A DNA stretch of 47,803 bases from positions 1-47,803 of the forward strand of contig JAKQEQ010000158.1 of the NCBI GenBank assembly GCA_029556545.1, given 5' to 3'. The notes below the pieces were generated by a model. The model saw nothing but the letters and a program-made list of their open reading frames with translations. It was not told the origin of the DNA and did no database searches. Both the position numbers and the translations under genes were made by a program. The stretch is from Candidatus Hydrogenedentota bacterium. GTDB lineage: Bacteria > Hydrogenedentota > Hydrogenedentia > Hydrogenedentales > JAGMZX01. Shown piece after piece: positions 1 through 47,803 of this stretch (positions within the stretch are counted from its first letter, which is position 1; each line of letters opens with the position of its first letter).

Positions 1-2
1 CC

Positions 3-722
3 GATGCGGTCAGCACGGATCCCCAGGGCCGCGTGCACACGTTCTGTCACTCGGTGCCGGGCAAATGGCACGTGATGGGCGTGATGCTGAGCGCGGGCGG
101 ATCGCTGCAATGGTTCCGGAACACGCTGTGCGCCATCGAACGCGCCGTCGCCATCGAGACCCGGAAGGACCCGTACGAGTACATCACGGCGGAGGCCGCG
201 CACGCGCCCGTAGGCGCGGAGGGGTTGCTGTTTCTGCCGTACCTGACCGGCGAACGGACGCCGCACAAGGACCCGTTCGCGCGCGGGGCGTTCATCGGGC
301 TTTCGCTGCGGCACACGAAGGCGTATATGGCCCGGGCCGTGCTCGAGGGCGTGGCGTACGGCATGCGCGACAGCCTCGAAATCATCCGCGAGATGGGCGT
401 GCCGGTGAGCGAGGTGCGCGCTTCGGGCGGGGGCGCGCGCAGCGCCCTGTGGCGGCAGATCATGGCGGATACGCACCGGGTCCCCTTCAGCACGATCAAC
501 GTGGACGAGGGGCCGAGTTACGGCGCGGCCATCCTGGCCGGTGTGGCCACGGGGATGTACGCCACCGTCGAGCAGGCGTGCGACGCCATTATCCGCGTGG
601 TGGACGAGTGTCCGGTCAACGAAGAGCATGCCGCCGTATACGACCGCTGGTTCCCCGAGTACCAAGCGGCGTACCGCGCCCTCGCGCCGGGCTACAGGCG
701 CGCGGCGGGATTGCTTGGATAG
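3..722 (+). CDS. xylB: xylulokinase, C-terminal part (5' end outside window)
   Basis: This is the C-terminal part of an FGGY-family carbohydrate kinase, most like xylulokinase, which phosphorylates D-xylulose to xylulose 5-phosphate in the cytoplasm. The frame is open from base 3 with no start codon, so the gene is cut by the window edge. Visible family signatures are HTFCHSVPGKWHVMGVMLSAGGS near the beginning, the stretch LPYLTGERTPHKDPFARG, and the nucleotide-binding ASGGGARSALWRQIMAD region followed by GPSYGAAILAG. The catalytic Asp lies upstream of this fragment or cannot be assigned. It ends at TAG, 20 bp before the convergent transketolase stop. A short inverted repeat (723-727 with 735-739) sits between the two stops and could weakly terminate both. 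The product would feed the transketolase next door. The family is sure; the exact sugar is likely but unproven. Confidence 0.85.
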   Translation, partial: DAVSTDPQGRVHTFCHSVPGKWHVMGVMLSAGGSLQWFRNTLCAIERAVAIETRKDPYEYITAEAAHAPVGAEGLLFLPYLTGERTPHKDPFARGAFIGLSLRHTKAYMARAVLEGVAYGMRDSLEIIREMGVPVSEVRASGGGARSALWRQIMADTHRVPFSTINVDEGPSYGAAILAGVATGMYATVEQACDAIIRVVDECPVNEEHAAVYDRWFPEYQAAYRALAPGYRRAAGLLG

Positions 723-742
723 GCCGTTATGCCGACGGCGTT

Positions 743-2638
743 CTATCCCGCGAGTTGGGTGATCTTCGCCAGGATGCTGTCGGGGTCGAGGCCCTGGTGC
801 GGGATGTGCTCGCTGAGGCCGCCCCTGCCGATCTTGCTGACGCCCATCGCGGCGAAGCGGGGCGCGTAGCCGCGTTCGAGGAACCACGTGCCGAAGCGGC
901 TTCCGAGGCCGGTCTTGACGTTCTGGGTTTCCGCGACGATGACGAAGGGGGCGGCGCCGAGGGTCTTGATGGCGTCTTCATCCACGGCGTTGAGGGTCGG
1001 CTTGTTGACGAGGCCGACGTCGATGCCCGCGTCGCGCGCGCGTTCGACGGCGTCGAGCGCGCGATAGAGGAGGTCGCCGTAGGACACGACGTAACCGGCC
1101 GAACCGCGGCGGATGAACTCGTCCTTGCCGGGGGTGAAGCGATAGTCGCCGTCGAAGTACTTCGATCCGTCCTCCTTGAGGATGAACGGGACCTTGCTGC
1201 GCGTCGAAAAAATGAATCGGATGCCGCCGTCGTTCCAGACGGCGTGGACGAGGCTCTTGAGTTGGAGCGCGTCCGCGGCGAAGTAGAGGCGCGTCGTGTC
1301 GCCTTCGGGCAGGCCGTTGTCGGCGTAGAAGATGTTCACGCCGTAATGGCAGGTGTTGTCGGCCATGTCGTCGATGCCGGCGTGGGAGAAGTGGCAGATC
1401 ATGTTCGCCCGGTTGAGTCGGGCCATGGTCAGTTCGGAGACGACCATTTCGAGGAAGGCGGAGAAGGTGCTGAATATGCCTTGCCTGCCCTGTTCGAAGC
1501 CGAAACCCGCGGCGGCGGAGAAGTTGCCGCGCTCCTGCACGCCGCCGTTGATGAAGACCTCGGTGTGCTTCTCGCGGATGGTCTTGAGGCCGGTCGAGCC
1601 TTCGAGGTCCGAGTCGATCACGAGCACGTTGGCGACGCGCTCGGCCTCGGGCATGCCGTCGAGGATTTCGTTGACGATCTTGCCGAATTCGGAGCGGTTG
1701 CTCGCGGAGTCCGCCGAGGAACCTTTGAGTTGGCCGCCGCCGCCGACTTTTTCCACGCCGTTGAGAAACGCCACGGCGTCGTTCAGGCCGCGTTGCGTGA
1801 GATACGCCACGGCGTTGTCCTTGCCGATAACGTCGTGGCCGGCGTGGGAGGCTTCGATGCCGGGGACGCCGGGGGCCATGACGCGCTTGTTGATGAGCGC
1901 GACGGGACCTTCGGTGCGGACGGCCATGAGCATGCGGGCGAAGAGGGCGTCCACGTCTTCGCCCTCGCCGACGTCCACGGTGAGGCCGTGGCCTTTGAGC
2001 GTGCGCGCGAGGTCGAAGCCGGGCAGGTACCGCGAGGGATGACCGGAGATGGTGACGTCGTTGTCGTCGATACAGATTTTGATGTTCAGTTGCTGCGCGA
2101 CGGCGAGGCGCGCGGCTTCGGCGTCGTCGCCCTCCTGCTGGGAGCCGTCCGAGCCGAAAAGGAACACGACCTTGTCGGGGTGCGCTTTGGCAACGCCGTT
2201 GACGAAGGGCCAGAGGTGGCCGAGGCGGCCCGAGGCGAATTTGATGCCGAGTTCGGGTTCGAGTTCGGGGTGCCCATAGAGGCCCTCGTTCGCGGCGCGA
2301 TAAAGGAGCAGTTTCTCGAAGGGCATTTCGCCGTTAAACGCGGCCATGGCGTATTGAATGGCGACGCGGTGGCCGCCCTCGTCGAAGTAGACGGGGTAGA
2401 TTTTCTTGTTGCCCTTCATGAACGCATCGGCGATGAGGACTTCGGGCACGATGCTGTACGCGCCGCCGGTGTGGCCGCCGAGGCCTTTCGCGCCCGCTAC
2501 GGCGGTGAAGAAGATGATTGTGTCGCGGACGATCTGGATGTTGGTGAGCAGTTGCGCGCGCTGAGCGGGCGAAATCTGACCGCCGAAGGGGTCGATAGCC
2601 ACGGGCTTGTAGCCGCTCACGTCGATAGGAAAACGCAT
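743..2638 (-). CDS. tkt: transketolase
   Basis: A thiamine-diphosphate enzyme of about 631 residues that moves two-carbon units between sugar phosphates in the non-oxidative pentose phosphate pathway. In order it has the N-terminal TPP-binding domain (GGHTGGAY at about 54-61; the GSDGSQQEG phosphate/Mg-binding motif at about 162-170, followed by NDVTISGHP), the pyrimidine-binding domain (VIDSDLEGSTG, HFSHAGIDDMADN) and the C-terminal transketolase domain ending near HQGLDPDSILAKI. The open frame extends 50 codons further upstream, but the ATG at 2638 is preferred: the family N-terminus starts there and GGGAG lies about 9 nt upstream. Position 162-170 reads GSDG rather than the usual GDG, a one-residue insertion seen here and not interpreted. 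An extended -10 promoter is visible about 160 bp upstream. It converges with xylulokinase, which supplies one of its substrates. Confidence 0.9.
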   Translation of the reverse strand: MRFPIDVSGYKPVAIDPFGGQISPAQRAQLLTNIQIVRDTIIFFTAVAGAKGLGGHTGGAYSIVPEVLIADAFMKGNKKIYPVYFDEGGHRVAIQYAMAAFNGEMPFEKLLLYRAANEGLYGHPELEPELGIKFASGRLGHLWPFVNGVAKAHPDKVVFLFGSDGSQQEGDDAEAARLAVAQQLNIKICIDDNDVTISGHPSRYLPGFDLARTLKGHGLTVDVGEGEDVDALFARMLMAVRTEGPVALINKRVMAPGVPGIEASHAGHDVIGKDNAVAYLTQRGLNDAVAFLNGVEKVGGGGQLKGSSADSASNRSEFGKIVNEILDGMPEAERVANVLVIDSDLEGSTGLKTIREKHTEVFINGGVQERGNFSAAAGFGFEQGRQGIFSTFSAFLEMVVSELTMARLNRANMICHFSHAGIDDMADNTCHYGVNIFYADNGLPEGDTTRLYFAADALQLKSLVHAVWNDGGIRFIFSTRSKVPFILKEDGSKYFDGDYRFTPGKDEFIRRGSAGYVVSYGDLLYRALDAVERARDAGIDVGLVNKPTLNAVDEDAIKTLGAAPFVIVAETQNVKTGLGSRFGTWFLERGYAPRFAAMGVSKIGRGGLSEHIPHQGLDPDSILAKITQLAG

Positions 2639-2798
2639 TGGTTCAGATCTCCCGTGCTGTTTTTCAGGGCGCGCAGCGCGCCGGACAGAGTACCCGCGCG
2701 ATCTTGAGAAGTAAACAGCGCGTCCATGACGACGCCCACCACGCGCCTGCGACGTAACGAATGCCAGGCGGGCATCGAAAACCACCACTACCGGAGCG

Positions 2799-2807
2799 AT
2801 TATAGCA
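2799..2807 (-). promoter_or_regulatory. extended -10 promoter for transketolase
   Basis: The minus strand reads TGCTATAAT, which is a perfect TATAAT preceded by the TGN extension that can replace a -35 box. No good -35 hexamer is visible 16-18 nt further upstream. The predicted transcription start is near 2792, giving a leader of about 150 nt before the transketolase ATG at 2638. Confidence 0.5.
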
Positions 2808-2812
2808 GAAGG

Positions 2813-2858
2813 CCGCGCGCGATTTCCCGTGGACCGGCGGCAGGCGCCGATCGCGCGG
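2813..2858 (-). terminator. hairpin after glycyl-radical activase gene
   Basis: A G+C-rich inverted repeat (2813-2823 pairs with 2850-2858, one bulge) lies 6 nt after the stop of the activase gene. There is no T-tract, so it is a weak candidate for an intrinsic terminator separating the activase from the transketolase promoter. Confidence 0.3.
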
Positions 2859-2864
2859 CTTGGG

Positions 2865-3812
2865 TCAGTCGCCGGGCGGGTTTTCGTTCACGACGCGCGC
2901 GCCGCGGTTTCGGAGTCGCGCGACCCACCGCGCCACAGTGGCGTCGTCGGGCGAGGCGGAAGCGGCGCGCCGGTCCGGGTCGAGTCCGAGCCGCGCGATC
3001 TTGCTTTCGCCCAAGGGATGATAGGGGATCACCTCGATGCCTTCGAGGCGGGGCAGGTCGCGGGCCAGCGCCGCCAGCGCGTCGAAGTGGTCGTCGCGGT
3101 CGTTGTAGCCGGGAATGACGGGGCAGCGGAGCAGGATGCGCGCGCCGCCGGCGTGCAGGGCCCGGAGGTTCGCCAGGATGCGGTCATTCGAGACGCCCGT
3201 GAATTCGGTGTGGCGCGCGGGATCGGTCTCCTTGATGTCAAAGAGGAAGGTATCGACCAGCGGGAGCAGCCGATCGAAACGACTCTGGTCCGCGTGGCCG
3301 CAGGTTTCGATGCAGGTGTTCAGGCCCTCCTCGCGCGCAAGCCGCAAGAGCGCCTCGGCGAACGGGAACTGGAAGGTCGGTTCGCCGCCGGACAAGGTCA
3401 TGCCGCCGCCGGAGGTCTCGTAGAACACGCGGTCGCGAAGCACGAGGTCGATGGTTTCGCCCGCGGTAGTCTCGCGGCCAACCAGTTCGAGTGCGCGGGC
3501 ATAGCACTCTTCGGTGCAGGAGCCGCACACGGCGCAGACGCTCCGGTCGAGTTCGTGGCCGTGATCGGTGAAGCGGTGGGCGTTGCGGGGACACACGCGC
3601 AGGCAGTAACCGCAGCCGATACACTTGCTCGGCGTGAAGGACAGCTCGGGCTTCGAGGAGACGCCTTCCGGGTTGTGGCACCAGCGACAGCGCAGCGGGC
3701 AGCCCTTCATGAAGACGGTCGTGCGGATACCGGGGCCGTCGTGTACGGAGAATCGCTGCACCTCGAAAATCATGCCCGTGACCGCGCGGAGGTCGGTGAC
3801 TTGAGCCGTCAT
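2865..3812 (-). CDS. glycyl-radical enzyme activating protein (radical SAM)
   Basis: A radical S-adenosylmethionine enzyme of the PflA/YjjW type that installs the glycyl radical on a partner glycyl-radical enzyme. From the ATG at 3812 the radical SAM cluster motif CxxxCxxC is Cys38, Cys42 and Cys45 (GCPLRCRWCHNPEG). It is followed by a two-cluster ferredoxin insert (CIGCGYCLRVC and CAVCGSCTEEC) and the SAM-binding GGGMTLSGGEP motif. The insert places it with activases of the two-extra-cluster class rather than the short PflA itself. The frame is open 22 codons further upstream; the ATG at 3812 has a GGGGG stretch upstream, and an alternative start is at 3773. No glycyl-radical enzyme is found in the window, so the substrate is unknown. 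Family assignment is firm and the partner is open. Confidence 0.88.
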   Translation of the reverse strand: MTAQVTDLRAVTGMIFEVQRFSVHDGPGIRTTVFMKGCPLRCRWCHNPEGVSSKPELSFTPSKCIGCGYCLRVCPRNAHRFTDHGHELDRSVCAVCGSCTEECYARALELVGRETTAGETIDLVLRDRVFYETSGGGMTLSGGEPTFQFPFAEALLRLAREEGLNTCIETCGHADQSRFDRLLPLVDTFLFDIKETDPARHTEFTGVSNDRILANLRALHAGGARILLRCPVIPGYNDRDDHFDALAALARDLPRLEGIEVIPYHPLGESKIARLGLDPDRRAASASPDDATVARWVARLRNRGARVVNENPPGD

Positions 3813-3893
3813 GAGGCGAGCCCCCGGTGAGAAGCGCGAACGGGCGCGAACGCGCGCAAGGCGGTCTCCCGAACGCACCGAGCGGTAATGTGG

Positions 3894-4499
3894 TTAGAAA
3901 CGGATTTCATAGCCGACGCAGAGATGCGGTTCGAGGGGATGCTTCTCGATGATGTCGTATTTGCGCTTCACGAGGGGCCACTCTTCGGGCAGGCACACGC
4001 CGTAGACGTACTCGATGCCCACGCGGTCGCGCAGGAAGCAGTCCGCCGCCTCCTGGGGCGCGCGGGCGCGAAACCGGTAATGCCTGCCGATTTCTTTCAG
4101 GCCGATGCGGCGATAGAAGCGCTGCGCCGCGCGGTCCTGCGTCCAGTATTCGAGGCGGTGAAAGCCGTTGCGCCGCGCGTCGGCGATGGTGGCATCGATG
4201 AGGCGCTTGCCGATGTTGTGGCCGGCGAATTCGGGCAGACGCCCGAATTCGAGCACGTACCCGCCGCAACTGTCCTTGAGGAAGCAGAACTCGCCGGACC
4301 GGTTTTCGTATTGCGCGTCGGTCAGCCCGATGATGCGGCCCTCGGCGACGGCGACGAGCCGCGTCGAGACGTGGTCTTCGTAAGCGGGCCGTTCCTGGAT
4401 ACAGTAGTTCCAGGCGTGGGAAATGGTCATGATGATGGCGTGGACCCGGAGCCATTCCTGCTCGTCTTGGGGGCGGTATTCGCGGATTTCGATGTCCAT
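3894..4499 (-). CDS. GNAT family N-acetyltransferase
   Basis: A 201-residue acyl-CoA-dependent acetyltransferase of the GNAT fold, probably cytoplasmic. The acetyl-CoA-binding region is visible at about 87-106, where GRLPEFAGHNIGKRLIDATI matches motif A (the GxxIGKxL loop followed by a helix). The following stretch has a typical RNGFHRLEYWTQDRAAQRFYRRIGL motif B. The C-terminal 50 residues (from about 150) are an extension not typical of minimal GNAT proteins, containing DCFLRDRVGIEYVYG. Substrate cannot be told from sequence. It stands alone between the activase and coaBC; SD spacing before the ATG is weak, so the start is less certain than the family. Confidence 0.8.
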   Translation of the reverse strand: MDIEIREYRPQDEQEWLRVHAIIMTISHAWNYCIQERPAYEDHVSTRLVAVAEGRIIGLTDAQYENRSGEFCFLKDSCGGYVLEFGRLPEFAGHNIGKRLIDATIADARRNGFHRLEYWTQDRAAQRFYRRIGLKEIGRHYRFRARAPQEAADCFLRDRVGIEYVYGVCLPEEWPLVKRKYDIIEKHPLEPHLCVGYEIRF

Positions 4500-4647
4500 G
4501 CCCGTCTCGCGGTTCGGTCGAACGTTGATAATCGAATCGGCGTTGCATTGCCGAGAATAAGGGACCTAGAGGACTTAAGCGACCTGAAAGACGAATACCA
4601 TGAACCGGCGGTGCGTCGTGGGGGCGCCGGTCAGGCGCGGCGCTTTC

Positions 4648-5928
4648 TTAGCGGCCGCCTTTGGCCGTCTTCGATCCTTTTCGACGTTGTTGTTCTCCAG
4701 GTCGTTTCTTTGTCGTGCCGCGCGCGGCGAGCAGCGCCGCAATCTCGTCAAATAGCGCCTCGGCGAGCGCCTCTTTCGATACGCCCGGCAGGTCCCGGAC
4801 CGCGCCCGAGGCCGCCAATAGATGCGCATCGACGCGGTCCGCGCCGATGGCGCAGGCGGCGCCGCCGACGGCGTTGGCCACGATGAGGTCGAGGCGTTTG
4901 TCCCGCAGTTTATTGCGAGCGTGGTCGAGGAGGTCCTCGGTTTCGGCGGCGAACCCGACGGCCACCTGATCGGGGCGTTTCGCGGCGCCGACGTGGGCCG
5001 CGATGTCGGGGTTCGGCACGAGCCGCAGCGCAAGCGGTTCCGCGCCGCGCTTGCGCTTGGCGATCGCGGGGTGTTCAACGCGGTAATCGGCCACAGCGGC
5101 GGCGCTGATGAAGACATCCGCGATCTTGATGCGCGCCTTGACTGCCTCGAACATTTCGAGCGCCGTCTCGACGCGGACCGTTTCCGCTCCGTCGGGCAGG
5201 GCGACGGTCGCGGGGCCGCTGATGACCGTGACGCGGGCGCCGCGTCGCAGGGCCTCGAGGGCCAGCGCGCGGCCCATCTTGCCGCTCGAGCGGTTGCCGA
5301 TGAAGCGCACGGGGTCGATGGGCTCATGATTCGGGCCGCTGGTGATGAGGACGCGGCAGGTGGCGAGGTCTTTCTTGCGGCACAGGAGCACCGCGGCCGC
5401 GTCAAGAATGGCCCGGGTCTCCGCGAGCCGGCCCGGGCCGGTCACGCCGCAGGCGAGGCGGCCCTCCTCCGGCTCGACAAAATGGCAGCCCCGCGCGCGC
5501 AAGGTTTCGATGTTCGTCTGTGTCGCCGGGTGGGCGTACATGTTCGCGTTCATGGCGGGGGCGAAGAGCACGGGGGCGCGCGTGGCCAGCAGGGTGGTGC
5601 TGAGCCAGTCGTCGGCGATGCCGTGGGCGGCCTTCGCGAGAATGTTGGCCGTTGCGGGCGCGATAAGGAAGAGTTCAGCGCGCTGGGCCACGGCGATGTG
5701 CTCGATTTCGGGGCTGTGTAGCGGCTCGAACATCTCGACAATGGCGCGCCGGCCCGTGATGGCCTCGAAGGAGACCGCGCCGACGAATTCGAGGGCGTGG
5801 CGGGTGAGGACGGGCGTCACGCGGGCGCCAGCCTCGATGAGGCGCGACGCGAGATCGCACGCCTTATACGCGGCGATCGAGCCGGTAACGCCGAGCACAA
5901 TCTCCCTGTCCGCGAACAGCCCGGCCAT
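4648..5928 (-). CDS. coaBC: bifunctional phosphopantothenoylcysteine decarboxylase / phosphopantothenate-cysteine ligase
   Basis: This enzyme carries out two consecutive steps of coenzyme A synthesis: ligation of cysteine to 4'-phosphopantothenate (CoaB) and decarboxylation (CoaC, an FMN protein). The N-terminal CoaC half shows VTGSIAAYKACDLASRL (flavin binding), the active His at 77 (EIEHIAVA), the PAMNANM motif with Asn127, and the substrate-binding Cys160 in EEGRLACG. All three sit two positions after the equivalent E. coli residues. The CoaB half begins near 190 with VLITSGPNHEPIDPVRFIGN and SSGKMG. The last 20 residues are a basic Lys/Arg-rich tail. It is the last gene of a tight operon: its ATG lies 3 nt after the rpoZ stop. 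This gmk-rpoZ-coaBC order is common in bacteria. Confidence 0.95.
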   Translation of the reverse strand: MAGLFADREIVLGVTGSIAAYKACDLASRLIEAGARVTPVLTRHALEFVGAVSFEAITGRRAIVEMFEPLHSPEIEHIAVAQRAELFLIAPATANILAKAAHGIADDWLSTTLLATRAPVLFAPAMNANMYAHPATQTNIETLRARGCHFVEPEEGRLACGVTGPGRLAETRAILDAAAVLLCRKKDLATCRVLITSGPNHEPIDPVRFIGNRSSGKMGRALALEALRRGARVTVISGPATVALPDGAETVRVETALEMFEAVKARIKIADVFISAAAVADYRVEHPAIAKRKRGAEPLALRLVPNPDIAAHVGAAKRPDQVAVGFAAETEDLLDHARNKLRDKRLDLIVANAVGGAACAIGADRVDAHLLAASGAVRDLPGVSKEALAEALFDEIAALLAARGTTKKRPGEQQRRKGSKTAKGGR

Positions 5929-5931
5929 GCG

Positions 5932-6165
5932 TTATTCCGCGGCGTCGAGGAGGTTCTCTTCGTCGTCCGCGCTGGTCGTGTAGCTCACTTTGCCTTCGAG
6001 TACCTCTTCGAGCGATTGAATCGTCGGTTTCCTGGCGCGGGAAGCGCCCACGAACCCGTGGGCTTCCGTCTTGATCTGGTTGGCGCGGCGCGCGGCCACG
6101 ATGACCAGCCGGTAGAGGCTGTCGATCTTGTGGGCGAACTCGTCGACGCTGAACGGTGTTGGCAT
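5932..6165 (-). CDS. rpoZ: DNA-directed RNA polymerase omega subunit
   Basis: A 77-residue omega subunit that stabilises the beta' subunit during RNA polymerase assembly. The diagnostic core is KIDSLYRLVIVAARRANQIK near residues 13-32, followed by KPTIQSLEEVLEGKVSY near 46-62. An AAAGGAG ribosome site sits 8 nt upstream of the ATG and overlaps the stop codon of gmk, so the two genes are probably translationally coupled. The acidic C-terminus (DDEENLLDAAE) is typical. It lies between gmk and coaBC as in many bacteria. Confidence 0.92.
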   Translation of the reverse strand: MPTPFSVDEFAHKIDSLYRLVIVAARRANQIKTEAHGFVGASRARKPTIQSLEEVLEGKVSYTTSADDEENLLDAAE

Positions 6166-6178
6166 TCAGAAGGCTCCT

Positions 6179-6784
6179 TTACTTGCGTTCCTTGTTCACA
6201 TTCACGGCGTTCCGGGTTCGAGCGGCGCGTTCCAGCCGGAGTACTTCGATAAACTCCCGGGCAGCCTGGTCCAAATCATCATTTACAATAATGTAATCGC
6301 TTTCGTGGCGCGCCGCGATCTCCTTTTCCGCGTTTCGCAGGCGCACGGCGATGTCGGCCTCGTCGTTCAGGCCGCGTTTTCGCAGACGGCGTTCGAGTTC
6401 CGCGATGGACGGCGGCATCAGGAAGACGCTGACGACGTCGTCCCGCGCGCGTTTCAGGGCGCGCATACCCTGGACGTCAAGTTCGAGTACGACGTCCCGG
6501 CCTGACTCGATTCGATGATCGAGTTCGGACTTCAACGTGCCGTAGAGGTGCCCGTGCACCTCGGCCCACTCGACAAATGCGCCCTCCGCAACGAGTCGGC
6601 GGAATGTCGCTTCATCGACGAAATGGTATGCGACTCCGTCCGTCTCGCCGCGTCGCGGCGCGCGCGTCGTGGCGGAGACGGTCTCGACCAGGGGTTCGCC
6701 GAACTCGCGGACCCGCGCGATAACGGCATGCTTTCCCGCACCGGACGGGGCGGACAATACCAGCACCAGGCCTCGTGGGTTCAC
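6179..6784 (-). CDS. gmk: guanylate kinase
   Basis: Cytoplasmic guanylate kinase (201 residues, normal family length) that converts GMP and ATP to GDP and ADP. The N-terminal P-loop is SAPSGAGKHAV. The GMP-binding region follows as ETVSATTRAPRRGETDGVAYHFV and FVEWAEVHGHLYGT, and the adenylate lid region includes RLRKRGLNDEADIAVRL. The residue after the P-loop lysine (Lys18) is histidine 19, whereas family members nearly always have Ser or Thr there to hold Mg2+; the codon is clearly CAT on the coding strand. It lies 12 nt after yicC and 13 nt before rpoZ, inside one operon. Apart from His19 the protein looks intact. Confidence 0.93.
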   Translation of the reverse strand: MNPRGLVLVLSAPSGAGKHAVIARVREFGEPLVETVSATTRAPRRGETDGVAYHFVDEATFRRLVAEGAFVEWAEVHGHLYGTLKSELDHRIESGRDVVLELDVQGMRALKRARDDVVSVFLMPPSIAELERRLRKRGLNDEADIAVRLRNAEKEIAARHESDYIIVNDDLDQAAREFIEVLRLERAARTRNAVNVNKERK

Positions 6785-6796
6785 TAGGCGTCGCCC

Positions 6797-7675
6797 TTAC
6801 TCGAGGTTTTGCGCCTGCTCGCGCAGCTTTTCGAGTTCGCACTTTACCCGGAGCACCTCGCGCCCCACGTCGCCGTCTCGAAGTTTCGACCCGAGCGTGT
6901 TCGCTTCGCGTTGGATTTCCTGGGCGAGAAAATTCAATTCTCGCCCGATCGGGCCGCCTGCTTCGAACAGCGCCATGGTCTGGTCGAGATGACTGCGCAA
7001 CCGGACGATTTCCTCCGTCACGTCGGCCTTGTCGGCGAGGAGGGCCAACTCGACCGCGAGCCGATCCTCGGGCAGGCCGATTTCGATATTCAACTCTCGC
7101 ATACGCGCGCGAAGCCGATCGGCGTATCGTTCGGCCAACTCTGGAAGTCTGGCCTCGATCTCGGCGATGCTGGCACGCATGGCTTCGACGCGGATCCGCA
7201 GTTCCGCCGCCAGCGAGACACCTTCGGCCTCGCGCATGGCGTTGAATTGGCGCAACGCCTCGCCGAGGGTGTGCTCGAGTATCGCTTGCACCCGATCGAG
7301 GTCCTCCTCCCGCTCGTCCTGATAAAAGACGCCTTCCATCTGCGCGACCACGTCCAGCGAGATGGATTGGGTCGTATTCATCAAGGCAGCCAATTGCCGG
7401 GACGCCTCGATGTATTCCCGGGCCGTTTCGGCATCAAAACGTACAGTCTGACTCGTCTGCGCGCCGCGCTTTCGACCGACGTAAACGCTGACTTTGCCGC
7501 GTTCAACCTGCTGTTTCACCACTTCGCGGAGGACCGGTTCGAGCAACGTCCAGCAAGGGGGCAGGCGAAATGTGCAATCGAGGAAGCGGTGGTTGACCGA
7601 GCAAATCTCGACTGAAATGAGATCGCCGTCCAACTCCGCGCTGGCCTTGCCGAACCCGGTCATGCTTCGCGCCAT
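6797..7675 (-). CDS. yicC: YicC/YloC family endoribonuclease
   Basis: A 292-residue member of the YicC/YloC family, recently described as an oligomeric endoribonuclease involved in small-RNA turnover. The N-terminal domain starts with the hallmark MARSMTGFGKAS and continues with EICSVNHRFLD. The C-terminal DUF1732 domain shows EEIVRLRSHLDQ and GRELNFLAQEIQREANTLGSK, the best conserved block of the family. The open frame runs 48 codons further upstream, but the ATG at 7675 gives the standard N-terminus and has AGGA 5 nt before it. It is the first gene of the operon with gmk, rpoZ and coaBC, and a promoter is visible just upstream. Confidence 0.93.
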   Translation of the reverse strand: MARSMTGFGKASAELDGDLISVEICSVNHRFLDCTFRLPPCWTLLEPVLREVVKQQVERGKVSVYVGRKRGAQTSQTVRFDAETAREYIEASRQLAALMNTTQSISLDVVAQMEGVFYQDEREEDLDRVQAILEHTLGEALRQFNAMREAEGVSLAAELRIRVEAMRASIAEIEARLPELAERYADRLRARMRELNIEIGLPEDRLAVELALLADKADVTEEIVRLRSHLDQTMALFEAGGPIGRELNFLAQEIQREANTLGSKLRDGDVGREVLRVKCELEKLREQAQNLE

Positions 7676-7711
7676 AGCGGTCCTCATCTTGTGGAAGTCA
7701 ACAGAAGAGGG

Positions 7712-7741
7712 AGTATAGCAAAGTCGACCCGACATGCGCAA
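7712..7741 (-). promoter_or_regulatory. promoter of the yicC-gmk-rpoZ-coaBC operon
   Basis: On the minus strand TTGCGC (7736-7741) and TATACT (7712-7717) are separated by 18 nt. TGC directly precedes the -10 box, making it an extended -10. The predicted start is near 7705, leaving a leader of about 30 nt before the yicC ATG at 7675. Confidence 0.5.
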
Positions 7742-7834
7742 AGTGTTGTCCGCGCGCAAGTTGCGCAATGCGGGCATTCCAGGTGCGCGCTCCACGCGAA
7801 CCGGAGTTGTTTCGCACAACGGGCGCTTACGACG

Positions 7835-7865
7835 AAACCCCGACGGTCTCGTGAGGCCGCCGGGG
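7835..7865 (-). terminator. intrinsic terminator of the flagellin-flaG cluster
   Basis: A 9-bp stem (7857-7865 with 7838-7846, one G-U pair) with a 10-nt loop is followed on the minus strand by a short TTT run (7837-7835). It lies 28 nt after the flaG stop and upstream of the yicC promoter, where a boundary between the flagellin unit and the housekeeping operon is expected. Confidence 0.55.
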
Positions 7866-7892
7866 CGGGTACGAGCGTATCGGAAATCCTGC

Positions 7893-8270
7893 TCAAACGC
7901 GTTCGTCGAAGAGCAGTCCCTGAAGCTTGCGGAAGCGCGCCGCGATCTTCAGGAGTTCCTGTGGCGGAATCTGTTTGATCACCTCGTTATTCTGGTCGAT
8001 AATCTGCGCGACAATACGACGTGTCACCTCGTCGATACGCATCCGCGTCCCTGTGCGGCGACGTACTTCCTCGACATCTTCGACCTTCTTCTTTTCCTCA
8101 CGCTCTTGGTCCGCCTTCGGCGGATTCGGGCACGCACTCGCTTGCACCCGCCGCGGGCCGGCGCTTTCCTCGGTTTCGATAGGCAGCACGGGAGCAGAGG
8201 AACGAGCGGCAAGAGCGGAGAGCAGACTCAGGAGAGTATGGTCCGTCTGGTTTTCTACTCGCATGTTCAT
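7893..8270 (-). CDS. flaG: FlaG family protein
   Basis: A small protein (about 125 residues) whose C-terminal half matches the FlaG family, associated with flagellar filament length control. The match runs from TRRIVAQIIDQNNEVIKQIP to PPQELLKIAARFRKLQGLLF and DERV at the end. The N-terminal half is low-complexity and is followed by a charged stretch (about 58-75). It is the last gene of the flagellin cluster, about 100 nt after flagellin 1. The start is uncertain: candidates are ATG 8270, ATG 8264 and a TTG at 8285, all with weak ribosome sites. The strong GGAGGGG at about 8308-8314 serves an ATG (8304) in another frame, which raises the possibility of a frameshift. The family call rests on the C-terminus. 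Confidence 0.75.
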   Translation of the reverse strand: MNMRVENQTDHTLLSLLSALAARSSAPVLPIETEESAGPRRVQASACPNPPKADQEREEKKKVEDVEEVRRRTGTRMRIDEVTRRIVAQIIDQNNEVIKQIPPQELLKIAARFRKLQGLLFDERV

Positions 8271-8370
8271 ACTCGCTCGCGGCAACCAGGGACGGCATAC
8301 CCATTTCCCCTCCAGGATCGCCCTGTAGCACCCCGATGAGGGGAATCAGCATGGCGTCCCTGGGCTTTCT

Positions 8371-9186
8371 TTAACCCAATAACAACAGGGCGGTCTGGGG
8401 CACGATATTCGCTTGGGCGAGCACCGAAGTCCCCGCGCTGACCAGGATTTGGTTGCGGGTGAACCCGACGGTTTCCTGCGCGATATCCGCGTCGCGAATG
8501 GCGCTTTGCGAGGCCGCCGCGTTCTCCTCCTGGATGGCCAGGGTGTTGATGGTGAACTCGAGGCGGTTCTGGTAGGCGCCGAGCGAACTGCGCAGCGTGT
8601 TCACGCTCTGGATTGCGTTGTCGATGGTGCTGATTGCCGAGACCGCAAGCGCCATCGTGGATACCGAGACGGTGTTGACGCTCAGGTCGTTCGTCTTCGC
8701 CCCAGAGACCGTGACGGCCAGCACCTGGCTCGTGTACGCGCCCGACTGCAGCGTGATGGTCTGAGAGGAACTCAGTACGCGAATGCCGTTGTAGTCGGTG
8801 TCCAGCGCGATGCTGTCGATCTGCGCGAGCAACTGCTGGACTTCGGCGTCGAGCGCGGCGCGGTTGTTCGTGCTCTGCGTGCCGTTAGCCGATTGGACGG
8901 CCAGTTCGCGGATGCGCTGCAGGATGTTGGTGGTCTCGCTGAGGGCGCCCTCGGCGGTCTGCACGAGGCTGACGCCGTCCTGCGCGTTGCGCTGCGCGAC
9001 CTGGGTGCCGAGCACCTGGGATCGGAAGGCCTCCGCGATGGCCAGCCCCGCCGCGTCGTCCGCCGCCCGGTTGATGCGCAGGCCGCTCGAGAGGCGTTCG
9101 AGGCTCTTGTTCAGGGCCTGCGTGGACCTGCCGAGCTGGCGTGACGTATTGATTGCCGGGATGTTTGTATTGATTCGAAGTCCCAT
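8371..9186 (-). CDS. fliC: flagellin 1 (short, D0-D1 only)
   Basis: A 271-residue flagellin, the subunit of the extracellular flagellar filament. The conserved N-terminal coiled-coil half starts MGLRINTNIPAINTSRQL and carries SLERLSSGLRINRAADDAAG. The conserved C-terminal half contains NRLEFTINTLAIQEENAAAS and DADIAQETV. Between them is only a short beta-rich segment (about 135-180), so the D2/D3 surface domains are absent. LQRIRELAVQSANGT matches the region that in other bacteria forms the filament core and the TLR5 contact. It has 11 amino-acid differences from flagellin 2, with many synonymous differences. The start is fixed by AAGGAGG 7 nt upstream. A second GGAGG in a hairpin loop lies 22 nt further up. 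The last residues are LLLLG. It is the third of three tandem copies. Confidence 0.95.
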   Translation of the reverse strand: MGLRINTNIPAINTSRQLGRSTQALNKSLERLSSGLRINRAADDAAGLAIAEAFRSQVLGTQVAQRNAQDGVSLVQTAEGALSETTNILQRIRELAVQSANGTQSTNNRAALDAEVQQLLAQIDSIALDTDYNGIRVLSSSQTITLQSGAYTSQVLAVTVSGAKTNDLSVNTVSVSTMALAVSAISTIDNAIQSVNTLRSSLGAYQNRLEFTINTLAIQEENAAASQSAIRDADIAQETVGFTRNQILVSAGTSVLAQANIVPQTALLLLG

Positions 9187-9212
9187 GAGCTTACCTCCTT
9201 GAATGGCGTTAA

Positions 9213-9227
9213 GAGCCTCCTTGGCCC
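9213..9227 (-). promoter_or_regulatory. GGA-loop hairpin in flagellin 1 leader
   Basis: On the minus strand GGGCC-AAGGA-GGCTC can form a 5-bp stem (one G-U pair) that presents AAGGA in the loop. It lies about 15 nt upstream of the flagellin 1 Shine-Dalgarno (GGAGG at 9194-9198). The arrangement of GGA in a loop plus GGA in the SD is typical of paired CsrA sites. Equivalent hairpins occur before flagellins 2 and 3. Confidence 0.4.
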
Positions 9228-9346
9228 AACCAACGAATCATGACAAGCGGTTGCGGGAAACGCGCCACGAGTCCCGCCGTGGCGTCCCGGAGCACCGCTG
9301 TGTCGGACACATCCTTTCTCCCGCGCGCGAATATGGATAGCAGAGC

Positions 9347-9379
9347 CCACGACGCGCCGCGCGGTCTTGCGCGCCGTGG
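9347..9379 (-). terminator. hairpin between flagellin 2 and flagellin 1
   Basis: A 10-bp stem (9370-9379 with 9347-9356, one G-U pair) with a 13-nt loop begins 32 nt after the flagellin 2 stop. No T-run follows, so it may act as an mRNA-stabilising or partial termination structure rather than a full terminator. The rest of this spacer (9187-9410) shows no further gene. A smaller inverted repeat lies at 9263-9269 with 9278-9284. Confidence 0.35.
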
Positions 9380-9410
9380 CCCGCACTCTATCTATCGAGC
9401 AGCTGCCTGG

Positions 9411-10226
9411 TTACCGAAGTAACTGAAGGGCGGTCTGCGGCACGATGTTCGCCTGGGCCAGCACCGAAGTGCCCGCGCTTACGAGAATCTGGTTGCGCGT
9501 GAACTTCACGGTCTCCTGCGCGATGTCCGCGTCGCGAATGGCGCTTTGCGAAGCCGCCGCGTTTTCCTCCTGGATGGCCAGGGTGTTGATGGTGAATTCG
9601 AGGCGGTTCTGGTATGCGCCGAGCGAACTGCGGAGCGTGTTCACGCTCTGGATCGCGTTGTCGATGGTACTGATCGCGGAGACGGCGAGCGCCATCGTCG
9701 AGATGGACACCGAATTGACGCTCAGGTCGTTTGTCTTCGCGCCCGACACCACGACCGCCAGAACCTGACTCGTGTACGCGCCCGCCTGCAACGTAACGGT
9801 CTGCGAGGAACTCAGTACGCGGATGCCGTTGTAGTCGGTATCCAGCGCGATGCTATCTATCTGCGCGAGCAACTGCTGCACTTCCGCGTCGAGCGCGGCG
9901 CGGTTGTTCGTGCTCTGGGTGCCGTTTGCGGACTGGACGGCGAGTTCGCGAATGCGCTGCAGGATGTTGGTGGTCTCGCTGAGCGCGCCTTCGGCGGTCT
10001 GCACGAGGCTGACGCCGTCCTGCGCGTTTCGCTGCGCGACCTGGGTGCCGAGCACCTGGGAGCGAAACGACTCCGCGATGGCCAGTCCCGCCGCGTCGTC
10101 CGCCGCCCGGTTGATACGCAAGCCGCTTGAAAGTCTTTCGAGCGATTTGTTCAGGGCGGTGGTGGACCGCGCCAACTGGCGCGACGTGTTAATGGCGGGA
10201 ATGTTCGTGTTGATGCGTAATCCCAT
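9411..10226 (-). CDS. fliC: flagellin 2 (short, D0-D1 only)
   Basis: Second of three tandem flagellin genes, again exactly 271 residues and lacking D2/D3. It differs from flagellin 1 at about 11 positions, for example Ala53 to Ser, IT to VT in the central strand, and Gly to Lys before FTRNQ; the terminal residues are QLLR instead of LLLG. The open frame extends 20 codons upstream to 10286, but the family N-terminus MGLRIN begins at 10226 with CATTCAAGGAGG 9 nt before it. An in-frame ATG at 10259 preceded by GGAGG could give an 11-residue extension and is considered less likely. Its leader contains a hairpin with GGA in the loop. Confidence 0.95.
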   Translation of the reverse strand: MGLRINTNIPAINTSRQLARSTTALNKSLERLSSGLRINRAADDAAGLAIAESFRSQVLGTQVAQRNAQDGVSLVQTAEGALSETTNILQRIRELAVQSANGTQSTNNRAALDAEVQQLLAQIDSIALDTDYNGIRVLSSSQTVTLQAGAYTSQVLAVVVSGAKTNDLSVNSVSISTMALAVSAISTIDNAIQSVNTLRSSLGAYQNRLEFTINTLAIQEENAAASQSAIRDADIAQETVKFTRNQILVSAGTSVLAQANIVPQTALQLLR

Positions 10227-10250
10227 AATCGTAATCCTCCTTGAATGACC

Positions 10251-10270
10251 CCCGGGCATCCAAGCCCAGG
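10251..10270 (-). promoter_or_regulatory. GGA-loop hairpin in flagellin 2 leader
   Basis: On the minus strand CCTGGGC-TTGGAT-GCCCGGG forms a 7-bp stem (one U-G pair) with a 6-nt loop containing GGA. It lies 10 nt upstream of the flagellin 2 SD (GGAGG at 10236-10240), and another GGAGG is just before it (10272-10276). This is the clearest of the three GGA-loop structures. Confidence 0.45.
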
Positions 10271-10340
10271 TCCTCCCATAAAACACCGTTTACTTCGTCA
10301 CCATCGAGCGACGCGACTCGCCCGAGGCAACACTGAGGCA

Positions 10341-10362
10341 GACCTGCGGATCACCTCCTTTC
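10341..10362 (+). other. stretch resembling the 3' end of 16S rRNA
   Basis: The plus strand reads ACCTGCGG directly followed by ATCACCTCCTTTC. This equals the universal 3' end of bacterial 16S rRNA with about four bases (CTGG) missing in the middle. On the minus strand, which is the transcribed strand of the flagellin leader, it gives GAAAGGAGGTGAT, an unusually long Shine-Dalgarno match, yet no start codon follows at usable spacing. It lies 115-136 nt upstream of the flagellin 2 start. Function unknown; it could be chance or a ribosome-binding decoy. Confidence 0.4.
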
Positions 10363-10394
10363 GGTCCCGCCACGAGGGCGGAACCCGCGCGTTG

Positions 10395-10425
10395 GCGGCC
10401 GGACGCCTACGGGGCGTCCGGCCGC
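10395..10425 (-). terminator. strong hairpin after flagellin 3
   Basis: A perfect 13-bp inverted repeat (10395-10407 with 10413-10425, GCGGCCGGACGCC and its complement) encloses a 5-nt loop, 28 nt after the flagellin 3 stop. There is no T-tract. It probably protects or attenuates the flagellin 3 message and would make downstream flagellin 2 and 1 transcripts less abundant if it halts polymerase partly. Confidence 0.45.
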
Positions 10426-10452
10426 GGCCATGAACTATGTAGAACGGCGCGC

Positions 10453-11268
10453 CTACCCGAGGAGTTGGAGCGCCGTCTGCGGCACGATATTCGCCTGCGC
10501 CAGGACCGACGTGCCCGCGCTGACGAGAATCTGGTTGCGCGTGAACGCCACCGTCTCTTGCGCGATATCGGCGTCGCGGATGGCGCTTTGCGAGGCCGCC
10601 GCGTTCTCTTCCTGGATCGCCAGGGTGTTAATGGTGAATTCGAGACGGTTCTGGTACGCGCCGAGCGCGCTGCGCAGCGTGTTCACGCTTTGGATCGCGT
10701 TGTCGATGGTGCTGATTGCGGAAACCGCGAGGTCCATCGTCGAGATGGTGACGGTGTTGACGCTCAGATCGTTTGTCTTCGCGCCCGACACCACGACCGC
10801 CAGCACCTGACTCGTGTACGCTCCTGACTGCAACGTCACGGTCTGCGACGAACTCAGCACGCGGATGCCGTTGTAGTCGGTGTCCAGCGCGATGCTGTCG
10901 ATCTGCGCGAGCAACTGCTGCACTTCCGCGTCGAGGGCGGCGCGGTTGTTCGTGCTCTGCGTGCCGTTGGCCGACTGCACGGCCAGTTCGCGGATGCGCT
11001 GCAGGATGTTGGTGGTCTCGCTGAGTGCGCCTTCGGCGGTCTGCACGAGGCTGACGCCGTCCTGCGCGTTGCGTTGCGCGACCTGGGTGCCGAGCACCTG
11101 GGAGCGAAACGACTCCGCGATGGCCAGTCCCGCCGCGTCATCCGCCGCCCGGTTGATACGCAAACCGCTCGAGAGTCTCTCGAGCGATTTGTTCAACGCG
11201 TTCGTGGAGCGCCGCAGGACGCGCGCCGTGTTTAGCGCAGGTACATTGGTGTTGATTCGAAGTCCCAT
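10453..11268 (-). CDS. fliC: flagellin 3 (short, D0-D1 only), promoter-proximal copy
   Basis: First transcribed of the three 271-residue flagellin genes. It is the most diverged at the extreme N-terminus (NTNVPALNTARVLRRSTNAL compared with NIPAINTSRQL in the others) and has SALGAYQNR and ETVAFTRNQ where the others have SSLG and GFT or KFT. The remaining coiled-coil core is nearly identical to its paralogues. The start is supported by GGAGG 8 nt upstream. An exact sigma-28 promoter lies about 345 bp upstream and no other promoter of that type is visible before flagellins 2 or 1. The long leader contains a five-codon upstream frame and a GGA-loop hairpin. No other flagellar genes except flaG are in the window. 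Confidence 0.95.
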   Translation of the reverse strand: MGLRINTNVPALNTARVLRRSTNALNKSLERLSSGLRINRAADDAAGLAIAESFRSQVLGTQVAQRNAQDGVSLVQTAEGALSETTNILQRIRELAVQSANGTQSTNNRAALDAEVQQLLAQIDSIALDTDYNGIRVLSSSQTVTLQSGAYTSQVLAVVVSGAKTNDLSVNTVTISTMDLAVSAISTIDNAIQSVNTLRSALGAYQNRLEFTINTLAIQEENAAASQSAIRDADIAQETVAFTRNQILVSAGTSVLAQANIVPQTALQLLG

Positions 11269-11290
11269 AGCATTGTCCTCCGTGAATGGT

Positions 11291-11308
11291 TTAAGGCGGC
11301 GCTTCCAT
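11291..11308 (-). CDS. five-codon upstream ORF (MEAPP) in flagellin 3 leader
   Basis: Directly after GGAGG and a 3-nt gap the minus strand reads ATG GAA GCG CCG CCT TAA. It ends 22 nt before the flagellin 3 ATG and contains two consecutive proline codons, which slow ribosomes in the absence of EF-P. The spacing from the SD is short for efficient initiation. Whether it is translated is unknown. Confidence 0.25.
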   Translation of the reverse strand: MEAPP

Positions 11309-11313
11309 GCGCC
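11298..11313 (-). promoter_or_regulatory. GGA-loop hairpin in flagellin 3 leader
   Basis: GGCGC-ATGGAA-GCGCC on the minus strand forms a perfect 5-bp stem with a 6-nt loop that contains GGA and the start codon of the MEAPP upstream frame. It lies 17 nt upstream of the flagellin 3 SD (11277-11281). This is the third instance of a GGA-loop hairpin before a flagellin gene here. Confidence 0.4.
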
Positions 11314-11610
11314 TCCTCGTTGCGCCGTTCAGCCCGCAAAGGACTGAACTGGCCGCATCCCAGTGATACGGGAAGTCTCGCCAAGGGTCGGCCACGATTC
11401 CCGACCGCGCCCGCGCGCTCCGGCACGTCCCTATGTCAGGGCACACTGGCGCTTGCCGGGAAGCCGGCCCCAAGCGGCCCTTCCCGCCGACAGCCGGCGT
11501 CCGCTGTCCCTGCGCTACGCCGGTAGCCGCACCCATCAACTGTCGCAACCCCGATGTCCCCCGCTCCCATTCAGGTGTCGGCGAGGCCCATTCCGGGTTA
11601 CCTGTCGGTT

Positions 11611-11637
11611 TTATCGGCAACTTTAGCGGAAACTTTA
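11611..11637 (-). promoter_or_regulatory. sigma-28 (FliA) flagellin promoter
   Basis: The minus strand reads TAAAGTTT, 11 nt, GCCGATAA, which is the textbook FliA consensus with no mismatch and exact spacing. It is the only such site seen in the window and points at flagellin 3. It therefore implies that a FliA-type sigma factor is encoded elsewhere in the genome. Confidence 0.9.
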
Positions 11638-11863
11638 GCACTTTTTTCGGGGTGAAAGCGGCAGCCGTAAACCACTGAAAGCAAATATCTTACGCAAATA
11701 CCTCAATCCGAGCGGCATTATCGGGGTGAAAAAAGAATCGCTTCATTCCGCCATTTTCAGGCAGGCGACCGCCTCACACTTGGACCGCCAGTGGAATTCG
11801 ACCGGTATTGCGGGTAGCATGGGCGCATCGGGCGGTTTACTCGCCTCAGAAGGGCCTATCGTC

Positions 11864-14527
11864 ATGCGAGGAAGCAGTCATGATACTACGCTAATCGAAG
11901 TGGGGCCGCAACGAGTGTTCGCGGGGCGGCATTTGGACCAGATCGCGTTTCCCCTCGGCGGGATCGGCACGGGGTCCGTATCCCTGTCCGGGCACGGCGG
12001 GCTTCGGGATTGGGCCATTCAGAACCGGCCGGATTTCAACGGTTACGTGTCGCGGACCTTTCCGATGGTGTACGCGCGGGAGGCGGGCAAAGCACCTGTG
12101 TGCCGCGTGGCAATGGCGCCGCCCGCGCCGCCGTACATTGGCGGCGGCGGCGGGGACCCGCACGATTGCGGGCAAGGGTTCCCGCATCTGGACAATTGCC
12201 GGTTCCGGGGAGAATACCCCTTCGCGTGGCTGGACTTCGCCTGCGCGAAGCTGCCCGTAACGCTCTCGCTCGAAGCTTACAATCCGTTTATCCCCGGCAA
12301 TCCGGACGACTCCGGGTTTCCGGCGGCCATCCTGAAATACACGCTGCAAAACCGCAGGCGCAATCCCGTGGACGTGACTATCGCGTGGAGCGTGCTGAAT
12401 CCCGTGGGCGGGCTCGGGAAGGCCGCGGCTTCGGACCCGGTCTTGGGCGGGGTCGCGCAGGGCTACGGCGGCAACGTGAACCGCTATATTGAAGCGGCGG
12501 GTCTGCGCGGGCTTGAATTCGCATCGGAGAAGTGGCCCGAGACTCACCCGCGGTACGGAAGCGTCGCGCTGCTGACGCCCGAGAAGAACGTGACGGTCAT
12601 GCGCTATTGGTCGCGCAAGGGCTGGTTCACGCCGTACCATGAGTTGTGGGACGCCTTCTCGACGACGGGTCGCCTGCCGGACCATGAGTACGACCCGACG
12701 GAAGACGGTCAGACCGCGGCGGGCGCGCTGGGCATCCGTGTGCGGCTTCAACCACGCGCGGCGAAGACGGTCACGTTCTACATCACGTGGTATTTCCCGA
12801 ATTTCGAGAAGTACTGGCACGACGCGGCGTGCGTCAGCGAGGCGCTGCGGTCGGGGTGCTGTGCGCCGAAACGCGAACTGCCGACGTGGAAGAACTACTA
12901 CGCGACGCGATTTTCGAGCGCGGTCGATGTCGCTGCGCAATTGCACGCCCGGGAGAAGACGCTGCATGCCGCAACCAAGCGGTTTCACGACGCGCTGTTT
13001 TCGAGCACGCTGCCGCCGTATGTGATCGACGCGGTATCGAGCCAGGCGGCTATCTTGAAGACTGCCACGTGCCTGCGGCTGACGGACGGGACGTTCTACG
13101 GTTTCGAGGGGTCCGCGCCGGTGGGCGGGTGCTGCGAAGGGTCCTGTACGCACGTGTGGAATTATCAGCAGGCGCTCGCCTTCCTTTTCCCGAGTCTCGA
13201 ACGATCGATGCGTCTGGCTGATTACAAGCACAACCTGCGCCCGGACGGCAGCATGGGCTTCCGGCTGAACCTGCCGATCGGCGCGCCGCCTAACGACTTC
13301 CTGCCGTGCGCCGACGGCCAACTCGGCGGGATTATCAAGGCGTATCGCGATTGGAAGATCAGCGGCGACGACGCCTACGTCCGCCAGTTATGGCCGTCGT
13401 TGAAGCGCGCTCTAGAATATGCCTGGCGGGAGTGGGATCCGGATCGGACCGGCGTGCTGCGAGGCAGACAGCACAATACCTATGACATCGAGTTCTACGG
13501 CGAAAACACGATGACCTCGTGCTTCTATCTTGGCGCGTTGCTTGCCGGCGCGGAGATCGCGGCGCACCTCGGCGATGACGAGGCGGCGCGCGCGTACCGG
13601 GAGGTCTACGGGCGGGGCAGCGCGTGGATTGACACGGAACTGTTCAACGGCGAGTATTATGAGCAGCACTATGACCCCGAGGACGCGCCCGAGTATCAGT
13701 ACGGGAAGGGGTGTCTGGCGGACCAGGTGCTGGGCGTCTGGCTGGCCGAGGTCGCGGGGCTTGGCCCGGTGATCGACGCGGAACACGCGCGCAAGGCGCT
13801 GCGGGCGATATTCCGCCACAACTGGCGGGCCGATCTGCGCGAGCACGCCAACGCGCAGCGGGTATACGCCCTGCATGACGAAGCGGGGCTCCTCAACTGC
13901 ACGTGGCCCCAGGCCGGGCGGCCCGCCGTGCCGTTCCCCTACTCGGACGAGGTGTGGACCGGCATCGAGTATCAGGTGGCGAGTCATTGCATCCTCGCGG
14001 GGCTGGTCGAGGAAGGGCTGACCATCGTGCGAGCCGCGCGCGACCGATACGACGGACACAAGCGTAACCCCTGGGACGAATTCGAGTGCGGCCACCACTA
14101 CGCGCGGGCGATGGCGTCTTACGGGCTGTTGCTCGCGATCAGCGGGTTCCGCTACGACAAGGGCGCAGGGGTCATCGGTTTCGCGCCGCGTATTCACACG
14201 GGATCGGACGAATCGGACGGATCACCCGCGGGGGACATCGGGTTCGCGCCGTGCGTTCGCGCGCGCGATTTCCGTTGTTTCTGGGCGCTTGACGGGGCCT
14301 GGGGCGTCTACCATCAGCGCGCCGGCGGCGCGACCTTGACGGTCCTCTCGGGCGAGCTACCGCTGAGCCGTCTCGACCTGCCGCATCTCGCGGGGGCGAA
14401 GTCCGTCGCCCTCGCGTATGGCCGTCGCCGGTTCAAGGCGGCTGTCGACGAGTACGGTTCGATCACGCTGCCGACAACCCTGCATCTTGTGGCCGGCAGG
14501 CCGTTGGCTGTGAAAGTCAGGAAGTAA
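11864..14527 (+). CDS. GH116 family (GBA2-like, DUF608) glycoside hydrolase
   Basis: An approximately 887-residue cytoplasmic protein resembling non-lysosomal glucosylceramidase/beta-glucosidase of family GH116. The GBA2 N-terminal domain begins with GRHLDQIAFPLGGIGTGSVS. The (alpha/alpha)6 catalytic domain (DUF608) starts around 440 and shows WNYQQALAFLFPSLERSMR, QHNTYDIEFYGEN and the CLADQVLGVW motif, whose Asp620 matches the family acid/base. I could not place the nucleophile glutamate with certainty. The frame is open from a GTG at 11726, but the ATG at 11864 with AGAAGGG upstream fits the family. No signal peptide is visible. Near the C-terminus a 63-nt in-frame duplication (GFAPRI...GFAPCV) carries a TCGGACGG repeat. 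The substrate is likely a beta-glucoside or glucosylceramide but is unproven. A glycosyltransferase gene follows 57 nt later. Confidence 0.85.
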   Translation: MRGSSHDTTLIEVGPQRVFAGRHLDQIAFPLGGIGTGSVSLSGHGGLRDWAIQNRPDFNGYVSRTFPMVYAREAGKAPVCRVAMAPPAPPYIGGGGGDPHDCGQGFPHLDNCRFRGEYPFAWLDFACAKLPVTLSLEAYNPFIPGNPDDSGFPAAILKYTLQNRRRNPVDVTIAWSVLNPVGGLGKAAASDPVLGGVAQGYGGNVNRYIEAAGLRGLEFASEKWPETHPRYGSVALLTPEKNVTVMRYWSRKGWFTPYHELWDAFSTTGRLPDHEYDPTEDGQTAAGALGIRVRLQPRAAKTVTFYITWYFPNFEKYWHDAACVSEALRSGCCAPKRELPTWKNYYATRFSSAVDVAAQLHAREKTLHAATKRFHDALFSSTLPPYVIDAVSSQAAILKTATCLRLTDGTFYGFEGSAPVGGCCEGSCTHVWNYQQALAFLFPSLERSMRLADYKHNLRPDGSMGFRLNLPIGAPPNDFLPCADGQLGGIIKAYRDWKISGDDAYVRQLWPSLKRALEYAWREWDPDRTGVLRGRQHNTYDIEFYGENTMTSCFYLGALLAGAEIAAHLGDDEAARAYREVYGRGSAWIDTELFNGEYYEQHYDPEDAPEYQYGKGCLADQVLGVWLAEVAGLGPVIDAEHARKALRAIFRHNWRADLREHANAQRVYALHDEAGLLNCTWPQAGRPAVPFPYSDEVWTGIEYQVASHCILAGLVEEGLTIVRAARDRYDGHKRNPWDEFECGHHYARAMASYGLLLAISGFRYDKGAGVIGFAPRIHTGSDESDGSPAGDIGFAPCVRARDFRCFWALDGAWGVYHQRAGGATLTVLSGELPLSRLDLPHLAGAKSVALAYGRRRFKAAVDEYGSITLPTTLHLVAGRPLAVKVRK
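14174..14253 (+). repeat. 63-nt in-frame duplication with TCGGACGG repeat inside GH116
   Basis: A 17-nt block at 14174-14190 recurs at 14237-14253 with two mismatches (both encode IGFAP). The DNA between contains ATCGGACGAATCGGACGG, the same repeat word that forms a tandem array at 19736-19762. The insertion keeps the frame and encodes a flexible SDESDGSPAG segment. Confidence 0.6.
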
Positions 14528-14584
14528 GGGAGGCACGTTCGAGCGTGTGCTCGGCGCGGCCTACGTGTGGAGAGTTGCCGCACC

Positions 14585-15805
14585 ATGGCGAGTATCAGCG
14601 CGGTGCTTATCGTGAAGAACGAGGCGGCCCGGCTTGCGCGGTGTCTCGAAGCGCTTCGGTCCGTGGCGGATGAGATCGTGGTGGTGGACACGGGATCGAC
14701 GGACGCCACCGAGGCCGTGGCCCGTGCGTTTACGTCCCGGGTGTATTGTTTCGCGTGGCGCGACGATTTCGCCGCCGCGCGCAATGCGGCGCTGGCGCAC
14801 GCCACGGGCGATTGGGTACTGAGCATCGACGCGGATGAAGTTGTGGACGCGCCGGAAGATGCGCGGACGTTATTGTTGTCGTTCGCAGCGGCCAACGACC
14901 CGACTGCGGTGGGGACTATCGAAGTGTTGAGTCCGACGGGTCCGGAGGACGACGCGCCGGCCTCGCGGGACCATCTGGAACGTTTCTTCCGCCGTGGCGC
15001 GTATCGTTTCGCGGGGGCAATTCATGAACAGCTAGTGCCGACGGGGGGCGGCGCGAAACGGGCCGCTTCGACGGGCGTGCGCGCGTATCACCACGGCTAT
15101 GCGCAATCGCAGGACGCGCCGGATCACAAAGCGCTACGCAATCTTCCGTTGCTGTTGCGGGAACTGGAGGCGCAGCCTGAGGACGAGTACCTGATCCATC
15201 AACTCGGCAAAGCGTACTACACGCTCGGGCGTTACGCGGAGGCGGCGCACGCGTTCGAACGCGCGCTCGACGCAGTGCGGTTCACGCCCGGCGGCGCGCC
15301 GGAGGGCAGGTTCGGGCCGGTTTCGCGCGCGGTGACGACCGATCTGGTCGTCACGCTCGCTTACGCCTATGTGAACGTCGGCCAGACAACGCGGGCGCTG
15401 CGCCTACTCGAAACGCATGCCGCGATCGACCATCCGGGGACGCGGCGCGCGGATTTCGCGCACGTGCTGGGCTACGTGCATCTGATGCTCGGCCATGTGG
15501 CGGAGGCCAAGGCGGCCTACGACAAGTCGCTGGAATACGGCGCGGCATGTGAGGACGTGCTCGGAACCGGCACATTCAGCAGCGAATACCACCTGGGTCT
15601 GCTCAGCGAGGCCGAGGGCGACCTCGCGGCGGCCTGGGAGCACTACCAAACCTCGCTGCGGCACAAGCCGGATTATCGTCCCACGCTGGCGCGGTGCATC
15701 GATCTCGCCGCTGAACGGCACGCGCCTCTCCCCCACGCTATTATCGCCGCCGCCGACCCGACGGCACTCGAACGGGTCCGCGCGGAAAAGGCGCGACGCA
15801 GGTAG
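14585..15805 (+). CDS. family 2 glycosyltransferase with TPR repeats
   Basis: A roughly 406-residue GT2 enzyme. The GT-A fold begins at once with ISAVLIVKNEAARLARCLEAL, followed by DEIVVVDTGSTDAT and the nucleotide-sugar/metal motif SIDADEVVD near residue 80. From about 170 the chain becomes helical with TPR-like repeats (YLIHQLGKAYYTLGRYAEAAHAFERAL, HVLGYVHLMLGHVAEAKAAYDKSL, GLLSEAEGDLAAAWEHYQTSL). This GT2-TPR architecture is common in proteins that glycosylate peptides or make oligosaccharides (SunS-like), but the acceptor cannot be told. ATG 14585 is preferred over the GTG at 14567 because it gives the normal GT2 N-terminus. It ends 8 bp before the stop of the convergent CCA-adding enzyme gene. 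Confidence 0.85.
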   Translation: MASISAVLIVKNEAARLARCLEALRSVADEIVVVDTGSTDATEAVARAFTSRVYCFAWRDDFAAARNAALAHATGDWVLSIDADEVVDAPEDARTLLLSFAAANDPTAVGTIEVLSPTGPEDDAPASRDHLERFFRRGAYRFAGAIHEQLVPTGGGAKRAASTGVRAYHHGYAQSQDAPDHKALRNLPLLLRELEAQPEDEYLIHQLGKAYYTLGRYAEAAHAFERALDAVRFTPGGAPEGRFGPVSRAVTTDLVVTLAYAYVNVGQTTRALRLLETHAAIDHPGTRRADFAHVLGYVHLMLGHVAEAKAAYDKSLEYGAACEDVLGTGTFSSEYHLGLLSEAEGDLAAAWEHYQTSLRHKPDYRPTLARCIDLAAERHAPLPHAIIAAADPTALERVRAEKARRR

Positions 15806-15813
15806 TGCGCCGG

Positions 15814-17136
15814 TCAGGGCGCGCCCGCCTCGGGGGGCCAGTGCGCCAGTACGAAAGCGCGCGCGTCGTCGGCGGTGGCGAGCGTGCCTTCGAGTTGGGC
15901 GTCCTCGACAGCGCGCAGGATGCGCCCGAAGCCGGGCCCCGGGGGATACCCGAGTGCCATCAGGTCGCGCCCGTTCATCAGGGTTTTCGGCCGGAGTTGT
16001 TCCTCGCCCAACCCGGCCTTGTACCGTTGAATCCATTCGATCATGCCGGTGTCGCGGTGGCTGGCGAGGCAATCGAGGCGGCACAGTTCGAGCAGTTCGT
16101 CGAAGCCCTCTTCGCGCACGAAGCGGCGTCGCCTGCTTTCGCGCATTTTCGGGAGGGCCGTGACGCGCATGTGTCGCTCGACCAGCCAGCGGATGCGCTC
16201 GATTTGCGCGGCGGGAAAGCGCAGGCGCTTGCAGATGTTCTCAGCGATGCGCGCGCCCACCTTATCGTGCAGGTTGAAACGGATGCGGTCCTCGAAGGTT
16301 TGCGTTTCCGGCTTGCCTACGTCGTGGAGTAGCGCGCCCATAGCGAGCGTGGGCGTCGGGTTTTCGAGATGTTCGAGCAGGAGGAGGGTATGCACGAACA
16401 CGTCGCCCTCGGGATGAAATTGCTCGGGCTGGGCGACGCCCTTCATCCGCGCGACCTCGGGCAGGGCGTGTTCGAGGAGGCCCGTCGCGTCCATGAGTTC
16501 AAAAGCGCGGCGGGCAGCGCCCTCGGTAAGAATCTTGAGCAGTTCGTCGCGGATACGCTCGGGGCTTGTCTTGCGGATAAGCGCGGCCTTCGCGCGGATG
16601 GCTGCGAAGGTCGCGGGATCGATGGCGTAATCGAGCCGGGCCGCGAACCGTACCGCGCGCAGCAGGCGCAAGTGGTCCTCGTCGAAGCGTTCCGCCGGGT
16701 TGCCGACGGCGCGGATGATCTTCGCGCGGAGGTCGCGCACGCCGTCCACGTAATCGACGATTTGTTCGGTTTCGGGGTCGAAGAACAGGGCATTGACGGT
16801 GAAGTCGCGGCGTTGCGCATCTTCTTCTTCCGAGGTGAACGCGACGTAGTCAGGATGCCGCCCGTCGAGATAGGGGCCATCTTGGCGGAAGGTGGCCACC
16901 TCGAACCGACCCTCGGGGCGCACGACGACGAGCACGCCGAAGGCCTTGCCCACCTCGATGGTCTTCGGGAATAGTTTCAGCACGTCGAGGACGTGCGCGT
17001 CGGTGGCGATATCGTAGTCCTTCGGCGGGACGCCCAGCAGGCGGTCGCGCACGCAGCCGCCCGCGAAGAGGGCGCGGAAACCGCGATCGCGCAGACGCGC
17101 GCAAATCTCTCGCGCCGCCAGTTCAAGCGGGTCCAT
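15814..17136 (-). CDS. cca: CCA-adding tRNA nucleotidyltransferase (class II, HD domain)
   Basis: A 440-residue nucleotidyltransferase of the tRNA CCA-adding / poly(A) polymerase family. The head domain has GGCVRDRLLG (26-35) and the catalytic DYDIATD (40-46), then RRDFTVNALFFDP and the RNA/NTP-binding ERFDEDHLRLLRAVRFAARL. A C-terminal HD domain follows (HPEGDVFVHTLLLLEHL, GALLHDVGKP, and WLVERHM). The HD domain suggests a phosphohydrolase that trims tRNA ends, as in E. coli Cca. Whether it adds full CCA, only A, or poly(A) needs activity data. It overlaps the DUF2339 gene by 14 nt and must be co-transcribed with it. Confidence 0.9.
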   Translation of the reverse strand: MDPLELAAREICARLRDRGFRALFAGGCVRDRLLGVPPKDYDIATDAHVLDVLKLFPKTIEVGKAFGVLVVVRPEGRFEVATFRQDGPYLDGRHPDYVAFTSEEEDAQRRDFTVNALFFDPETEQIVDYVDGVRDLRAKIIRAVGNPAERFDEDHLRLLRAVRFAARLDYAIDPATFAAIRAKAALIRKTSPERIRDELLKILTEGAARRAFELMDATGLLEHALPEVARMKGVAQPEQFHPEGDVFVHTLLLLEHLENPTPTLAMGALLHDVGKPETQTFEDRIRFNLHDKVGARIAENICKRLRFPAAQIERIRWLVERHMRVTALPKMRESRRRRFVREEGFDELLELCRLDCLASHRDTGMIEWIQRYKAGLGEEQLRPKTLMNGRDLMALGYPPGPGFGRILRAVEDAQLEGTLATADDARAFVLAHWPPEAGAP

Positions 17137-19681
17137 CGTGCCGGACGACCTCCGGGTTTGCGGGCCGGGCCTCGGGCCGCGCGCGGCCGCGCACCCAGGA
17201 ATAGACCCCGGACACGGCGAGCAGCACGAGGCCCGCCGCGCCGAAGACGAGGACCTGTTGCAGCGGGGTCAGTGCGCGGGTCATCGTGAACGCACGAAGG
17301 ACGGTGACGGCAAAGAGGAACAGGGCGGCCCAGCGATAGCGGCTCTCGTCGCAGAAGAAGCCGAGCAGTATGGCCGCCACGGCCAACGCCAGCAGCCCGA
17401 GGATGAGCAGGTGGCGTTCGGTCCAGCCGTGCAGTCCGGATACGCCGATCAACGCCGCGGCCGCAATGAGTACGGTGCGGAGTCCCTGATCGAGGCTAGG
17501 CGCGGTCGGCACGGCCCAATCAAAGGCGGCAATCACCCGCTCCAGCACGACAACGACCGCCAGCAGGAGCAGGAACGGGAAGGGAAACAAGAGGGCGCCG
17601 GTCTCGGGCGCAGCGTAGAGCGCTTGATAGAAGCGGAGCACGCCGACGCCGAGCGCCAGCAGACTCGATGCTCTTATGGCTTGTGATCCTGTCACGCGGG
17701 CCGCAAGCAGAAGTAGGATCGCAAGGGCGGCCTGCGCGGGCGGCGCGTAGGCGGCGGGCAACGCCTCTTCGCCCAGGGTGGTGAACAGGAATGTCGCGGC
17801 CAGATAGGGCAGCGAGGCCGTGACGTGGTGCGACCAGTCTTTGTCGCCGAAACGCCGCAAGTACCGCTCCCAGAAGAACGCGCCAAGATAGGTGTATGCG
17901 GCGAGCATCGCGGTAAGCGTCACAAAGTCCGGTTGCGCCCGGAATTCCTCGACGGGAAGCGAGCGGAACAGGTGAAAGCTCACGTGTGCCGCCGCGAGCA
18001 GCAGCGCGCTGGCCGCCTCGACGGGCCGCGACCGCAGAAGGAAGCCCGCCCCCGCCATGAGGGCAGCCTCGACACCCAGCAGGTACGGCAGCGTCATCGC
18101 GGCGCTTTCGAGGGCCACGGTGGCCGCGAGGAGCACGAGCGCCGCCGCGACGGCGTGCAGCAGGGTCAGCGTCTCGGGGTGGGCATCGAGCAACGTGCCC
18201 CGGAAAAGGGCGGGAGAACGCCGTGTCGTATCCGAGGGCGCATTCTCGCCGATGCGGTCGTAGACGCGCGCGGCCAGCACGAAGAAGAGGGCGACACCGA
18301 CGGCGGCGAACCACGGCGCGGGCACGACATAGGCCAGGATTTGCACGTCGCCCCCCATGCGCGCGACAAACAGCGCGGCCGCCGCCGCCACGAGCATGAG
18401 CACCAGCCCGAGGACTTTGCAGGCCGTCACGCGGGTGTAACGAAAGGCGAGCGCGAGCGCCAGCCCCTCGCCCGCGAGCGCGACCAAGGCGACGGGCCCG
18501 CTCAGGGACGCTTCGAGCGTCACCGCGAGCACCAGGGCCGCCTTGGTGAAGAAGAGTTGTTGGAGATACCGCGCGCCGGGCCCCGACCAGGCGAGCAGGA
18601 ACGTGAATCCGGCAAGAACACCGGTCAACCCCGCGCGGTACAGCCAGACCCATTCGGGGTGCGCCTCGCGGAGGGCCACAGTCATGAACACGTAGTACGC
18701 CGCCGTGTTCAGCAGGGCCAGCAAGGCCGCACGCCGCCGCGCGCCGCGACGCCGCGCGCTTAGCAGCACGCCCGCGCTGAAAAGGAGGTACGCGGCGGTC
18801 AGGAAACCCGCCGGGGCCCAAAAACGCAACGGCGTGTCGGGGGGCCCTTCGGCCGGACCGCCCGCGAAGAAGAGTGCGTAACATGCATACGCGCCAAGCA
18901 TTGCGGTCCACGAGAGGAACTCCCAACCGTGAACGGCGAAGAGAAACATGGCCATGAGCGCCAGCAGCACGCAGGCCGTCATGGCGTAGCTCAGTTCGAC
19001 CAAGGTCGATTCACCGACGCAACTCAGCGCGACGGTGTAATACGCGAGAAAAACGCCAATGCCGGCGACGGTCCGGCTACGCAAGGCGTGGGCGGCCCAC
19101 CCGAACGCGAGGAGGCACGCGGCGAGCAGCGGCAGCGCGCGTTCGGGGGCGGCGAACGCCGCGAGCCGCATCGGCGGGATGAAGCAGGCGGCATAGGTGG
19201 TGAAGTAGAGGATCGCCAAGCCGCAGGCCAGCACCGCCTGGGCATACGCGCCGTGGCGCTTCCGGAGAAACAGGCCGCCGCCAATGAAGCACGCGGCCGC
19301 GGCGTATCCCAGCAGGACCTTCGCGACGGGGCCGATCTCGCCGCTGTAGAGCGTGGCGCGCGCCGCAAAGGCCAGGGCCGTCATAATCACCAGCACGGCG
19401 AGGCGGCTCAACCAGACGGTCCCAATGTGGGATTCGATGGTTTCCTCGGCGTCGCCGTGCAGCAGGCCGCTAACCCGTTCGCGCAAGTCTTGAATCAGGC
19501 CCGGCTCGCGCAGGTGGACGGGCGTGCGGCGGCGCTCGACGAGGGGCGCGGCGTGCGCGGGGTCGGCGTTGTCCTTCGCGTCTCCGGGCGCGACGCCGCG
19601 CTCGTGTAACAATTGCCACACGACGCCGCGCAGCTTGTTCAACTCGCGCTCCAGTTCCTCGATGCGCTGTTCCGGATCCAT
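17123..19681 (-). CDS. DUF2339 multi-pass membrane protein
   Basis: An 852-residue integral membrane protein of the DUF2339 family, function unknown. Residues 1-30 form a coiled coil (EQRIEELERELNKLRGVVWQLLHERG), followed by a charged linker. From about 90 to the end come some two dozen hydrophobic segments, such as LAVLVIMTALAFAARATLY and VLLGYAAAACFIGGGLFL. This pattern (N-terminal coiled coil and more than 20 predicted helices) is characteristic of the family. The ATG at 19681 has no SD, and the -10 box is only 10 bp before it, so the mRNA may be leaderless. Its 3' end overlaps the cca gene. Confidence 0.85.
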   Translation of the reverse strand: MDPEQRIEELERELNKLRGVVWQLLHERGVAPGDAKDNADPAHAAPLVERRRTPVHLREPGLIQDLRERVSGLLHGDAEETIESHIGTVWLSRLAVLVIMTALAFAARATLYSGEIGPVAKVLLGYAAAACFIGGGLFLRKRHGAYAQAVLACGLAILYFTTYAACFIPPMRLAAFAAPERALPLLAACLLAFGWAAHALRSRTVAGIGVFLAYYTVALSCVGESTLVELSYAMTACVLLALMAMFLFAVHGWEFLSWTAMLGAYACYALFFAGGPAEGPPDTPLRFWAPAGFLTAAYLLFSAGVLLSARRRGARRRAALLALLNTAAYYVFMTVALREAHPEWVWLYRAGLTGVLAGFTFLLAWSGPGARYLQQLFFTKAALVLAVTLEASLSGPVALVALAGEGLALALAFRYTRVTACKVLGLVLMLVAAAAALFVARMGGDVQILAYVVPAPWFAAVGVALFFVLAARVYDRIGENAPSDTTRRSPALFRGTLLDAHPETLTLLHAVAAALVLLAATVALESAAMTLPYLLGVEAALMAGAGFLLRSRPVEAASALLLAAAHVSFHLFRSLPVEEFRAQPDFVTLTAMLAAYTYLGAFFWERYLRRFGDKDWSHHVTASLPYLAATFLFTTLGEEALPAAYAPPAQAALAILLLLAARVTGSQAIRASSLLALGVGVLRFYQALYAAPETGALLFPFPFLLLLAVVVVLERVIAAFDWAVPTAPSLDQGLRTVLIAAAALIGVSGLHGWTERHLLILGLLALAVAAILLGFFCDESRYRWAALFLFAVTVLRAFTMTRALTPLQQVLVFGAAGLVLLAVSGVYSWVRGRARPEARPANPEVVRHDGPA

Positions 19682-19690
19682 GGTGGCTGC

Positions 19691-19720
19691 ATTCTATTCC
19701 GGTGTCGGGGCGATTGCCAA
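19691..19720 (-). promoter_or_regulatory. promoter of the DUF2339-cca operon, possibly leaderless
   Basis: The minus strand has TTGGCA (19715-19720), 18 nt, and TAGAAT (19691-19696). The predicted start near 19684 falls about 3 nt before the ATG at 19681, and no Shine-Dalgarno sequence is present. Confidence 0.5.
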
Positions 19721-19735
19721 GGTTTGGACATCGGG

Positions 19736-19762
19736 CGGATCGGACGGATCGGACGGATCGGG
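19736..19762. repeat. tandem 9-bp repeat (CGGATCGGA) x3
   Basis: Three head-to-tail copies of CGGATCGGA (the third ends in G) lie between two divergent promoters. The same word occurs inside the GH116 gene at 14202-14222. Confidence 0.8.
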
Positions 19763-19792
19763 CAAATCCCCAGGGGCGCAGCCGCGATCCTT

Positions 19793-19821
19793 TTGATCGT
19801 TTTTCCTATCACCTCTATACT
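19793..19821 (+). promoter_or_regulatory. promoter of the C45-like hydrolase gene
   Basis: TTGATC (19793-19798) and TATACT (19816-19821) are separated by exactly 17 nt. The predicted start is near 19828, about 16 nt before the ATG at 19844, so the mRNA leader holds only the ribosome site. Confidence 0.6.
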
Positions 19822-19843
19822 GGTCCCGGAGGAACAGCTTACC

Positions 19844-21313
19844 ATGAAGATTAAGGTAGCAAGGCCCGAGCGGCGCAAGGTGGTGCGGCGCGTCGGCGAG
19901 GGCCGACTCGAACGCCATGAAGGGACGTTGGGCGCGCTGCACGTCGTCCACGTGTGCGGGGATCCCGAGGAGATGGGCGCGCAGTACGGGGCACTCGTGG
20001 GCGACGAGACGAGGCGCATTGCAGAGCTTCTCGTCGGTCTTTTCGCTGGAACGGGGCTGCCGGAAGCGCTGGTGCATCATTTGCTGGACGCCTGCTGGGA
20101 ACACCTCGCGCCGCATGTCCCGGATCGTTTTCTGGCCGAGATGCGCGCCATCGAGACGGGCGCGAAGAAGAGCGGTATCGACCTCGCGTTCGACGACGTC
20201 AAACGCATCCTGGTCATGACGAACCTGGACATGTACAAGCGGGACGAGCGCATCCCGGAAATCCTGGGCATCCCGCCGGAGGAACTCGCGGCGGCGCTGG
20301 GCGAGGCGCGGCCGGCGTGCACGATGTTCGCCGTGTGGGGATCGCGCACGGTGGACGGCAAGCTGTTCTCGCTGCGCAACCTGGACTGGGTGTCGCAAAC
20401 CGGCATGGACGCACACCGTCTTGTGAGCGTATACCGTCCCGAAGGCCGCCACGGCTTCGTGAGCATGGGCTACGCGGGTGTCATCGGGTGTCTCGCGGGG
20501 ATGAACGAACGCGGCATTACGCTGTCCGAGGTGGGCGCGTTCAGCGTGCGCGAGGAATTGGACGGCACGCCGTGGGCGATCATGGGCCGCCGCGTGCTCG
20601 AGGAATCCGATTGCCTGGAAGACGCCATCGCCGTTATCGAGAGGACGCGACACACGATCGGCTACAACTATCTCATCGCCGACGGGGAGCCGGACACCTA
20701 CGGCACGCCGGAATTCCGGCCCCGCGCGGCGGCCTTCGAGACAAATTACGAGTGTTGCGAGACTTTCTTCGACGACGATCCGAAGGAACATGCCGCCACT
20801 TGGAGCGACGCGCAGGGCGTCGAGCACTTCTATGGAAAACCGCTTGCGGAGGCCGTCATGCGCGCGGATACGGCATTCGGCCCGCGCGCGCGCGCGCTCC
20901 AGGCCACGGACGACGGCCCCGGAGACCCCGCCAACAGCGGCAATCCGCATGGCCGCGATTTCTCGGGCTCGACGTATACCACGTGCCACCTGCCGATGCA
21001 CGACATGGTCCGCGCTTACGAGACAGGCGCGGAATATGTCTTCCCGGTACGCGGAACAAAAGTCATTGACGCCGGCGCGCCGCGCAAGATCGGTCCCGAC
21101 GAGGCAATCACCATCGCCGCCACCGTCGCGCATAATGCCGAGATGCTTCCCGAGAACGACTGGAACGTCATGAGCGTCGTCTACGCGGCGACGGACCTCG
21201 ATTTCTGGGTCGCTTACGAGACGCGCCACGACGACGGCGCGTGGACCAACGCGCCGGACTCCGGCTACTGGCGGTTCAACCTGTGGGCACTGCTGGAAGG
21301 GACAGGGCATTGA
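19844..21313 (+). CDS. C45 family autoproteolytic acyltransferase/hydrolase (AAT-like Ntn hydrolase)
   Basis: A 489-residue protein of the peptidase C45 / acyl-CoA:6-aminopenicillanate acyltransferase group of N-terminal-nucleophile hydrolases. The hallmark is Cys159 in RPACTMFAVWGSRTVDGKLF, which continues into SLRNLDW. Family members are cleaved just before this Cys, which then becomes the catalytic nucleophile. Further conserved blocks are GYAGVIGCLAGMNERGITLSE and IAVIERTRHTIGYNYLIADG. Residues 1-158 would be the propeptide/alpha chain. The frame is open from 19613, but ATG 19844 follows GGAGGA and a good promoter. No signal peptide is visible, so it likely acts in the cytoplasm on an amide; the substrate is unknown. 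It sits alone between divergent promoters and a small membrane protein gene. Confidence 0.8.
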   Translation: MKIKVARPERRKVVRRVGEGRLERHEGTLGALHVVHVCGDPEEMGAQYGALVGDETRRIAELLVGLFAGTGLPEALVHHLLDACWEHLAPHVPDRFLAEMRAIETGAKKSGIDLAFDDVKRILVMTNLDMYKRDERIPEILGIPPEELAAALGEARPACTMFAVWGSRTVDGKLFSLRNLDWVSQTGMDAHRLVSVYRPEGRHGFVSMGYAGVIGCLAGMNERGITLSEVGAFSVREELDGTPWAIMGRRVLEESDCLEDAIAVIERTRHTIGYNYLIADGEPDTYGTPEFRPRAAAFETNYECCETFFDDDPKEHAATWSDAQGVEHFYGKPLAEAVMRADTAFGPRARALQATDDGPGDPANSGNPHGRDFSGSTYTTCHLPMHDMVRAYETGAEYVFPVRGTKVIDAGAPRKIGPDEAITIAATVAHNAEMLPENDWNVMSVVYAATDLDFWVAYETRHDDGAWTNAPDSGYWRFNLWALLEGTGH

Positions 21314-21516
21314 GGACGGATAAGGGGACGCCATGACGAAGAAGCCGGTGAGATGCGATGGCGGCCCGAAGCGTACCAGCCATCGGCACCTTCATCGCGT
21401 CGCTTGTGGAAAAGAAATGAGACAGGTAAGACGAAACAGCGTTCTTCGCCGCGCGCATACGGCGAGGTCATCTACGCGCAACTGTAATAATGCGGCACGA
21501 GGGAGGTGAGCACCCC

Positions 21517-21696
21517 ATGTTCTTGATTGCAGGCATAGTTCTTGTCATCGTCGGGTTCGGCGCGGCGGCGGTTATGAATCTCATGGCGACGCCGCCGGAA
21601 TTCCTGTTCCAGATGCCGGGCGGAATGCTCGGGTGGGTCGGTCTCGGGTTTCTCGGAGTTATTTTCCTCGTGCTGGGTCGACGGCCCTCGGATTGA
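21517..21696 (+). CDS. small two-helix membrane protein, unknown function
   Basis: A 59-residue protein with two hydrophobic segments (FLIAGIVLVIVGFGAAAVM near 2-20 and MLGWVGLGFLGVIFLVLG near 37-54) separated by a short polar loop. The open frame begins at 21490, but the ATG at 21517 has GGGAGG 10 nt upstream. No family was recognised. It stands between the C45-like hydrolase and hemE. The 203 bp upstream (21314-21516) show no other gene. Confidence 0.5.
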   Translation: MFLIAGIVLVIVGFGAAAVMNLMATPPEFLFQMPGGMLGWVGLGFLGVIFLVLGRRPSD

Positions 21697-21755
21697 AGCG
21701 GCGAACGTAACGGATGACGTGCCGTTTGGCGCGCGAACCGAGCATTGGATTGCCC

Positions 21756-22775
21756 ATGAATGACATGTTCTTACGCGCGGCGCGGGGCGAGCGCACGGCG
21801 TACCCGCCCATCTGGCTGATGCGGCAGGCGGGGCGCACGGATCCGGAGTACAACCGGCTGCGCGAGACGGCGGAGATGCCGCTCGAGGCCTTGTTCGCGT
21901 CGCCGGAATTGGCCGCGCGGATTTCGCTGTTGCCCAGGCGTCTCGGCGTGGACGCGATCATCATCTTTCAGGACATCCTCACGCCGCTGACGCCTATGGG
22001 CGCGCCCTTCGTGTTCCGGCCCGGGCCGACGCTGCCGGAACCGATTCGGACCGCCGCGCAGGTCGATGCGCTGCGTCTCTTCGAGATGGAGACGGGGCTG
22101 TCCCACGTGCGGGAGACGTTCGGGATCATCCATGAGACGCTCGATGGGGCACTGCCGGTCCTCGGGTTCGCGGGGGCGCCGTTCACGCTGCTGGTGTTTC
22201 TGGTCGAGGGCAAGAGTTTCGGCGACCGGGCGGACGCGGCGTTCGCGTTCTTGCGCGAGGCGCCCGCGCTTGCGCACGCGCTGATCGAGAAGCTCACGGC
22301 TATGACCATCGACTACCTGCGTTTTCAGGCGGGCTGCGGCGCGCACGCGCTGCAATTGTTCGAGTCGGCGGCCTTCTTGTGTTCCTCCGATGTCTATCAG
22401 GAATTCGCGATCCCCTATCAACAGCGCATCTTCGCCGCGCTGCGCGGCGCGGCGCCCACCATCTTTTTCGCGCGCGAATGGAACGCGCTCGAAGACCTCG
22501 ATGCGGCCGGTGCGGACATCATCAGCCTGCCCTCCTCGATTTCGATTGCACAGGCGCGGGAGCGTCTGGGCGGGCAACGCGTGTTTCAGGGCAATCTCGA
22601 CAATGCGTTGCTGGCACGCGGCGCATGGCCGGACATTGAAGCCGCGGCGCGGGCCTGCGTAGAATCGGGGGAACACCGTGGCCACATCTTCAACTTGAGC
22701 CACGGACTGCTGCGCGAGACGCCGTTCGCGCATATCGAGCGGCTGGTGCGGTTCGTTCACGAGTGCCGCGCGTAG
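21756..22775 (+). CDS. hemE: uroporphyrinogen decarboxylase, divergent
   Basis: A 339-residue protein of the HemE family, which decarboxylates uroporphyrinogen III to coproporphyrinogen III in haem synthesis. Family landmarks present are WLMRQAGR (Arg23, Arg27), the catalytic Asp73 in FQDILTP, GFAGAPFTL, GNLDNALL and the C-terminal FNLSHG with His316. Several usually invariant positions differ. The active-site tyrosine of the YMVEG motif is Phe148 (FLVEG), the FDSW motif reads FESA (202-205), and the usual LDWTVDLAEAR stretch is LPSSISIAQAR. It may therefore be a slow or altered HemE, or a family member with another role. ATG 21756 is chosen over 21714 because it matches the family start; the SD is weak. 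A Gfo/Idh/MocA gene follows after 42 bp. Confidence 0.75.
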   Translation: MNDMFLRAARGERTAYPPIWLMRQAGRTDPEYNRLRETAEMPLEALFASPELAARISLLPRRLGVDAIIIFQDILTPLTPMGAPFVFRPGPTLPEPIRTAAQVDALRLFEMETGLSHVRETFGIIHETLDGALPVLGFAGAPFTLLVFLVEGKSFGDRADAAFAFLREAPALAHALIEKLTAMTIDYLRFQAGCGAHALQLFESAAFLCSSDVYQEFAIPYQQRIFAALRGAAPTIFFAREWNALEDLDAAGADIISLPSSISIAQARERLGGQRVFQGNLDNALLARGAWPDIEAAARACVESGEHRGHIFNLSHGLLRETPFAHIERLVRFVHECRA

Positions 22776-22817
22776 GCGCGATGCGGCCTCGAAACGCGAC
22801 CCGAAGGAGGGAGAACC

Positions 22818-23864
22818 ATGGCGCACGTCGGCTACGGCATTATCGGTTGCGGCAACATCGGCCCGGTGCACGCCGCCGCGATCGCGGCGGTGCGCGGCGC
22901 GAAGTTGGTCGCGGTCTCGGACGTGGTGGAGGCGAGCGCGCGGCGCCTGGCGGGGCAATACGGCGCGACGGCGTACACCGACTACCGGGCAATCCTCGAA
23001 CGGAAGGACGTGGACGCGGTGTGCCTCTGCGTGCCGAGCGGTATGCGCATGGACATCGCGATCGTCTGCGCGGCGGCGGGCAAGCACATCCTGTCCGAGA
23101 AGCCTCTTGAAGTGACGACGAAACGCGCGGACCGCATCATCGCGGCCACGGACAAGGCGGGCGTCATGCTCGGCTGTGTATTTCAAAGCCGCTTCGCGCG
23201 CGGTTCCCGTCTCATCAAGCAGGCCATCGAGCAGGGCCGCTTCGGCAGGCTCGCCTTGGCCAACGCCTACATCAAGTGGTATCGGTCTCCGGCATACTAC
23301 GCGAGCGGCGCGTGGCGCGGGACGCGGCGGCTTGACGGCGGGGGCGCGCTGATGAACCAGGGGATCCATCAGATCGACCTGCTCCAATGGTTCCTGGGAC
23401 CGGTGAAGCGGGTATACGCGCAGGTCACCTGCATTGCCCATGAGGGTTTGGAAGTCGAGGACCTCGCCACGGCCATGATCGAATTCGAGAACGGTGCGTT
23501 CGGCACAATCGAGGGCAGCACGGCGCTGTGGCCGGGCCATCCGGCGCGCGTCGACATTCACGGGACGGCCGGCGGCGCGTGGCTTGAGGACGGCAACCTC
23601 AAGTATTGGAAATTCACGAAGCGGAAGGCGGGCGACGCGAAGATTGAGAGCGAACTTAAGAAGGAGTCCGAGCTGGGGTCCGGCGCGGGCGATCCGCTGG
23701 CGAGTCTGAAGGTCGAGGGACACCGCCGCCAAATCGAGGATTTCACGCGCGCGATCCTGAAGGGGACGAGGTCGTTCGTGGACGGACGCGAGGGAAGAAA
23801 CGCCGTCGCGATTATCGAGAAGATTTACGAATCCGCGCGCAAGGGCAGGCCAGTGACGATGTAG
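22818..23864 (+). CDS. Gfo/Idh/MocA family oxidoreductase (1)
   Basis: A 348-residue NAD(P)-dependent oxidoreductase of the glucose-fructose oxidoreductase/inositol dehydrogenase/MocA family. The Rossmann fold starts at residue 7 with GIIGCGNIGPVHAAAI. The conserved catalytic Lys is in ILSEKPLEV, and the C-terminal alpha/beta domain shows GGGALMNQGIHQIDLLQWFLGP, in which the DxxxH-type active-site residues are represented by NQGIHQID. No signal peptide, so cytoplasmic. AAGGAGGG lies 8 nt upstream of the ATG. The substrate is likely a sugar or cyclitol but cannot be specified. A REP-like inverted repeat element follows the stop. Confidence 0.88.
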   Translation: MAHVGYGIIGCGNIGPVHAAAIAAVRGAKLVAVSDVVEASARRLAGQYGATAYTDYRAILERKDVDAVCLCVPSGMRMDIAIVCAAAGKHILSEKPLEVTTKRADRIIAATDKAGVMLGCVFQSRFARGSRLIKQAIEQGRFGRLALANAYIKWYRSPAYYASGAWRGTRRLDGGGALMNQGIHQIDLLQWFLGPVKRVYAQVTCIAHEGLEVEDLATAMIEFENGAFGTIEGSTALWPGHPARVDIHGTAGGAWLEDGNLKYWKFTKRKAGDAKIESELKKESELGSGAGDPLASLKVEGHRRQIEDFTRAILKGTRSFVDGREGRNAVAIIEKIYESARKGRPVTM

Positions 23865-23907
23865 AATGAGACATTGGTGTTCGTTCAAGACACATATCGC
23901 ATGTTCT

Positions 23908-23989
23908 CTGGATTTCCGCTTTCGCGGGAATGACGATATAACAGACCGGAATGGTCCCCTCCGTCATTCCCGCGAAAGCGGGAATCCAG
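23908..23989. repeat. paired inverted-repeat element, copy 1
   Basis: Two 28-nt arms (23908-23935 and 23962-23989) are inverted copies with a single mismatch, separated by 26 nt. Each arm is itself palindromic around ATTCCCGCGAAAGCGGGAAT. The same architecture with a 26-nt spacer occurs at 32744-32825. Such paired REP-like palindromes can be mobilised by RAYT transposases; no transposase is in the window. The remainder of the 229-bp gap to the next gene shows nothing else. Confidence 0.85.
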
Positions 23990-24093
23990 CAAGTCTCAAG
24001 CATCTGCCAAGAGGTATATGACACGAACTTGAAACGATTATCGAATGCGACGAGACCATACAGGAAGGGACGCTTGCGGGAGTAATCGCGGAC

Positions 24094-25362
24094 ATGAGCA
24101 AACCGAAACGTATCGAGGTTACGATCATAGGCGGCGGGATGATCACGAACGACCTTATCCTGCCGTCCGTCTATCATTTGCAGCGCGGGATCGTGGGCGA
24201 AATCCATGTCTGCGCGCTGAATGCGCCGCCGCTGCGAGCGCTGGCGGAGAACCGCGAGTTGCGCGAGGCGTTTCCGGGCCAGACCTTCACGCCGCACCCG
24301 GCGCTGGATACGCCCGCGGACGCACAGTTTCCCGAATTGTACAAGAAAGTGCTTGCGGCGATGCCGCCGCGAAACGCGGTGATCGTGGCCATGCCGGACC
24401 ACTTGCATTACCCGGTGGTGATGGAGGCGCTGCGCTGTGATCAGCACGTGCTTTGCGTGAAGCCGCTGGTGCAGCAATACGCGCACGCGGTGGAGATCGA
24501 GCGGATCGCGTTCGAGAAGGGCCTTCTTGTCGGCGTCGAGTATCACAAGCGCTTTGACACGCGGGCGTTGATGGCGAAGAAGCACTACGCGGCGGGCGAT
24601 TTCGGCGAATTCGTCATGGGCGAGGCCAAGATGATCGAGCCTTACTACTACCGTCACTCTAACTTTCAGAATTGGTTCACGTGCGAGCATTCCGACCCGT
24701 TCACCTACGTCGGATGCCACTACGTGGACCTCGTGTATTTCATCACGGGGCTCAGGCCGACGGCGGTATCGGTAACGGGCGTGAAAGGCCGGTTCCCGAA
24801 CGGCAACGAGGGTTATCTCTGGGCAAACGGGCGTGTAATCTTCGAGAACGGCGCGGTCTTGTCGGTGATCGACGGCCTGGGTTACCCGGACGAGGGCGCG
24901 GGCAGCAACCAGCAATGCCTGGAGATGTTTTTCGAGGGCAAGGACAAGTCGGCCACGCTGCGGCACGATGACCAGTTTCGCGGGGTGACCCACTGCTATC
25001 TCGAAGGCATCGGCTGCGCGGGATCGACCTTCAATTTCGTGAGTCCGGACTTCTTCCGGCTGGTCCCGTGGGAGGGCGAGGGCCTCAAGCCGGTGGGCTA
25101 CGGGTTTGAGTCCATTGCGGCGACCCTCCGCGCCATTCACGGGATCGAGACCGACGTGGCGGGCATGGGCGACATGGAATCGCTCGAACGGCGGCGCGCC
25201 ACGATTCGCGCGGTCGACGCGAAGGGGATCATCGCGACGCCCGCGAATTCGAGCGTCAATGAACTCGTCATGGAGGCCGCGCGGCTCTCGATTCTCCATA
25301 ACGGGGCGTTTGCGACAATTACGTACGGCGACGCGCCGCGGGCGCGGTTGCGCGATCAGTAG
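24094..25362 (+). CDS. Gfo/Idh/MocA family oxidoreductase (2)
   Basis: A 422-residue member of the same oxidoreductase family, larger than copy 1. The nucleotide-binding fold begins with VTIIGGGMITNDLILPSVYHL; the catalytic lysine region is HVLCVKPLVQQYAHAVEIERI, and the substrate domain shows EYHKRFDTRALMAKKHYAAGDFGEF and CHYVDLVYFITGLRP. The first glycine motif reads GGGMITND rather than the typical GxGxxG, so cofactor preference is uncertain. No signal peptide. It is on the same strand as copy 1 but separated by the inverted-repeat element, and it converges on topA with a 17-bp gap. Role inferred: oxidation of a sugar or sugar acid. Confidence 0.85.
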   Translation: MSKPKRIEVTIIGGGMITNDLILPSVYHLQRGIVGEIHVCALNAPPLRALAENRELREAFPGQTFTPHPALDTPADAQFPELYKKVLAAMPPRNAVIVAMPDHLHYPVVMEALRCDQHVLCVKPLVQQYAHAVEIERIAFEKGLLVGVEYHKRFDTRALMAKKHYAAGDFGEFVMGEAKMIEPYYYRHSNFQNWFTCEHSDPFTYVGCHYVDLVYFITGLRPTAVSVTGVKGRFPNGNEGYLWANGRVIFENGAVLSVIDGLGYPDEGAGSNQQCLEMFFEGKDKSATLRHDDQFRGVTHCYLEGIGCAGSTFNFVSPDFFRLVPWEGEGLKPVGYGFESIAATLRAIHGIETDVAGMGDMESLERRRATIRAVDAKGIIATPANSSVNELVMEAARLSILHNGAFATITYGDAPRARLRDQ

Positions 25363-25379
25363 AGGTCGGGCGACGGGGA

Positions 25380-28175
25380 TCAGGTCCGCCGTCGGAAGGA
25401 TCGCTTTTTCCTGGCGGGCGCGTTCGCGAGCAGTTCGATGGCGGAATCGAGCGTTACCGCCTCGGGGTCCACGTCCTTCGGAATGGTGGCGTTCTTCGCG
25501 CCGTCGGTGACATAAGGACCGTAGCGCCCTTCGAGCAGGTCGATGGTCGCGCCGCTCTCGGGATGCGCGCCAAGGGACCGAATCACCTTCTTCGAGGCGC
25601 GAGCGGATTTCGGCGCGGCGAGCAGCGCAACCGCGTCTTCGAGCGTGAGCGATTCGAGCGGGGTCTTCTTGGGAACGGTCGCGTTTGCCTTGCCGTCGGT
25701 GACGTAGGGCCCGAAACGGCCTTCGTAGAGGGCGATGGTCGCGCCGGTTTCCGGGTGCGCGCCGATTTCACGGACGAGCCGTTTTGTGGCGGATCGGCGC
25801 GCCTTCGGCGCGGCCAGCAGCGCAGTCGCCCGTTCGAGAGTGACCGCATGCACGTCGTCGCTGTCTTCGAGGCTGCGGAATTCCTTGCCGCACTTGACAT
25901 AGGGACCGAACCGGCCTATGCCGGCACTGACCGTCTCACCGTTTTCGGGATGCGCGCCTAGTTCTCGCGGCAGGGCCAAGTACTTCAGCGCGAGGTCGAG
26001 GTTGACGGATTCGAGCGGCAGTTCCTTGGGGAGACTGGCGCGCTTGGGCTTATCCTTGCCGCGGCCCGTTTCACCGAGTTGCACATAGGGTCCGAAAGGA
26101 CCTTGACGCAGATGGATATCGAGGCCGGTGGCCGGGTCTCGACCGAGCACGTCGCTGAACTGCGCCTTCGTTTCGAGCAGTTCCCGCGCTTTCTCCGGCG
26201 TGAGGTCCTCGAACAACAGCCCCTCGGGGATCGTGGCCGTGTTGCCGTTGCCGCCATCTCCGCGCTGCACATAGGGCGTGTTCTTGCCCAGGCGCACGCA
26301 CAGCGGGTCGCCGGTCTCGGGGTCGGGACCGATGGGGATGGCCGGGAACTCGATGCGCGTCAACTCATGCTGAATCTGGCGTTCGAGACCGTGGCCATAG
26401 CCGCCCTCGCCGCGGTAGAAGCCCGCCAGGAACGCGGTCCATTCCTGGCGGCCCTCCGCGATTTCGTCGAGCACGTCCTCCATGCGCGCGGTGAACTTCA
26501 CGTCAACGTATTCGGCGAAATGACTCCGCAGCAGGTGCGTGACGGCGATGCCGAGGTACGTCGGCGCGAGCGCGCCGCCCTTAGGCAATTTCACGACGTA
26601 GCCGCGCTGCTGGATGGTGGAGATAATCGGCGCATAGGTCGAGGGACGACCGATGCCTTCCTTTTCGAGTTCACGGATGAGCAGCGCCTCGGTGAAGCGG
26701 GCGGGCGGCTGGGTTTCGTGGCTTGCGGGCGCGATGGCTTCGAGTTGAATTGGCCGGTTAGGCCCGACCTGGTCGCCTTCGCGAATCTCGGGCAGTTCCG
26801 TGTCGCGGCTGTCGCCGTTGGTCAACCGCAGGAAACCGGGGAACGTAACAACGGAACCGGCGGCGCGCAGGACCGCGGGACCTCCCTCGCACTCCGCCTC
26901 GAAATCCGCGGTGGTCTTGAGCAGTTCCGCGTCGCGCATCTGAGAAGCCAGCGCGCGGTTCCAGATCAGCCGGTAGAGACGCAGTTGATCATGGTCGAGG
27001 TACCGGGCCACGTCCTCGGGCCGGCGGTCGAGATGAGTAGGCCGAATCGCCTCGTGCGCCTCCTGCGCCATCTTCGATTTCGTCGTGTAGCGGCGGGCCC
27101 CCTGGTAGTACTCGTCGCCGAAAAGGTTGCGGACGACCCGCCCGGCTTCGGCCAGCGCCTTCTCCGCCAGCGTGACCGAGTCAGTGCGCATGTAGGTGAT
27201 CAGACCTTCGCGTTCGCCGCCGCCGAGGTCCACGCCTTCGTACAACTGCTGCGCGACGGCCATGGTGCGGCCCGGCGCCATGCCAAGCGCCGCACTCGCC
27301 GCCTGTTGCAGGGTCGAGGTGATAAACGGCGGCTGGGGCCGCTGCCGCGCTTCCTTCTGATCGACGCGCACGACGCGCCACGGCAATCGATCGCGGAGTT
27401 GATCGGCGAGCCGGGCGGCGTCGGCCTCGCGCAACCAGACAACCCGGTCCGTCTTAAGGCCGCCCGTGGCCGGGTCGAAGTCTTTTCCCTCGGCAAGGCG
27501 CTGCCCGCCGAGTTCGACGAGCGTCGCCTTGAAGGTCTTGCCGTTCGCGGCGAGGGTGGCCTCGATGTCCCAGTACGCGGCACGCTTGAACGCCCGGCGC
27601 GCCTCCTCGCGCTCGACCACGAGCCGCACCGCGACGCTCTGGACGCGCCCGGCGCTCAACCCCGAGCCCACCTTGCGCCAGAGCACCGGGGAAAGGGAGA
27701 ACCCGAAGAGCCGGTCGAGAATGCGCCGGCTTTCCTGCGCGCGGACGAGTTGCTGGTTCACCTCGCGGGGGTTGGCGACCGCTTCGTCGATGGCGGACTT
27801 GGTAATCTCGTGGAACACGATGCGTTGTACCGGAATCTTCGGCTTGAGGGTCTCGACGAGGTGCCAACTGATGGACTCGCCCTCGCGGTCTTCGTCCGTG
27901 GCGAGCACGAGCGCCTCGGCGTCCCCGAGCATCGCTTTCAGTTCGCTGACCCGTTTCTTGCTCTCCTTCGAGACCACGTAGTAGGGCGTGAAATTCGATT
28001 CAACGTCCACCGCGAGGCGGGCCCACGGCTTGTCCTTGATGGACTTCGGCACCTCGTCCGCCGAACTCGGCAGATCGCGGATGTGGCCGTAGCTCGCGGC
28101 GACCTTGTAGTCGCGCCCGAGGAAACGGCTGATGGTTTTCGCCTTTGCGGGCGACTCGACAATCACCAGTTTCAA
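25380..28175 (-). CDS. topA: DNA topoisomerase I
   Basis: A type IA topoisomerase of about 931 residues that relaxes negatively supercoiled DNA. The TTG start at 28175 gives MKLVIVESPAKAKTISRFLG, the usual N-terminus, with AAGGA 8 nt upstream. The Toprim domain shows VLATDEDREGESISWHLVE, and the catalytic tyrosine is Tyr328 in the GLITYMRTDSV motif. Instead of zinc fingers the C-terminus carries four or five repeats with the pattern LGAHPESGATIDLLEGRYGP and YVTDG (about 590-915). This topoisomerase C-terminal repeat arrangement is seen in alpha-proteobacterial, planctomycete and related enzymes. The very end is Arg/Lys-rich. The gene is isolated and convergent with the upstream oxidoreductase. 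Confidence 0.95.
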   Translation of the reverse strand: MKLVIVESPAKAKTISRFLGRDYKVAASYGHIRDLPSSADEVPKSIKDKPWARLAVDVESNFTPYYVVSKESKKRVSELKAMLGDAEALVLATDEDREGESISWHLVETLKPKIPVQRIVFHEITKSAIDEAVANPREVNQQLVRAQESRRILDRLFGFSLSPVLWRKVGSGLSAGRVQSVAVRLVVEREEARRAFKRAAYWDIEATLAANGKTFKATLVELGGQRLAEGKDFDPATGGLKTDRVVWLREADAARLADQLRDRLPWRVVRVDQKEARQRPQPPFITSTLQQAASAALGMAPGRTMAVAQQLYEGVDLGGGEREGLITYMRTDSVTLAEKALAEAGRVVRNLFGDEYYQGARRYTTKSKMAQEAHEAIRPTHLDRRPEDVARYLDHDQLRLYRLIWNRALASQMRDAELLKTTADFEAECEGGPAVLRAAGSVVTFPGFLRLTNGDSRDTELPEIREGDQVGPNRPIQLEAIAPASHETQPPARFTEALLIRELEKEGIGRPSTYAPIISTIQQRGYVVKLPKGGALAPTYLGIAVTHLLRSHFAEYVDVKFTARMEDVLDEIAEGRQEWTAFLAGFYRGEGGYGHGLERQIQHELTRIEFPAIPIGPDPETGDPLCVRLGKNTPYVQRGDGGNGNTATIPEGLLFEDLTPEKARELLETKAQFSDVLGRDPATGLDIHLRQGPFGPYVQLGETGRGKDKPKRASLPKELPLESVNLDLALKYLALPRELGAHPENGETVSAGIGRFGPYVKCGKEFRSLEDSDDVHAVTLERATALLAAPKARRSATKRLVREIGAHPETGATIALYEGRFGPYVTDGKANATVPKKTPLESLTLEDAVALLAAPKSARASKKVIRSLGAHPESGATIDLLEGRYGPYVTDGAKNATIPKDVDPEAVTLDSAIELLANAPARKKRSFRRRT

Positions 28176-28228
28176 TAGTCGTTCCTTGCAGTAGGTTCCG
28201 GTACGCCTCCCAGCGGACAGCCCCAAAG

Positions 28229-28257
28229 AACATCCACAAACGGACGGGCAAAGTCAA
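28229..28257 (-). promoter_or_regulatory. possible topA promoter
   Basis: On the minus strand TTGACT (28252-28257) lies 17 nt before GATGTT (28229-28234). The -35 box is good and the -10 box poor. The 329-bp gap 28176-28504 also holds a perfect 7-bp hairpin with a 5-nt loop at 28332-28350 and no further gene. Confidence 0.3.
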
Positions 28258-28504
28258 ATGAGCCTTCCCCGCCGCGCGTGACCGCCCCCACATGCCGCCC
28301 GCCAGGCGCCTTCGGAGAACACCGGAGAAGTCCGCCCCATTCCGGGGCGGGCGGCGCGGTCAGCGGCGCGATCCGAGGCGGGAAGACACGGCGGGGCGAC
28401 TCCTGCTATGCTTGCGCCGTAGAGAATAGATCCCGGTAGCGCGGAGTGTGCGCGGCGTGCGCGCTTCGGCGCACTCGATACGAGGATTTCGGCGGCGGTA
28501 TCTT

Positions 28505-30301
28505 ATGGAGAACGCGATATTAGAGTTGGGCAGCGTGATTGCGCTGGGCATCTTCGCGGAATGGATCGGCTGGCGGCTGCGGCTGCCGTCCATTCTGTTC
28601 CTGCTCGTGTTCGGCGCGCTGCTGGGCCCCGTGTGGGGGCTGGTGCATCCCGACGCGCTATTCGGTTCGCTGTTGATGCCGTTCGTATCCGTGTCGGTGG
28701 CGCTGATCCTGTTTGAAGGCGGGCTGAGCCTGCGGCGGGCGGAACTGGTGTCGATGGGCCGCGTCACGTGGCTGCTTGTGACGGTGGGCGCGCTTGTGAC
28801 GTGGGTGCTGCTTTCCGCGGCGGCTTCGACGCTCCTGAATATGGAACCGCCCAAGGCGATGCTGCTCGGCAGCATTCTCGTCGTGACGGGGCCGACGGTC
28901 GTGGGGCCGCTTCTACGCCACATCCGGCCGCGGGGCCCCGCCGGACCCATATTGAAGTGGGAAGGCATCCTAATCGATCCGGTGGGCGCGGCGATGGCGG
29001 TGCTCATCTTCGAGGCGGTGACGGCCAGCCAGTTCGAGGCTGTACCGGTCATTATCGCACTCGGGGTGCTCAAGACGCTGGTCATCGGCCTCGTCATGGG
29101 CGGGGTGGCCGCGGCGGTGCTGGTGGTGCTTCTGGAACGGTACTGGATACCCGAGCACCTGCAGACGCCGGGGACGCTCGCGCTGGTGGTGGCGGCGTTT
29201 GCCGCGTCGAACGGCCTGCAACACGAATCGGGCCTGCTGACGGTCACCGTGATGGGCATTCTACTGGCGAACCAGCGGCGGGTCGAGGTGCGGCACGTCA
29301 TCGAGTTCAAGGAAAACCTGCGCGTGGTGCTGCTGTCGGCCCTCTTTATTGTGCTTGCCGCGCGGCTCGATCCCGGCCACTTGGCGCACATCGACGGGGG
29401 CGCGTGGTTGTTTCTCGCCGTGGTGATTCTGCTGGTGCGCCCGCTGTCGGTGGCGCTGTGCACGTTGGGGTCGCGTCTGAACTGGCGCGAGCGCGTCTTC
29501 ATTGCGTGGATGGCGCCGCGCGGCATCGTGGCCGCCGCGATCGCGTCCGTGTTCGCGCTGCGACTCGAAGCGGCGAATTTTCCGAACGCGGAGCAATTGG
29601 TGGCGGTCACGTTTCTGGTGGTCGCGGCCACCGTGCTGCTCTACGGCCTGACTTCCGGGCCGCTCGCGCGCGCGCTGGGCGTGTCCCGCCCCCATCCGCA
29701 GGGCGTGCTGCTGGTGGGCGCGCATCCGTTGGCGCGGCAAATGGCGCTGGCGCTGCACCGCGAAGGCGTGACGACGGCGCTCGTGGACAGCAATTGGGCG
29801 AACGTGGCCGCGGCGCGCATGGACGGCTTGCGGGCTTGCATCGGAGACGCGAATTCCGAGTATGTACTTGAGGACCTCGACACGGAGGACTTGGGCCGGA
29901 TGATCGCGCTGACGGCGAACTCGACGGTGAACGCGGTCGCCGCGCTGGTCTTCGCGGACGTTTTCGGCAGGAGGGAAGTCTATCAATTGTCCCCCGACGC
30001 GCCGGAACCGGCGTCGCGGGGAGACCGCCTGCCGGGACATCTCCGCGGCAGGACGCTCTTCGGGGCTGACTGCACCTTTGGCGCGCTCACTCGCCGCCTC
30101 GAAGCCGGCGCACTCATCAAGACCACCAAGCTAACCAAGGAGTTCCCGTACGGCGTTTTTCGCGCGCAGTACGGGGACGCGGCAGTGCCGCTTTTCGCCG
30201 TGCTCGATAATGGGCAAGTCCATATCTTCACTTCCGACGACGCCTTTACGCCGCAGCCCGGAAGCCGCGTGATCAGTCTCGCGCCGCCGCTGCCTTATTG
30301 A
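28505..30301 (+). CDS. CPA1-type cation/proton antiporter with TrkA-N domain
   Basis: A 598-residue inner-membrane sodium (or potassium)/proton antiporter of the NhaP-like CPA1 family. Residues 1-400 contain about 12 hydrophobic helices with the family landmarks FEGGLSLRRAEL, VTGPTVVGPLLRHIRP and WEGILIDPVGAA, in which the Asp is the expected ion-binding residue, and APRGIVAAAIASVFAL. Residues from about 400 form a Rossmann-type RCK/TrkA-N domain (GVLLVGAHPLARQMALALHR, ALVDSNWANVAAAR, GDANSEYVLE), which binds NAD(H) or nucleotides and gates transport in relatives. The frame is open from 28448; ATG 28505 gives the first helix. It appears to be a single-gene unit downstream of the divergent topA promoter region. 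Confidence 0.88.
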   Translation: MENAILELGSVIALGIFAEWIGWRLRLPSILFLLVFGALLGPVWGLVHPDALFGSLLMPFVSVSVALILFEGGLSLRRAELVSMGRVTWLLVTVGALVTWVLLSAAASTLLNMEPPKAMLLGSILVVTGPTVVGPLLRHIRPRGPAGPILKWEGILIDPVGAAMAVLIFEAVTASQFEAVPVIIALGVLKTLVIGLVMGGVAAAVLVVLLERYWIPEHLQTPGTLALVVAAFAASNGLQHESGLLTVTVMGILLANQRRVEVRHVIEFKENLRVVLLSALFIVLAARLDPGHLAHIDGGAWLFLAVVILLVRPLSVALCTLGSRLNWRERVFIAWMAPRGIVAAAIASVFALRLEAANFPNAEQLVAVTFLVVAATVLLYGLTSGPLARALGVSRPHPQGVLLVGAHPLARQMALALHREGVTTALVDSNWANVAAARMDGLRACIGDANSEYVLEDLDTEDLGRMIALTANSTVNAVAALVFADVFGRREVYQLSPDAPEPASRGDRLPGHLRGRTLFGADCTFGALTRRLEAGALIKTTKLTKEFPYGVFRAQYGDAAVPLFAVLDNGQVHIFTSDDAFTPQPGSRVISLAPPLPY

Positions 30302-30407
30302 GACGCGGTAACGGACCACGAATCGGCGACGGCAACACGGGGGCAAAGTGGAATGGACATGCCGTAATTCGTAGGCTGGTGCATATTTCGAAACGGGGAG
30401 TCCGGAC

Positions 30408-31763
30408 ATGAGCGGAAAAGCATTTGCGGAGCGGGCCTTGGTGGCGATCGTACTTGGCGTTGTGGCGGGTCTTTGCGGGGCGGCGGAAACAGCGAGTGCT
30501 CCCCCCGATCCGACGTGCGAAGACGAGACCGGCGCGAACCCGGAGTCGCTCGCGCAGTGGCAGGCGTGGCGCTTCGGCATGTTCATCCACTGGGGGCCGG
30601 TGTCGTTGAAGGGCACGGAAATCGGGTGGTCGCGGGGCAAGCAAGTGCCGCGGGCGGAGTATGATGAACTCCACCGTCAATTCGATCCGGTGCATTTCGA
30701 CTCGCGCGAGTGGGTCCGCATCGCCCGGGACGCGGGCATGCGCTATCTCGTCATCACGTCGAAGCACCATGACGGCTTCTGCATCTGGGACTCGGCCACG
30801 ACGGACTATGACATGATGGCGACGCCGTTCCGGCGCGATATCCTGCGCGAGTTGTCCGAGGCGTGCCGGGAAGCCGGGCTGCCGTTCGGGACGTATTATT
30901 CGATTCTGGACTGGTATCAGCCGGACTACAACGTCGAGGGACTTCAGGGTGGTCCGGGCTACGCGCTTCCCGACGGTGTCGCGCCCGACATGGACCGGTA
31001 TCAGGCTTACATGGAGGCACACCTGCGCGAGATTGTGACGCGATACGGCCCGTTGCACAGCATGTGGTTCGACGGCGAATGGGAGAAGCCGTGGACGCCG
31101 GAGCGCGGGCGGCGGTTGTTGCGCTTCTGCCGGGAACTCGACCCGAAGATGCTCGTCAATAACCGCGTGGGCGGCGGCCGCCACGGCATGGAAGGGGTCA
31201 CGAAGGCGGGGTTCGCGTCGGGCGACTACGACACGCCGGAGCAACAGGTCGGCGCGTTCAACATCGAGCGACCGTGGGAAACCTGCATGACCATCTGCCG
31301 CCAGTGGGCGTGGAAACCGAACGACGAACTCAAATCGCTCGACGAGTGCATCCGCATCCTGGTCCAGACCGTCGGCGGCGACGGGAACCTGTTGCTGAAC
31401 GTCGGGCCCATGCCGGACGGGCGCATCGAGCCGCGCCAGGTCGAGCGGCTCCGCGAAATCGGCACGTGGCTCGAAGTCAACGGCGACAGCGTCTACGGCA
31501 CGCGCGGCGGGCCGTTCCGCCCCGGCAACTGGGGTGTCAGCACGCACACAGGGGCGACGGTTTACCTTCATGTGCTCGAATGGGACGGCGAGCGCGTGGC
31601 GCTGCCCGCGTTGGAGCAAAGTATAGTTTCCGCCGCGTTGCTGGACGGGTCTCCGGTGAAATTCGAGCAGACGCCCGAACAGACGGTGGTGACGCTGGAG
31701 AAAAGCAAGCACGACCCAATCGACACGATTGTCGTCTTGACGCTGGACGCGGCGGGAGGATGA
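30408..31763 (+). CDS. secreted GH29 alpha-L-fucosidase
   Basis: A 451-residue glycoside hydrolase of family GH29 that would release alpha-linked L-fucose from glycans outside the cytoplasm. A signal peptide is visible (ALVAIVLGVVAGLCGAAETA, residues 10-29). The TIM-barrel starts with WQAWRFGMFIHWGPVSLKG, continues with YLVITSKHHDGFCIWDS, and carries the nucleophile Asp222 in MWFDGEWE. The late barrel motif GGDGNLLLNVGPMPDG is typical. A C-terminal beta-sandwich follows from about 360. GGGGAG lies 9 nt upstream of the ATG. It opens the glycan-degradation part of the window. GH29 also contains enzymes with other specificities, so L-fucose is likely but not certain. Confidence 0.88.
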   Translation: MSGKAFAERALVAIVLGVVAGLCGAAETASAPPDPTCEDETGANPESLAQWQAWRFGMFIHWGPVSLKGTEIGWSRGKQVPRAEYDELHRQFDPVHFDSREWVRIARDAGMRYLVITSKHHDGFCIWDSATTDYDMMATPFRRDILRELSEACREAGLPFGTYYSILDWYQPDYNVEGLQGGPGYALPDGVAPDMDRYQAYMEAHLREIVTRYGPLHSMWFDGEWEKPWTPERGRRLLRFCRELDPKMLVNNRVGGGRHGMEGVTKAGFASGDYDTPEQQVGAFNIERPWETCMTICRQWAWKPNDELKSLDECIRILVQTVGGDGNLLLNVGPMPDGRIEPRQVERLREIGTWLEVNGDSVYGTRGGPFRPGNWGVSTHTGATVYLHVLEWDGERVALPALEQSIVSAALLDGSPVKFEQTPEQTVVTLEKSKHDPIDTIVVLTLDAAGG

Positions 31764-31854
31764 GGGGGATGCCCCTCGCCCCCATCACTCGGCGCAACGG
31801 TCATAAGGTTCGTCAACTGGAAAGTTTCTCTCCGCAAGAGGCACAAACGAAGCA

Positions 31855-32088
31855 ATGATTAAGGAACTTGATCGCGTGGTGCTGACAAGGCCCGTGCCCG
31901 AGGAAGGTCTCGAACCCGGCGACGTGGGCGCCGTCGTACACGTTTACGGCGACGGAGAGGCTTACGAAGTCGAGTTCACGACGCTGGATGGCCGCACGGC
32001 GGCGGTAGTCACCCTCGAAGCCGACGCTATCCGTCCCGTGACCGGCGGCGACATTTCCCACGCGCGTGCGCTCTCCACTTCGTCATGA
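31855..32088 (+). CDS. DUF4926 small protein
   Basis: A 77-residue protein matching the DUF4926 pattern: MIKELDRVVLTRPVPEEGLEPG followed by DVGAVVHVYGDGEAYEVEF and a final VTLEADAIRPV. The predicted fold is a small beta-barrel. The function is unknown; relatives are often encoded near toxin-like or immunity-like small genes. It lies 91 bp after the fucosidase gene and is probably not part of the glycan pathway. Confidence 0.7.
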   Translation: MIKELDRVVLTRPVPEEGLEPGDVGAVVHVYGDGEAYEVEFTTLDGRTAAVVTLEADAIRPVTGGDISHARALSTSS

Positions 32089-32164
32089 CCTGCGCAGTCG
32101 CACGCTCCCGCAACTCCGGCAATGTCGTTTTGCTCCGACACGTTGCGATGGACCGGCGCTTAGG

Positions 32165-32452
32165 TCAGGTGCGTGCCTCTTCTTCCCTCTGATAATACTC
32201 CAGATTTGCTTCTCCCGGCGTCAGAAGAAGTAGCCTCGCGCACTTCGGACACTTGAGCAACGACCCGACAAAGGTTGCAGACCGAGCGAGCTTGCGAAGG
32301 CGGGCGTCGGGTTTGTCAGAGCGCGCCGCCTTCATTTCCGCCTTCAGAAACTCCTGATACTCCACATCCTTGATCACGGCATATGATTCAAATGGACGTG
32401 GTTCTTGAAGCATCATCTGACCCGAGAAAAGAAACCCGCACTTGCAACGCAT
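32165..32452 (-). CDS. zinc-ribbon-like small protein, unknown
   Basis: A 95-residue protein with two Cys pairs, CKCG near the N-terminus (residues 3-6) and CPKC near 68-71, which could bind one zinc as a split ribbon. The central part is helical and rich in charged residues (EYQEFLKAEMKAARSDKPDAR). GGAGA lies 6 nt upstream of the ATG at 32452. It follows the antitoxin-like small gene on the same strand by 33 bp, so the two may be co-transcribed. No named family was recognised. Confidence 0.6.
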   Translation of the reverse strand: MRCKCGFLFSGQMMLQEPRPFESYAVIKDVEYQEFLKAEMKAARSDKPDARLRKLARSATFVGSLLKCPKCARLLLLTPGEANLEYYQREEEART

Positions 32453-32485
32453 AATGCTCTCCCGGGTCCAGGCTATGAGGACTTC

Positions 32486-32674
32486 TTACTCATCTTCGGT
32501 AATTGGGATACTGTCAGGCATGGGCGTTCCCTCCGCGCCGTCCAGGAGGGTATTTCGCGCGATACCGCGGTGTCGCGCGAGTTCGCGATCCCGGTCCCTC
32601 ACGGGTTTCCACTCGCCGCGGTTGAAGGACTTCAGGAGCGCGCGTTCGTCTTGGTCCATGCGGTACTTTTTCAC
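32486..32674 (-). CDS. antitoxin-like small protein, probably truncated
   Basis: From a GTG at 32674 (or ATG at 32659) the frame encodes 62 residues: KKYRMDQDERALLKSFNRGE and WKPVRDRDRELARHRGIARN then TLLDGAEG. The first 45 residues resemble the N-terminal region of CopG/BrnA-like antitoxins (the pattern DxDExxLLxSxERGEWxxV...ARNTL), but the ribbon-helix-helix part that normally follows is missing. It may be a remnant or a short variant. No toxin gene is adjacent. The frame is open up to 32851, but that part encodes translated inverted-repeat DNA and is not believed. Confidence 0.4.
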   Translation of the reverse strand: MKKYRMDQDERALLKSFNRGEWKPVRDRDRELARHRGIARNTLLDGAEGTPMPDSIPITEDE

Positions 32675-32743
32675 GTCGCCGGCGAGCCTTTTACAATAGT
32701 ATCCACGTACTGTATAGGTGCGTACGTTCGTCACAGGCCCATT

Positions 32744-32825
32744 CTGGATTCCCGCTTGCGCGGGAATGACGAAAAAGTACGCGACTTCCGACCCCTCCGT
32801 CATTCCCGCGCAAGCAGGAACCCAG
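32744..32825. repeat. paired inverted-repeat element, copy 2
   Basis: Arms 32744-32771 and 32798-32825 (28 nt each) are inverted copies with a few mismatches in the right arm, separated by 26 nt. They correspond to the element at 23908-23989 and keep the CCCCTC end of the spacer. The rest of the gene-free stretch 32675-33072 (398 bp) shows no supported gene or further motif; the frame entering the next gene from 32869 is probably not translated. Confidence 0.85.
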
Positions 32826-33072
32826 CGTCCTATGCATAGACGCGATACCATGCATATTCCTTGTCATTATGCTCACACGGGCGGCTTTCCGTCACTTATG
32901 GCGGGAACCGCTTCGAGCATGGCGTCGGACCGGCAAGCGCGGCTTGCCGGGAAAAAGCGCAAGCGAGCCTGCGCACGTCACACGCGCGCCGGGCGCGTTC
33001 ATGCAATGCGCCCCGGCGTTCGGGCATACTGGGCCGCGGAAATTACGCCATGAGGGCGCGGGAGGTTTAACC

Positions 33073-34449
33073 ATGCTGGACGCAGCCATTTCCAGACGGG
33101 CATTTCTTGCGGCAACGACCACGACGGCGCTTGCGGCGGGCTGGGCGACGCGCGTGAACGCGGCGCGGGTTGTGCCGGGCAAGACCTCGCCGAACGAGAA
33201 GCTGCACATCGCGGGGGTGGGCGTCGCCGGGATGGGCCGGTCGAACCTCGGCGCGTGCGAAACGGAGCATATCGTGGCGCTGTGCGACGTGGACGAGGCG
33301 CACGCGGCGGGGACGTTCGCGGCGTATCCGAAGGCGGCGCGGTATCGCGATTCCCGGCGGATGTTCGAGAAGGAGGACGGGCACATCGACGCGGTGGTCA
33401 TCGCGACGCCGGACCACACGCACGCGGTGATCGCGATGGCCGCCATGCGGCTCGGCAAGCACGTGTATTGCCAGAAGCCGCTGGCCCACAGCCTGGAAGA
33501 GACGCGGCGGCTCACGGAAGTCGCGCGAGAGACGGGCGTGCAGACGCAGATGGGCAATCAGGGGCACTCGTCCGAGCAAATCCGGCGGTTGTGCGAGTGG
33601 ATACAGGACGACGCCATAGGTCCTGTCCGCGAGGTGCATGCCTGGAGCGACCGACCCGTCGGCGGCGACCCGTGGTCGGACTTCCCGATCATGAAGCGGC
33701 CGGACGAGACGCCGCCGGTCCCCGAGTCGCTCGATTGGGACCTGTGGATCGGCCCCGCGCCGCTTCGGCCCTATCACCCGATCTATCATCCGACGACGTG
33801 GCGCGGCTGGCTCGATTTCGGCACGGGCCCGCTCGGCGACATGGGCTGCCACATCCTCGACCCGGCGTTCTGGGCGCTGCGGCTGGGGCATCCGGAGAGC
33901 GTGCAGGCGACGACGACGCATCATGACAGAGCGATCAGCGACGAGACCTATCCCCGCGCGTCCATCGTCCGCTACCGGTTCCCCGCGCGCGGCGCGATGC
34001 CGCCCGTAAGCCTCACGTGGTACGACGGGCGTCTGCTCCCCCCCATTCCCGAGGCGATTGGGGCCAACCCGAAACTAGGCGGCAACGGCGCGCTGCTCGT
34101 CGGGGATCGGGGCGTCATCCTGCACGGGTCCCACGGCGCGGGCGGCCTGCAACTCTTCCCCGAGTCGCTGCGGCGGGAGTATAAGGAGCCGCCGAAGACG
34201 CTGCCGCGCGTCAAGGAGGGCAAGGGCGCGCATGAACAGGATTGGATTCGCGCCTGCAAGGACGGCAAGCCCGCGAGTTCGCGTTTCGAGTACGGGGGCG
34301 CGCTGACGGAGATGGTGCTGCTCGGCGTGGTCGCCATGCGGGTGAAAGACCGGCGTCTCGATTGGGACGGGAGCGCACTGCGCATCACGAATGACGACGA
34401 AGCCGACCGGCTGGTGCGCCCGGCCTATCGCGAGGGGTGGACGTTATAG
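33073..34449 (+). CDS. Tat-exported Gfo/Idh/MocA family protein
   Basis: A 458-residue Gfo/Idh/MocA protein with a twin-arginine signal at the N-terminus (AAISRRAFLAATTTTALAAG), so it is exported folded, presumably with bound NAD(P). The Rossmann fold starts near 37 (HIAGVGVAGMGRSNL), the catalytic lysine region is HVYCQKPLAHSLEETRRL, and the substrate domain contains GDMGCHILDPAFWALRLG. Tat-exported members include glucose-fructose oxidoreductase-like proteins and the GH109 alpha-N-acetylgalactosaminidases, which use NAD; sequence alone does not decide. ATG 33073 is fixed by GGGAGG 7 nt upstream and by the signal peptide; the frame is open 68 codons further. It lies in the glycan region between the fucosidase and the GH98-like protein. 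Confidence 0.85.
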   Translation: MLDAAISRRAFLAATTTTALAAGWATRVNAARVVPGKTSPNEKLHIAGVGVAGMGRSNLGACETEHIVALCDVDEAHAAGTFAAYPKAARYRDSRRMFEKEDGHIDAVVIATPDHTHAVIAMAAMRLGKHVYCQKPLAHSLEETRRLTEVARETGVQTQMGNQGHSSEQIRRLCEWIQDDAIGPVREVHAWSDRPVGGDPWSDFPIMKRPDETPPVPESLDWDLWIGPAPLRPYHPIYHPTTWRGWLDFGTGPLGDMGCHILDPAFWALRLGHPESVQATTTHHDRAISDETYPRASIVRYRFPARGAMPPVSLTWYDGRLLPPIPEAIGANPKLGGNGALLVGDRGVILHGSHGAGGLQLFPESLRREYKEPPKTLPRVKEGKGAHEQDWIRACKDGKPASSRFEYGGALTEMVLLGVVAMRVKDRRLDWDGSALRITNDDEADRLVRPAYREGWTL

Positions 34450-34512
34450 AGTGGAGTAACTGCAACTTGAGGCGATTCGCGTTAGCATGTTGTCGATTGA
34501 GGTGTAACGCGC

Positions 34513-34725
34513 ATGTTGAAATCTCTTGAAGCCGTCATCGACGAAAACGGGAAAGTGCGGCTGGTTGAACCCGTGACGCTCCCACATGCCTGCCGCGCCA
34601 TCGTGACGATCATCGAAGACAGCAGCGCTGTGGAAACTGCATTACTCAGCGAGCAGTCGCTCGCGAGAGATTGGAGCCGCCCCGAGGAAGATGTGGCATG
34701 GTCACACCTTCAGCAGGCTCAATAG
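34513..34725 (+). CDS. antitoxin of a PemK/MazF-type toxin-antitoxin pair
   Basis: A 70-residue protein that begins with the beta-rich DNA-binding-like pattern SLEAVIDENGKVRLVEPVTL and ends with LLSEQSLARDWSRPEEDVAW. The last segment is the typical C-terminal tail of antitoxins that neutralise PemK/MazF-like RNases. The downstream toxin reading frame starts inside this gene (34698), an overlap of 28 nt, as in intact pairs. The toxin is broken by a stop codon, so this antitoxin may be a relic or may act against a toxin elsewhere. Confidence 0.7.
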   Translation: MLKSLEAVIDENGKVRLVEPVTLPHACRAIVTIIEDSSAVETALLSEQSLARDWSRPEEDVAWSHLQQAQ

Positions 34726-35030
34726 TCCTGATCCGCTTTCCTTTTTCCGATCTTTCAAGCACCAAGATCCGCCCCGCCGTGGTCCTGGCCTCCGCCGATA
34801 ATGACGACTGAATTCTCTGTCAGGTCACGAGCAATCCATATGGCGATTTGAACGCGATCCAGATCGATGCCGACGCCTTCGAGAGCGGAACGCTCGACCG
34901 CGTCAGTTTCGTCCGTCCAGGCAAGCTGTTCACGGCCAACCTCTCCGTGATGACCGCGGTGATCGGGCGTCTTCGCCGCGCATTGTCGGAACTCCGGTCG
35001 GCCTACGGCCTCCCTCCTTTCCGACAATGC
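34698..35030 (+). pseudogene. PemK/MazF-like toxin, broken by in-frame TGA
   Basis: The ATG at 34698 starts a frame that reads GSIVLIRFPFSDLSSTKIRP then AVVLASADNDD and hits TGA at 34809-34811. It then continues in the same frame as ILCQVTSNPYGDLNAIQIDA and SGTLDRVSFVRPGKLFTANL, a normal PemK/MazF-type RNase toxin sequence. In relatives the stopped position is usually tryptophan (GDWILCQ), so TGG has probably mutated to TGA. Other genes in the window end with TGA, so recoding is unlikely. The 3' end has no stop where expected, is replaced by a hairpin (34980-35030), and the frame stays open to 35195. Confidence 0.8.
34980..35030 (+). terminator. 12-bp hairpin at 3' end of toxin pseudogene
   Basis: GCATTGTCGGAA (34980-34991) pairs perfectly with TTCCGACAATGC (35019-35030), and the loop itself contains a GGCC-TAC-GGCC stem. 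There is no T-tract. It may be a small inserted palindromic element that removed the toxin stop codon, or a terminator-like structure. Confidence 0.45.
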
Positions 35031-35106
35031 CTGCACCCCGGAGCCACGACCCGAAACCAAGGCAAATACTCTCATTCAAGTTGGTACATAAAACGGGGGC
35101 AGGTCA

Positions 35107-37434
35107 TTACCGGTCGCCCGCGCGGGGTTCGAAGACGTCCGGGCCGGTTCGGAATTGGTCGAAAGGCCCGGAGGACGGTTCGAGCAGTTCCTTGAAGTTC
35201 GGGAAGGCGGGGTCCGTGCGCAGTATGCGCCAGACGCCGTCGCGGTCGGTCCACGTAGTCCAGATATCGCCCGTGTCGCCTGCGGGGAACGATACGGGGA
35301 CATCGGCGAGGCGGCCCGTGGCGTCGGTGAGGGCGTAGCCGGTAATGCGGCAGTAGAGCAGCAGCCGCGCGGTGCGGTCGGCGTCGTATTGCGCGAAGTC
35401 CCAGGCGCGAATCTGGCGGTGCATGCGTGTGGCGGTGTACCGCTCGAAGAGCCACTGGTAGGCGCGGCGGACGTACTCGAATCGCCAGCCCTGCGGGTCT
35501 TCGTAGTCGGTCGAGTACACGTCGAGGACCCCGTCGAGGTCCCGACGCAACACGGCGCGGTCCCATCCCTCGATGCGCTCGACAATGCCCATCGCCATCC
35601 CCCGCCGCGTGTCGTCGAGACCATCGTAATCGGGCCACCACGGCGTGGAAGCGGAAACGGGTGAAGCCCCTTCTTCGATGGGCCGTGCTTCGGAGTAACT
35701 CTGCACGGACGAGACGAGCGCTTCCTCGACGATGCGGCTCTCGACGACGCTCAGCGCCAGGTATTCGCCGTGGTCCACCGTGGTTTCGAAGGGCTCCTTC
35801 TCGTTGGTCAAGGCCGTGACGGCGTAGGCGACGGCGAGGTCGGCGGGCACGTCGAGATCGGCATATCGCCGCTGATCGAGGCCGCTCGCGACGACGGTGT
35901 ATCGCAGTTCAGGCAGGACGCGTTTGTACACCTTGTACGACAGGTCGCCCTCTCGGAACGGCCACGTCAACGAGACGCCCTCGTTTTCGCGACGCGCGAT
36001 CAGGCCACGCACCGGCGCGGGGGCCTCGGCCACGCGCGCGGTCTGCGTTTCGGCCACGTTTTCGCGGGTGTTCATGACGTAGATGCCGCGTCCCACGCGG
36101 CAGATGAACGCCGTGCCTTCGCCATCGGGACGGCGGTAGGGCGCCAGGAAATCGACCCAGCCTTCGGCGCTCGTCACGTCGCCGGGCCGCACGACGCGCG
36201 CGAAGGCGCTCAGCGCGTCCTCGGGCGCGTGGGCCGAGACCACCGGGACCCAGTAGTAGTCGCCGCGGTTCAGGATCAGTTCCGGGACCTGGCCGGGGCG
36301 CTCGATGCCGTAGGCGGCGTGGGCGAAGAGCCCGAGATCGCAGACGCCGTCGAGATCGCGCAGGTTTCGGTGGAATTCGAGGGCATTCGCGGCGGGCGCG
36401 AGTTGATAGGCGAGCCGCGCCTTCTCCTTCACGAAGTCCCGCCGTGCGATGAGGCCCTTGTCGATGAGTTCCTCGAGGGTCGGGCGAATCGCCATGTCCC
36501 AATGATGCCGCGCCGGGCCGAACCAGAGGTCGCGGTCCATGGGGAACGCATAGACGGTGGCCCCGGTCATCGCGCCGTTGAGCATCATGGCGCGGCAGAG
36601 CGCGCTCGGCATCTTTTCGACGCCGTCCGCGCCGCCGAAGCGGCCCAAGCCGTCGAAGCGGGCATCCGCGTACCACCGCGAGTCAGGCGCAACGCCCCAA
36701 TACTCGGCCGCGCCTTCGAGCCAGAGGCCCATCGCCGCCGGAAGCTGCGTGGTCGCGTGGGGACCCCGGTAGGCCACGCCGGGAATGGCGTAGCCGCGAC
36801 ACTCTCGCAGGGTCGCGTACAGGGGCGCGCACGCGGCGTTCGCCATGACGCGCGGCCAGCCCAGTTCATCGAGGCTGATCCACGCGAAGCGGCCATAGCG
36901 CGCGGCCGTCCTGATTGTATCGGCAAGCCAGCGCACGAGCTGCGGCGGGTCGAGTCCCGGGGCCTTGTCGAGCGGGTCGTATTCTTTGAAGCGCATGCCG
37001 CTGACGGCGACGCCCTTGACGCAGGTGAAGTCGTGCAGCAACTCGGCCAGATGGGTGACGGGGTAGTACCGCTGAGGGTTGCCGTCGGCCACGGTGATGA
37101 CCGTGGGCACGTCGGACGCCTGCAGGGCGGGGAGTAGCGTCAGGTACCGCTCGTGACGGCTGATGAGGTCGATGCCGGGCGCGTCGATCGCGAGCGCCGC
37201 GTAAGGCCGCAACGACTCGGGCAGCGCGGCCCACGCCGCGCGGACGTGCTCGATATAAAGGGTGGTGTCGCCGGCCGCGGGGTCGCGGACGGTGAAGAGC
37301 AGCAAGGGATGTTCGGGGCTGATCTCGACCTTGAGCGCGGGAAACTCCGCGCTCGCGCAAAGGTTCGTCGCAAGCAGGAACCCCGCAAAGAACAGCCCGG
37401 CCCTTCCCCATGTCGCCTCAATCACTCGTGGCAT
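35107..37434 (-). CDS. secreted GH98-like glycoside hydrolase with FN3-like and NTF2-like domains
   Basis: A 775-residue protein with a signal peptide (AGLFFAGFLLATNLCASA). Residues 30-400 resemble the GH98 catalytic domain: LHDFTCVKGVAVSGMRFKEY, LGWPRVM, then MGLWLEGAAEYWGVAPDSRW and SALCRAMMLNGAMTGATVYA. GH98 enzymes are endo-beta-galactosidases known for cutting blood-group-type or xylan chains. Around 480-560 there is a fibronectin-III-like beta domain (VSLTWPFREGDLSYKVYKRV). From about 625 to the end lies an NTF2/SnoaL-like domain (GIVERIEGWDRAVLRRDLDG, VLDVYSTDYEDP, then IWTTWTDRDGVWRI). This three-part fusion is unusual. The ATG at 37434 has GGAG only 2 nt before it; a GTG at 37425 has better spacing. 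Catalytic residues were not assigned. Confidence 0.65.
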   Translation of the reverse strand: MPRVIEATWGRAGLFFAGFLLATNLCASAEFPALKVEISPEHPLLLFTVRDPAAGDTTLYIEHVRAAWAALPESLRPYAALAIDAPGIDLISRHERYLTLLPALQASDVPTVITVADGNPQRYYPVTHLAELLHDFTCVKGVAVSGMRFKEYDPLDKAPGLDPPQLVRWLADTIRTAARYGRFAWISLDELGWPRVMANAACAPLYATLRECRGYAIPGVAYRGPHATTQLPAAMGLWLEGAAEYWGVAPDSRWYADARFDGLGRFGGADGVEKMPSALCRAMMLNGAMTGATVYAFPMDRDLWFGPARHHWDMAIRPTLEELIDKGLIARRDFVKEKARLAYQLAPAANALEFHRNLRDLDGVCDLGLFAHAAYGIERPGQVPELILNRGDYYWVPVVSAHAPEDALSAFARVVRPGDVTSAEGWVDFLAPYRRPDGEGTAFICRVGRGIYVMNTRENVAETQTARVAEAPAPVRGLIARRENEGVSLTWPFREGDLSYKVYKRVLPELRYTVVASGLDQRRYADLDVPADLAVAYAVTALTNEKEPFETTVDHGEYLALSVVESRIVEEALVSSVQSYSEARPIEEGASPVSASTPWWPDYDGLDDTRRGMAMGIVERIEGWDRAVLRRDLDGVLDVYSTDYEDPQGWRFEYVRRAYQWLFERYTATRMHRQIRAWDFAQYDADRTARLLLYCRITGYALTDATGRLADVPVSFPAGDTGDIWTTWTDRDGVWRILRTDPAFPNFKELLEPSSGPFDQFRTGPDVFEPRAGDR

Positions 37435-37615
37435 GGCTCCGATTCTACGTTAGGCCCGCGAAAACGCTCAACCGACCCGGCTTCCTCCCCGCGACGGGCT
37501 CGCAGCCTTGGCCTTACTATCCCTTTACGCGGGAAAGAGTTGCATAGGAGACCGGTCGGTGCGGTGGTGCGGTTTCGCCTTCGGCACGCGCCAGCGGACT
37601 ACGGCGTGGCAAGCA

Positions 37616-37710
37616 GGAAACTGGCCACAGCGGAGGAGACCTACGGTCGGGCCGGTGGCTCGGTCAGGAGACCGGCCACAACAGGGCCGCCGGGAGACCG
37701 GCCACAACAG
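37616..37710. repeat. three degenerate 18-nt repeats (GGAGACCGGCCACAACAG)
   Basis: Two exact copies of GGAGACCGGCCACAACAG lie at 37667-37684 and 37693-37710, and a diverged copy lies at 37616-37633. They occupy part of the 378-bp gap between the divergent GH98-like and DUF4091 genes. I see no promoter I would call in this gap. Confidence 0.7.
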
Positions 37711-37746
37711 AGGGGCGGGTTGAAGATCTGGTCATGAATTGAAGAA

Positions 37747-37798
37747 CATGGGCAGGATGGCCATGCCACGGAGAGAATTACGGGCAGGGTGCCCATGC
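37747..37798. repeat. interspersed palindromic repeat, copy 1
   Basis: CATGGGCAGGATGGCCATG followed by CCAC (37747-37769) and a second, similar half CGGGCAGGGTGCCCATGC (37781-37798) form a paired palindrome. A close copy of the first half lies at 47474-47496. Confidence 0.65.
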
Positions 37799-37812
37799 AA
37801 GGAGGGTCTATC

Positions 37813-40800
37813 ATGTTGATGTGGAATCGCAGTGTCGGTCTTGCGTTTGTGCTCACGTCTTGCTGCGCGGCGGCGCTGGCGCAGGCGCTTGCCGTGCCGA
37901 ATGCGTCTTTCGAGGCCAGGGCTGCGGACGCGGATGCGCCGGAGGGGTGGACGGTCTCGGGCGGCGAGGGCGCGTGGGGCGAAGACGCGGCGGAGGGCGC
38001 GCGTTGCATCACGGTTACGGGCAACGGGAAGCCGGGCGATAACAATTACTGGCGGACGGCGGACCTGTCTTTCGCCCCGTTCTCGGTGTACCGGCTGCGG
38101 TTTCAGGCGCGGCGCGGCGCGGGCGGGGGCGGCTGCCCGACAAGCGGGCCGGTTTTTTGCAACCGGGACCTGTTCGACCTGACGCAATCCTGGCAGGAAT
38201 GCACGTCGATATTCGTCACGCCGAGCGAACTTGCGCCGGACCAGCAGTGGCTGCGCTTCGGTCAGTGGGAAGTCAACGGCACGGTTGCGTATGACGCCGT
38301 TGAATTGACGGGCGCGCAGCCGGTGTATCGCGTTGCGAACAGGATCGCGCTGGGCGAGGGCGAAAGCATCGCGGGCGACGAGTACGTCTTCCGCGCGCCC
38401 TTCGATACGTTGTGGACCAACCACGCGCGGCCGCTCGCGGTGAACCGCTGCGTATTCAACACGTCGCGCTGGGTCTTCGCCACGGACAACGAGGTCGTCT
38501 ACCGGCACGATATCCGCGACATCGAGCAGACCGAGGCGCGCGTCGAAGTAAACATCGGCCACCACTCCGCGGGCACGCTCGTTGTCGAGGCGTCGCGGGA
38601 CGGTGTCGCCTGGGAACCTGTCGGCACGCTGCCCGGCACGGGCGTAGGCGCGTTCGACGTGCCCGCCGGCCTGTTTCCCGCGCGGGAACTCTGGGTGCGT
38701 CTCGGCACGCGGGCCGCGCGGGCGCTCGCGGGCGACTCGGACCCAGGCGCGTTTCAACTCTATGCGTATACGTACACGGCTCGCCTGGAACGCGCGCCGG
38801 GCAATATGCGCGGGGCCACGCATTACCTCGCCGTTACGGAAACCGATCCGCGTTTGGAAGTCGAGGTGCTGTCGCTCGGTGACGCGATACCCGGCGGCGA
38901 CAACGTGTTGCGCGCGCGCGTGCGCAACCTCACGCGACGCAATATCAAGGCGCGGCCCAGGCTGGCCCTTTCCGCCGCCGATATCGAGACGCGCGAGCGG
39001 ACCGCGCTCGAATTGAAGCCGGGCGATAACGACCTCGCGCTGGCGTATCCGGTGCGCGCGACGGGACGCAACGACGCGGTCTTTACGCTCGGCGGCGGCA
39101 TCCGCTATCGCGCGGAAACGCGATTCGAGGTGTCGGACCTGTACAACGCGGACTTCGGCGCGCGATTGCCCGCGTCGAGCGACGCCGTGGGGCTCTGGTG
39201 GGCGTCCTCAGGCTGGAAGATCAGCGACTCGCGCCCGCTGCCGGACCGAAAGGACAAGGCGCTGTGCATCCAGGCCGCGCGGAACGAAACGGAGGCGGCG
39301 CAACTGGTGGTGCGGCCGCGCGCGGCGCTGCGGGGCTTGACCGCGTCGGTCGAGCCGCTGGAAGGACCGGGCGGCGCAGCGATTGGCGGCGAAAACGTCG
39401 AGGTGCTGCGCGTGCGGTATGTGCCGGTCACGCGGCCCACGGACCGCACGGGCGCGGTGGCGCCGTGGCCGGACCCGCTGCCGCCGTTCGCCGGGCCGAT
39501 CGACGTGGCGGCGAACAAGAACCAGCCGCTGTGGGTGCGGGTGCGCGTGCCGGAAGACGCGCCCGCGGGCGTATATCGCGGCGCGGTGGTGGTCCGCGCC
39601 GAGGGCTACGAGGCGCGCGCGCCGGTCGAGGTCGAGGTCTTTGATTTCACCCTGCCGAACCGGAAGACGTGCGTGACGGCCTTCGGCTTCAGCGCGGGTC
39701 TCGCGTTCCGGTATCACGGCGTGACCGGCCCGGAGCAGAAACGGCAAGTCCATGAGCAGTACCTCGCCGCGCTCAGCGCGCACCACATCACGCCCTATGA
39801 TCCCGCCGCGCTCGATCCGATCGAATACGCCTGGCCCGAGATTCCGAAGGACCGACCCTTGACGCCCGAAGAAGTCGCGGCGTTGAAGCCGACGTTCCAA
39901 TGGGACGCCTGGGACCGCGCCATGACGCGGGCCTTCGATCAGTATCACTTCACTTCGTTCCGGCTGGGCGTGCCCGGCATGGGCGGCGGCACGTTTCACT
40001 CGCGCCACGAGCCGGAACTGCTCGGCTTCCGCGAGGACACGCCAGAGTATCAGGCGCTGTTCACGTCCTGGTGCCGGCAGGTCGAGGAACACCTGCGCGC
40101 AAAGGGTTGGCTCGAAAATGCCTACGTGTACTGGTTCGACGAGCCGGACCCGAAGGACTACGCCTTCGTGATGAACGGGTTTCGCAAGCTCGCGGAGGCC
40201 GCGCCGGGCATCCCGCGCATGTTGACCGAGCAGGTCGAGGAGGAACTTGTCAGCGGCCCGAATATCTGGTGTCCGGTCACGCCGGAATATAACCACGAGG
40301 CCGCCGAGGCGCGCCGGGCCGCGGGCGACCGCTTCTGGTGGTACGTATGCACGGGCCCGAAAGCGCCCTACGTCACGCTGTTCATCGATCATCCGGGGAC
40401 GGAGATGCGGGTGTGGCTGTGGCAGACGTGGCAGCGCAAGATCGACGGCATTCTCATCTGGCAAACGAACTACTGGCACAGCCCCGAGGCGTATCCCGAT
40501 CAATTGCAGAACCCTTACGAGGACCCGATGGGCTGGACCACCAGCTACAGCACGCCCTCGGGCGCGCGCATCCCGTGGGGCAACGGCGACGGGCGTTTCC
40601 TCTACCCGCCCGAGGCGGCGGCGGACGGCAATCCCTCGCAACCGGTGATCGATCCGCCTGTGGACTGCATCCGCATCGAGATGATCCGCGACGGCATCGA
40701 GGACTACGAGTATCTGGCGCTGCTGCGCGGCCTGATCGAGAGCAAAGGCGACGCGATCCCGCCGCAAGAACACGCGGCATACGAGGCACTGCTTCTCGTG

Positions 40801-40905
40801 CCGGAGGACATTACGGCGAGCATGACGGAATTCACGAAGGACCCCGCGCCCATCGAGCGCCGCCGCGAGGAGATCGCCCGCGCCATCGAGCGCCTCAGCC
40901 GGTGA
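37813..40905 (+). CDS. secreted DUF4091 (GH123-related) glycan-active protein
   Basis: A 1030-residue exported protein with a signal peptide (VGLAFVLTSCCAAALAQALA). Residues 25-180 form a carbohydrate-binding-like beta-sandwich (NASFEARAADADAPEGWTV), then further beta domains follow to about 620. The TIM-barrel-like region has NAYVYWFDEPDPKDYAFVMN, in which the DEP acids are candidate catalytic residues. The C-terminal DUF4091 domain ends the protein with the signature DCIRIEMIRDGIEDYEYLAL. DUF4091 is found in GH123-like N-acetylgalactosaminidases, but many relatives are uncharacterised. ATG 37813 is chosen because AGGAGG lies 8 nt upstream and the signal peptide begins there; the frame is open to 37789. 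It is part of the glycan-degradation set. Confidence 0.8.
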   Translation: MLMWNRSVGLAFVLTSCCAAALAQALAVPNASFEARAADADAPEGWTVSGGEGAWGEDAAEGARCITVTGNGKPGDNNYWRTADLSFAPFSVYRLRFQARRGAGGGGCPTSGPVFCNRDLFDLTQSWQECTSIFVTPSELAPDQQWLRFGQWEVNGTVAYDAVELTGAQPVYRVANRIALGEGESIAGDEYVFRAPFDTLWTNHARPLAVNRCVFNTSRWVFATDNEVVYRHDIRDIEQTEARVEVNIGHHSAGTLVVEASRDGVAWEPVGTLPGTGVGAFDVPAGLFPARELWVRLGTRAARALAGDSDPGAFQLYAYTYTARLERAPGNMRGATHYLAVTETDPRLEVEVLSLGDAIPGGDNVLRARVRNLTRRNIKARPRLALSAADIETRERTALELKPGDNDLALAYPVRATGRNDAVFTLGGGIRYRAETRFEVSDLYNADFGARLPASSDAVGLWWASSGWKISDSRPLPDRKDKALCIQAARNETEAAQLVVRPRAALRGLTASVEPLEGPGGAAIGGENVEVLRVRYVPVTRPTDRTGAVAPWPDPLPPFAGPIDVAANKNQPLWVRVRVPEDAPAGVYRGAVVVRAEGYEARAPVEVEVFDFTLPNRKTCVTAFGFSAGLAFRYHGVTGPEQKRQVHEQYLAALSAHHITPYDPAALDPIEYAWPEIPKDRPLTPEEVAALKPTFQWDAWDRAMTRAFDQYHFTSFRLGVPGMGGGTFHSRHEPELLGFREDTPEYQALFTSWCRQVEEHLRAKGWLENAYVYWFDEPDPKDYAFVMNGFRKLAEAAPGIPRMLTEQVEEELVSGPNIWCPVTPEYNHEAAEARRAAGDRFWWYVCTGPKAPYVTLFIDHPGTEMRVWLWQTWQRKIDGILIWQTNYWHSPEAYPDQLQNPYEDPMGWTTSYSTPSGARIPWGNGDGRFLYPPEAAADGNPSQPVIDPPVDCIRIEMIRDGIEDYEYLALLRGLIESKGDAIPPQEHAAYEALLLVPEDITASMTEFTKDPAPIERRREEIARAIERLSR

Positions 40906-40941
40906 AGGACGCGCGGCCGCGCCAAGAGCTGAAAAACGGAC

Positions 40942-42159
40942 CTATGGCCCGAATACGGCCTTGACGGCTTCGATATAGGCCATGCCGTGAACCGTATCGG
41001 GTTCGAGGTAACTGCCCTCGGTCCATTCGTTCCAGCAGTTGATGGTCAGGACCCGTTGGTTCTCGGGACGCGAATCGAGGAAGCGGCGCGCCGCTTCGAG
41101 CGCTTCGCGAAACGCCTCGGGGGTGTTCCCGCTCATGCCGGCCATGAAGGGATAGCCTCGGTTCTCGAACGGGTCGTCCGCGGCGCAGCGAGGACTCGAA
41201 TCCCAGCCCATCGTCACGTTCGGATGATACGGGATCGAGAAACGGTCTACGGTTTCCCGCCAGTGCGCTATCGCCTTCTCCATGACGTAGCGGTAAGGTG
41301 TCTGGGGAAATTCCGGCAAGGCCACGTGGTGGACCCACACATACGAGGTGATGCTGTCGAAACCGAGGTAAGTCGTCAGTTGCTCGGGGTTCGCGACGGC
41401 CGTCTCGTTCGGCAGGATGCGCACGCCGAAGAGCACCGCGTTGAGGTGCAGGTCCGGGAATCCGGCGGCGCGCGTCTTCTCGCGGAATCGCTGCAGGGCG
41501 GCCCTGGTCGCTTCGGACGACCCGAAACTCTGGATAAGCGTGTGCAGTTCGTACACCGAGAAGTAAGGACAGTCTTCGATGCGCCAGTACGACGGATGAC
41601 GGAAGTACTTCTCGATGATGTAGTCGGTCATCTTCTCGAAGGTCTCCGGCTTCACCGTTCCCGGATACAGGAGCGCGGGCGGATGTTTCAGCGTCGCCGG
41701 ATGAATGTCGATCCAGTCGTGGTTCGCCCACATCAGGCCGAAACGCAGCCGTTCCGCGTTGGGCGCCCTCATGAAGCCCTGCTCGACGCCGCGTTCGAGG
41801 AATGGCCCGTCGTCAAACCAGTACCAGTCGAAGATGAACGCATCGACGCCGTGGTCCGCCGCCGCGTCGATCTTCGTGGCCATCACGGCGGGGTCGGACT
41901 CATCGGTATATCCCCAGAGCGGCACATTGGGCTGCCTGTGGCCGTCAAAGCGCGGCCGCGCATTCTTGACCAGTTCCCATTCGGTCCAGCCCTCGCCGCG
42001 GGTCTTCGCGTTGCGCGCGTCGGGGTGATAATTGGGGAAGTAGTAACTGGCCACCACGTATTCCGGAGTCTTCATGGGCGGTTCCTCCGCCGACGCCGCA
42101 GCGACAGCGAGTGCGAGCAACGCGGCGGACACGGCCCGCCTTACTACCATTCCAGCCAT
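40942..42159 (-). CDS. secreted GH99-like / WbsX-family protein
   Basis: A 405-residue exported protein with signal peptide RAVSAALLALAVAAASAEEP. The WbsX-like/GH99-like fold is recognisable from VVASYYFPNYHPD, GEGWTEWELVKNARPRFDGH, and the barrel motif AADHGVDAFIFDWYWFDDGP, and later TINCWNEWTEGSYLEPD near the end. Families with this signature include glycan-processing and glycosyltransferase-associated proteins; the activity of this subgroup is unproven. The ATG at 42159 follows GAAGGAGG by 8 nt and lies inside the end of the upstream sialidase-like gene (16-nt overlap). The frame is open to 42321, but the upstream part is not believed. Confidence 0.8.
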   Translation of the reverse strand: MAGMVVRRAVSAALLALAVAAASAEEPPMKTPEYVVASYYFPNYHPDARNAKTRGEGWTEWELVKNARPRFDGHRQPNVPLWGYTDESDPAVMATKIDAAADHGVDAFIFDWYWFDDGPFLERGVEQGFMRAPNAERLRFGLMWANHDWIDIHPATLKHPPALLYPGTVKPETFEKMTDYIIEKYFRHPSYWRIEDCPYFSVYELHTLIQSFGSSEATRAALQRFREKTRAAGFPDLHLNAVLFGVRILPNETAVANPEQLTTYLGFDSITSYVWVHHVALPEFPQTPYRYVMEKAIAHWRETVDRFSIPYHPNVTMGWDSSPRCAADDPFENRGYPFMAGMSGNTPEAFREALEAARRFLDSRPENQRVLTINCWNEWTEGSYLEPDTVHGMAYIEAVKAVFGP

Positions 42160-43193
42160 TGAATTCCCTCCTTCGTCGCGCGGAACTTCCGGGCGCGGAT
42201 GCTCGATCCCGCGCCTTCCTCGTAATACACGATCAGGATGCTTCCGTCCTTGAGCGTCGCCATGCTCGGGTACGCGCCGCCGACCTCGTCGATGATCACG
42301 TTCTCGCTCCACGTGACGCATTCATCGGTCGAGTAGTGCAGGCTGGTGTTCGGCAGCCGGTGCGCACAGACGATGACGCCCTCGGGGCTGCGATGCAGGT
42401 GCGGGCAATGTCCTGGGAAACCCATGGGCTTCGAGACCGACCACGTCTTGCCCCGGTCCTCGGAAATGGCGTAGCGCATGGATTCGCTCCGGGTGCGCTG
42501 CGCCGCGTACAGCCGTCCGTCGGCAAGCTCGATGATGTCCGTCTCCGCGTCGAGCCGCAGGCCGCCGTTGTCGATGTCGATGGGCGCGCTCCAGGTCGCG
42601 CCCATGTCCTTGGAAAGGGTCACCGCGCCGTTCGCGTCGTCGCCCGTCTCGCGGTAGAGACCGAGGATCAGCGTGCCGTCCGAAAGGATGCGGATGGGCG
42701 CGCTGCAATAGTAGTCCTCCGCAATCCGGCGCGGCTCGGACCACGTTTTGCCATTGTCCGTGGACGCGACCAGCCAACTGCCGAGTCCTTCCCACTTGCG
42801 ATCGCCGGTCTTCCGAAGGGAGAAGAAGTTGCAGAGGATGGTCCCGTCCGGCAACTGCACGACCGACGGATCGCGGTCGTCGTCCGGCCCGTCGTAGATG
42901 GTCTCGGCGGACGTCCAGGTACGGCCCTCGTCCGACGAGTAGCAGCCCGAGACACGCCCGCCGTTCGGGCGCGCTTCGTCCGGCAGCGAGACATGTTCCC
43001 AGCCCGCGTAGAAGACGCAGAGCAGCCGTCCGTCCCGCAACCGGCACACGTCGGGGAACGCCTCGTATGCGCCCGCGCCCGCGTCCTCGCACACGTAGAT
43101 GAACGAGCGGCCCGCCTCGCGCGCGGCGTCCGCGCCATGGCCCGCCGGCGCAAGCGCGAATGCCGTCAGTGTAAGAACGAGTGGTGTTCGCAT
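42144..43193 (-). CDS. secreted sialidase-like Asp-box beta-propeller protein
   Basis: A 349-residue exported protein with a signal peptide (LVLTLTAFALAPAGHGADA). It carries five Asp-box/BNR repeats of the form S-x-D-x-G-x-T-W: SSDEGRTW, STDNGKTW, SKDMGATW, SEDRGKTW and the imperfect STDECVTW. This pattern defines the six-bladed sialidase propeller. The first blade has VCRLRDGRLLCVF, where the Arg would belong to the substrate triad. It is called sialidase-like because true exo-sialidase activity also needs Tyr/Glu and two more Arg, which I did not verify. GGAG lies 9 nt before the ATG at 43193; another ATG at 43199 is too close to it. It is the first gene of a two-gene operon with the GH99-like protein. 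Confidence 0.8.
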   Translation of the reverse strand: MRTPLVLTLTAFALAPAGHGADAAREAGRSFIYVCEDAGAGAYEAFPDVCRLRDGRLLCVFYAGWEHVSLPDEARPNGGRVSGCYSSDEGRTWTSAETIYDGPDDDRDPSVVQLPDGTILCNFFSLRKTGDRKWEGLGSWLVASTDNGKTWSEPRRIAEDYYCSAPIRILSDGTLILGLYRETGDDANGAVTLSKDMGATWSAPIDIDNGGLRLDAETDIIELADGRLYAAQRTRSESMRYAISEDRGKTWSVSKPMGFPGHCPHLHRSPEGVIVCAHRLPNTSLHYSTDECVTWSENVIIDEVGGAYPSMATLKDGSILIVYYEEGAGSSIRARKFRATKEGIQWLEW

Positions 43194-43402
43194 GGTCATA
43201 ATCTCCTGCCGTGTCGCCACAGTCTCGCCCACGGCGACGCCCATATGCAAACCACAACTTCCGACTTCTTGAACTCCGCGCGCGTTCCCGGTACCGTGGG
43301 GCGGGCAAGTGCACGTAGGAGTACGAGTGCGAGGTTTTGACGAGATCAACCTGGCGGTTCGTGCTGAAGGTTATTAGCGAAGGAACGGATGGAGAATGCA
43401 AG

Positions 43403-43783
43403 ATGGCGCAAAGCATCGCAATTGTCGGGGCGTCGCCGGACCGGAAGAAGTACGGAAACAAGGCGGTGCGCGCGTTCCTCGAGGGCGGCTGGACCGTCTA
43501 TCCCGTGAATGCCAAGGCCGAGACCATCGAAGGCCTTCCGTGTTACAAGTCACTGGCGGATGTCCCCGACCCTGTTGACCGTATCTCGTTGTACGTACCG
43601 CCGGAGGTCGGTATCACGCTCCTGCCGGAGATAGCGCGCAAACCGCACAAGGAATTCTTCCTCAATCCCGGATCGGAGTCGCCCGAACTCCTCGCCAGGG
43701 CTCGCGAACTCGGTCTCGAACCGATTCAGGCATGCAGCGTCGTCAATATCGGCCTGCGTCCGGAGATGTTCCCGGACGAGTGA
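43403..43783 (+). CDS. CoA-binding domain protein (YccU-like)
   Basis: A 126-residue cytoplasmic protein with a Rossmann-type CoA-binding domain: SIAIVGASPDRKKYGNKAVR, FLEGGWTVYPVNAKAETIEG and YKSLADVPDPVDRISLYVPP. YccU/CoA-binding relatives bind CoA or acyl-CoA; the cellular role is unclear. ATG 43403 follows GGAG by 8 nt. It precedes the ABC transporter genes by 176 bp on the same strand and may or may not be in their operon. Confidence 0.8.
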   Translation: MAQSIAIVGASPDRKKYGNKAVRAFLEGGWTVYPVNAKAETIEGLPCYKSLADVPDPVDRISLYVPPEVGITLLPEIARKPHKEFFLNPGSESPELLARARELGLEPIQACSVVNIGLRPEMFPDE

Positions 43784-43959
43784 TGCCTGCGGCGGATGAT
43801 CGCGGTCTCGATACCGCGCGGCGAACCCCTCCGGTTATGATTGACCATTACGCCTTGATGCCGTTAGAGTACGTTCTCTTGGCGGGGACGGAGTCCGCCG
43901 GTGTGCGAAGCACGACAAGGCGTGTTCTGCGCAGCGGCCGATTGGGAGGACGCAAGCAC

Positions 43960-45567
43960 GTGACTGTCGCACGGATCATCGGGGTCTTGAAAGCCGCCGC
44001 GCTTCCGGTGATCCTGCTTTTCGGCCTGTGGGCGCTGTGGCCCGCCTCGGGCGACGACGTGGTCACGCTCGGCCCGCGCGATTACGGCCCGGAAGTCAAG
44101 TACGTACTCAAGGTCGCGCCCGGCCCCATGTACATGCCGGGCGTCGAGCCTTTCGGCATCGGCAAGCCCCTTCGCGGTTTGGCCGACGTCATCCGCGCGT
44201 TCGAAGCGCGTTTCCCGGACACGCGGGTCGAGTGCATCACCGTCCCCGTCATGCGGCGGGAATTCCTGATCACGCAACTCAGCAGCGGCCAGGCGCCGGA
44301 CATTATCAACGTGAACGTCGAGGATGTCTGGATGGATATTCAGAAGGGCTGGTACGTGCCCCTGGACCACTGGCTCGAACAACCCAACCCGTTCGTGGTC
44401 GAGAAGGGCGATCCGACCGCGCCGGGCGCCGTCCAATGGTGGGACATGTTCGAGTATCAGGCGATCAGTCGGGGAAAGGCGGCGCCGGACAATCTAAACT
44501 ATTGCGTCAGTTTCGACATGATCGAGACGGGCATCTACTATAACAAGGATGTGTTCCGCAAAGTGGGCGTGGACGTGCCGGAGGATTGGGAAGGGTTCCT
44601 GGAAATCATGGGGAAGCTGCGGGCGGCGGGGTACATTCCCCTGTTGATGATAGTCGGGCTGTTCAACGACTGGGCGACGGACCTGATCTTCGATCAATTG
44701 TATTACGAAGTCTTGCCGGGCATCGATCTCGTGCAGGACCCGACGCGCGAGGGGTATCTCGAGGGATACCTCGACTGGGACGAGATCGCGTTCCTTTACG
44801 AGAAGGGGTTTTTCACGCCGCGCGACGCGCGTTATCGCGAGGTGTTCCGCATCATGAAGGACCTCCGGCGCTACGCGAACAAGAACCTGACCGGGATCGA
44901 CATGCTCCGCGAGTTCGTGACGCAGCAGGGGGCCATGCTGTGGCACCCTTGCAATATCATTTACCGCCTGAAGGCGGACAAGTCGCTCGGCTTCGAGTGG
45001 GGCGTTTTCTATCTGCCCGAGTTGACGAAGCGCACCTCGAAATACGCCTCGGACACGCCCATGTGCGTCATCGGCGGATCGGCGGTCCAGTTCGAGGTGA
45101 CCAACACGGCGGTCGGCGACACGCCGGCTTCGCTGCCGCTCGGGGAGCGGATGCGGCGGTCCACGCGGCTCGAGCGCGTCATGGCCCTGCTGCAATTCCT
45201 GTGCGTCCCGGAGAACTACGAGCGCATCGTGAACGAATACGAGGCGCTGATCCCGAATATCCGGGGCGTGACGCCGCTGCCCGCGCTGCGGCCTTTCGTG
45301 GAGATTCTTCAGCGCCGTTACACCACCACGAAATGGACCTTCACCTTCGATCTCAAGTTCAGCGAGGTGCAGCAGCGCCTGCTCGATCTGTATCTGAACG
45401 ACGGGGCCACGCTGGACGAGTTCATGGAATTGCAGAACGAAAACCTGGCCTACGCGACGAAGAACGCCGTCCTACGCAAGAGACTTGATCTCGAACGCCT
45501 CGAAGGCAAGTGGCGCGAACTCGCGCCGATTCGCGCGACCATGGAGGACCTGCCCTGTGACGACTGA
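43960..45567 (+). CDS. ABC transporter sugar-binding protein
   Basis: A 535-residue solute-binding protein of the carbohydrate (CUT1) ABC importer type. A hydrophobic N-terminal segment (VLKAAALPVILLFGLWALWP) has no lipobox Cys and could be a signal anchor. The substrate domain follows with ADVIRAFEARFPDTRVECIT, LITQLSSGQAPDIINVNVED and ETGIYYNKDVFRKVGVDVPE. The last 80 residues form an extra helical, coiled-coil-like stretch beyond the usual length of about 430. The GTG at 43960, with GGGAGG 10 nt upstream, is chosen; the frame is open to 43732 but overlaps the CoA-binding gene. Its stop overlaps the start of the first permease by 11 nt. Confidence 0.85.
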   Translation: MTVARIIGVLKAAALPVILLFGLWALWPASGDDVVTLGPRDYGPEVKYVLKVAPGPMYMPGVEPFGIGKPLRGLADVIRAFEARFPDTRVECITVPVMRREFLITQLSSGQAPDIINVNVEDVWMDIQKGWYVPLDHWLEQPNPFVVEKGDPTAPGAVQWWDMFEYQAISRGKAAPDNLNYCVSFDMIETGIYYNKDVFRKVGVDVPEDWEGFLEIMGKLRAAGYIPLLMIVGLFNDWATDLIFDQLYYEVLPGIDLVQDPTREGYLEGYLDWDEIAFLYEKGFFTPRDARYREVFRIMKDLRRYANKNLTGIDMLREFVTQQGAMLWHPCNIIYRLKADKSLGFEWGVFYLPELTKRTSKYASDTPMCVIGGSAVQFEVTNTAVGDTPASLPLGERMRRSTRLERVMALLQFLCVPENYERIVNEYEALIPNIRGVTPLPALRPFVEILQRRYTTTKWTFTFDLKFSEVQQRLLDLYLNDGATLDEFMELQNENLAYATKNAVLRKRLDLERLEGKWRELAPIRATMEDLPCDD

Positions 45568-46480
45568 GCGGACCGGCTGGTTCGGCTATCGCGCGCGCCT
45601 CACGTTAAGCTGCTACGCGCTGCTGGCGGCCACGCTCGTGCTGCTCGCCGTGTTCGTCTACGTTCCGGTCGTGTGGGCGTTCAGCAACTCGTTGTATCAG
45701 TTCGAGGTCGGCGGCGAGGCGCAATTCATCGGGCTGCGCAACTACCAGGAGTTCCTGTTCGAGGACGCGGTGACGTGGCCGTCGTTTCTGAACATGGCCC
45801 TGTTGACGCTGATCGCGGTGGCGGCGCGGCTCACGGTGCCGCTGATCGTGGCCAGATTCATCTGCTCGCTGCCGCACGAGCGCGGGCGTTACTTCTACCG
45901 CTTGCTCTTCCTGATTCCAATCGTCGTGCCCGGCGTGGCCGTCCAACTGATCTGGGGCGGCCTCGTGTACGCGGAACGGGGCCTCGTTAACGAGACGCTC
46001 GCCGCGATCGGCCTAGCCGACTGGGCGCGCGGCTGGCTCAGCGACCCGCGCACGGCGCTGGTGGCGGTGGCCTTCGTCGGGTTTCCCTTCGTGTTCGGCT
46101 TCGAGGTGCTCATCTATTACGCGGGCCTTTCGAACATCCCGACGAGCGTGAATGAGGCCGCGCTGCTCGAAGGTTGCACGGGGATCAGGAAGTTTTTCCT
46201 CATCGACGTGCCGATGGTGATGAGCCAGCTCAAGCTGATTCTCATACTCACCATCATCGGCGGCATCCAGGGCTTCGAGGGGCTAATCATCCTGACGCAG
46301 GGGGGGCCGGGTTTCAAGACGACCGTGCCCGGACTGTGGATGTACTACAACGCCTTCAGTTTTCAGCGCTTCGGCTATGCCTGCGCCATAGGCGTGTGCC
46401 TGTTCGTCATCATCTTCGGGCTCACCGTGCTCAACCTGCGCTATTTCCGCTCGACGGAAGAGCTGGAGGGCGCGCGATGA
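45557..46480 (+). CDS. ABC transporter permease 1 (sugar type)
   Basis: A 307-residue inner-membrane permease of the MalF/UgpA type with six hydrophobic helices, starting with LSCYALLAATLVLLAVFVYV. The EAA loop that docks the ATPase is visible as VNEAALLEGCTGIRKFFLID. The GTG at 45557 has GGAGG 9 nt upstream and lies inside the end of the binding-protein gene, so translation is coupled. The next permease begins with an ATGA overlap. It would form the importer core together with permease 2. Confidence 0.88.
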   Translation: MTTERTGWFGYRARLTLSCYALLAATLVLLAVFVYVPVVWAFSNSLYQFEVGGEAQFIGLRNYQEFLFEDAVTWPSFLNMALLTLIAVAARLTVPLIVARFICSLPHERGRYFYRLLFLIPIVVPGVAVQLIWGGLVYAERGLVNETLAAIGLADWARGWLSDPRTALVAVAFVGFPFVFGFEVLIYYAGLSNIPTSVNEAALLEGCTGIRKFFLIDVPMVMSQLKLILILTIIGGIQGFEGLIILTQGGPGFKTTVPGLWMYYNAFSFQRFGYACAIGVCLFVIIFGLTVLNLRYFRSTEELEGAR

Positions 46481-47421
46481 GCCGCACAACGCGCATCTGG
46501 CTGCACTTGGCGCTGATCTTGTTCGCCGTGTTGACGCTGGTCCCGTTCGCGTTTGTGATCAACAACTCGATGCGAAACAACACCGAGATTTACCATTCCT
46601 TCTTCGGCCTTCCCGAGGCGTTTCGCGGGTACTCCACGGCGTGGTTCAGCCGCTTGCGAGGCGACGATGCCCCCGTCCCCGTGAAACTGGACGACGGCGA
46701 GGTAAGACAGGCGGCGCCCGCGGAAGCCATGAGCATCTATAAGGAACGCGCGGCCACTGGGTATCGCAGCGCGTGGCGGATGATCCGCCCGTATATGGTC
46801 AATTCGCTGGTGGTGTCGCTGGCGACGGCCTTCGGCGTGCTACTGCTGGGGTCGATAAGCGCGTTTGTGCTTTCACGCTATCGATTTCCCGGATCGAAGA
46901 TCGTGTTCTTTTTTGTCATCAGCACCATGATGTTTCCGGGCGTGCTCACGCTCGTGCCGAGTTTCCTGCTCGTGAAGCAACTTGGCCTGCTCAACACATA
47001 CTGGGCCATGATCCTGCCCTACGTGGCCGGCGGACAGGTCTTCGTCATCTTCATTCTCAAGAGCTTCTTCGACGGCCTGCCCGAGGACCTCTTCGAAGCG
47101 GCGCGGATCGACGGCGCGGGCCACTTCGGCCAGTACCGCTTCATCGTGCTGCCGCTCTCGAAACCGATCTTCTCCGTCGTGCTGGTGATGAACATCCTCG
47201 GCACGTGGAACAACTTTCTGTGGCCCTTCGTCGTCACGACCGACTCCAGCTACCACGTGGTCGCGTCGGGCCTCTACGTGCTGGCCACCTCGGGCAACGC
47301 GCAGAACATCGGAACACTCTTCGCGGCGTATGTGCTGTCGAGCGTCCCCCTGCTCGTGCTCTTCATCTACGCGACTCGGCCCTTTATCCAGGGGTTGACC
47401 TCCGGCGCCTTCAAGGCGTGA
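46477..47421 (+). CDS. ABC transporter permease 2 (sugar type)
   Basis: A 314-residue inner-membrane permease of the MalG/UgpE type. The first helix is LHLALILFAVLTLVPFAFVI, and the EAA loop reads LFEAARIDGAGHFGQYRFIV near residues 205-225. A loop of about 60 residues between helix 1 and helix 2 (RLRGDDAPVPVKLDDGEVRQ...) is longer than usual and would face the periplasm. The ATG overlaps the stop of permease 1 (ATGA) with GGAGG 5 nt upstream. No ATPase gene follows, so the importer must share an ATPase encoded elsewhere (as MsiK does). Confidence 0.88.
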   Translation: MSRTTRIWLHLALILFAVLTLVPFAFVINNSMRNNTEIYHSFFGLPEAFRGYSTAWFSRLRGDDAPVPVKLDDGEVRQAAPAEAMSIYKERAATGYRSAWRMIRPYMVNSLVVSLATAFGVLLLGSISAFVLSRYRFPGSKIVFFFVISTMMFPGVLTLVPSFLLVKQLGLLNTYWAMILPYVAGGQVFVIFILKSFFDGLPEDLFEAARIDGAGHFGQYRFIVLPLSKPIFSVVLVMNILGTWNNFLWPFVVTTDSSYHVVASGLYVLATSGNAQNIGTLFAAYVLSSVPLLVLFIYATRPFIQGLTSGAFKA

Positions 47422-47473
47422 TACCCTCGGTGGCGCCGGCGTCCCGCCCGTGATCCAATTCGCCTGCGGCAAA

Positions 47474-47496
47474 CATGGGCAAGATGCCCATGCCAC
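47474..47496. repeat. interspersed palindromic repeat, copy 2
   Basis: CATGGGCAAGATGCCCATG followed by CCAC lies 52 bp after the last permease stop. It matches the element at 37747-37769 and is self-complementary (GGGCAAGATGCCC). The remaining gap to the partial gene at 47624 shows nothing more. Confidence 0.65.
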
Positions 47497-47623
47497 TTCG
47501 AAATTGCGTCTGTCAGGCTATCGTACGGACTCCGCGCCATGAATCAACGGCCCGGCCGCCCACGCGACCGAGCCGTTTGATCACGTACTCGCGATGACTA
47601 ATGTAAGGATCCGTGAACTGGGG

Positions 47624-47803
47624 CTATGCCAGTCCCGGGCAGAAGCCGTCCTCCGTGCCCTCGTCCGGGCAGTAGTGGTAGCCGGGGAAGTTGTAGAACT
47701 GGATCACCCGCAGCAGCTCGGTCAGCGCAATCTGCCAGTTATGCGGCGCGTAGTCGCTCGCGTGCGGGCAGCAATCCTGGTCCGCGCCCGGACCCGGCAC
47801 GTA
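47624..47803 (-). CDS. C-terminal end of a secreted protein with dockerin-like tail (5' part outside window)
   Basis: The minus strand from the window edge encodes 59 residues to a TAG at 47624-47626. The tail reads ADQDCCPHASDYAPHNWQIA then LTELLRVIQFYNFPGYHYCP and DEGTEDGFCPGLA. The core I-x-L-T/S-E-L-L-R-V-I-Q-F-Y-N motif after an Asp/Asn-rich loop, followed by GYHxCP...EDGF and a final PG, resembles a dockerin/EF-hand-like C-terminal module used repeatedly on exported proteins in some environmental bacterial lineages. Nothing of the rest of the protein is visible. The gene is convergent with the ABC operon. Confidence 0.6.
   Translation of the reverse strand, partial: YVPGPGADQDCCPHASDYAPHNWQIALTELLRVIQFYNFPGYHYCPDEGTEDGFCPGLA

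Follow-up and report, generated by a model that had tools for sequence, protein, structure and literature searches.

Do the flagellin genes of an uncultured bacterium, each preceded by a short hairpin that presents GGA in its loop, carry operators for a CsrA-type repressor? The question arises from a 47,803 nt stretch of a Candidatus Hydrogenedentota genome (hereafter the window), in which three flagellin genes lie on the minus strand, and from an initial annotation of this stretch that predicted translational repression of the three-gene set by a CsrA-like protein.

Flagellin genes of the window and the hairpins in their leaders

The three genes, identified with Pfam, occupy positions 10453..11268 (gene 1, 271 aa, Flagellin_N and Flagellin_C), 9411..10226 (gene 2) and 8371..9186 (gene 3, 271 aa). 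Their products are 94–96% identical, and in the public genome collection their closest counterparts are mainly Candidatus Hydrogenedentota proteins. A flaG gene (7893..8285, minus strand, Pfam FlaG, start codon uncertain) lies 3' of the set on the same strand; it has no clear GGA-hairpin leader, and the covariance model described below scores only 6.2 bits there. A fourth main-type flagellin, located on a separate contig (G000:C101:27875-28736; loci L113 and L225), has a short sigma-28 leader and a GGA hairpin of its own, CCGATGCAAGGATGCAAAGG, which belongs to a separate, less variable class that is kept across the phylum. The spacer between genes 1 and 2 also contains GAAAGGAGGTGATCC (10350-10365, minus strand), apparently a full complement of the usual 3' end of 16S rRNA, with no obvious gene after it.

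The three hairpins (site 1) were found where the initial annotation had placed them, on the minus strand, which it had left unstated. The hairpin of gene 1, GGCGC-ATGGAA-GCGCC (11298..11313, minus strand; model score 36.8 bits), has a canonical ANGGAN hexaloop; in that of gene 2, CCTGGGC-TTGGAT-GCCCGGG (10251..10270, minus; 35.3 bits), U replaces the conserved A at −2 (loop position 1); and that of gene 3, GGGCC-AAGGA-GGCTC (9213..9227, minus; 28.1 bits), is a pentaloop and the weakest of the three. The Shine-Dalgarno GGAGG, all on the minus strand, falls within a second site (site 2), which reads TCACGGAGG in gene 1 (GGAGG at 11277..11281) and TCAAGGAGG in gene 2 (10236..10240) and gene 3 (9194..9198). 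The gap between hairpin and GGAGG is 14, 10 and 16 nt in the leaders of genes 3, 2 and 1, respectively, so the described position shortly 5' of the ribosome site holds with gaps of 10–16 nt, and the reported shared word CATTCA(A/C)GGAGG is present in all three leaders.

Single-sequence folding, which had been suggested as a check, formed the hairpin in all three leaders and left the loop GGA unpaired with a probability of at least 0.99. The three are not equally good, however: when compared with dinucleotide shuffles, only the leader of gene 1 was clearly more stable (z = −2.2 to −3.1), that of gene 2 was marginal (z = −1.2 to −1.7), and that of gene 3 was weak, no better than chance (z about 0). 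The window leaders taken alone thus make a suggestive case for CsrA-type hairpins.

Conservation, covariation and specificity among relatives

Flagellin genes were sought in 60 genomes, from which 141 distinct leaders were extracted; a hairpin was counted when it had at least 4 pairs and GGA within a loop of 4–8 nt. Such hairpins were present in 96 of the 123 main-type flagellin leaders, compared to 15.8 ± 3.6 (maximum 27) in dinucleotide shuffles, and 62 of these leaders had stems of at least 5 pairs (4.9 in shuffles); the leaders come from about 40 related genomes, the kinship of which means that the counts are not independent events. The hairpin was present in 7 of 8 leaders when the three of the window were taken together with those of its sister species and of the distal copy (1.1 in shuffles). 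When pooled over relatives, a chance origin of the GGA hairpins is excluded. Divergent flagellin-like genes (42–50% identity), which serve as a negative control, showed no excess of GGA hairpins (4 of 18 vs. 2.4 expected).

To keep pairing out of the choice of site, GGA was picked by sequence and spacing only: pair 3 of the stem was formed in 113 of 120 leaders (48 ± 5 in shuffled columns) and occurred as GC, CG, TA and AT. The covariation score for 57 diverse members, a set pre-selected for pairing, was 0.73, compared to 0.22 after shuffling and no more than 0.16 after sliding. The loop has the form A-N-GGA-N, with A at −2 in 116 of 120 loops, and so the Hydrogenedentota flagellin loops fit the ANGGAN hexaloop that has been reported, along with the consensus RUACARGGAUGU, for CsrA/RsmE (PMC7652899). 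On this comparative evidence, compensating substitutions have preserved the hairpin design in some 120 flagellin genes within the phylum. The initial annotation had staked its prediction on retention of the GGA-loop hairpins in related flagellin leaders; close and distant relatives alike keep them, with compensatory stem changes. Its remark that the hairpins differ in sequence and agree in structure also extends beyond the window, in that the stems vary between genes yet covary in relatives.

Site 2, TCANGGAGG, spans the Shine-Dalgarno 21–25 nt 3' of the loop GGA (GGA to GGA) in the window and most relatives, and in almost all leaders this second GGA lies over the Shine-Dalgarno, at a distance compatible with a dimer. 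The tetranucleotide TCAN precedes GGAGG in 107 of 130 flagellin leaders vs. 4 of 61 other GGAGG genes of the same loci; the base adjoining GGAGG is free (C, A or T), and the preceding A and C are fixed. This pattern fits a CsrA site better than pairing with rRNA, and TCAN is not needed for Shine-Dalgarno pairing. A hairpin around site 2 was considered and rejected, given that none is conserved in the flagellin leaders of relatives and the respective columns do not covary.

A covariance model of the hairpin plus site 2 (R1) was used to search the 6.1 Mb genome. The top four matches were the four main-type flagellin leaders (E = 1.5e-6, 3.9e-6, 3.7e-4 and 0.07), two of which were in the training set of the model, and the best-scoring one was absent from it, with a close sister-species counterpart included. 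Nothing convincing followed in this genome: the next matches have E-values of 0.08 and above and do not combine a GGA hexaloop with a Shine-Dalgarno, and a wider hag-type CsrA regulon was accordingly rejected for now. Across the 60 genomes, all 73 matches with E < 1e-4 fall at flagellin operons, 71 of them immediately upstream of a flagellin gene and the other 2 within a long leader. One match in a csrA-less genome, G024 (E = 2.5e-4), lies away from flagellin genes and was taken as chance. An Rfam scan of the window gave no match.

Several observations were made along the way. The middle flagellin gene of the sister species, G001 (G001:C18, L115:1843-2640), loses its reading frame past about residue 70. 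In its leader, the Shine-Dalgarno is poor (CAAAGAGGG) and a canonical hairpin is absent; this copy may be a natural experiment or the result of faulty assembly. A public genome with the title Nitrospiraceae bacterium OTbin.67 (L034, JAACEL010000008.1) encodes flagellins of the Hydrogenedentota type and was placed by a genome search in the order of the window, so that its public name is probably wrong. Similar loops occur in flagellin leaders of Desulfobacterota, Bdellovibrionota, a Tanganyikabacteria genome, an actinobacterium and a Sericytochromatia genome. In the same sample, the Planctomycetota flagellins (L081, L085, L086, L091, L093, L094, L100 and L108) differ from most of those of Desulfobacterota and Bdellovibrionota in that they mostly lack both a clear Shine-Dalgarno and the GGA hairpin.

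The csrA-fliW pair and the probable flagellin operon

A csrA homologue, on which the prediction hinged, was found in the genome as a single gene (PF02599, 86.5 bits, over the Pfam cut-off; G000:C169:31643-31798), and the search for fliW, proposed alongside, likewise yielded a single gene (PF02623, 113.3 bits). The two adjoin each other in the order fliW-csrA, with csrA directly 3' and the fliW match ending 46 nt before that of csrA. Residues L4, R6, V42, R44 and N55 are invariant in 31 of 31 CsrA proteins of relatives; the first four are RNA-binding residues of CsrA. The closest structure to the CsrA of this genome is the CsrA chain of 5DMB, a solved FliW-CsrA complex, followed by 1T3O, and the FliW of the genome also matches 5DMB.

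Among the 60 related genomes, csrA and fliW have identical distributions and are paired in all 38 csrA-positive genomes. Flagellin and csrA co-occur significantly (both in 36 genomes, neither in 18, mixed in 6; p = 1.2e-9). Four of the mixed genomes are flagellin-positive and csrA-negative: in two of these, G031 and G052, the contigs end at the neighbour gene of csrA, so that the absence of csrA is an assembly gap; for the other two, G017 and G040, which are 83% and 60% complete, only low completeness is available as the explanation. The two genomes of the reverse type are 80% and 78% complete. The genes 3' of fliW-csrA are alike in the window's genome and in G022 (L033, L282), encoding first a protein of some 208 aa and then one of 950–1100 aa; the latter looks glycosyltransferase-like by eye and is possibly involved in flagellin glycosylation.

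A sigma-28 (FliA)-type promoter, TAAAGTTT-N11-GCCGATAA (11611..11637, minus strand), with 0 mismatches to the consensus, precedes gene 1; from the end of its −10 box to the ATG there are 342 nt. For genes 2 and 3, there is no comparable sigma-28 site, the best candidates having 8 and 7 mismatches, respectively. Most related clusters have a sigma-28-type promoter as well, nearly always before the first gene only. The three flagellin genes of the window are therefore probably one operon, and from the placement of the promoter, genes 2 and 3 would be translated from the mRNA of gene 1, each with its own operator. The leaders are mostly 160–660 nt long in clusters and 75–92 nt long for the distal single flagellin.

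The long leader of the window contains two further GGA hairpins. The first, GGCGTAGCGC-AGGGACA-GCGGACGCC (11496..11521, minus strand; −18.2 kcal/mol with flanks), has a G001 counterpart, GGTGTGCGC-AGGGACA-GCGCACACC, with an identical loop and a compensatory change from C-G to T-A in the stem. The second, CAT-AGGGAC-GTG (11424..11435, minus strand), is an ANGGAN hexaloop on a short stem of 3 closing pairs, and the loop is retained in the sister species. Across 32 long leaders, with the last 55 nt excluded, 45 of 115 scorable ANGGA motifs form hexaloop hairpins (3.6 ± 1.8 in shuffles), compared to 1 of 35 upstream of the promoter and 4 of 82 in intergenic spacers. About 15 genomes have a pair of hairpins with covarying stems, spaced 20–26 nt apart and located some 60 nt past the −10 box; in place of this 5' pair, the window leader has its two separate hairpins, its only extra ANGGA sites. 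A small upstream ORF was considered for the 5' pair and rejected because GGAGG varies there (GGACG, GGATG) and is not followed by a conserved frame. Two words are overrepresented in the long leaders (e.g. L142, L146 and L148), namely ATGGGAC (19 vs. 1.0 expected, in nine leaders) and AGTTGAA (20 vs. 1.1 expected).

The additional ANGGA hairpins suggest a CsrA-titrating leader. It is conceivable, if rather doubtful, that the mRNA of the flagellin operon acts as its own CsrA sponge, through the 5' hexaloop pair of the sigma-28 leader together with the two sites per cistron. The 5' pair would then serve no start codon, and transcription of the operon would soak up CsrA at once; such a sponge would sharpen the transition of flagellin from repression to full translation.

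Proposed control, rival explanations and known systems

Taken together, these observations point to CsrA translational control of the hag/flaA type, relieved by FliW, with per-cistron operators on one sigma-28-driven flagellin operon, a reading to which we assign a probability of close to 0.9. One CsrA dimer would contact two GGA sites, that of the hairpin loop (site 1, ANGGAN) and, 21–25 nt downstream, CANGGA with the Shine-Dalgarno (site 2), and in doing so would block ribosomes from starting. Upon export, flagellin would come off FliW, which could then bind CsrA and free the mRNA; each cistron of the operon would have its own CsrA operator. The predicted repression of the three-gene set gains support from the csrA-fliW pair and from the retained, covarying hairpins; repression, like CsrA binding and the exchange of partners among CsrA, FliW and flagellin, we infer from Bacillus and Campylobacter. 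At the level of sequence, the sites, their conservation, covariation and flagellin specificity, and the presence and co-occurrence of csrA and fliW are established. Besides the strand, the initial annotation had not mentioned the single sigma-28 promoter and the probable operon, the additional hairpins of the long leader or the unequal quality of the three hairpins.

Should CsrA bind these leaders, its main effect might be on the RNA, that is, on mRNA level, localisation or CsrA titration, and not on ribosomes. The extra ANGGA hairpins of the long leader, distant from any start codon, are in line with such an effect, and there are precedents: the Campylobacter jejuni flaA mRNA titrates CsrA and is localised (PMC4894983), and CsrA in Bacillus subtilis limits the hag transcript level too (PMC6529632). 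However, site 2 covers the Shine-Dalgarno in nearly every leader, which is the usual arrangement for blocking initiation, and we consider a mainly RNA-level role unlikely. Less probable still is that the hairpins are mRNA processing or stability elements, such as RNase E/III sites or 5' hairpins that stabilise the message between cistrons, with incidental GGA loops. Their location between cistrons of a probable single transcript and their stable, GC-rich stems would suit such elements, which, however, would need neither the A-N-GGA loop with its nearly invariant A at −2 (116/120) nor the fixed 21–25 nt distance to the ribosome site nor TCAN before GGAGG; moreover, the distal single flagellin has the hairpin as well. 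We attach hardly any weight to the notion that the hairpins are functionless recent copies spread by flagellin gene duplication. The genes are indeed close paralogues, with proteins 94–96% identical in the window, but the stems of the paralogues are almost wholly different and their pairing is maintained by two-sided changes, whereas functionless copies would share sequence rather than structure; in addition, the frameshifted G001 copy has a poor leader.

Our literature search found no paper joining Hydrogenedentes with CsrA. The CsrA-FliW mechanism is well known; Hydrogenedentota is a lineage in which it was previously undescribed, and the long leader is unusual. The proposed operators would extend CsrA-FliW flagellin control to an uncultured phylum on evolutionary evidence, beyond a single look-alike, and with the similar loops in other phyla, comparative genomics could test whether CsrA had an ancient, flagellin-first role. 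The covariance model is ready for use and, in the window's genome, marks the flagellin genes alone as a CsrA target of the hag/flaA type, and the long, hairpin-loaded leaders raise the concrete question of mRNA as a CsrA titrator.

The arrangement resembles the B. subtilis hag leader, in which there are two CsrA sites, one of them over the Shine-Dalgarno, and the target is flagellin; in B. subtilis, too, fliW and csrA are adjacent. Unlike hag, the genes described here form a probable polycistronic set with a predicted operator per gene, and their long leader has further GGA hairpins. The likeness to C. jejuni flaA, where two ANGGA loops (SL1/SL2) lie 21 nt apart and repression has been demonstrated (PMC4894983), includes the ANGGA loop hairpin, a second ANGGA over the ribosome site at a spacing of about 21 nt, covarying stems and membership in the sigma-28 class. 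However, site 2 has no conserved hairpin, in contrast to SL2, the leader reaches 660 nt compared to 45 nt in flaA, and csrA and fliW are adjacent, whereas they are separate in Campylobacter. With what may be several ANGGA loops on one RNA, the long flagellin leader is also somewhat reminiscent of the CsrA-sequestering small RNAs CsrB and RsmZ. It differs from these in having fewer sites, mostly 1–7 ANGGA beyond the two operator sites, and in that the loops, without an Rfam match, are apparently joined to the flagellin mRNA, whereas CsrB and RsmZ are free RNAs.
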